Positions 1 through 35,266 of a stretch of DNA of 35,266 nt are shown here, in pieces. The position numbers were made by a program, and so were the translations under genes. How positions within the stretch are numbered: position 1 is the first letter of the stretch; every line of letters starts with the position of its first letter. The notes beneath the pieces are model-generated. The model had not been told where the DNA came from. It was given only the letters and a program-made list of their open reading frames with translations, and made no database searches. The stretch comes from Candidatus Diapherotrites archaeon CG08_land_8_20_14_0_20_34_12 (lineage in GTDB: Archaea > Iainarchaeota > Iainarchaeia > Iainarchaeales > 0-14-0-20-34-12): the NCBI GenBank assembly GCA_002779065.1, contig PEXL01000033.1, positions 1 through 35,266 on the forward strand, in the 5' to 3' direction.

Positions 1-18
1 TTCAGTTATGCCTGTCAT
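1..18 (-). CDS. 5' end of a protein truncated by the window edge (starts MTGITE...)
   Basis: Reverse strand reads ATGACAGGCATAACTGAA with CGGAGG about 9 nt upstream (27-32 on +), a good Shine-Dalgarno; only 6 codons visible. Confidence 0.35.
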
Positions 19-208
19 TTTACAATCCTCCGTTTTTGATTGTGTTATATTTTAGCGCATGCTTCTTGCTTGTTTCAAGAATAGGTGAAAAACGATTAGA
101 AATAGTTTTCAGGGCTATTATTGCTAAAGCTGTATTGCATGCTAAACAACTGTAATATTGCTGTGTAAAAGAGTATTTAAACCTATTTCGAGCTTTAAAT
201 CGCTTGAA

Positions 209-1039
209 TTATTGATTAACCAATAGTTTGATTACTTGAACGGTTTCTTTTTCAAGATCTTTTAGATTCAAAGTATTATTGTGAATAACAGCGTCAGTCA
301 TCTGCAATACATATGCAAGGCCCTTTTCTTTCAAATCTTGTTCGTCACGCTTGAAAAAATCATGATACCTTACCGGATCCATATTCGATCTTCTGTGAAA
401 GCGAACATGCTTGCTGGCCCGAACCTCAATCAAAATAAAATCCTTAACCTTACTTTTAAGAAAATTGACGTCCTCAGGGCTTCTCAAGCCGCTCAAAACA
501 AAATTCTCCGAATCGCTTTTCTTGATTAAGTCAAACATATGTTTCGCAAGGAATTCTTTGCCATTCTTTTTCCTAAGTTCATTAGCAACTTCGCTGAAAT
601 TCATTTTATTTTCTTCTAAATTTCTTTTCTTCAATTCAGGCAATAAAATCTCAAAAGTAGCTTCCTTAAAGCGCAAGGAATCAGCAGTATTAATTACATC
701 ATTACTTGTCAAGCCTAAATGGATAAATCTTTTTGAATCTTCGGAGACATAATTCCTAATGCAATTTACCAACGCTCTTATGTCATGCTTTATTTTGTCC
801 TCTTCAGTATAAACCTCTTTCGCAGTAATTTTCTCAATTGCTTTTTTGGTTTCATCCACTGCTGTTTGCGAGCACATCTTCCTTTTTGCCAAAGATTTTA
901 CTAAAGCTAATTCAACTTTTGCTTGGTATTTTATGCGGGCATTTTCTGAGAAATATTTTCCAAGGGATTCTTTCAGCTTTTCATTTCTTCCATAATACCT
1001 AAAATCAATCGGGTTTACAAAATCAAAAATGTCTTCCAT
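209..1039 (-). CDS. Chimeric ORF: N-terminal adenylosuccinate lyase-like segment joined to C-terminal part of a UPF0200/dephospho-CoA kinase-like protein
   Basis: aa ~1-138 resemble PurB N-terminus (KHDIRALVNCIR...FIHLGLTSNDVINTADSLRFKEA); aa ~145-276 resemble archaeal UPF0200 (VANELRKKNGKEFLAK...LSGLRSPEDVNFLK...FILIEVRAS..RFHRR). PurB catalytic remainder and kinase P-loop are both missing. Confidence 0.7.
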   Translation of the reverse strand: MEDIFDFVNPIDFRYYGRNEKLKESLGKYFSENARIKYQAKVELALVKSLAKRKMCSQTAVDETKKAIEKITAKEVYTEEDKIKHDIRALVNCIRNYVSEDSKRFIHLGLTSNDVINTADSLRFKEATFEILLPELKKRNLEENKMNFSEVANELRKKNGKEFLAKHMFDLIKKSDSENFVLSGLRSPEDVNFLKSKVKDFILIEVRASKHVRFHRRSNMDPVRYHDFFKRDEQDLKEKGLAYVLQMTDAVIHNNTLNLKDLEKETVQVIKLLVNQ

Positions 1040-1059
1040 TTTTACACCATCAACATAAT

Positions 1060-2007
1060 TTATTTTTTAGGCATTTTATCTAAGAATGCCTGATAATCTT
1101 CCACCACTTTTCCAATTTTTGGGGCACCCCATATCTTTGAGCCTGTCCAGGCTTCTGCAACTGCTTTGTACATATTGGAAACTATTGTAATTAATTCTTT
1201 TGGAAGCCTTGGCGGCTTTGCTAGTTTACCTTTTTTCATGTATTCCTCCTTCCAAGGCGTCTGGTTGTAATAATCCCTAAGCACCTGCTTGCTCAAATGT
1301 ATCCCATTGTACAAAAACCTGTTTTCATCAAGTGTACCCAAAACATCAACAATCATCAATTCCCCTTTTGCATCCCTGCCAAATTCAACCTTGCCATCAG
1401 CATGCTCCAAGCCAAGAGATTCTGCTTTTTCTGTCAGGAATTCATTTACCTTTAATGCCGTATCCTTCAATTCCTGCATCTTTTCATCCGATAGGCCAGC
1501 CATTTTCTGTGCTTCAGCCCATTTCAAGTAGCGGTCTTTTTCTTCCAACTTCGTGCTGACATCCAAAATTGGCTGTTTTAATTTTGTGCCTTCTTTAGGC
1601 ATTTCATTTAAACCCAAATCCGCCAAGGTAACATCTTTATTTGCCAGCCTTTTAAGCAAGGAAGAGCCGCTTGGCAAGGAATTCCTGAAAATAACCTCTA
1701 GCGGAACAAGGTAATTGCCTTTTTCTTTTGAAAGGTCATGCTTTGCTGGATCTAAAACCCTTACAAGATTGACCTTCATTTCATTATTGTTTATAAGGCT
1801 GATAAAATGGCTTTTAATCCCAAGCTTTTTCAGCTGCCCGAAATTATATGCTGACATTCTGCATAAAGCAGCGCCTTTATCTGGAATTGTATCAGGCATT
1901 TTGCCATAATCAAAAACAGAATAATCATCAGTAAAATAAAAGATGCCTGAACCTTCAGAATTCGCAGAAGGCTTCTCAAGGATCTTCAAATCTTTTACAG
2001 AACCCAT
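1060..2007 (-). CDS. purC: Phosphoribosylaminoimidazole-succinocarboxamide (SAICAR) synthase
   Basis: GSVKDL...F.FTDDYSVFDYGKMPDTIPDKGAALCRMSAY, PLEVIFRN, SKQVLRDYY; adjacent to purE. Confidence 0.92.
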   Translation of the reverse strand: MGSVKDLKILEKPSANSEGSGIFYFTDDYSVFDYGKMPDTIPDKGAALCRMSAYNFGQLKKLGIKSHFISLINNNEMKVNLVRVLDPAKHDLSKEKGNYLVPLEVIFRNSLPSGSSLLKRLANKDVTLADLGLNEMPKEGTKLKQPILDVSTKLEEKDRYLKWAEAQKMAGLSDEKMQELKDTALKVNEFLTEKAESLGLEHADGKVEFGRDAKGELMIVDVLGTLDENRFLYNGIHLSKQVLRDYYNQTPWKEEYMKKGKLAKPPRLPKELITIVSNMYKAVAEAWTGSKIWGAPKIGKVVEDYQAFLDKMPKK

Positions 2008-2058
2008 AGTAGAAAGATTAGAGAAATAGGTATTTTAATGCTTACTTGCACATAGCCA

Positions 2059-2784
2059 TCATGTTTGCTTTAATAGTTTTATTGCTGCCAAGGCAGCATT
2101 ATCCCCCCTATTCAGCCCTAACCACAAACCATTCTTCGTAAGCTCCAACAATTTTAGCGAATCTTTTTCATTGCTATCAAGTTTCACCGGGATAAACAAA
2201 ACGAATTTGCCCTTGTTGTCTACTGTTTTAGTTTTTTCTAATTCTAGAAAGTCCAGGTAAATTGCATCCTTTTCTTTGTAATCTGCTTCAGTAATTGTTT
2301 CGAATGGAATTTTTTCATTGTTTAATTTTTCTTCTGCCTTTTTAATTGCATTCTGAATTGCCATAGCATTGCTTCTTCTCACTAAAACAATCTTTGAAAA
2401 TTTGCTTTTGAAAATCAGTTCAGCATACTCTGCTGCAACTTTTGAAGCATTTATCCCTGTGCCCAAAACAGGGATTCCAGAAGGCATCTGGTGTGTGCTT
2501 AATAATGCATCTAAACCAGAATAATTTGCTGAAACCGGGATTCCTATGACAGTTGCATCACAATGCAAAGCAAGGAAACCTGGCAAAGCTGATGATAAAC
2601 CCGCCCCGGCTATTATTAATTTTGGGTTTTCAATAGATAAATATTCTATCAATTGCTTTGGTTCCCTATGCGCGGAAAAGGTCTTTAATGTGCTTGGCAC
2701 TTTCCTTTCTTTCAACTCCTTGAAAACAGATTCATAAACCTCAAAATCCGACTTTGAACCAAATATTATGTAAACTTTATCCAT
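2059..2784 (-). CDS. purE: 5-(carboxyamino)imidazole ribonucleotide mutase/AIR carboxylase (PurE) with C-terminal extension
   Basis: IIFGSKSDFEV...SAHREPKQL...AGAGLSSALPGFLALH...PVLGTGIN motifs; about 80 aa beyond the normal PurE end. Confidence 0.88.
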   Translation of the reverse strand: MDKVYIIFGSKSDFEVYESVFKELKERKVPSTLKTFSAHREPKQLIEYLSIENPKLIIAGAGLSSALPGFLALHCDATVIGIPVSANYSGLDALLSTHQMPSGIPVLGTGINASKVAAEYAELIFKSKFSKIVLVRRSNAMAIQNAIKKAEEKLNNEKIPFETITEADYKEKDAIYLDFLELEKTKTVDNKGKFVLFIPVKLDSNEKDSLKLLELTKNGLWLGLNRGDNAALAAIKLLKQT

Positions 2785-2882
2785 ACTTTCACCCTTTCAA
2801 AAACAAAGAATAATTCAACATATTAATAAGACATTTTGTGTTTATAAAACTAATTAGGTCATTTATCCAAAATAGGGAAAAC

Positions 2883-4172
2883 ATGAAGCATAATGCATCT
2901 TGGCAATATCTTAACGTTTTAGAAGGCAAAGGCATAAGGTTAGGGCTTGACAGAATGGAAAAAGCCCTTGAATTTGTGCCTTTGAAGAAAATGCTAGTCA
3001 TTAAAGTAGCCGGAACAAATGGAAAAGGCTCCTGTGCCTGCCTGCTTGCAAAAATTTTTGAAAAAACAGGATATAAAACTGGTTTGTACCTAAGCCCACA
3101 CATTGTAGATTTTGGGGAAAGGATACAAATTAATGGAAAATACATTGCAAAAAAAGAATTGGATAAAAGAATTTTAGAATTAAAAACCCTTCTTGAAAAA
3201 AACTCCCTGGAATTAAGCTACTTTGAATTTCTGACATTGCTTGCATTAAAATATTTTTCAGATAAAAATTGCGAAGCAATTATTCTTGAAATTGGATTGG
3301 GGGGAAGGTTAGATGCAACAAACGTAATGAAAGCAGGATATTCTGCAATTACGTCTGTTTCTTTAGAACACAAACAGATACTTGGGGATACATTATGGAA
3401 AATTGCCAGGGAAAAAGCAGGGATAATTGATGAAAATGCAAAAATATTTGCTGCTGTTGAAAACAAAGTAGCACTTTCGGAGATAAAAAATAAATGCAAG
3501 GGGGAAAAGGCAGAATTGTTTGTTTATGGAAATGATTTTTTATGCAAAAACCCGCGGATGATACTTGAAGAAATGAATTTTGATTTTTGCTGGAAGAAAA
3601 AATCACAAAATCTGGAAGATTTTAAAAATATTAAACTCTCCTTGGTTGGGGAAAGGCAGTTTGCTAGTGCTGCAATTGCAATTGCAATTGCGCAAACAGC
3701 AGAGATTAAAGAAAATGCAATAAGGAAAGCATTGAAAGAGGCAAAAATAGTTGGCCGCTTTGATATTAGAAGAAGAAAACCATTGCTGATTTTTGACAAT
3801 GCGCACAATCCAGAAGCAATCAGCAATTTGAAACAAACCATCCGACAGATTTTCGGGAATAAAAAAATAATTTTTGTTTTTGGGGTTTCTGATGACAAAG
3901 AATATAAGAAAATGCTAAATGATATTTTACCGGTTGCAAAGAAAATTTATTTTACACAGGCAAAATACCGTGGTTTAGATATGGAAATCCTGCAGGAAGA
4001 GATTGAAAAAATTGCCAAAAAGAAGATTGATTTGGTTTTGGAGAAAAATGTAAAAAAAGCAGTTAAAAAAGCTGTGAAAGAGGCAAAAAAAGATGATGTT
4101 GTGCTTGTTTGCGGCAGTTGTTTTGTTGTCGGAGAAGCTCTTGCGAAGAAAAATGTGAGGCATTCTAATTAG
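2883..4172 (+). CDS. folC: Bifunctional folylpolyglutamate synthase/dihydrofolate synthase-like Mur ligase family protein
   Basis: VAGTNGKGSCACLLAKIFEKTGYKTGLYLSPHIVDFGERIQING, LEIGLGGRLDATNV, ITSVSLEHKQILGDTLWKIAREKAGI. ORF opens with GTG at 2838; ATG 2883 fits FolC N-termini better. Confidence 0.9.
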   Translation: MKHNASWQYLNVLEGKGIRLGLDRMEKALEFVPLKKMLVIKVAGTNGKGSCACLLAKIFEKTGYKTGLYLSPHIVDFGERIQINGKYIAKKELDKRILELKTLLEKNSLELSYFEFLTLLALKYFSDKNCEAIILEIGLGGRLDATNVMKAGYSAITSVSLEHKQILGDTLWKIAREKAGIIDENAKIFAAVENKVALSEIKNKCKGEKAELFVYGNDFLCKNPRMILEEMNFDFCWKKKSQNLEDFKNIKLSLVGERQFASAAIAIAIAQTAEIKENAIRKALKEAKIVGRFDIRRRKPLLIFDNAHNPEAISNLKQTIRQIFGNKKIIFVFGVSDDKEYKKMLNDILPVAKKIYFTQAKYRGLDMEILQEEIEKIAKKKIDLVLEKNVKKAVKKAVKEAKKDDVVLVCGSCFVVGEALAKKNVRHSN

Positions 4173-4900
4173 AATTTAAAAACAATTAAGATTAAAGCAA
4201 CCAAGATTGGTTGATGTATGAAATAAATGAAAAGTGAATGCTTTCCTAAGAAATTTACTGGATTTAAAAATTTGAATTTTGAAAAATCTAATTTTATTTT
4301 TGATTCGCCATTTGGATAAAACTTTTGGCCGGCAAACAAACCGAGCAAAAATATTGGGAACCATTCAAGCAGAGAGAAATAATCAAAAGCGGGAAGATAA
4401 TAATTCGGCCAGAGGAATAAAAGATAGGGAAAAGACAGGGAAATTGGCCTAATTAGCTGATAAATCAGAAATATCAGAAAGGCTAACCACAAATTTTTAT
4501 CTTTGAGTTTGATGAAAAAAATTGAAAGGATTATTGAAATGCCAATAAAATGCAGAATCCCAAAATAAATGAAATTATTTGGGAAAACAAAAAATGTGAA
4601 AATTGTAATTAAAAAACCGTAACCAAAAACCTTCAATCCGCGCTTTAAAAAATGCAATTTGTAATCTTCTTTTCTTTTCAAAGTTCTTTCATAGCTGATG
4701 GTTAAACAAATGCCAACAAGAAAAATAAATAAGCCGGCAGTAATTTTCTGGAATAGGCCTAAAAAACCACCGTAAAGTGCAAAATTAGTTATCTTAAAAT
4801 AATTCAGATCCCAAAGCAGATGAAATAGTATCATCATCAGTATTGCTATTCCCCTCAGAAAGTCAAGTTCAAAGAATCTTTCTTTTATTGCCAAATCCAT
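4169..4900 (-). CDS. DUF1624/heparan-alpha-glucosaminide N-acetyltransferase-like integral membrane protein
   Basis: RFFELDFLRGIAILMMILFHLLWDLNYF N-terminus and multiple TM segments. Confidence 0.75.
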   Translation of the reverse strand: MDLAIKERFFELDFLRGIAILMMILFHLLWDLNYFKITNFALYGGFLGLFQKITAGLFIFLVGICLTISYERTLKRKEDYKLHFLKRGLKVFGYGFLITIFTFFVFPNNFIYFGILHFIGISIILSIFFIKLKDKNLWLAFLIFLIYQLIRPISLSFPYLLFLWPNYYLPAFDYFSLLEWFPIFLLGLFAGQKFYPNGESKIKLDFSKFKFLNPVNFLGKHSLFIYFIHQPILVALILIVFKF

Positions 4901-4975
4901 TTTATTAAAGAAGGAGTAAACATTTTTAATTACATTGCTACCAATAGTTTTTACTAAAAAATAAGGGGGATATCA

Positions 4976-5680
4976 ATGAATATTAAGGAATTTTTTACAA
5001 CAAAAAGGATTCTTTTCATTCTGATGTTTGCAGTACTTGCATTCATAGGGGACAGAATAAATTATTCACAACTTTTAGGGATGGATAAGCAATACTTTAC
5101 CTTCTTTCAATTTTTTGGGCCTTTGCCAGCTGCTTTCCTAGGGCCATTTGTAGGGATATTAGCAATAGCGATAGCACAAATTGCAAATTTCATATTGCTT
5201 GGAAAGGCATTTGAGATTGTGAATATAATAAGGCTGGCTCCAATGTTGTTTGCCGCATATTACTTCGGGACAACAAGCAAAAACAAAATTAGCGCAATAA
5301 TCCCTGTAATCTCCATGGCTGCTTTTATGTTGCATCCTGTTGGGCAGCAAGCATGGATTTTCAGCTTAATGTGGCTTGTTCCATTATTCGCAAAATTCTC
5401 AAACAGGTTATTCCTAAAATCATTAGGGACAACATTCACTGCACATGCAATTGGCAGTGCTTTGTGGATCTGGACAATCCCAAGCACTCCTGAATTCTGG
5501 ATTTTATTAATACCAATAGCTTTGGCTGAAAGAATAGCATTCGCTTTAGGAATTACTGTCAGCTATGTTGGAATTAACACAATCCTAAACAGGTTTGGAA
5601 CATTCGCAAAAGCTGTTGAATTGAACATAGATAGAAGATATGTTCTTTCAAAGAATTTACTTTTGGGAATTAAATTATAA
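4976..5680 (+). CDS. Polytopic membrane protein, resembling ECF-type S components
   Basis: Several hydrophobic helices (FGPLPAAFLGPFVGILAIAIAQIANF); SD AAGGGGGA before ATG. Confidence 0.6.
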   Translation: MNIKEFFTTKRILFILMFAVLAFIGDRINYSQLLGMDKQYFTFFQFFGPLPAAFLGPFVGILAIAIAQIANFILLGKAFEIVNIIRLAPMLFAAYYFGTTSKNKISAIIPVISMAAFMLHPVGQQAWIFSLMWLVPLFAKFSNRLFLKSLGTTFTAHAIGSALWIWTIPSTPEFWILLIPIALAERIAFALGITVSYVGINTILNRFGTFAKAVELNIDRRYVLSKNLLLGIKL

Positions 5681-5695
5681 AGTAAAAAATCAGAT

Positions 5696-5725
5696 AAGAA
5701 AGGGCTTTTTGCCTTTTCTTTTTTT
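5696..5725. terminator. Hairpin plus T-run between convergent genes
   Basis: AAGAAAGGGC-TTTTT-GCCTTTTCTT followed by T-run. Confidence 0.6.
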
Positions 5726-6265
5726 CTATTTTTTAACCAAAAGGGCATCAGCAAATTTCTCAATTTCTTTTTGCAATTTATGGTTTTTTGCAAAATCAGC
5801 GCTATGTTCTGCAAGTAGAATCTTAGAATTTAGAACAACCATTTTGTGAATCCTGCAGAATTCTTTCAAATTGGCAAGGCACAGTTTTGGGGATTTTCCG
5901 GAAGATGCACTGATAACAAGCAAGGCTGTTTTTTTATTTTTAAAATCATGATTGCAATAATATGGATTTGTCCTGTCCATGAAATTTTTCATAAGGGCGG
6001 AAACATTGCTGAAATAATTAGGGGTAGCAAGGATTAACAAATCAAATTTCAAAATCTCTTTTTGTATTTCCTGCATTTCATCAAGAACTGCAGGCTTTCC
6101 CGTGTAATATTCATTGGAATCACCTGTGCTGAATTTCAAATTTGTCTTTTTCAAATCTATTAATCTGAAAGAATGCCCTTTCAGCACAAGATGCTTTCCT
6201 AAAAAATTAATTGCAGCATCTGTATTCCCGTGCCTGTGTGAAGCGGAAATTGCCAAAATCTTCAT
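5726..6265 (-). CDS. NAD(P)H-dependent FMN reductase / flavodoxin-like fold protein
   Basis: MKILAISASHRHGNTDAAINFL and LLILATPNYFSNVSALMKNFMDRTNPYY flavodoxin-like motifs; start trimmed from 6280. Confidence 0.82.
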   Translation of the reverse strand: MKILAISASHRHGNTDAAINFLGKHLVLKGHSFRLIDLKKTNLKFSTGDSNEYYTGKPAVLDEMQEIQKEILKFDLLILATPNYFSNVSALMKNFMDRTNPYYCNHDFKNKKTALLVISASSGKSPKLCLANLKEFCRIHKMVVLNSKILLAEHSADFAKNHKLQKEIEKFADALLVKK

Positions 6266-6303
6266 GCAACAATATAACATACCTTCTAAATAAAAGAATT
6301 ACT

Positions 6304-7062
6304 ATGTTAATCGATGCGCATTGCCATGCTTCAATGTTTGAAGATGTTGAAAAAGAATTGCAAAATGCAAAAAAAGCAAATGTTAACTTGTTAATTTCAA
6401 ATTCTGTGGATTTTGAAAGCATGCAAAAGAATATTGAACTGGCAAAAAAATATAAAGAAATTAAAATTCTTTTGGGAATGCACCCTGAAGAAGTCTTAAA
6501 TATGCAGAAAAAAGAAATAGACGAGGCATTTGATTTTATTGAAAAAAACATAAAAGAATGCATTGGCATAGGGGAAACTGGACTTGATTATAAATATGCG
6601 GAAACAAAGGAACAAAAGGAATGGCAAATTGACTGTTTTTCAAGGCATATTGAAATCGCCAAAAAATATGACTTGGCTATAGAAGCACATTCAAGGAGAG
6701 CGCAAAGTGTTGTGCTGAATATGCTAGAAAAAGCAGGGGCAAAGAATGTTTTGCTGCACTGGTTTTATGCAGATACAAAAACAGTAAAAAAAGCTATGTC
6801 TTTGGAATATTTCATTTCAGTCGGGCCCAGCATTATTTCAAATGAATCATTAAAAACAATAATTGAAAATTATCCAATTGAAAAAATACTTTTTGAAACA
6901 GATTGCCCTGCCATATTGTTTAATGGGGAAAGGGTTGATTCAAGCTGGATTCAAAGAGTAGCAAAAAGGGTGGCTGAAATAAAAGGCATTTCTTTTGGGG
7001 AAATAGAAGAGATAACTGAAAACAATGCCAAAAAGCTGTTTGGTACCAAGCTAAATGTATAA
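6304..7062 (+). CDS. TatD family metal-dependent hydrolase
   Basis: MLIDAHCHASMF, IGIGETGLDYKYA, IEAHSRRAQ, LFETDCPA metal-binding motifs; start trimmed to ATG 6304. Confidence 0.88.
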   Translation: MLIDAHCHASMFEDVEKELQNAKKANVNLLISNSVDFESMQKNIELAKKYKEIKILLGMHPEEVLNMQKKEIDEAFDFIEKNIKECIGIGETGLDYKYAETKEQKEWQIDCFSRHIEIAKKYDLAIEAHSRRAQSVVLNMLEKAGAKNVLLHWFYADTKTVKKAMSLEYFISVGPSIISNESLKTIIENYPIEKILFETDCPAILFNGERVDSSWIQRVAKRVAEIKGISFGEIEEITENNAKKLFGTKLNV

Positions 7063-7099
7063 AAAGGTTTGGCACAAAGTAAGGTTAGGGGAGCAGAAC

Positions 7100-7579
7100 A
7101 TGTTAAGCCTTTCATTATTAGTCATAGCAGGGGCATTGGTTGCAGCAAACGGCGTTTTTTACTTCAAAGGAAGAGTATCAAAAAAACAGAATAGGAATGC
7201 AGTAATTGTTGCCGATAACAACACAACTATTTATACTAAAGATCCTACTTTCAAAAGTTTTTCAAACCCCTATATTTATCTGGATAGAAAAACAAATATG
7301 ATGCACAAGAAGTTACAGAGAATGGAACAGCAATTAGTTGGAATAAACCTAAACGGCAATGGAAATGGTTATGTTAAATTAAACACTGATGTTTACAGGA
7401 AGATTGAACGCTTGGAAGATTTCAAGAGGGATACGGAGATAGAAATAAGGGCAATAAAGGATATGCTTGAAGAATCAGGGCAATTACAACTGGCAAAATC
7501 AGCAAAACAAGTTGTTTTGGATAAATCTGTAGAAGATAAAATCAGGGCATTGGCATTTAATTCTGAAAAAAGAAAATAA
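7100..7579 (+). CDS. Single-pass membrane-anchored hypothetical protein with predicted coiled coil
   Basis: N-terminal TM (LSLLVIAGALVAANGVFYF), charged helical C-terminus; SD AGGGGAG before ATG 7100. Confidence 0.6.
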   Translation: MLSLSLLVIAGALVAANGVFYFKGRVSKKQNRNAVIVADNNTTIYTKDPTFKSFSNPYIYLDRKTNMMHKKLQRMEQQLVGINLNGNGNGYVKLNTDVYRKIERLEDFKRDTEIEIRAIKDMLEESGQLQLAKSAKQVVLDKSVEDKIRALAFNSEKRK

Positions 7580-7612
7580 TCTATTTAATTTTAATAAATT
7601 AATAATTCTAAA

Positions 7613-8332
7613 CTAATATTTCTGGTTTTTATTTTTTAACCTGCCCCAACTTATTCTTTTATCCTTATTTTTACTTTGTTCCCTTGCATATTTTGCAATA
7701 ACGCTTGCTGCACCAATAACTGGATTGATATCATCGCCTTTTACTAAGTATTCTGCTATTGTAGGGCAGAAATTCAGGGGTTTGCCATCAACAGAAATTT
7801 TCAGGTTTTTATCAAAATCGAATAGTTCTGAGAAACATTTTACTGCTTTGCACTGAAGTTCATCCATAGTAATGCCTTTCATTCTTAATTCATCCACAAG
7901 CCGGGGAGAAAATGCAATTACTGAATAGGCCAATGCATTTTTTGTAACAATATCTTTCTTTAATTTCATATTTTCTATTTTTTTACTGTCCCTTAATGCC
8001 CTCATCTTATTTTTATCACCTAAAACAGCACCAATAGTAAACATGCCATAATCTTCACCTCTGCCTGTTTCATCTATTCCCAATACTATTTCTTCAGTCA
8101 AATGCAATTTCTGCAATAATTCATTAGAAATTAAATGAGCATCAACTCCCTGAATCAAAACCTTGCCTGATTTGTAAACTGTTACTGTGCTTTTAGTACT
8201 TTTAAAACGCGCGATTTCAAACTGATTTTTTATAAGGCATTGTTGAAGATTATCGGCTGTCTTCAATAATTCAACTAGCTCTTCAATATTCCTATCTGAA
8301 AAATTAAGTGAAATATTCCTGGATTCGCTCAT
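7613..8332 (-). CDS. Ribonuclease HII/HIII-like protein with N-terminal HIII-type substrate-binding-like domain
   Basis: VTVYKSGKVLIQG N-terminal motif typical of RNase HIII; GIDETGRGEDYGMFTIGAV, DSKKIENMK, KGDDINPVIGAASVIAKYARE. Confidence 0.8.
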   Translation of the reverse strand: MSESRNISLNFSDRNIEELVELLKTADNLQQCLIKNQFEIARFKSTKSTVTVYKSGKVLIQGVDAHLISNELLQKLHLTEEIVLGIDETGRGEDYGMFTIGAVLGDKNKMRALRDSKKIENMKLKKDIVTKNALAYSVIAFSPRLVDELRMKGITMDELQCKAVKCFSELFDFDKNLKISVDGKPLNFCPTIAEYLVKGDDINPVIGAASVIAKYAREQSKNKDKRISWGRLKNKNQKY

Positions 8333-8347
8333 TATATCCCTAAATGT

Positions 8348-8764
8348 TTAATCAAAATAAAGCCCTTTTATGCCTTCAAGCTCTGGCTTTCTTCGTGCTT
8401 TCACTTTTGAAGTTATTAGAACTATTTCATTAGTAATATTTACCTTTGCAGAAAAAAGATGCCCTCCAATTGGTTTAAATTCATGGTTGAACAAAACAGC
8501 ATGAAAATGAAATAAATACTTAGCGCCATCTTTTAAAATATTTCCCTGAATTGAGCAAAGTTCGTGCGGCTCAGATTTTTTTACCTTAACATAGCTTGAG
8601 CCATCATATGCTGCAATTTCAAAATCCTTTAACATGCCAATAAAAGAAACCACTGATGCAAACTTAACCTTGTATTTTTTGCAAACTTTTTCCAAACATT
8701 CAAATACATCTTCATCCGGCAACAATCGTATCAGAATAAGGTTATTGTCTTTTTTTGAGTACAT
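8348..8764 (-). CDS. PPC/DUF296 domain protein
   Basis: LIRLLPDEDVFECLEKVCKKYKVKFASVVSFIGMLKDFEIA...FHFHAVLFNHEFKPIGGHLFSA, the PPC fold signature. Confidence 0.85.
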   Translation of the reverse strand: MYSKKDNNLILIRLLPDEDVFECLEKVCKKYKVKFASVVSFIGMLKDFEIAAYDGSSYVKVKKSEPHELCSIQGNILKDGAKYLFHFHAVLFNHEFKPIGGHLFSAKVNITNEIVLITSKVKARRKPELEGIKGLYFD

Positions 8765-8851
8765 ATAATCAGTAAATATAAGAGGATTAGTTAAATTAAA
8801 AAGGTTATTTATGATTAATTTTATTTACCTCAGATAAAAGGCGGTGTAATT

Positions 8852-10069
8852 ATGAAGTATAGCTATATTATGATTTTATTTTTGATTTTAAGTATCCCAA
8901 CAGTTTTTTCAACAGTACTTGAAACTACTTATATTTTGGAGGTGCAGTCAGCATCATTAAACCCTACAAAGGTATATGCTAATGATACCTTCACAATAAA
9001 AGTTGACTTAAAAAACAAAGCATCATATTACGATGCAACAAATGTAAACTTACGAGTTGAACTGCCTGAGGTAATGGAGGGGGTAAAAACTGAAGCACAT
9101 GCAGATGCAATTACTCCAGGACAGACAGTAAGCTTAGTTTTAGAGATTAAAGCAAAGGAAAATGCTATTCCTTCTGATTACACCCTGCCAATTTATGTAA
9201 CATATAACAGAGCTGAATCAGAATTGACTGAAAAATATTCTGTAACAGCCACTATCTCAAGATTGATAAAATTGGATAATCAGGATATTAAATTATCGGA
9301 CAATAGCCCGCATATTGGGGATACATTAACAATAAGTTCAAAGGTAAAAAATGTAGGAAATGGAGAAGCAAGAACTGTTTCTGTTACCCTTAAAAAATCA
9401 GATTCATCTGATTTTGGGAATTTTATTGTGCTTTCAGATACTAAGATACAGCTAGGCAATATTTCACCAGGCAAAACTACTGAAGTTTCATTCAAAATAA
9501 TGCCTGGCAAGAAAATTACTCCTGGAACTTATACTTTCCAATTAGATTCAAATTGCACTGATTGTCCAGAATTGGAAACAGAAAAAATCAGCTTCGAGGT
9601 TTTGGGAAAGCCGAATTTAATTATTTCAGGAATTGATTTTTCAGTAGAAGGGAAGCAAGAAAAAAAGATATTGCAGGGAGATGCATTTTCAGTATCTGTG
9701 CAGCTTGACAATATTGGTGAAGAAAAGGCAAAAGCAGTTGAAGTTTTATTAGAATCTGACCCTGAAATTGTCGGGATAAAAAAAGCATATGTCGGAAATA
9801 TTGACAATGATGATTCTGGTACTGCAATCTTCGACCTTATTGCAAATGATATTGCAAAGGAAGGAGAACATAACATAAAAATGACTGTGAAATATAAGGA
9901 TGAATTAGGCCAAGAAAAATCATTTGAAGATAATTACTCAATTTACTTGAACAAAAAACCAGAGCCATCAATAGTTGTTCCTTTGGTTTTAGTAATCATA
10001 ATTTTAGTGCTTGCATATTTTACCATAAAGATGGTATTCAGGCAGCTTGCATTAAGAAAGATGGAATAA
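8852..10069 (+). CDS. Secreted/membrane-anchored CARDB-type (COG1361-like) Ig-fold repeat protein, accessory to the ABC export module
   Basis: Signal peptide, repeats of Ig-like segments (VKNVGNGEARTVSVTLK..., LDNIGEEKAKAVEVLLE...), C-terminal TM; directly upstream of permease and ATPase. Confidence 0.75.
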   Translation: MKYSYIMILFLILSIPTVFSTVLETTYILEVQSASLNPTKVYANDTFTIKVDLKNKASYYDATNVNLRVELPEVMEGVKTEAHADAITPGQTVSLVLEIKAKENAIPSDYTLPIYVTYNRAESELTEKYSVTATISRLIKLDNQDIKLSDNSPHIGDTLTISSKVKNVGNGEARTVSVTLKKSDSSDFGNFIVLSDTKIQLGNISPGKTTEVSFKIMPGKKITPGTYTFQLDSNCTDCPELETEKISFEVLGKPNLIISGIDFSVEGKQEKKILQGDAFSVSVQLDNIGEEKAKAVEVLLESDPEIVGIKKAYVGNIDNDDSGTAIFDLIANDIAKEGEHNIKMTVKYKDELGQEKSFEDNYSIYLNKKPEPSIVVPLVLVIIILVLAYFTIKMVFRQLALRKME

Positions 10070-10080
10070 AGTTCCATCTT
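10058..10080 (+). terminator. Hairpin with the CARDB-protein stop codon in its loop
   Basis: AAGATGGAA-TAAAG-TTCCATCTT followed by TTATTTTTATT. Confidence 0.5.
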
Positions 10081-10102
10081 TTATTTTTATTAATGGGATT
10101 TT

Positions 10103-11245
10103 ATGCTAAAGCTAAGCTTATTGAACCTATTTAGAAGAAAAAGCCGGACATTTTTATCTTTGCTAGGCATTACTATTGGAGTAGGAACATTAATTGCCAT
10201 GGTTGCGGTTGTTGATGGCACATATTCACAGTTCAATTCACTGATTGCCCAATTCCAAGGCTTGTCAATAATGGAAAAAGATTCTGCAAACCAGACACTT
10301 TCAAAATTAGATATAACTCTAAAGGATAAATTAGAGAATGTTCAGGGGGTTAGAACTGTTTTGCCTGAAATTTGGCTAATGCCTACTAGCATAGATGGCA
10401 AAAGCTTAAGCCTTGAGAGCATGACAAGTACTCCACCTTTTATTTATGGAGTGGATACAATGGAATATACTAAAATGAGAGGGAATGGCTGGATTGGTGA
10501 GCTTGATAAAGGAAAAAAATTGCAACCAAGCGATAATAAAAAAGCAATGATAGGGGCGAAGGTTGCTGAAACATATGATAAATTTGTTGGATCTTCGATA
10601 AAATTGGGGGATAAAACATTTGAGGTTGTAGGAATAATGAAAAATGAGTCCTCCTTAATGGAAACAATTATTGTAATACCGTTAGATGATGCTAGGATAA
10701 TGAGTGCCTTGCCTGTTGACAAAGTGAATTCCTACTATGTTGAACTCGAAAATGCAAAGGATGATGGCAAGATAAAAAAAATAATTGAATTCAAATATGG
10801 AAATGAACTTGATGCATCGACATCATCAGATTATTCAGATCAATTTTCTTCGGTTCTTGGAAATTTCAGAATGGTCGTTATACTTGTTGGATTATTGGCC
10901 GCAATTGTCTCTGCAATTGGCGTGATAAATACAATGTTAATGAATGTTATGGAAAGGAAAAGAGAAATAGGAACATTAAAAGCGGGCGGATGGTCTTCAA
11001 TACATATAATCAAAATGATTTTAATTGAAGCTGCATTGATAGGGGTCATAGGGGCATTATTGGGGTTATTGCTTGGTTTAAGTTTAACCTATATTTTAAA
11101 TATTTTATTTGGATTAGATTCAGTTATAACCCAAGAACTATTAACACAATCAGCATTATTTGCTATTGGCTTAAGTTTATTTGCGGGGTTATATCCTGCA
11201 TACAGGGCAGCTAAATTAGACCCTGTGGAAGCTATGACTTACTAA
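10103..11245 (+). CDS. MacB/LolC-like ABC transporter permease
   Basis: LSLLNLFRRKSRTFLSLLGITIGVGTLIAMV, FRMVVILVGLLAAIVSAIGVINTMLMNVMERKREIGTLKAGGW, LYPAYRAAKLDPVEAM. Confidence 0.9.
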   Translation: MLKLSLLNLFRRKSRTFLSLLGITIGVGTLIAMVAVVDGTYSQFNSLIAQFQGLSIMEKDSANQTLSKLDITLKDKLENVQGVRTVLPEIWLMPTSIDGKSLSLESMTSTPPFIYGVDTMEYTKMRGNGWIGELDKGKKLQPSDNKKAMIGAKVAETYDKFVGSSIKLGDKTFEVVGIMKNESSLMETIIVIPLDDARIMSALPVDKVNSYYVELENAKDDGKIKKIIEFKYGNELDASTSSDYSDQFSSVLGNFRMVVILVGLLAAIVSAIGVINTMLMNVMERKREIGTLKAGGWSSIHIIKMILIEAALIGVIGALLGLLLGLSLTYILNILFGLDSVITQELLTQSALFAIGLSLFAGLYPAYRAAKLDPVEAMTY

Positions 11246-11986
11246 ATGATCATTATGGCAAAAAAATCTCAAGGATTAATTGAAGCTATTGAAGTTAAGA
11301 AAGACTATCAGATGGAAAAAATAACAGTAAATGCACTGCGTGGTGTTTCTTTAACAATCAATAAAGGAGATTTTGCGATGATTGTTGGCCCTTCTGGTTC
11401 AGGAAAAACTACTTTGATGCATATTTTGGGTGCGTTAGATCATCCTTCTTCAGGCAAAGTATATATTGAAGGAAAGGATATTACAACAACTGATGATTGG
11501 GAGCTTACATTGATAAGAAGAAAGAAAGTTGGTTTTATTTTCCAAACATTTAATCTTATTCCAACACTCACTGCATTAGAAAATGTTATGATACCCACAG
11601 AACCATTAAAGATTGATGAAAATGAGGTAATTAAAAGGGCAAAAAATCTTTTGAAAATTGTGGGTTTGGAAGAACGAATGTTTCATAAGCCATCTGAATT
11701 ATCAGGAGGCCAGAGGCAAAGGGTAAGCGTTGCACGCTCTTTAATTAATGATCCTCAAATCATAATGGCAGATGAGCCAACTGGAAATTTAGATTCAATT
11801 ACCGGGTTGAAAATAATTTCTTTGCTTAGAGAATTAAATGAAAAAGAAGAGAAAACATGTGTTATGGTGACACATGACCAGAACTTATTGAAATATGCAA
11901 CAAAAAGGATTTACATTGTTGATGGAATGATTGCAAGGATTGAAACAGGAAAATATACTGAAACATTAAGCCATGAACTTCCTTAG
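11246..11986 (+). CDS. ABC transporter ATP-binding protein (MacB/LolD type)
   Basis: Walker A GPSGSGKTT, signature LSGGQRQRVSVARSL, Walker B IIMADEPTGNLDS. Confidence 0.95.
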   Translation: MIIMAKKSQGLIEAIEVKKDYQMEKITVNALRGVSLTINKGDFAMIVGPSGSGKTTLMHILGALDHPSSGKVYIEGKDITTTDDWELTLIRRKKVGFIFQTFNLIPTLTALENVMIPTEPLKIDENEVIKRAKNLLKIVGLEERMFHKPSELSGGQRQRVSVARSLINDPQIIMADEPTGNLDSITGLKIISLLRELNEKEEKTCVMVTHDQNLLKYATKRIYIVDGMIARIETGKYTETLSHELP

Positions 11987-12044
11987 GTTCAGCGGAAATC
12001 TACTCTTCCAAAAAGGATTTAATTGATAAAAAGAACCTAATTCT

Positions 12045-13049
12045 ATGAGATTAAATCTATTCAAATTACATGATCTTGAATTGGATTCTTCATTGAGACA
12101 ATGTCTTAGGGCATATACTATACTGCCAAAATTTTGCAAAAATCCTGACGATAAAAACATAAAGGCTAAACAAATTATAAATTGTCTTAGGACAATTGAC
12201 AAGAAACTTAAACACAAAAACAAGGATTGGAGAAAAAAATGGGTTGAACTAATCCCTTATCAAATTAAAAAAGAAACTTTAAAAGACTGGTTTATTGGAA
12301 GGGCTTCAATCCCATTAATCGCCTTAGAAAAGTTATATTATTTTAACTGTAAATTGGAACTTAGAAAAATCTGCAATAATCTAAAATATGTTTCTAGCAG
12401 TACTAAGGAACCTATTAGGATGCCTACTGAATTATCTGCTGATTTAATTTACCTAACAGGCCTAATTTTGGGTGATGGCAGCATGCCAAGGACTAAAATA
12501 AAAGGTAACAACTATGACTATAAACTGCAAATAATAAGTAAGCATAAGAAATTCCTAACAAAACAGATAGTTCCCCTATTCAAGAAAAATTTTGGGATAA
12601 GGAGATTTGATTTAAGATATCGAAATGCTTGGATGCTAACCATTCGACACAAATCAGTAACTAGATTTTTTAATAAAATAGTAGGATTGCCTTTTGGCAA
12701 TAAAAGTTCGATAGCTGAGATCCCACAAATCATAAAAACATTGCACCCAAAAAAAGTGATACCATTTATTGCAGGCCTCATTGATAGTGACATAGGAAAG
12801 CACAGTAAAGCCATGGGTTGCACTTTTAGAAGCAAAAAATTAGTTGTCGAATTGATTGACTATTTTGGCAAAATAGGCATAACAGCTAAACATTATGGGA
12901 TCCATTATAAAAATGAAATATATGAACAAAACGATTTTACTATCCCAAAATCCCAAATAAAAAGATTAAAAGGATTACTGACGGAAGTATATTTACCTAA
13001 AAGAAAAGATAGACTCAAAACAATTTATGAATTAGCAGGGATCCCATAG
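12045..13049 (+). CDS. LAGLIDADG family homing endonuclease-like protein
   Basis: Two LAGLIDADG-like motifs: LTGLILGDGSM and FIAGLIDSDIGK. Stop codon lies inside the tRNA-Leu gene. Confidence 0.85.
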   Translation: MRLNLFKLHDLELDSSLRQCLRAYTILPKFCKNPDDKNIKAKQIINCLRTIDKKLKHKNKDWRKKWVELIPYQIKKETLKDWFIGRASIPLIALEKLYYFNCKLELRKICNNLKYVSSSTKEPIRMPTELSADLIYLTGLILGDGSMPRTKIKGNNYDYKLQIISKHKKFLTKQIVPLFKKNFGIRRFDLRYRNAWMLTIRHKSVTRFFNKIVGLPFGNKSSIAEIPQIIKTLHPKKVIPFIAGLIDSDIGKHSKAMGCTFRSKKLVVELIDYFGKIGITAKHYGIHYKNEIYEQNDFTIPKSQIKRLKGLLTEVYLPKRKDRLKTIYELAGIP

Positions 13050-13142
13050 TGGCAATTGGACTGGATTCAGGACATCTTTCAATAAAAATGTGAAATTTCC
13101 AGTGGCTTAGTGCCTTCGGGGGTTCGAGTCCTCCTCCCTGCA
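13035..13142 (+). tRNA. tRNA-Leu(CAG), 25-nt intron at 13072-13096 (canonical 37/38)
   Basis: Acceptor GCAGGGA/TCCCTGC (13035-13041/13135-13141), anticodon stem CTGGA/TCCAG, type II variable arm (GGC...GCC), T arm GGGGG-TTCGAGT-CCTCC. BHB: central helix TTCA/TGAA, bulges GGA and ATT, inner CAT/ATG. CCA not encoded. Confidence 0.9.
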
Positions 13143-13230
13143 CTGCCAATCGGAGATTGGAAATAGGCCGTATGCTCGAAGAGCAATTTTTGATAAAACT
13201 TCCTTCTAAAATTCAAAGAAGTTTAGAGGA

Positions 13231-13254
13231 CCGTTAAAACTTTGTTTTAACTGG
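13231..13254 (+). repeat. Hairpin CCGTTAAAAC-TTT-GTTTTAAC(T)GG, similar to a hairpin after rnpB
   Basis: 8-bp perfect stem plus CC/GG extension with one bulged T; resembles CCAGTAAAACC..GGTTTTAC(T)TGG at 15825-15846. Confidence 0.5.
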
Positions 13255-13290
13255 TTTTGTTAAAAAGTTTTGAGGACTGCCTCCTGCACC

Positions 13291-13352
13291 ATCTTTCTTT
13301 TTCTCTTCCCAAGAGAAAAAGAAATATAGGTCTTTCAAAGAAAAAGAGAAAA
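13291..13352. repeat. Hairpin repeat element, copy 1
   Basis: TTTCTTTTTCTCTT-CCC-AAGAGAAAAAGAAA (14-bp stem), then TATAGGTCTTTC, then AAAGAAAAAGAGAAAA. Confidence 0.65.
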
Positions 13353-13377
13353 TTATTTTCAAAAAAAGAAAAAGAAA

Positions 13378-13872
13378 CTAATTAGTTAAAGGCATAAAAG
13401 GGCTAGCGATTATTTCTATTTTGTGCGGCATAACTAATGTATAATAATAATTAAAATTTAGGTTAAGCGATTCATCTGCAAAAATTCCTTGATAAACATA
13501 TTCGGCTGAAGCAATATTTACTGAATCTGAAATTAATTTAAGGTTTTTATTATTTTTAAGAAGTTGTTCATTAAAAGAATCAATCTTTTGTTGTGTTATA
13601 TCATCTTGAAGACAGTAAACAAGCCTTATTCCATCAGGTTGGGCTGATTCAACATTTTCTGAAATGACCGCTGTATGATTACCAAAATTATTTGAAATAA
13701 TTGGGTCAATAACCTTATGAATCTTAGAAGCAAAATCTGAGGTTATCGGTACTTCTTTGCTGCATTCTTTATCTGTCTTTCCTATTGGTTGATTATCATC
13801 TGGAAGATATGCGCAACCACTCAACAATAAAAGACTAAATATAGAAAATGCGACAAATAATTTACAACCCAT
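13378..13872 (-). CDS. Small predicted lipoprotein
   Basis: Signal peptide with lipobox LLLLSGC. Confidence 0.65.
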   Translation of the reverse strand: MGCKLFVAFSIFSLLLLSGCAYLPDDNQPIGKTDKECSKEVPITSDFASKIHKVIDPIISNNFGNHTAVISENVESAQPDGIRLVYCLQDDITQQKIDSFNEQLLKNNKNLKLISDSVNIASAEYVYQGIFADESLNLNFNYYYTLVMPHKIEIIASPFMPLTN

Positions 13873-13958
13873 AATTAAGTATGTGTAAATAGAAATAATA
13901 ATCCTTTGCTTTTTTCATAAACGTTATCTTTTTATAGGACAAATAGCTTAATAATATC

Positions 13959-14666
13959 ATGAAAAAAATACTTATAATATTGGGAATTTTAGCAACTTTT
14001 GTTATTTTATCAGGTTGTGTTCAACAGCCACAGATTGTAACACAATATATTTGTTCAGACGGAACAACTGTTGCGGACAAAACATTGTGCCCAGCAGCCA
14101 AAATAGCTGATGAAACAAAGACAGCAGCACCAGAAGTAGAGGAAACTACCCTTGAATCACAATTGGCAGTCTGCTATGGGATGCCATCAACCCAATCAGG
14201 TTCGTTGGAAGATATTTGCATAATTGGACTTGCAGGAAAACTTAAAGATACCTCATTGTGCAAAAAGTTGGCAAAAGACCAGCGCATGACTTGCTATGTT
14301 TTAGTAGGTGGGGTAAAAAAAGACCCTGATGTATGCCTAGAAGCTGAATTCCAAGAAGATGAATGCTATAATAAATATGCAACAGAAAAAAAGGATGCTT
14401 CTGTTTGCGAGAAAATCAAGGAAGCCAACTATAAAAGCAACTGTTACCAGAGCGTAGCCAATTATACTGGAGATCCTGCACTATGCGATAAAATAACTAT
14501 GATAAACTCGAAAGACTACTGCTATCGTGATATGGCAAATAAATTCCAAGACATAACCTATTGCAACAAGGTAACAACCGCTAACCTAAAACAAGAGTGC
14601 TTGCAGAATTTACAGAATATGCAAGGTGGTTCAAAACCAGTGATGGAAATGCCAGCAGGGAAATAA
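13959..14666 (+). CDS. Predicted lipoprotein with Cys-pair repeats
   Basis: Lipobox VILSGC; repeated ..D.xLCxKI......C(Y)..VA.. units. Confidence 0.7.
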   Translation: MKKILIILGILATFVILSGCVQQPQIVTQYICSDGTTVADKTLCPAAKIADETKTAAPEVEETTLESQLAVCYGMPSTQSGSLEDICIIGLAGKLKDTSLCKKLAKDQRMTCYVLVGGVKKDPDVCLEAEFQEDECYNKYATEKKDASVCEKIKEANYKSNCYQSVANYTGDPALCDKITMINSKDYCYRDMANKFQDITYCNKVTTANLKQECLQNLQNMQGGSKPVMEMPAGK

Positions 14667-14745
14667 GCAGCGTAATTTGCTAAAAAATACTAAAGAACAG
14701 AGTTCATGGTGTCTTAGGGTAAATTTTGTTAAAACTGGGGTTAAT

Positions 14746-15270
14746 ATGGATTTCTTTGATATTGTTGAAAAAAGAAGATCAATACGGTCATTTAAAGATA
14801 AACAAATTGAAAAAGAAAAATTGGACAAAATTTTGAATGCTGCTTATTTGGCACCTTCTGCTGGAAATCTGCAGGCAAGAAAAATTCTTGTGATAACAAA
14901 ACCTGAAGAAAAAAAGCAATTATGCGAAGCTTCTTTAGGGCAAAACTGTTTGAAAGAAGCTCCTGTTATTTTAGTTTTCTTTGCAATTCCAAAAGAATCT
15001 GAACAGAAATTCGGCGCTAGGGGTAGAGAGTTATATGCAATGCAGGATGCAACTATTGCTTGCACATTTGCAAATCTAGCTGCTACTGCTTTAGGATTAG
15101 CTAGTGTTTGGGTTGGCGCATTCCATGAAGACAGCATAATAAAGGCATTAAGTGCGCCTGTTGATTGTGTTCCAGTAGCTATGCTGCCAATCGGCTATGC
15201 TAATGAAAAGCCCAAGGAGAGAAGCAGAAAAAACTGGGAAGATATTTTTGTAAAGGAAAAATTTGAATAA
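14746..15270 (+). CDS. Nitroreductase family protein
   Basis: MDFFDIVEKRRSIRSFKDKQIEKEKLDKILNAAYLAPSAGNLQARKILV; ATALGLASVWVGAF. Start trimmed to ATG 14746. Confidence 0.88.
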   Translation: MDFFDIVEKRRSIRSFKDKQIEKEKLDKILNAAYLAPSAGNLQARKILVITKPEEKKQLCEASLGQNCLKEAPVILVFFAIPKESEQKFGARGRELYAMQDATIACTFANLAATALGLASVWVGAFHEDSIIKALSAPVDCVPVAMLPIGYANEKPKERSRKNWEDIFVKEKFE

Positions 15271-15318
15271 AAAAATCCAAACAAAACCTTTTTATATTCC
15301 AGCAAAGGGTATTCAGTA

Positions 15319-15696
15319 GGAAGTAGTGGAAGGCTAGCTTACGGAGACTGCATTAATGCAGTTTTCTGAGGAAAGTCCGCCCTCCCCGTCTTTTCTTTCT
15401 TTTAGAAAAAGAAAGAAAATATAGGTTGTCAAAAGAAAGAAAACTTTTTTTTGGCAAACCCTGAAAGGGAATGCTCGAAAGGGCATCTTTGGGAACAGAA
15501 ACGAACCTGCAAAGAATTACTGTGATTTAAATTGAGTTTTCTTTGAAAGGATGAAACGGCCTGAAGTTGGGAGCAAGTTTAAAACGCTAAGACGAATGCT
15601 AGCAAGCTTGGCAGGTTTAAATCCTGCGAAGTTCTTCAATGAACTTTACTGCAAATGCAGGGCTTAACAGAAGGTGGCTTACTCTCCACTGCTTCC
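15319..15696 (+). ncRNA. rnpB: RNase P RNA with an inserted hairpin element
   Basis: GAGGAAAGTCCGCCC (CR-I), ACAGAAA, ACAGAAGGTGGCTTAC (CR-V); P1 formed by GGAAGTAGTGGA (15319-15330) and TCCACTGCTTCC (15685-15696). Confidence 0.9.
15390..15457. repeat. Hairpin repeat element, copy 2, inside RNase P RNA
   Basis: TTTTCTTTCTTTT-AG-AAAAAGAAAGAAAA, then TATAGGTTGTC, then AAAAGAAAGAAAA...TTTTTTTTGGCAA forming a second hairpin. Confidence 0.65.
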
Positions 15697-15698
15697 GA

Positions 15699-15879
15699 CT
15701 TTTTCTTTTCTCTTTTCTTTTGGCACAAATAAAACTTAGCAGTTTTATTGTGCATTAAAATCCCTTGAATTTTAATTGCAACCTATATTTCCAAATAAAA
15801 TTCCGAGGAATTTTATTGGGCCAGTAAAACCTAAGGTTTTACTTGGTTCTTTTCTCTTTCGCAAAGAGAAAAGAAAAGG
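15699..15879. repeat. Hairpin repeat element, copy 3 (inverted relative to copies 1-2), MITE-like, five hairpins
   Basis: Ends CTTTTTCTTTTCTCTTT and AAAGAGAAAAGAAAAGG are inverted repeats (16/17). Internal hairpins: GCACAAATAAAACT..AGTTTTATTGTGC; ATTAAAAT..ATTTTAAT; AATAAAATTC-CGAG-GAATTTTATT; CCAGTAAAACC..GGTTTTACTTGG; TTCTTTTCTCTTT-CGC-AAAGAGAAAAGAA. Contains ACCTATATTT, the complement of the ATATAGGT core. Confidence 0.65.
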
Positions 15880-15923
15880 CGGAATGAATTTAAATATGAT
15901 ATAACATTACCATTAAGGACTAA

Positions 15924-17819
15924 ATGGAAAACGTTTTGGGCTATTTGAAGGAAAAATTGGGCAAAGAGCATTTTAGCAGAATTAAAAAGATAAAAAATGC
16001 TGCTGTACACGAATTCATTGCAAGATATGTTGAATTGTGCAATCCTGCAAGCGTATATGTCTGCACTGATTCTGAAGAGGATTTGGAGTATGTCAGGAAA
16101 AAAGCCCTAGAAAATAAAGAAGAAGCATTGCTAAGCAATCCAAACCATACAATTCATTTTGATAATTATTATGACCAAGGCAGGGACAAGGAGGGAACAA
16201 GATTTTTGCTGCCCAAGGGCACTGATTTAGGCCCTGAAATTAATTCAAGTGAAAGAGAGCAGGGATTAAAAGAAATCCACGAAATACTGAAAGGCATAAT
16301 GGAAGGAAGGGAATTGTTTGTAACGTTTTTTTGTTTGGGACCAAACCATTCTGAATTCAGCATCCCCGCAATACAGTTGACTGATTCAAGCTATGTTGCC
16401 CATAATGAAGATTTACTGTATAGGGGTGGGTACCTCGAATTTTTAGAGTTAAAAGAGGGGGAAGAATTTTTCAAATTTGTGCATTCCCAAGGAGAATTAC
16501 AAGAAGCAGGCCTAGGGTTAAAGGTAAGCAAAAACCTTGGGAAGAGAAGGGTGTATATGGATCTGGAAGATAAAATAATATACAGCACAAATACGCAGTA
16601 TGGCGGCAATACTATAGGCTTGAAGAAACTTGCAATGCGCCTGGCAATGAGGAAAGCAGACAGGGAAGGCTGGTTAGTTGAACACATGCTATTGATAGGC
16701 ATCAAAGGGCCAAAAGGACGCATTACTTATTTTGGGGGGGCATTCCCTTCAATGTGCGGGAAAACAAGCACTGCAATGCTTGAGGGAGAAACCATTGTCG
16801 GGGATGACATCGCTTATGTTAGAAATATTAATAGCAAAGCAATGGCAGCAAATGCAGAGAAAGGGATATTTGGGATTATTGATGGAATAAATACTGTGTA
16901 TGACCCATTGCAATGGAAAATACTGCATTCAGACAAAGAGGTAATTTTTTCAAATGTTTTAATAAACGAGGGAAAACCTTATTGGAATGATATGGTCATT
17001 AAGATTCCAGAAGCAGGGATTAACCATTCTGGAGATTGGGTCAAGGGAAAAAAGGATGAAAAAGGGAAAGAAATTCCTGCATCGCACAAGAATGCACGGT
17101 TTACCTTTAGCTTAGATTCCCTTGAGAATGTAGATAAAAAATTGCATGACCCGCAAGGAGTAGAATTGCAAGGAATTATTTATGGAGGCAGAGATAGTGA
17201 TACCTGGGTGCCTGTGAGAGAGGCAATTGATTGGGAACATGGGATTACCTTAGGCGGGGCTTCTTTAGAATCTGAAACAACTGCTGCAACATTAGGGTGT
17301 GAGGGGCTGCGAGAATTTAACCCTATGAGTAATTTGGATTTTTTATCAATACCAATTGGCAAATATATAAAAAATAATTTGGAATTCAGCAAGAAATTAG
17401 AAAAAAAGCCAAAGATTTTTTCAGTGAATTATTTCCTAAAGGACAAGGAAGGAAAATGGCTAAACCATAAGAATGACAAACATGTTTGGCTGAAATGGAT
17501 GGAGTTAAGGGCATATAATGAAGTTAACACAATCAAAACCCCGATTGGCTTGCTGCCAAAATATTTGGATTTAAAAGAACTGTTTAAAGAAGTGCTTGGA
17601 AAGGATTATTCAAAAGAGGATTATGAAAAACAATTTAAGATAAGGGTTCCAGAAAACCTGGCAAAGGTTGAAAGAATATTGCAGATTTACAGGACAAGGG
17701 TAAAGGATACGCCAAAAGAATTGTTCCTCATATTAGAAAAGCAAAAGAAATTATTGGAAGAAACAAAAGAAAAATATGGGGAATACATTTCTCCGGAAAA
17801 ATTCGCTGATTATGCCTAG
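15924..17819 (+). CDS. pckG: Phosphoenolpyruvate carboxykinase (GTP)
   Basis: GGNTIGLKKLAMRLAMRKADREGWLVEHMLLIGI, FGGAFPSMCGKTSTAML kinase-1 loop, FNPMSNLDFLSIPIGKYI. Confidence 0.93.
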   Translation: MENVLGYLKEKLGKEHFSRIKKIKNAAVHEFIARYVELCNPASVYVCTDSEEDLEYVRKKALENKEEALLSNPNHTIHFDNYYDQGRDKEGTRFLLPKGTDLGPEINSSEREQGLKEIHEILKGIMEGRELFVTFFCLGPNHSEFSIPAIQLTDSSYVAHNEDLLYRGGYLEFLELKEGEEFFKFVHSQGELQEAGLGLKVSKNLGKRRVYMDLEDKIIYSTNTQYGGNTIGLKKLAMRLAMRKADREGWLVEHMLLIGIKGPKGRITYFGGAFPSMCGKTSTAMLEGETIVGDDIAYVRNINSKAMAANAEKGIFGIIDGINTVYDPLQWKILHSDKEVIFSNVLINEGKPYWNDMVIKIPEAGINHSGDWVKGKKDEKGKEIPASHKNARFTFSLDSLENVDKKLHDPQGVELQGIIYGGRDSDTWVPVREAIDWEHGITLGGASLESETTAATLGCEGLREFNPMSNLDFLSIPIGKYIKNNLEFSKKLEKKPKIFSVNYFLKDKEGKWLNHKNDKHVWLKWMELRAYNEVNTIKTPIGLLPKYLDLKELFKEVLGKDYSKEDYEKQFKIRVPENLAKVERILQIYRTRVKDTPKELFLILEKQKKLLEETKEKYGEYISPEKFADYA

Positions 17820-17879
17820 ATTCCGTGCACATGTAGCTAATTCTAATGGTTTTTAACTGTTTTCCTCCTATTTGCATAC

Positions 17880-20555
17880 ATGGCAAACAAGGAAGAACTA
17901 AGAAAACAATTTACCAAGGAATGGGAAAAACATTACAAGATTGAATTCCTTGTGAAGAAGGGTTTCCAAAGGAAACAATGCAAAAAATGCGGGCGCTATT
18001 TTTGGTCTCTTGATTCAAACAGGAATGTATGTGCAGATTCTACTTGCGCTAGGTATGATTTCATTGGGAAAGGCACCACAAATATGGGCTATGTTGAAAC
18101 ATGGAGGGAAATTGAAAAATATTTCACAAAAAAAGGGCATGTTTCAATTCCAAGGTATCCTACTGTTTGCAGATGGAGAGATGATTTATACTTTACAAAT
18201 GCATCAATCATTGATTTTCAGCCTTATGTTGTTTCCGGAGAAATTGAACCTCCGGGAAATCCTTTAATTGTTCCGCAAGCATCCTTGAGATTTGGGGATA
18301 TTGAAAATGTCGGCGTAACAGGGCAGCATTACTCTTCATTCATCATGTTCGGGCAGCATGCATTCAACTCGCAAAAAACAGGGCTGTTTTACTGGAAGAA
18401 TGAAGCATTGGAACATGATTTTACTTATGTCACAAAAATTTTAGGAATAAAACCAGAAAAATTATGTTTCCAGGAAGAAGTATGGGCCGGCGGCGGAACA
18501 TTTGGGCCTTGCATTGAATATTGTGCAGATGGTGTTGAACTTGGGAATTGCGTTTTTATGCAATTCAAAGAACTTCCTGGAGGAAAATATGAAGAATTGA
18601 AAACAAAGGTTATTGATATGGGTGCTGGCTTGGAAAGACTGGCTTGGTTTACTAATGGAACACCAACAAGTTATGATATTACATTTGAGCAGGTTTTGAA
18701 AAAAATGTTAAAATATGCTGGATTGAAAATTGACAGAAAACTGTTTGAAAGATATGCAAAATTGTCCGGCGCTTTGGATGCGGATGGTGCAGATTTGAAA
18801 AAAGAATGGGAGATACTCGCAAAGAAATTAGAGTATGATAAAAAAGAATTAATGAATACAATAAGGCCGGTACAAGCCATCTATGCAATTGCTGATCATT
18901 TAAAAACAATTTTATATGCAACAACAGACGGAATGCTTCCAAGCAATTCCGGCGGAGGATATAATTTGAGAATTTTGTTAAGAAGGTGCTTCGGCTTTAA
19001 TGAAGAATTTTCCCTAAACATGAACCTGCCAGAAATTCTGTTTGAACATGCAGAAGCATTGAAGGATTTTGATTATACTTTAAAGGAAGGGGTGCCAACA
19101 GCAGCAGCAGTTGTTGGGGAAGAATTCAAGAAATATAAAAGTACAACAGAAAGGGGCAGTGTGCTTGTTTCTACTTTGCTTGATAAGGCCAAAAAAGGGG
19201 AAAAGATTTCAAATGAAAAAATGGTTGAATTGTATGAATCACATGGAATCCCAATGGAATTCATTGCTGAACAAGCAAAGAAGAAAAATATTGATTTGGA
19301 AATACCTGCAAATTTTTACGGGATGCTAGCAAAGAAGAATGAAAAAACAATTGAAAAAATAAGCAGGGAAATTGATGTTTCAAAATTCAAAAAAACAGAA
19401 GAATTATTTTATATTGACAGATATTTGCAGGAATTTGATGCCAAGGTGCTAGGAATAATTGATAATGCAATTATTTTAGATAAAACATTGTTCTATGCAG
19501 AGTCTGGCGGGCAGGAATCTGATACCGGCTTTTTAAATGATATTAAAGTTGAAGAAGTACAGAAGAAAGAAGGGATATTTTTACACTATGTTGAAAATAC
19601 AAGGAAATTTAAGGTTGGGCAGACTGTTATCGGTAAAATAAATTGGGAGAGAAGGCATGCTTTGATGAAACACCATACTGCAACCCATTTGTTAAATGCA
19701 GCATGTAGGGAAGTATTGGGAAAGCATACCTGGCAGGCTGGAGCACATAAAAAAGAAAACGAATCCCATTTGGATATTACTCATTACAAGCATATTACTG
19801 ATGAAGAAATGAGAACTATTGAATTGCTTGTTAATAGATGGATACAAGCAAATTATGAAGTGAAAATGTTTTCATTGATGAGAAATGAAGCCGAAGCAAA
19901 ATATGGCTTTAGATTATATCAGGGTGGATATGTTCCCGGCAAAGTACTAAAAATTGTTGAAATTCCAACTGTGGATGTGGAAGCATGCGGTGGAACACAT
20001 GTTTCAAGAACTGGGGAGTTAGGATTCTTCAAGATTCTGAAAAAAGAATCCATCCAGGATGGTGTTGAAAGAATTACTTTTGCAACAGGGTTGGCTGCTT
20101 TGGCAAAAATAAATGAACAGGAAGATTTGCTTACAAAAGCTGCTGAGAATTTGAGTGTTCCCAAACAGGATCTGGCAAAAGCTACTGAGCGCTTTTTTAA
20201 GGAATGGAAGGAGCAGAAGAAAATAATTGAAAAAACGCAGGAATCCAATTCTAAATCGAAAATTGATGAATTGGCAAACAGCAAAGAGAAGATAATTAAG
20301 AAATATTTAACAGGGATTGATGGAAATGCTTTATTTGGAATTGCAAAAGAGCTTTCTTTAAAGAAAAAAGATTCTCTCATTATGCTTGGATCTGAAAATA
20401 ATCTGGTAATAATTTCAGGAAATGAGTGCAAGGGAGATGCAAAGGCAGAATTGGAAAAAATCTTGAAAAAATGCCAGGGAAACGGCGGCGGGAACAGCAA
20501 AATTGCCCGCGCTTTAATAAAAGATGCTGCTTGCTTGGAAAAATCCCTATCTTAA
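17880..20555 (+). CDS. alaS: Alanyl-tRNA synthetase, archaeal type
   Basis: N-terminal zinc-binding CKKCGRYFWSLD...C...C; FINASIIDFQP-like core, HHTATHLLNAACREVLG, VDVEACGGTHV editing motifs. Confidence 0.95.
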   Translation: MANKEELRKQFTKEWEKHYKIEFLVKKGFQRKQCKKCGRYFWSLDSNRNVCADSTCARYDFIGKGTTNMGYVETWREIEKYFTKKGHVSIPRYPTVCRWRDDLYFTNASIIDFQPYVVSGEIEPPGNPLIVPQASLRFGDIENVGVTGQHYSSFIMFGQHAFNSQKTGLFYWKNEALEHDFTYVTKILGIKPEKLCFQEEVWAGGGTFGPCIEYCADGVELGNCVFMQFKELPGGKYEELKTKVIDMGAGLERLAWFTNGTPTSYDITFEQVLKKMLKYAGLKIDRKLFERYAKLSGALDADGADLKKEWEILAKKLEYDKKELMNTIRPVQAIYAIADHLKTILYATTDGMLPSNSGGGYNLRILLRRCFGFNEEFSLNMNLPEILFEHAEALKDFDYTLKEGVPTAAAVVGEEFKKYKSTTERGSVLVSTLLDKAKKGEKISNEKMVELYESHGIPMEFIAEQAKKKNIDLEIPANFYGMLAKKNEKTIEKISREIDVSKFKKTEELFYIDRYLQEFDAKVLGIIDNAIILDKTLFYAESGGQESDTGFLNDIKVEEVQKKEGIFLHYVENTRKFKVGQTVIGKINWERRHALMKHHTATHLLNAACREVLGKHTWQAGAHKKENESHLDITHYKHITDEEMRTIELLVNRWIQANYEVKMFSLMRNEAEAKYGFRLYQGGYVPGKVLKIVEIPTVDVEACGGTHVSRTGELGFFKILKKESIQDGVERITFATGLAALAKINEQEDLLTKAAENLSVPKQDLAKATERFFKEWKEQKKIIEKTQESNSKSKIDELANSKEKIIKKYLTGIDGNALFGIAKELSLKKKDSLIMLGSENNLVIISGNECKGDAKAELEKILKKCQGNGGGNSKIARALIKDAACLEKSLS

Positions 20556-20585
20556 TTATCTTAGGATACTGTTTTAAATTATATC

Positions 20586-20620
20586 AAAGGACATAAATAA
20601 TGATATAAAATTTGTCCTTT
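20586..20620. repeat. Hairpin AAAGGACA...TGTCCTTT
   Basis: 8-bp perfect inverted repeat downstream of alaS. Confidence 0.6.
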
Positions 20621-20622
20621 GG

Positions 20623-20700
20623 CACAGTGTGGGATACTATAAAAAATTATGACTAAGCAATATTTTATAAAAATATATTACTTTAACATCTCACACTGTG
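20623..20700. repeat. 13-nt inverted repeat pair CACAGTGTGGGAT ... ATCTCACACTGTG
   Basis: Arms at 20623-20635 and 20688-20700, one G-T wobble, 52-nt AT-rich spacer. Confidence 0.7.
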
Positions 20701-20708
20701 ATAGCTAT

Positions 20709-20748
20709 AAAAAGACATTTAAAAAATTACCCTAAGTAATGTCTTTTT
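20709..20748. repeat. Hairpin AAAAAGACATT...AATGTCTTTTT
   Basis: 11-bp perfect inverted repeat. Confidence 0.65.
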
Positions 20749-20772
20749 ATATTAAATAAGACTAATTCTAGT

Positions 20773-21393
20773 ATGGGTTTCCTAGATTTTTTGTTTGGAC
20801 GCCAAATTCTAAATGACAAAAGAAGGGATGCTGTCACAGCATTTAGAAAAAAAGCAATTGCAACTTTGGAAGAATTGGCAAGGGAAACAAAAAGCGAGAT
20901 TGATAAAGAACTCTATTACCATATGATAGAAAATGTAAAAAATAATCCTCTTGTTTTCTATCCTAGGAAAAACATAAAGGAAGAGATTGTAAATTATGGG
21001 CCATTTCAAAGTGTTAGCGTTACTAAGGGAGAGCATGTTAGTGCATACACCCAAATAACTAAGGGATCGGAACAGCATATTGTTAAAAGTGATTATATAA
21101 ATCTGCCAGCAGAGCATGTTTTCCATGGGGACAAAATGACTGTTGACGGGGTTTTCACAATTGCGCATGAGTATGCGCATTTTCCAAAGCCTGTGTTAGG
21201 GCCTTTTGCACAAAGATATAGATTAAATCATGAGCAGGCAGAGGAATTGGCTGCGGATATTCTTTCTGCAAAGCTTGCTGCAAGACTGGGTTTTAATGAA
21301 GCGCAGATAATGCCTCATTTTTACGGTCGCGAAATAGTTTATGGTTCCTTTCCTTTTATGGCCTGGATAAAGAAGGTTGTAGAAAGAAAATAA
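20773..21393 (+). CDS. Predicted zinc metallopeptidase-like protein (HExxH)
   Basis: TIAHEYAHFPK (HExxH) followed by EQAEELAADILSAKLA, a candidate third-ligand helix. Confidence 0.65.
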   Translation: MGFLDFLFGRQILNDKRRDAVTAFRKKAIATLEELARETKSEIDKELYYHMIENVKNNPLVFYPRKNIKEEIVNYGPFQSVSVTKGEHVSAYTQITKGSEQHIVKSDYINLPAEHVFHGDKMTVDGVFTIAHEYAHFPKPVLGPFAQRYRLNHEQAEELAADILSAKLAARLGFNEAQIMPHFYGREIVYGSFPFMAWIKKVVERK

Positions 21394-21421
21394 TAAAAAT
21401 ATCAAAATAAAAAAATAGAAA

Positions 21422-21444
21422 AAAGGAGAATAAAATTCTCCTTT
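21422..21444. terminator. Terminator-like hairpin between convergent genes
   Basis: AAAGGAGAAT-AAA-ATTCTCCTTT. Confidence 0.6.
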
Positions 21445-21461
21445 CTGATTAAAGTTTAAAT

Positions 21462-23237
21462 TTATTTTCCGCCGAAGAAACTACTAAACCATTTGAAGAA
21501 TCCAAAGAAAAGATTTGGGGTTTCTCCTTGCGTGGTTGTTGAACCCTGCCCTCCTTCTGTTTGGGTTGATGTGGATTGTGAAGTTTCTACTTCTGCTGAG
21601 AATTTCTTGAACAATTCTTTAACTTGGCAGTCCTTTGCTTCAAAGCCGTCAGTGCATACTTTTATCTTACAGCCTTCTGGGCTTTTGTATTCCTTGCATT
21701 CAACACTTTCAACCGGTGCTGTTGCTGTAGCTGATGATGATGTAGCTGAGGTTACTTCTGTAGGGGTTGCCGTTGTTGTGCTGGTTGTTGTAGAAACTGC
21801 TGTTGTGGGGCATATCTTTGAAGAAGTGCCATCCTCACATTCTTTTATTATGCAGCCTTTGTCATCCTTAGCATCCTTACAGTTGATGGTTGGTTTATCA
21901 CAATTGCTTGCTTTGTATCCGTTTGTACATTCTTTTATTTCACAACCTGCATCATCCTTGTAAACCTTACACTCAACATTTTGGGCAGTATGCGGACAAT
22001 ATTTCTTCTTGGCCCCATTTTCACATTCAGTGATTATGCAGCCAGAATCATTCTTGTATTCTTTGCAGTTTATTGTTGGTTCAGGGCATGAAACATATTC
22101 CTTGCCGTCAGTGCATTTCTTAACTGTGCAGCCATCTTCCCTTGTATAAACCTTACACTCTACTGGTTTCCCTATATCACAGTCCCTTGTTTCATAGCCG
22201 TTAGAACATCTTTTTACAATGCAGCCTTTTTCATCCTTGAATGTTTTGCATTCAACAACAGGGCAAATGTTTTCAAGCTTGCACGTGTTCAGGAAATAAC
22301 CGTCAGTACAAGAAATTATTGTACAATTATTCTCAAGGTACTTTTTACATTCAATTGTTTGGAATATTACTGGTTCTTTACATTTAACCTGCTTGCAACC
22401 ATTCTGTTCATATATTTCAAAATCAAGCTTTTTTTCCTTGCATTTTGCCACTATATTCTCAACTGCTTCCGGCGTAGGGCATATTGTTCCTGATGCATAG
22501 CATTTTACCATTCTACAGCCAGACTGATCAGGATATGTTTGAACCTCCATCCCAGCCTCTTTGCATAATGCAATCTTTTTTTCGAGTTCATTGCTTGAAG
22601 GGCATATTGACTCAAGGCATTGCACTTGCTTACATTGCAATGAATCAAAATAATATTTATAATCCAACTTATTCGACTTACATTTTTTGATTATTTCATC
22701 AAGGTTATCTTCAGTTGGACATATTATCTGCTGAACAGCACATCTTACAGATTCGCAGCCAGAACTCTCCATATAATATTCGTAGTGTAAATTTAATTCT
22801 TTACACTTTTTTATCAAATCATCGATATATGGGCTTTGGCATTTCTGCTCTGATGTTACTCCAGTTGTACTTGTAGTAGCTGAACTGCATTTCACCATTT
22901 TGCAGCCAGAAGAATCAACCCTAATATCATAAATGCCTCCTTTTTCCTTGCACATAATTATTTGTTTGGTAAGTTCACCTTCTGATATGCATTTGAGCGT
23001 TAAAATTGAAGTTACTGAAGTGGTTTCGCTTGTTGTAGGTGTTTCAACTGGAATTGCAACACATTTCACAAATTTGCAGCCATCATCGCCAGCAAATGTA
23101 TCATAACCCAATCCATTTTCCTTGCATGCTAGGATGTCTATTGTAAGTTCTTCATCTGATTTGCATTGCGCCTGTGAAAAAACAAAAGGCAATGCAAAAA
23201 GAAGAACAAATAGCATAACTAAAAAAATCTTATTCAT
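21462..23237 (-). CDS. Secreted cysteine-rich tandem-repeat protein with Thr/Ser linker
   Basis: Signal peptide MNKIFLVMLFVLLFALPFVFSQAQ; two families of Cys repeats (I..CKE.GL.Y......GCK.VKC and CKxYKDDxGCxIKECxxG....C). Start trimmed to ATG 23237 with SD GGAGGA. Confidence 0.75.
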   Translation of the reverse strand: MNKIFLVMLFVLLFALPFVFSQAQCKSDEELTIDILACKENGLGYDTFAGDDGCKFVKCVAIPVETPTTSETTSVTSILTLKCISEGELTKQIIMCKEKGGIYDIRVDSSGCKMVKCSSATTSTTGVTSEQKCQSPYIDDLIKKCKELNLHYEYYMESSGCESVRCAVQQIICPTEDNLDEIIKKCKSNKLDYKYYFDSLQCKQVQCLESICPSSNELEKKIALCKEAGMEVQTYPDQSGCRMVKCYASGTICPTPEAVENIVAKCKEKKLDFEIYEQNGCKQVKCKEPVIFQTIECKKYLENNCTIISCTDGYFLNTCKLENICPVVECKTFKDEKGCIVKRCSNGYETRDCDIGKPVECKVYTREDGCTVKKCTDGKEYVSCPEPTINCKEYKNDSGCIITECENGAKKKYCPHTAQNVECKVYKDDAGCEIKECTNGYKASNCDKPTINCKDAKDDKGCIIKECEDGTSSKICPTTAVSTTTSTTTATPTEVTSATSSSATATAPVESVECKEYKSPEGCKIKVCTDGFEAKDCQVKELFKKFSAEVETSQSTSTQTEGGQGSTTTQGETPNLFFGFFKWFSSFFGGK

Positions 23238-23356
23238 AATATCCTCCTCTCCGCGCATGATACTAAAAATTAGCAAATCACGCAATATTTATAGCCATAA
23301 ATAAGATTATTCATATTTTAAAGATTACTTTCTGGGAAAATAAATTATTTCCTGAA

Positions 23357-24553
23357 TTAGGAAAGTTTTTCCGAAAAGGTTAATGAAAGCAACAAAATCA
23401 CTTTGCTCAAATCAAGAAGCTGCTTGATTTCAATTGATTCATTATTCTTGTGTGCTTGATGATTCCCTGCACCATAACCAATCGCGTTAATCCCAAAATG
23501 GACTAATCTCCTTGTGTCTGTGCCGCCTGAAAGCCCTATAACTTTTGGCTTAAAGCCCAAGGTTTTAGAAACAGCCTCGCACAATAACCCAACAAGCACA
23601 TTATCCTCGGCTTCTTCAAAAGGCTTTTCATCACTAAGCAGTTTGAACCTGAATTTGCATTTTGATTTTTTGTTTTTTGACGCTATCCTTGAGGCAATTT
23701 TTTTAATTTGGCAAATTATTTTTTTTGGATCCTGATTTGGAAGATACCGTATATCAAGGGTGAATTCACAGCAATCAGGGACAACATTTATCGCAGAACC
23801 CCCCTTTATTGTCCCAATATTTAATGTCGGGCCGGAAAATAACTTTTTGGAAGAATTTTTGTGGCCAAATTTGAAATTCTTTATTTCATTAATTAAAGCA
23901 GAGGCATTTGCAATTGCATTAACCCCTTCTTTGGGGTTGGATGCATGCGCAGCTTTCCCGAATGACATTATCTTTAATCTCAAAATGCCTTTTTCACCTA
24001 TGCTTATTGCCTTCATATTATTGTCAATGTCAAGGACAATTGCATAGTCTGGCATAATCTTTTTTGATTCAAGCAAATACTTCATGCCATATTTTGAACC
24101 ACGCTCTTCGTCTGCTAAAATTGCCAAAGAAATCCTGTATCGCAGGCATTTTTCATATCTTTTCAAAAGCAGAAATGCTAAAATTGCCGAAGCTGCTGGC
24201 CCCTTATTATCCTCAACCCCACGCCCATAAAATTTCCCTTTCTTTTCAACAAGGTTAAATGGATTGGTATTCCAAGATTTTGGATTAGCTGGAACTGTAT
24301 CGGAATGAACTGCAAATAATAATTCCTTTTTGCCTTTTCCGATGGTGGCAACAATATTTGCACGATTTTTTGATTTTGAGAAAATTTTGTATTTTATTTT
24401 TTGCTTTTTGAATATCTTTGCTACTTCATTCACCAATAAAGTTTCATTGCCTGGCGGATTAACTGTGTTGATTGCAATCAAGGTTTTGAGAATACCCTTA
24501 AGCTGACTTTTGTTGCTTTCTGCAAGATTTGGAAGTTCTTTTTCAATAAACAT
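23357..24553 (-). CDS. M20 family metallopeptidase (ArgE/DapE/ACY1-like)
   Basis: LLFAVHSDTVPANPKSW, FYGRGVEDNKGPAASAILA, LADEERGSKYGMKYLL, LSGGTDTRRL motifs. Confidence 0.9.
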   Translation of the reverse strand: MFIEKELPNLAESNKSQLKGILKTLIAINTVNPPGNETLLVNEVAKIFKKQKIKYKIFSKSKNRANIVATIGKGKKELLFAVHSDTVPANPKSWNTNPFNLVEKKGKFYGRGVEDNKGPAASAILAFLLLKRYEKCLRYRISLAILADEERGSKYGMKYLLESKKIMPDYAIVLDIDNNMKAISIGEKGILRLKIMSFGKAAHASNPKEGVNAIANASALINEIKNFKFGHKNSSKKLFSGPTLNIGTIKGGSAINVVPDCCEFTLDIRYLPNQDPKKIICQIKKIASRIASKNKKSKCKFRFKLLSDEKPFEEAEDNVLVGLLCEAVSKTLGFKPKVIGLSGGTDTRRLVHFGINAIGYGAGNHQAHKNNESIEIKQLLDLSKVILLLSLTFSEKLS

Positions 24554-24657
24554 AAGAAAATAAGGTTAAAAAAATTTAAAAATGCACGATCTCGGCTTTT
24601 TTAGACAAACGCAATGATTTTAAAAGTAACATTCTACTTAAAGTTAGAGGGGAAATT

Positions 24658-25893
24658 ATGGAAAAACACAAAAAAACACGTGAGAAAAAAGGGAAAAAAG
24701 GATTCAATTTAGATTTGAAAGATAAAAATACACAGTTCATTCTTGTTGGAATTTTTATAATTGCTGTTTTAGCAGTAATGGGCACTATCCTTATGTCAAA
24801 TATGCAAAATGCCCAAAAGGAAGTAAAACCTGAAGAGGTTGTGCAGACTGCGGCAAAAATACAATTTATTGAAGTAACATTAAGCGACTGTAAAACAAAT
24901 AAATGTTTTTCACTTCAGAGTTTAGAAACTGCAATAAAAAATACTGATAAAAATGCAGAATATGAAACAAAGACTGTTTTGTATGATACTGAGGAAGGAA
25001 AAGCGCTTGTTGAGAAATACAACTTGGCAAAATTGCCGGCTTTAATCATAAGCGGAGATATTTCAAAGGTAAAGGATTTGGAAACACAGTGGTTAGCAGC
25101 ACAATTAGGGACAAAGGAAAGCGATAATTCTTTAGTATTAAGAAGTGTCCCGAATATCAGCTATGATTTAGGGAAGAAAAAATATTTAGGGCAAGTAACA
25201 ATGACTACATTAAGTTTTGATGAATGCAAAGAATGTGCAGAAGTTCCAAAAGCCGAGAATTTTGGCTTATTAGTTCCCCCAGTAACAATTGTTGAAAATA
25301 AGAAAGTAAATGCAACAACAGATGAAGGAAAACAATTAATACAGAAATATAGCATTACGGCTGTTCCTACTGTAATTCTGTCAAAGGAGATTGCAGAATA
25401 TGATGCCTTAATGCCTACAATGGGTGAATTGGGGACTGCTGAAAGTGATGGTTCTTTTGTTTTCAGGGAACAAGGATTAAATCCAGTATATTTTAGCATA
25501 AAGGAGAATAGATTGGTTGGATATGTAAGTGCATTTTATATAATTGATTCTAATTGCACTACTTGTCCTACAGCCTCTGACCTAAATACTGCATTAACCG
25601 CGGCATTTGGTTTCAAAGTAATTGAAAATAAATATGCAGATGTAAGAGAACCAACAAACCTGAATACAGTATTAAGTTGGGGCATTACAAAAGTACCTGC
25701 TGTTGTTTATGTTGGGGATATGAATGCCTATTTTATAGTAAAGAAACTTTGGTCAAACTTAGGAATAATAAATGGGGACAAATATATCCTCACAAATATG
25801 GATTTCCTAAATGGAATGCAATATGAGGACCTAAACACCTTGCCTAAGAATACAGCAGTAAATGTTGGTGAATTAGTAGTAAATACCACCTAG
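24658..25893 (+). CDS. Membrane-anchored protein with three thioredoxin-fold-like modules
   Basis: N-terminal TM; three modules with DCKTNKC, ECKEC, NCTTC motifs each followed by a Trx-like (L/V)PA(L/V)(I/V)-type stretch (KLPALIIS, AVPTVILS, KVPAVVYV). Confidence 0.7.
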   Translation: MEKHKKTREKKGKKGFNLDLKDKNTQFILVGIFIIAVLAVMGTILMSNMQNAQKEVKPEEVVQTAAKIQFIEVTLSDCKTNKCFSLQSLETAIKNTDKNAEYETKTVLYDTEEGKALVEKYNLAKLPALIISGDISKVKDLETQWLAAQLGTKESDNSLVLRSVPNISYDLGKKKYLGQVTMTTLSFDECKECAEVPKAENFGLLVPPVTIVENKKVNATTDEGKQLIQKYSITAVPTVILSKEIAEYDALMPTMGELGTAESDGSFVFREQGLNPVYFSIKENRLVGYVSAFYIIDSNCTTCPTASDLNTALTAAFGFKVIENKYADVREPTNLNTVLSWGITKVPAVVYVGDMNAYFIVKKLWSNLGIINGDKYILTNMDFLNGMQYEDLNTLPKNTAVNVGELVVNTT

Positions 25894-25905
25894 GGCGTAT
25901 ATCAA

Positions 25906-25929
25906 AAATAAGGCGAAATCGCCTTATTT
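25906..25929 (+). terminator. Rho-independent-like hairpin
   Basis: AAATAAGGCG-AAAT-CGCCTTATTT followed by CCTTATTTTTT. Confidence 0.6.
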
Positions 25930-26014
25930 CCTTATTTTTTATCATATTCAGCCCATTTTAGCATAATTTAGGCATTAAGAATGATTTTTAAACTTTTTAG
26001 AGTTAATAAGTAAT

Positions 26015-26266
26015 ATGGAACTAAAGATTGACAGCAATCTAAGCACAGTACTTTTGGCTATTGCTGTGCTTTATGCGCTATTTGTTACAGGGGCACTTGG
26101 GAAGATTGGAATATTGTTAAGCGGAATAACATATTCCACCTTTCAAGGAGTAGACGCAATGCTAATTGTTTTCCTGATAATAGCTGCAATTGCAATATTT
26201 TATATGAGTAAAAATAAATCAGTTACTTCACATGAAGAACATCACGAGTATTCTGAACACCATTGA
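26015..26266 (+). CDS. Small two-TM membrane protein with His-rich tail
   Basis: Two hydrophobic segments; C-terminal SHEEHHEYSEHH. Confidence 0.6.
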   Translation: MELKIDSNLSTVLLAIAVLYALFVTGALGKIGILLSGITYSTFQGVDAMLIVFLIIAAIAIFYMSKNKSVTSHEEHHEYSEHH

Positions 26267-26371
26267 TCTGAAATCTAATTAAGTTAAAAATGGTGGAAGG
26301 CATATAATTAATATAAGAATATTGGAAAATAAATTAAGTAACAAATCATAAAAAGGAATGATAGTGAGCAT

Positions 26372-26926
26372 TTGGGATTAAGCAAAAGGCCTTCAAGAAG
26401 GCCAAACAAAGATGCTGGAAAAAGAGCGGCTGTTTTTTCTGTAAGAAAAGGGCTTGTTTTTGAAACTCAGGATATTGAGATGAATGGAAACTTAAGGCAA
26501 GACTTATTCAGGGATAGAATCCCTTTTGGGGTAAGGAGAAAGGCGGTTAATGCAAAGGCTATTTTAGATCATAGAGAAGCAATTCAGTGGGACGATATTC
26601 ATTTCTTAAAAAAACCGCTGGATGAAGGGGACATTGTAATGGTAAATTGGTGCCCTATAAAAGTTGGCAGAATAGAACGTAGTGAATTTATTGCGGTTGT
26701 TGAAAAAAATGATTCTAATCAAATAACACTAAGGCCTACCCATTATCTAAACACCAAACACAGATATGGTCTTGAGGAAAATGTATTTAGGATTATCAAT
26801 CCTGAAGAAAGAAGATCAGTAACAAAACGCAAAGGCTCTAATAGTTACATGCGCCCAATTGCAATAAGGGCAAGGGCAAGTACTGGCAGAAAAAATTTAA
26901 GAAGCCTTGAAAAGCCGAGAAAATAA
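26372..26926 (+). CDS. Hypothetical basic protein
   Basis: Long ORF on the strand of flanking genes; likely TTG start, no upstream in-frame ATG seen; basic termini. Confidence 0.55.
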   Translation: MGLSKRPSRRPNKDAGKRAAVFSVRKGLVFETQDIEMNGNLRQDLFRDRIPFGVRRKAVNAKAILDHREAIQWDDIHFLKKPLDEGDIVMVNWCPIKVGRIERSEFIAVVEKNDSNQITLRPTHYLNTKHRYGLEENVFRIINPEERRSVTKRKGSNSYMRPIAIRARASTGRKNLRSLEKPRK

Positions 26927-26977
26927 AAACAAATGCAGAACTGCAGTTTATAAAAACCCAATTAGGCTACTTACAGT

Positions 26978-28183
26978 ATGAATGTTGAAAAAATTCGGCA
27001 GGATTTTGAAATTCTAAAAAAAGGAATTATCTACTTTGATAATGCCTGCATGACATTAAGGCCAAATCAGGTTGTTGAAGAAATTTCCAGATATTATAAA
27101 GAATTTCCCTCATGCTCCGGCAGATCGAATCATCAGCTTGCAATAAAAGCAACTGAGGAATTTGAAAATGCACGCGACAAGATAAGGCATTTCATAAATG
27201 CAAAATCCTCTGATGAAATTATACTTACAAAGAATACAACTGAAGCAATAAATATTGTTGCAAACTCCTTCAGGTTTGAAAACGGAAAGGCGGTTGTTTC
27301 AAGCGACCGAGAGCATAATTCAAATTTAGTACCTTGGCAGTTTTTGGAAAAGAAAAAAGGGATTAAACATATAATAGTAGAGCCTGATGCAAATGAAGAA
27401 TTCTCCATGCAGAATTTTGAGAATGCATTGCAGAAAAATAAAACTCAGTTAGTTGCGATTCAACATTCTAGCAATATTGATGGGTATATTTTGCCGATTG
27501 AAAAGATAATCAAAGTAGCGCATGATTTTGATGCTTATGTTTTGGTTGATGCTGCTCAGGGAGCACCTCATTCAAAGATTGATGTAAAAAAACTTGATGT
27601 TGATTTCTTGGCTTTTTCAGGGCATAAAGCTTGCGGCCCTTCAGGGACAGGCTGCCTTTATGGAAAAAAAGAATTGCTGGAAAATATGGATCCATTTATG
27701 GTTGGCGGGCATACTGTTTACAATTCAACATACACAACAGCTGAATTTGAAAATGTTCCTACAAAGTTTGAAGCAGGATTGCAGGATGTTGCAGGCATGC
27801 TTGGATTTGGAAAAGCCTGTGAATATCTTGAAAAGATTGGATTGCAGGATATTGAAGAGCATGAAAGAAAATTGAACAAAATAATTACAGAAAGATTATC
27901 TGGAATTGAAGGTTTGAATATTATCGGGGTAAAGGATTGGGAAAAGAAATGCGGAATCACAAGTTTCAATGTAAAAGGAATGGACATCTTTGACATTGCG
28001 ATACTACTTGACAATACAAAAAAGATTGCAATAAGGGCAGGGATGCATTGTGCACATTCCTGGTTCAACAAACACAATCTTAAGGGTTCAGCAAGAGCTT
28101 CATTGTACTTTTACAATACAGAAGAAGAAGCAAAAATCTTCTGTGATGAATTGGAAGAAATTGTTAAAACACTAAATAAATAG
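26978..28183 (+). CDS. Class V aminotransferase / cysteine desulfurase-like (SufS/Csd family)
   Basis: IYFDNACMTLRPNQVVE, ILTKNTTEAINIVANSF, SSDREHNSNLVPWQ, FLAFSGHKACGPSGTGCLYGKK (PLP Lys), RAGMHCAHSW. Confidence 0.9.
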   Translation: MNVEKIRQDFEILKKGIIYFDNACMTLRPNQVVEEISRYYKEFPSCSGRSNHQLAIKATEEFENARDKIRHFINAKSSDEIILTKNTTEAINIVANSFRFENGKAVVSSDREHNSNLVPWQFLEKKKGIKHIIVEPDANEEFSMQNFENALQKNKTQLVAIQHSSNIDGYILPIEKIIKVAHDFDAYVLVDAAQGAPHSKIDVKKLDVDFLAFSGHKACGPSGTGCLYGKKELLENMDPFMVGGHTVYNSTYTTAEFENVPTKFEAGLQDVAGMLGFGKACEYLEKIGLQDIEEHERKLNKIITERLSGIEGLNIIGVKDWEKKCGITSFNVKGMDIFDIAILLDNTKKIAIRAGMHCAHSWFNKHNLKGSARASLYFYNTEEEAKIFCDELEEIVKTLNK

Positions 28184-28232
28184 CACTATTTTTATTCTTT
28201 GGGATCTTTATTTATTATTGGTGATATCTACT

Positions 28233-28619
28233 ATGCCAACTCCAAAAAAACCTGCACAAAAACCAAGGAAAGTAAATAAGGGGCCTGCATCAAGAAGCCT
28301 TCTTGGGAGAATTAAGCCGAAAAATAGGTTTGGGATTAGGCCATTTGACCAGCGAGCTTTACGAGCACATTTTAATGAATATAACTCTGATGCAATCCTG
28401 CCCAACACTGAGATTGGGAAAGCAATACGTAAACTTTTGAGGGTAAGGAACGATGATAAGGTAGAAGTATCTAGTGCAGTTTACTCTACAACACTTGGCG
28501 GGATGACTTACTTAGTTTTTGAGGTAAATAGCAATTCGAGAGAAGGGCTAATATATTTTAGTCTTCCTAAAGATCATAAAAGTGGATTATTTAATATAAT
28601 TAGGAAAGAATACCCTTAG
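28233..28619 (+). CDS. Hypothetical basic protein
   Basis: Start ATG 28233 preceded by GGTGAT; Lys/Arg-rich N-terminus. Confidence 0.55.
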   Translation: MPTPKKPAQKPRKVNKGPASRSLLGRIKPKNRFGIRPFDQRALRAHFNEYNSDAILPNTEIGKAIRKLLRVRNDDKVEVSSAVYSTTLGGMTYLVFEVNSNSREGLIYFSLPKDHKSGLFNIIRKEYP

Positions 28620-28630
28620 AGCAATAGTAA

Positions 28631-29767
28631 CTACTCAGCAATCAGGACAGTAACAGGGTCTAATTTTGAAGCAACATACGCAGGATATATTCCTGAAATC
28701 AGGCCAATTACAACAGCAAACAATACTGCCTGATAGATCAAACCAGGGCTAATCAAAATACTTACGTTAAATGCTGCTGAAATGGTACTTGATGCTAAAT
28801 AACCAAAAATTATTCCAGAAATAGAACCTATTGCAGAAATCATTGCTGATTCCATAAGAATCATTGTTACAATATCTGAAGAAGACCAACCTGTTGCTTT
28901 TAATGTGCCTATTTCTTTGAAGCGTTCTGTTACGCTCATCAGCATTGTATTCAGTATTGCAATCCCTGCAACAAGCACGGCAATGCTGGCAATAATAATC
29001 ACTAACAATCTTAAAGTGTCAATAATCCCGGCCAATTGATTTGAAAAGGAGCTGGCTGAAACTGCTTTTAATTTTTCCCCAAATTTAAAATTGATTAATT
29101 TTGCTGTTTGTTTATCCTTTGAAGGATCAACTAATTCTAAGGTAAATTGGCCAACCTTGTCTTGGGAATAATTATTCAATTCAGTAAGGTCATCCAAGGA
29201 CATTAAAATGGACGAATTTAACAGGCTTGAACCGGTTTCATACACCCCAACAATTTCAAATTTTTTACCGTTTATTTTTATGTTATTGCCCAGGAATTTA
29301 TTTAATTGATCCATCAATTCATTGCCAACAACAACCTTGCCATTATCTGAACCAGTTAAGGATCTTCCTTTGATGACTTTTCCGCCATATCCTGCAGCAG
29401 TATTGATTTTACTTTTAGAATAATCACTGCCAATAAGCCGTACTGATGAAAAACCAAATGCAACTGATTTTCCTTCAATTGTTTTTGCTAAAGTCATGCG
29501 GGTAGGAATAACTGTTTTTACATTAGGGATAGCTGATAATTTTGATTCATAACTTTTATCTATCTCTGAAAATAACGGGCCCATAGCCCCTTTTTCATAG
29601 ACTGTAATGCCTTGCATCTGGCTTATTGCGCCTTGTATCTCGAAGGATAAGCCATCTATAATTGAAACTAATGCTATTACTGAAGCTATTCCCAAGGCAA
29701 TTCCTAAGATGCATAAAGCAGTCCTTAGCTTGTGCCTAAAAAGGTTCAAAAAAGCAATTTTTAACAT
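28631..29767 (-). CDS. MacB/LolC-like ABC transporter permease (paralog of 10103-11245)
   Basis: MLKIAFLNLFRHKLRTALCILGIALGIASVIALVSIIDG; IAILNTMLMSVTERFKEIGTLKATGW; IYPAYVASKLDPVTVL. Confidence 0.9.
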   Translation of the reverse strand: MLKIAFLNLFRHKLRTALCILGIALGIASVIALVSIIDGLSFEIQGAISQMQGITVYEKGAMGPLFSEIDKSYESKLSAIPNVKTVIPTRMTLAKTIEGKSVAFGFSSVRLIGSDYSKSKINTAAGYGGKVIKGRSLTGSDNGKVVVGNELMDQLNKFLGNNIKINGKKFEIVGVYETGSSLLNSSILMSLDDLTELNNYSQDKVGQFTLELVDPSKDKQTAKLINFKFGEKLKAVSASSFSNQLAGIIDTLRLLVIIIASIAVLVAGIAILNTMLMSVTERFKEIGTLKATGWSSSDIVTMILMESAMISAIGSISGIIFGYLASSTISAAFNVSILISPGLIYQAVLFAVVIGLISGIYPAYVASKLDPVTVLIAE

Positions 29768-29912
29768 TAAATCACAGGTTATCTTTTAACCTTAAATTAC
29801 TTGTTGTTTAATTCAAAAATTTCATTTTACAATAACATTATTAAACTATCACTTTAATTATATAATTAAAGTCTATTTTTAAGGATTAAAACAAATGGGG
29901 TAAGGTGTTATA

Positions 29913-31076
29913 ATGAGTGAAGACGTAAAAAAAACAGAAAACAAAGAAGTAAAAAAAATTAAAATAGAGATTACCCCAATGATCGCAGGATTATTGGCAG
30001 TGGTTCTTATCGTTGGATTACTTGTAGGAACTGGAATAGGATTTATGATTAAACCAAATCAAGAAGTACAAATTCCACAAGACCAAAATAAGGGATTGAG
30101 TGAAGAAGCATTAAAAGAAAAAGTAGTAAAATATTTGAATGACAATCTTCTTGAAGCTCAGGGGGTAACAGGAAGTGTAAATAAAATGGAAAAATTTAGT
30201 GATAATCTTTATTCGATAACATTAGATTTGAAAAAAGATGGGAATGTATTACAGCAGGCATCTTTGTATGTTACATTGGATGGTGAAGAAGTAATTATTG
30301 GGAATATTTTGAAAACATCCGAACCATTGCCAAAAGCAAATGAAACAGCAGATCAGGCAGATGCAAAACCTCAAGAATTGCCAAAGACTGACAAGCCAAA
30401 TGTAAAATTATTTGTAATGAGTTATTGCCCATACGGGCAGGAAGCTGAAACCGGCCTTAAACCATTACTTGCAACATTAAAAGATAGTGTCGACTTTGAA
30501 ACACATTTTGTAATATATGACAACTATTGTGGATATGGCATATTATGCAAGGCAACTGATGAACAGAAAACGCAAGGATATACTGAAGATGCATCACAGA
30601 AAGCAAAATATTGTTTAGATGCTGACCAGAATATTCCACAGTATTGCTCAATGCATGGAGTAAATGAAGTAAATGAAGATGCAAGGCAGATGGTAATCCT
30701 AAAATATTTCAAGGATAAATGGTGGGATTATGTTACCTATGTCAATGCAAATACCACAACAGCAGACATTGAAGTAAAATGGAAGGAAGCTGCTGCTTCA
30801 GTTGGATTAGATGCAAACAAGATACAAGAATATTATAATAACGAAGCACTTGATCTGTTAAATACAGAAATAGCTTTAAGTGAAAAATATGGGGCACAAG
30901 GGTCGCCAACATTGATAATAAATGATACAGACTATGCTTTGCAGAACCTTAGTACTGCAACATTCCAGGCTGCAGTTTGTTCAGCATTCAATACACAACC
31001 TGCTACCTGCAGCCAAGAAGTAACAGCAGGCACAACAGGAACAGCAACTACAACTGGCGGATGCGGGGCATCTTAA
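29913..31076 (+). CDS. Membrane-anchored DsbA/GILT-like thioredoxin-fold protein
   Basis: N-terminal TM; KLFVMSYCPYGQEAETGLKPLL; further Cys-containing segments; YGAQGSPTLIIND (cis-Pro loop). Confidence 0.75.
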   Translation: MSEDVKKTENKEVKKIKIEITPMIAGLLAVVLIVGLLVGTGIGFMIKPNQEVQIPQDQNKGLSEEALKEKVVKYLNDNLLEAQGVTGSVNKMEKFSDNLYSITLDLKKDGNVLQQASLYVTLDGEEVIIGNILKTSEPLPKANETADQADAKPQELPKTDKPNVKLFVMSYCPYGQEAETGLKPLLATLKDSVDFETHFVIYDNYCGYGILCKATDEQKTQGYTEDASQKAKYCLDADQNIPQYCSMHGVNEVNEDARQMVILKYFKDKWWDYVTYVNANTTTADIEVKWKEAAASVGLDANKIQEYYNNEALDLLNTEIALSEKYGAQGSPTLIINDTDYALQNLSTATFQAAVCSAFNTQPATCSQEVTAGTTGTATTTGGCGAS

Positions 31077-31085
31077 GGTGAATGA

Positions 31086-31319
31086 ATGGTTAAAGTGATT
31101 ATCTATTCTACGCCAACATGCCCTTTCTGTGAATTGGTAAAAAAATTCCTTAAAGAGAATAATATAAAATATACGGAAATAAATCTGGCAAAGAATAAAG
31201 AAAAATTAAAGGAAATGATTACCAAGAGCGGACAGACCGGGGTCCCGGTTGTGGACATTGATGGCAAGATAATTCAGGGATTTAACAAAGTTGAAATGAA
31301 AAAAGCCCTGCATTTATAA
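31086..31319 (+). CDS. Glutaredoxin-like protein
   Basis: VIIYSTPTCPFCELVKKFL...TGVPVVDIDGKIIQGF. Confidence 0.9.
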   Translation: MVKVIIYSTPTCPFCELVKKFLKENNIKYTEINLAKNKEKLKEMITKSGQTGVPVVDIDGKIIQGFNKVEMKKALHL

Positions 31320-31327
31320 GGGCTTTT
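31301..31327 (+). terminator. Terminator hairpin with glutaredoxin stop codon in/at the loop
   Basis: AAAAGCCCT-GCATTTATA-AGGGCTTTT followed by CTTTTTTTATTTTTTT. Confidence 0.65.
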
Positions 31328-31486
31328 CTTTTTTTATTTTTTTTATATTTTATGGCACAGCAAAATACCTAATAGTTCTAATTCCTTTGGCTTTTTGGCT
31401 GTTTTCAGAATATTACTGATAGCAGAAAATATATAAATCAGATTGCCATTAATCTATTGAAGAATGCGATTTTGGTGGTGATTAGG

Positions 31487-32260
31487 TTGACTTCATTGGT
31501 TAAAACAGGAATTGATGGCCTAGACAAGGCATTAGGAGGAGGAATTCCTGAAGGAAATATCGTACTATTATCCGGAGGGGCAGGAACAGGTAAATCTACT
31601 TTATGCTTGCAGCACATAATTAATGGCGCAGCAAAATATGGTGAAAAAAGCCTTTACATAAGCACAGAGCAAACCAGGGAAGAATTATTAAGGCATGGAA
31701 ATTCCTTTGGCTGGGAAATTGAAAAATTGGAAAAACTCGGAAAAATAAAGATTGTTTATTTTGACATTACAGCACATAAGGATTTTATAAAAAGTATTGA
31801 TGAGGTTGTTCGTGAATTTAAACCAAAGAGAATAGCTATAGATTCATTAACGACATTAACAGATGCTTTATTGATAAGTGATATTTCTGAACAAACCGCA
31901 TTTAGTTTAGCGCAGATTGCTGAAACAGTAACGCCAATACCAAGAACTGAACAGGTAATTGCAAAAACCATTCTTTACCAGTTGATGAAAAACTTGAAAG
32001 AATATGGGGTAACAACCCTGTTAACATCAGAACTCTATGAGGATACAAATAGATTGAGTGCTGATGGGGTAAGTGAATTCATTGCTGATGGAGTCATATT
32101 GATGTTCTTTGTTGGAATTGCCGGAACTGACTCAAGAACGCTGAGAATAAGAAAAATGAGATACTGTGAACACTTAAAAAGTTATTTGCCATATGAGATA
32201 AAAAAAGGTGAGGGCATAGTAGTAAATACTGAAGAATCCATGGATGTTTTAATGAAGTGA
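31487..32260 (+). CDS. KaiC/RadA-superfamily ATPase
   Basis: VKTGIDGLDKALGGGIPEGNIVLLSGGAGTGKSTLCLQ (Walker A), RIAIDSLTTLTD. TTG 31487 preceded by GGTGGTGAT is a better start than 31457. Confidence 0.88.
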   Translation: MTSLVKTGIDGLDKALGGGIPEGNIVLLSGGAGTGKSTLCLQHIINGAAKYGEKSLYISTEQTREELLRHGNSFGWEIEKLEKLGKIKIVYFDITAHKDFIKSIDEVVREFKPKRIAIDSLTTLTDALLISDISEQTAFSLAQIAETVTPIPRTEQVIAKTILYQLMKNLKEYGVTTLLTSELYEDTNRLSADGVSEFIADGVILMFFVGIAGTDSRTLRIRKMRYCEHLKSYLPYEIKKGEGIVVNTEESMDVLMK

Positions 32261-32264
32261 TAAT

Positions 32265-32924
32265 ATGTATACGTTGCTTTCGAAGCTGTTATTAACAGGA
32301 AAATTAAAATTTGAGCAGGGCAAGATAGTTGCATTTGATGAGCCCTTTGCCCTTGTCCCCATGGTATCCTTAAAAAAGATAACTGATGATGCAATAGCAA
32401 AAGGGCAGCAGAATATTCAGGACGTATACCTAGAAGGATGGATTTACGGCCTAGCTGTAACAAAAAATCTTATCAAACTTTTTAACCTCAAAAAATTTGA
32501 AGAAAGGTACAAGATTGCCATGGATATTATTGGAGTAATTGGGTTTGGGGATTACCAAACCCTGAGCTTTAAGAGGGCAGACCATGCAAAATTCAGGGTA
32601 ATTGGAAATCCTTTTGCCAAATTGTATTATCCCTCCAAAGGCCTGAAGATATGCCATTACATAAGAGGAATGGAAGCAGGCGGAGGGACACTTGTGCATG
32701 AAACAATAATGAATAATATTGAATTTGAATGTGCCTCTGAAACCGGGAATGATTGCATACATGCAAACCTTGCAAAGCACAGATTGGCAGAGATTGATAA
32801 AAGCCTTGTTGAAAGCCAGCTTGATTTGAATTATTTGCTGCCGAAGCAGGCAAAAATCCTTGAAACCTATGGCTATAATCCAAAAGAATTTAACATTGAT
32901 GTGGATAACCTTCCAAAACTGTGA
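32265..32924 (+). CDS. V4R (4-vinyl reductase)-like domain protein
   Basis: C-terminal GGGTLVHETIMNNIEFECASETGNDCIHANL resembles V4R; immediately follows the KaiC-like gene. Confidence 0.5.
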   Translation: MYTLLSKLLLTGKLKFEQGKIVAFDEPFALVPMVSLKKITDDAIAKGQQNIQDVYLEGWIYGLAVTKNLIKLFNLKKFEERYKIAMDIIGVIGFGDYQTLSFKRADHAKFRVIGNPFAKLYYPSKGLKICHYIRGMEAGGGTLVHETIMNNIEFECASETGNDCIHANLAKHRLAEIDKSLVESQLDLNYLLPKQAKILETYGYNPKEFNIDVDNLPKL

Positions 32925-33805
32925 CAGCTATGGAAAGGGAAATTGCAAAATTTGGATATAATAAAGGTAAACTGTTTGCGCTAATGGAACTTGGAAGGCC
33001 ATGGAATGCTGGAATTTTGGGGTTGTTTGCAATTGTTGGCTTTTTGCTCACCAAAAATGCAATCGGGATAAATGTAATATACGCCTTTTTTAGTTTTGTG
33101 TTCCTTTACCTGGCAGGCACAACAGTAAATGATATTTTTGGTTTAGAAACAGATAAAATAAATATCTCAGTAAGGCCACTGCCTTCAGGGCGGGTTACAT
33201 TAAAGGAAGCCTGGATGTTTAGCCTATTCTTCTATGCCTTAGGGCTGTTAGTAGCTTATTTTATTGGATTTTATTTTATGTTTTGGGCGCTTGCATTCTG
33301 CATATTGAGCTTTCTGTATTCGATGAAACCTATTTCACTGGATTCCCGCTGGTATTCAAAAAGCTTAGTTTTGGCAATTGTTACAGTATTCATTCCACTT
33401 AATGGGGGGGCTTCTATAATAAGCGGAAAAATAGTGCAAGATATGGCAATAAATTACATAGGATTGGGCCTGTCAGCATTCTTTCTTTTTGTGGCAACAA
33501 CAAATGATTTGAAGGATATGAAAGGGGATGCAAAGACGGGCAAGAAAACTCTTGCCCTGTTGCTTGGCGAGAAAAGGACACTGCAGATAAGTGCATTAGG
33601 GGTAAGCATTTTTTTCCTGATTACAAACTATCTGCTGCTTAATTACATAAAATATGCGTTAATATTCATTGCCTTCTGCATTGCCATCTGGGCTATTCTA
33701 ATAAGAAGATATTTTATTACAGAGAACAACGAGATGAAGTTTACAAAAGCAAGGTTTACTGTGCTGGCATATATTTTAGGGCTTATAATGGCCCTGTTAA
33801 TTTAA
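32921..33805 (+). CDS. UbiA family prenyltransferase (possible digeranylgeranylglyceryl phosphate synthase-like)
   Basis: GTTVNDIFGLETDKINISVRPLPSGRVT (UbiA NDxxD-type) and ATTNDLKDMKGDAKTGKKTL second motif; GTG start overlaps the preceding stop (GTGA). Confidence 0.85.
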   Translation: MTAMEREIAKFGYNKGKLFALMELGRPWNAGILGLFAIVGFLLTKNAIGINVIYAFFSFVFLYLAGTTVNDIFGLETDKINISVRPLPSGRVTLKEAWMFSLFFYALGLLVAYFIGFYFMFWALAFCILSFLYSMKPISLDSRWYSKSLVLAIVTVFIPLNGGASIISGKIVQDMAINYIGLGLSAFFLFVATTNDLKDMKGDAKTGKKTLALLLGEKRTLQISALGVSIFFLITNYLLLNYIKYALIFIAFCIAIWAILIRRYFITENNEMKFTKARFTVLAYILGLIMALLI

Positions 33806-33866
33806 AACTGGGTTAAGGCATTAAACATACTTTTTAAAATAAAGAAAGGATATATTATTTATATAT

Positions 33867-34910
33867 ATGGAACTAATATCACCTTCCTTGATTAAGGTAG
33901 GTTATGATGTAATTATAGTAGGGGCTGGCCCGGCAGGCTGCACACTTGCTGAAAATCTTGCTCCAAAACATAGGGTGCTTATTGTCGACTACAGGGCACT
34001 GCCAAGGGAAAAACCATGCGGCGGCATGCTTGTTAAGGAAGCAAAAGAATTTGTGGACAAAAAAAAAGTGCCTGCATATATATTTGCAGAGCCAAAATAC
34101 CTTGACATAAAATACATAGACTGGGACAATGGCAGCGAAACATTAATTAAAAAAGGATTTTACAATATACACAGGGAAAAATTTGATGCTTGGCTTTTCC
34201 AGTCAATAAAAACAAATAATGTAAATATAAGCGCAAACACCAAGCTAATTGATTATTACCCAACAAAAAAGAATGATTATGTTGTTGCCATCCTGTCAAG
34301 CGACGGGGAAATAAGAAGTGCTGTATGCAAATACCTTGTTGGTTGTGATGGTGCACTTTCCACTGTAAGAAACAAGTTGACAAACATCAAAGTGCCTTAT
34401 TACCTAGCTATGCAGGAACTTATAGACAAGCGATTATGCGATGACGCCTGTTTCATCTTTGACAATTCAATAACTGATTTTTATTGTTGGGTGATACCAA
34501 AAGATGGCAAGACACTAATAGGGGCAGCTGTTCCCCCAGAGTCAGCAAGGGAACGGTTTGGGCAATTCAAAAATAAACTTTCAAAAAAAATGGGGTGTGG
34601 AAATTTAAATGGCATAGTAAGTTCAGCTCTTCTCTCAAGGCCAAATTCCCTAAGGCAAACATTCCTTGGGGACCAAAATGTGATGCTTGCTGGCGAAGCA
34701 GCTGGCTTAATAAGCCCAAGCAGCGGTGAAGGCATAAGCTTTGCGCAATGCAGCGGCCTATACTGCGCAGAAGCAATAAATAACAGGTATGGAAATGCCC
34801 TTCCATATTATAAGGAAAAATGCAAGCCATTGCTCGAAAGAATCAGGAAAAAACTCAGGAAATCGGATGCCCTAAAGAGTATTGGAAGGCGGCCTTATCT
34901 GTTAAAATAA
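33867..34910 (+). CDS. Geranylgeranyl reductase family FAD-dependent oxidoreductase
   Basis: YDVIIVGAGPAGCTLAENLA (FAD binding), PREKPCGGMLVKEA, LAGEAAGLISPSSGEGISFA. Confidence 0.9.
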   Translation: MELISPSLIKVGYDVIIVGAGPAGCTLAENLAPKHRVLIVDYRALPREKPCGGMLVKEAKEFVDKKKVPAYIFAEPKYLDIKYIDWDNGSETLIKKGFYNIHREKFDAWLFQSIKTNNVNISANTKLIDYYPTKKNDYVVAILSSDGEIRSAVCKYLVGCDGALSTVRNKLTNIKVPYYLAMQELIDKRLCDDACFIFDNSITDFYCWVIPKDGKTLIGAAVPPESARERFGQFKNKLSKKMGCGNLNGIVSSALLSRPNSLRQTFLGDQNVMLAGEAAGLISPSSGEGISFAQCSGLYCAEAINNRYGNALPYYKEKCKPLLERIRKKLRKSDALKSIGRRPYLLK

Positions 34911-34992
34911 CTTGCATTCTGACGAATTAGAACTTAATTTATGATCTTTCGCAAATCTGTGGAACTTCATTAAACTGCTAAAAAAGCAACAG

Positions 34993-35202
34993 TTATTTTA
35001 AATGCCTCTGCCACTCAATCTTGTCCCATACTCTTTCATGGATATAATAAATTACTATAGCCACTACAGTAAAGGCTATTGTGATAAAGGAGGTTTCAAA
35101 AAGGTTGCCTGTATAAAACCATGATATAACTGCCAAAGCCGAAGAAGCAAGTGCGCGGTAAGTAATTGACTTAAGTAGAGAACGCTTGAGTGAATCTTCC
35201 AT
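34993..35202 (-). CDS. DUF2061 small membrane protein
   Basis: SLLKSITYRALASSALAVISWFYTGN...YYIHERVWDKIEW. Confidence 0.85.
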   Translation of the reverse strand: MEDSLKRSLLKSITYRALASSALAVISWFYTGNLFETSFITIAFTVVAIVIYYIHERVWDKIEWQRHLK

Positions 35203-35266
35203 AATTTCCCACGGTATCTAAAAAAATATATATGTAATAAAAGCATTGGAAATATATTAATATATC

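Follow-up and report, generated by a model that had tools for sequence, protein, structure and literature searches.

What are the purine-rich hairpins that stand beside the tRNA-Leu gene and within and behind the RNase P RNA gene of this archaeon, and do they belong to a single family? The window, by which we mean the whole stretch of 35,266 nucleotides analyzed, is one contig of a 940-kb, 60-contig archaeal genome (Iainarchaeota/Diapherotrites). A preliminary description of it had reported three hairpin copies of common layout and proposed an undescribed family clustered on structured RNA genes. The sequence bears out all three as written, in the following arrangement:

13037-13142, plus strand: tRNA-Leu(CAG) gene with a short anticodon-loop intron, acceptor GCAGGGA/TCCCTGC (our own reading)
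13143-13290, plus strand: E2, a different repeat lying between tRNA-Leu and copy 1 (our own reading, compared with L051 and L041)
13289-13352, plus strand: copy 1, whole element, about 150 nt downstream of tRNA-Leu(CAG)
13289-13293, plus strand: flank CCATC of copy 1 (sequence reading)
13294-13307, 13308-13310 and 13311-13324, plus strand: pyrimidine arm, loop and purine arm R of copy 1
13325-13336 and 13337-13352, plus strand: turn TATAGGTCTTTC and mirror arm R'' of copy 1
15322-15693, plus strand: RNase P RNA gene (rnpB), archaeal type (Rfam match), hosting copy 2 and followed by copy 3
15386-15443, plus strand: copy 2, inside rnpB
15386-15390, 15391-15403 and 15404-15406, plus strand: flank CCGTC, pyrimidine arm and loop of copy 2
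15407-15419, 15420-15430 and 15431-15443, plus strand: R, turn TATAGGTTGTC and R'' of copy 2
about 15700-15880, minus strand: copy 3, a long variant, directly 3' of the rnpB end
15847-15859 and 15863-15875 (plus-strand coordinates), minus strand: hairpin arms of copy 3 (sequence reading)
about 15780-15788 and about 15701-15720, minus strand: core ATATAGGTTG and R'' of copy 3

In copy 1, whose RNA fold has a z of -2.5, R'' is an exact mirror of R (score 1.00), and copy 2 is recovered at 15385-15442 (E 6e-14) by the covariance model R1, which was built from 14 gapless copies (alignment A2). Copy 2 occupies an rnpB loop whose length varies among relatives, and since an element lies directly 3' of rnpB in two relatives, the 3' position is shared. 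The rnpB genes of the relatives L131 and L134 have E2-type hairpins (AAACTTTT..AAAAGTTTGATCAAAA) in the loop corresponding to the copy 2 site. Copy 3 has four additional small hairpins inserted around its core, and the long variant also adjoins other tRNA and mRNA 3' ends (L041:3150-3560, L041:5080-5760, L058:10700-11150); at the last two of these loci and at window 15700-15880, two to four such hairpins lie between R, core and R''.

The tRNA-Leu gene at 13037-13142 was not reported by ARAGORN, and Rfam gave only a weak tmRNA-like match at that locus (13060-13135). E2 repeats follow tRNA-Leu genes at window 13143-13290, L051:6402-6560 and L041:3150-3300; at the end of each unit about 17 nt of the tRNA 3' end are repeated (GAATCCTGTCCCGTGCA), in degenerate form in the case of the window, and the units in L051 are apparently tandem. 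We read E2 as a putative second type of mobile cassette, also with a duplication running from the T-loop to the 3' end. An ORF at 12045-13049, overlapping the start of the tRNA-Leu gene, has LAGLIDADG-like motifs (GLILGDGS, AGLIDSD) and no Pfam match at E 0.001; GGTTCAGCGGAAATCTACTCT, found near its start, is also present upstream of other ORFs (L042, L049), where it follows element copies.

The proposal of an undescribed family is supported: we found about 60-letter DNA elements, previously undescribed, across many DPANN groups. A covariance-model search had been suggested for extending the three copies, and R1 gave 47 matches in the genome of the window and was positive in 33 of the 58 genomes of the order, with up to 35 matches per genome outside our own. 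Elsewhere there were 65 in Iainarchaeum STA_60 and 30 in STB_123, 36 in a Pacearchaeota genome, 29 in an Aenigmatarchaeota genome, 21 in a Nanoarchaeia genome, 10 in Forterrea and five in a Micrarchaeota genome, and none in eight bacterial genomes or in two other DPANN genomes. A search of our own genome with the core AATATAGGT had yielded four more copies of identical layout. A pattern derived from CTATATTT proved too closely tied to our own genome. Pattern matching across 85,462 species genomes points to DPANN (Iainarchaeum/Diapherotrites, Micrarchaeota, Aenigmatarchaeota, Pacearchaeota and others), with scattered single matches in bacteria. Five pattern matches in viral contigs included no element-like hairpin. 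A structural scan of 320 kb of our own genome (the window plus 20 stretches) detected 28 pure pyrimidine:purine hairpins of at least 10 bp, most of them in or beside tRNA genes, as against 0-1 in simulated sequence of equal short-word composition. The two outcomes that would have refuted the proposal, a lack of further copies and hairpins equally frequent by chance, did not occur. Copies 1-3 match no Rfam family at or above the gathering score, the best match below threshold being RAGATH-19 (27.6 of 85.6 bits), and we found no description of the element in the literature, subscription papers and preprints not being covered.

What defines the family appears to be its fold. Our collection of 149 elements was assembled with no regard to the mirror relation; R1 includes the R'' columns as sequence, which biases the collection to A-rich R'' and cannot create the mirror rule. 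Along the P strand, CN2GCC is followed by a pyrimidine arm of mostly 10-16 nt, a loop of 2-4 nt (mostly 3), the purine arm R, a turn of 9-14 nt (mostly 11-14) containing A-N1-G-T-T, and the second purine arm R''. The second arm proved to be a mirror of the first and not a repeat: R'' is R read backwards, neither R itself nor its complement. The mirror is exact over the first 8-11 positions in 142 of the 149 elements (99.3% of 1594 positions) and in 97 of the 103 with asymmetric arms, none of which is a direct copy; with R'' permuted within the same genome, 49 exact mirrors were obtained on average and 66 at most. The core ATATAGGT is present as had been noted, but it is merely the commonest version in its own genome of a general turn, TGTA-N-GTTGCC (consensus T G T/C A N1 G T T G C C), and taken alone it is weak evidence (four matches against 0.74 expected).

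The turn is itself a small hairpin with pairs 2:10, 3:9 and 4:8, the pair 3:9 occurring as C-G, U.G or U-A, and its N1 pairs with N2 of the flank in Watson-Crick fashion (T:A, C:G, G:C) in 85 of 87 cases, as against a shuffled mean of 40. Six pairs of alignment A2 change on both sides, and the observed covariation score was reached by none of 500 shuffles. The dinucleotide CC, expected in 21, occurs in the arms of none of the 149 elements. Neither the mirror rule nor the N1:N2 pairing had been seen earlier, nor had the copies at protein genes and the target duplications described below. A hairpin followed by a mirror arm, that is, a mirror and an inverted repeat together, has the geometry of an intrastrand triplex; we infer that such a triplex forms, of the purine motif on the P strand or of the pyrimidine motif (U.A-U, C+.G-C) on its complement. 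Tandem extra R-turn-R'' units without a pyrimidine arm lie behind complete elements at L084:6531-6640 and L042:9030-9300.

The clustering on structured RNA genes holds well beyond the window. With placement called by ARAGORN, introns allowed, 89 of the 149 elements (60%) are either in tRNA introns or separated from a tRNA end by 2-9 nt. Fifty-three are in ARAGORN introns (anticodon loop), 42 of them just after exon 1 in the P sense and 11 just before exon 2 in the opposite orientation; outside introns, 22 form 3' trailers (P sense) and 14 form 5' leaders (opposite orientation). From these orientations it follows that, on either side, P is read away from the gene. A further 16 elements lie 4-9 nt after a stop codon, about 23 were assigned, less surely, to start codons, and 21 remain without assignment. 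By our own reading, the protein genes concerned include those of L7Ae, L24e and radA, with the element upstream, and of the thermosome and a V-type ATPase subunit, with the element downstream. In several families the intron copies of tRNA-Asp and tRNA-Cys recur at one shared position. For the tRNA-Asp, -Ser and -Arg loci we considered, and rejected, split tRNA genes whose halves are transcribed apart: the halves are in order and 70-250 nt apart, and ARAGORN calls them intron-containing genes. In the L7Ae 5' UTR (L047, about 1475-1520), a textbook kink-turn (CC-UGU-GA-CUUU..AAAG-GA-GG) that includes the ribosome-binding site directly follows the element, which suggests L7Ae autoregulation. In the 956-kb contig C1 of the Nanoarchaeia genome G061, 20 of the 21 elements are on one strand over about 850 kb, a span too great for half a replicating chromosome of such a size.

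Some copies carry traces of movement. Flanking direct repeats were found in Pacearchaeota and Nanoarchaeia genomes and at a few Iainarchaeum loci: repeats of at least 11 nt, ending no more than 7 nt from the element, flank 14 of 215 elements as against 0.5 in permuted controls, and those of at least 16 nt flank nine of 215 as against 0.1. In the sampled Pacearchaeota stretches, where one copy sits at the end of a gene that we read as rpl2, 15 of 27 copies have duplications of at least 15 nt. The duplications range from 13 to 40 nt in this subset of copies; many span the tRNA from the T-loop to its 3' end or slightly past, and others cover the end or the start codon of a protein gene (in L303, the first 23 nt of the ORF). 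The host gene is intact in the cases read in detail, and one 14-nt target holds two elements in tandem. The element end at CN2GCC is constant, while the other end is variable and poorly defined. No target duplication was found at the window copies, nor at most copies. Duplications at intron copies were not above control, and the end of exon 1 and the 3' end of the intron were no more alike than permuted pairs, and we therefore rejected target duplication as an origin still visible in the intron copies. Judged from these flanks, the element is, or was, mobile, given some copies with target duplications, chiefly in Pacearchaeota.

To account for the observed family, with its DPANN-wide spread, three-strand covariation, N1:N2 pairing, placement at genes and subset with duplications, our best explanation, held with modest rather than strong confidence, is a miniature non-autonomous mobile element that is defined by its fold and retained as a self-folding module of transcripts, although the enzyme, the active strand and a host function were not shown. 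In the proposed fold, R would be the pairing partner of the pyrimidine arm and the CN2 end that of the turn's loop, and R'' would turn back and follow the stem, exactly in register, as the third strand. Copies would be inserted at gene ends by an integrase that recognizes this fold, makes staggered cuts and is provided in trans. We infer that copies survive in host RNAs because their arms, composed only of T/C against A/G, would fold alone within the transcribed insert and disturb the host RNA little; copies would thus persist as tRNA introns, leaders, trailers and UTRs, the three window copies included. We count against mobility that no mobilizing enzyme was found, that most copies lack a duplication, that the arms of copies in our own genome diverge while the three-strand match is kept, and that the far end of the element is ill defined. 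A resident reverse transcriptase or Cas1 was rejected as the machinery, being absent from most copy-rich genomes: RVT_1 is absent from 22 of 24 genomes, including our own and the copy-rich G058, G061 and G065, and Cas1 is present in only four of the 24, without relation to copy number (two of 14 element-rich genomes, G002 and G059, and two of 10 genomes without R1 copies), and is absent from our own. The supply of the integrase in trans, for example by viruses or plasmids, is an inference.

A host RNA element, in which the three-strand hairpin at RNA ends and in introns protects or processes transcripts without present mobility in the order, is a plausible reading that we rate short of probable. 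It would fit the close spacing to stop codons (4-9 nt) and tRNA ends (2-9 nt), the shared positions of the tRNA-Asp and tRNA-Cys intron copies, the UCCG-type loops present in one family, and the C-G, U.G and U-A states of the turn pair 3:9 on one strand, the usual wobble series of RNA. The arms vary between copies of our own genome and yet keep the three-way match, which points to selection acting on the individual copies and not to recent copying; such selection on the fold, as these comparisons imply, is the best argument for a function in place, itself inferred. However, elements in front of tRNA genes lie in the opposite orientation, their complement being what appears in the transcript, and show the same U.G state, the target duplications mean movement in at least some lineages, and all-RNA purine-motif triplexes have been reported as unfavorable, to go by the title of a work cited in PMC4666352.

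We regard as unlikely, if still worth keeping, a DNA element whose triplex, intrastrand or H-DNA, would stop read-through or take up supercoils at the borders of genes; in duplex DNA its orientation would be irrelevant. A mirror repeat with purine and pyrimidine arms is the textbook requirement of H-DNA, the lack of CC suits isolated C+.G-C triplets, and the hairpin faces the gene on both sides; but a block would damage the gene at the tRNA-intron copies, which are inside a transcription unit, and the N1:N2 pairing and the turn hairpin belong to one strand folded on itself. The U.G (T.G) state at 3:9 favors the P strand as RNA (or as DNA with G.T), whereas the absence of CC favors a pyrimidine-motif triplex on the other strand. 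That state occurs in one of 11 reverse-orientation intron copies as against 16 of 37 others, and leader copies are not depleted of it. Since these two signals disagree, as do intron and leader copies, the evidence for RNA or DNA is split.

A retroposon, for which target-primed reverse transcription would copy a complementary-strand RNA with a pyrimidine-motif triplex and GGCNG-3' at its end, agrees with the fixed end at CN2GCC, the variable other end and the target duplications of variable length; we consider it rather improbable, as the host reverse transcriptase that a LINE-like retroposon requires was found in just two of the 24 genomes. Very improbable is a REP-like single-strand DNA element moved by a Y1 transposase of the IS200/IS605 or RAYT type, in spite of the hairpin with its nearby 2-nt pairing, which resembles a guide/target pairing, and the one-strand bias in G061. 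That class is not known to make target duplications, which do occur here, and the only Y1 transposase trace in our own genome is a single 84-aa open frame, a fragment matching the middle of PF01797; this reading is disfavored. Chance low-complexity hairpins of an AT-rich genome, to which the simple T/C and A/G strings of the arms might point, are refuted by the simulation, by the permutation and shuffle controls on mirror and N1:N2 covariation and by the lack of matches in eight bacterial genomes, and we give them practically no credit.

The preferred mobile-element reading has partial parallels among known systems. REP/REPIN sequences, RAYT-mobilized repeats and Rickettsia palindromic elements are short palindromes of many copies that lie between genes or inside RNA and protein genes. 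Our element resembles them in palindromic form, high copy number and comparable sites; unlike it, they lack a third mirrored arm and REPs are not known to give target duplications, and no mobilizing gene was found here, in contrast to REP/REPIN and RAYT-mobilized repeats. PIT elements (Hoyne/Maher) and the ITxF triplex motif TM (PMC4666352) share with it a one-strand hairpin with a third arm in mirror register and many repeats per genome; the bacterial intrastrand triplex motifs have been linked to genome rearrangement (PMC4666352). Our elements satisfy the ITxF criterion of a pure purine/pyrimidine hairpin with a mirror third arm but not that of the loops, for which the ITxF search allows 1-6 nt (PMC4666352): the hairpin loop is within this range and the second spacer, 9-14 nt, mostly 11-14, is not. 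They differ further in being A/T-rich, in their DPANN hosts, in a conserved turn paired to the flank, in their target duplications and in their location on tRNA and rnpB genes; PMC4666352 makes no mention of tRNA.

Casposons have target duplications of 1-27 nt (median 15) at tRNA or aEF-2 3' ends (PMC4046053, PMC6977970). Casposons and Cas1-type integrases are alike to our element in their duplications, in the preference for tRNA 3' ends and an essential protein gene, and in the intact target gene, and duplications at tRNA 3' ends are indeed met in a subset of our copies. Nevertheless, the present element has no terminal inverted repeats, in line with its one fixed and one variable end, carries neither cas1 nor polB, shows duplications up to 40 nt, and lives in copy-rich hosts that mostly lack Cas1. 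Archaeal tRNA introns with bulge-helix-bulge splice sites have been reviewed (PMC4090602); many of our copies are likewise in anticodon-loop introns, mostly near position 37/38, but others are in leaders, trailers and rnpB and beside protein genes.

The element thus differs from the nearest described objects in architecture, hosts, placement and target duplications, and it might well form a separate class. In a bolder form, which we offer tentatively and expect to fail sooner than to hold, it would be a new class of mobile element across several DPANN phyla, with a three-stranded fold, preserved by three-way covariation, as the signal for its transposition; its insertion at tRNA gene ends and anticodon loops would have seeded many tRNA introns, trailers and mRNA UTRs, and its copies would now be triple-helix RNA modules. 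Three-strand covariation at such a scale is evidence, by comparison, of a natural fold of triplex type that occurs in many copies, where most known triplex candidates are single RNAs or statistical motifs. Because duplicated insertions, old intron copies and rnpB copies coexist in related genomes, how archaeal tRNA introns and disrupted tRNA genes arose becomes directly testable, and the element provides a marker for mobile DNA in the DPANN archaea, whose mobile elements are little known.
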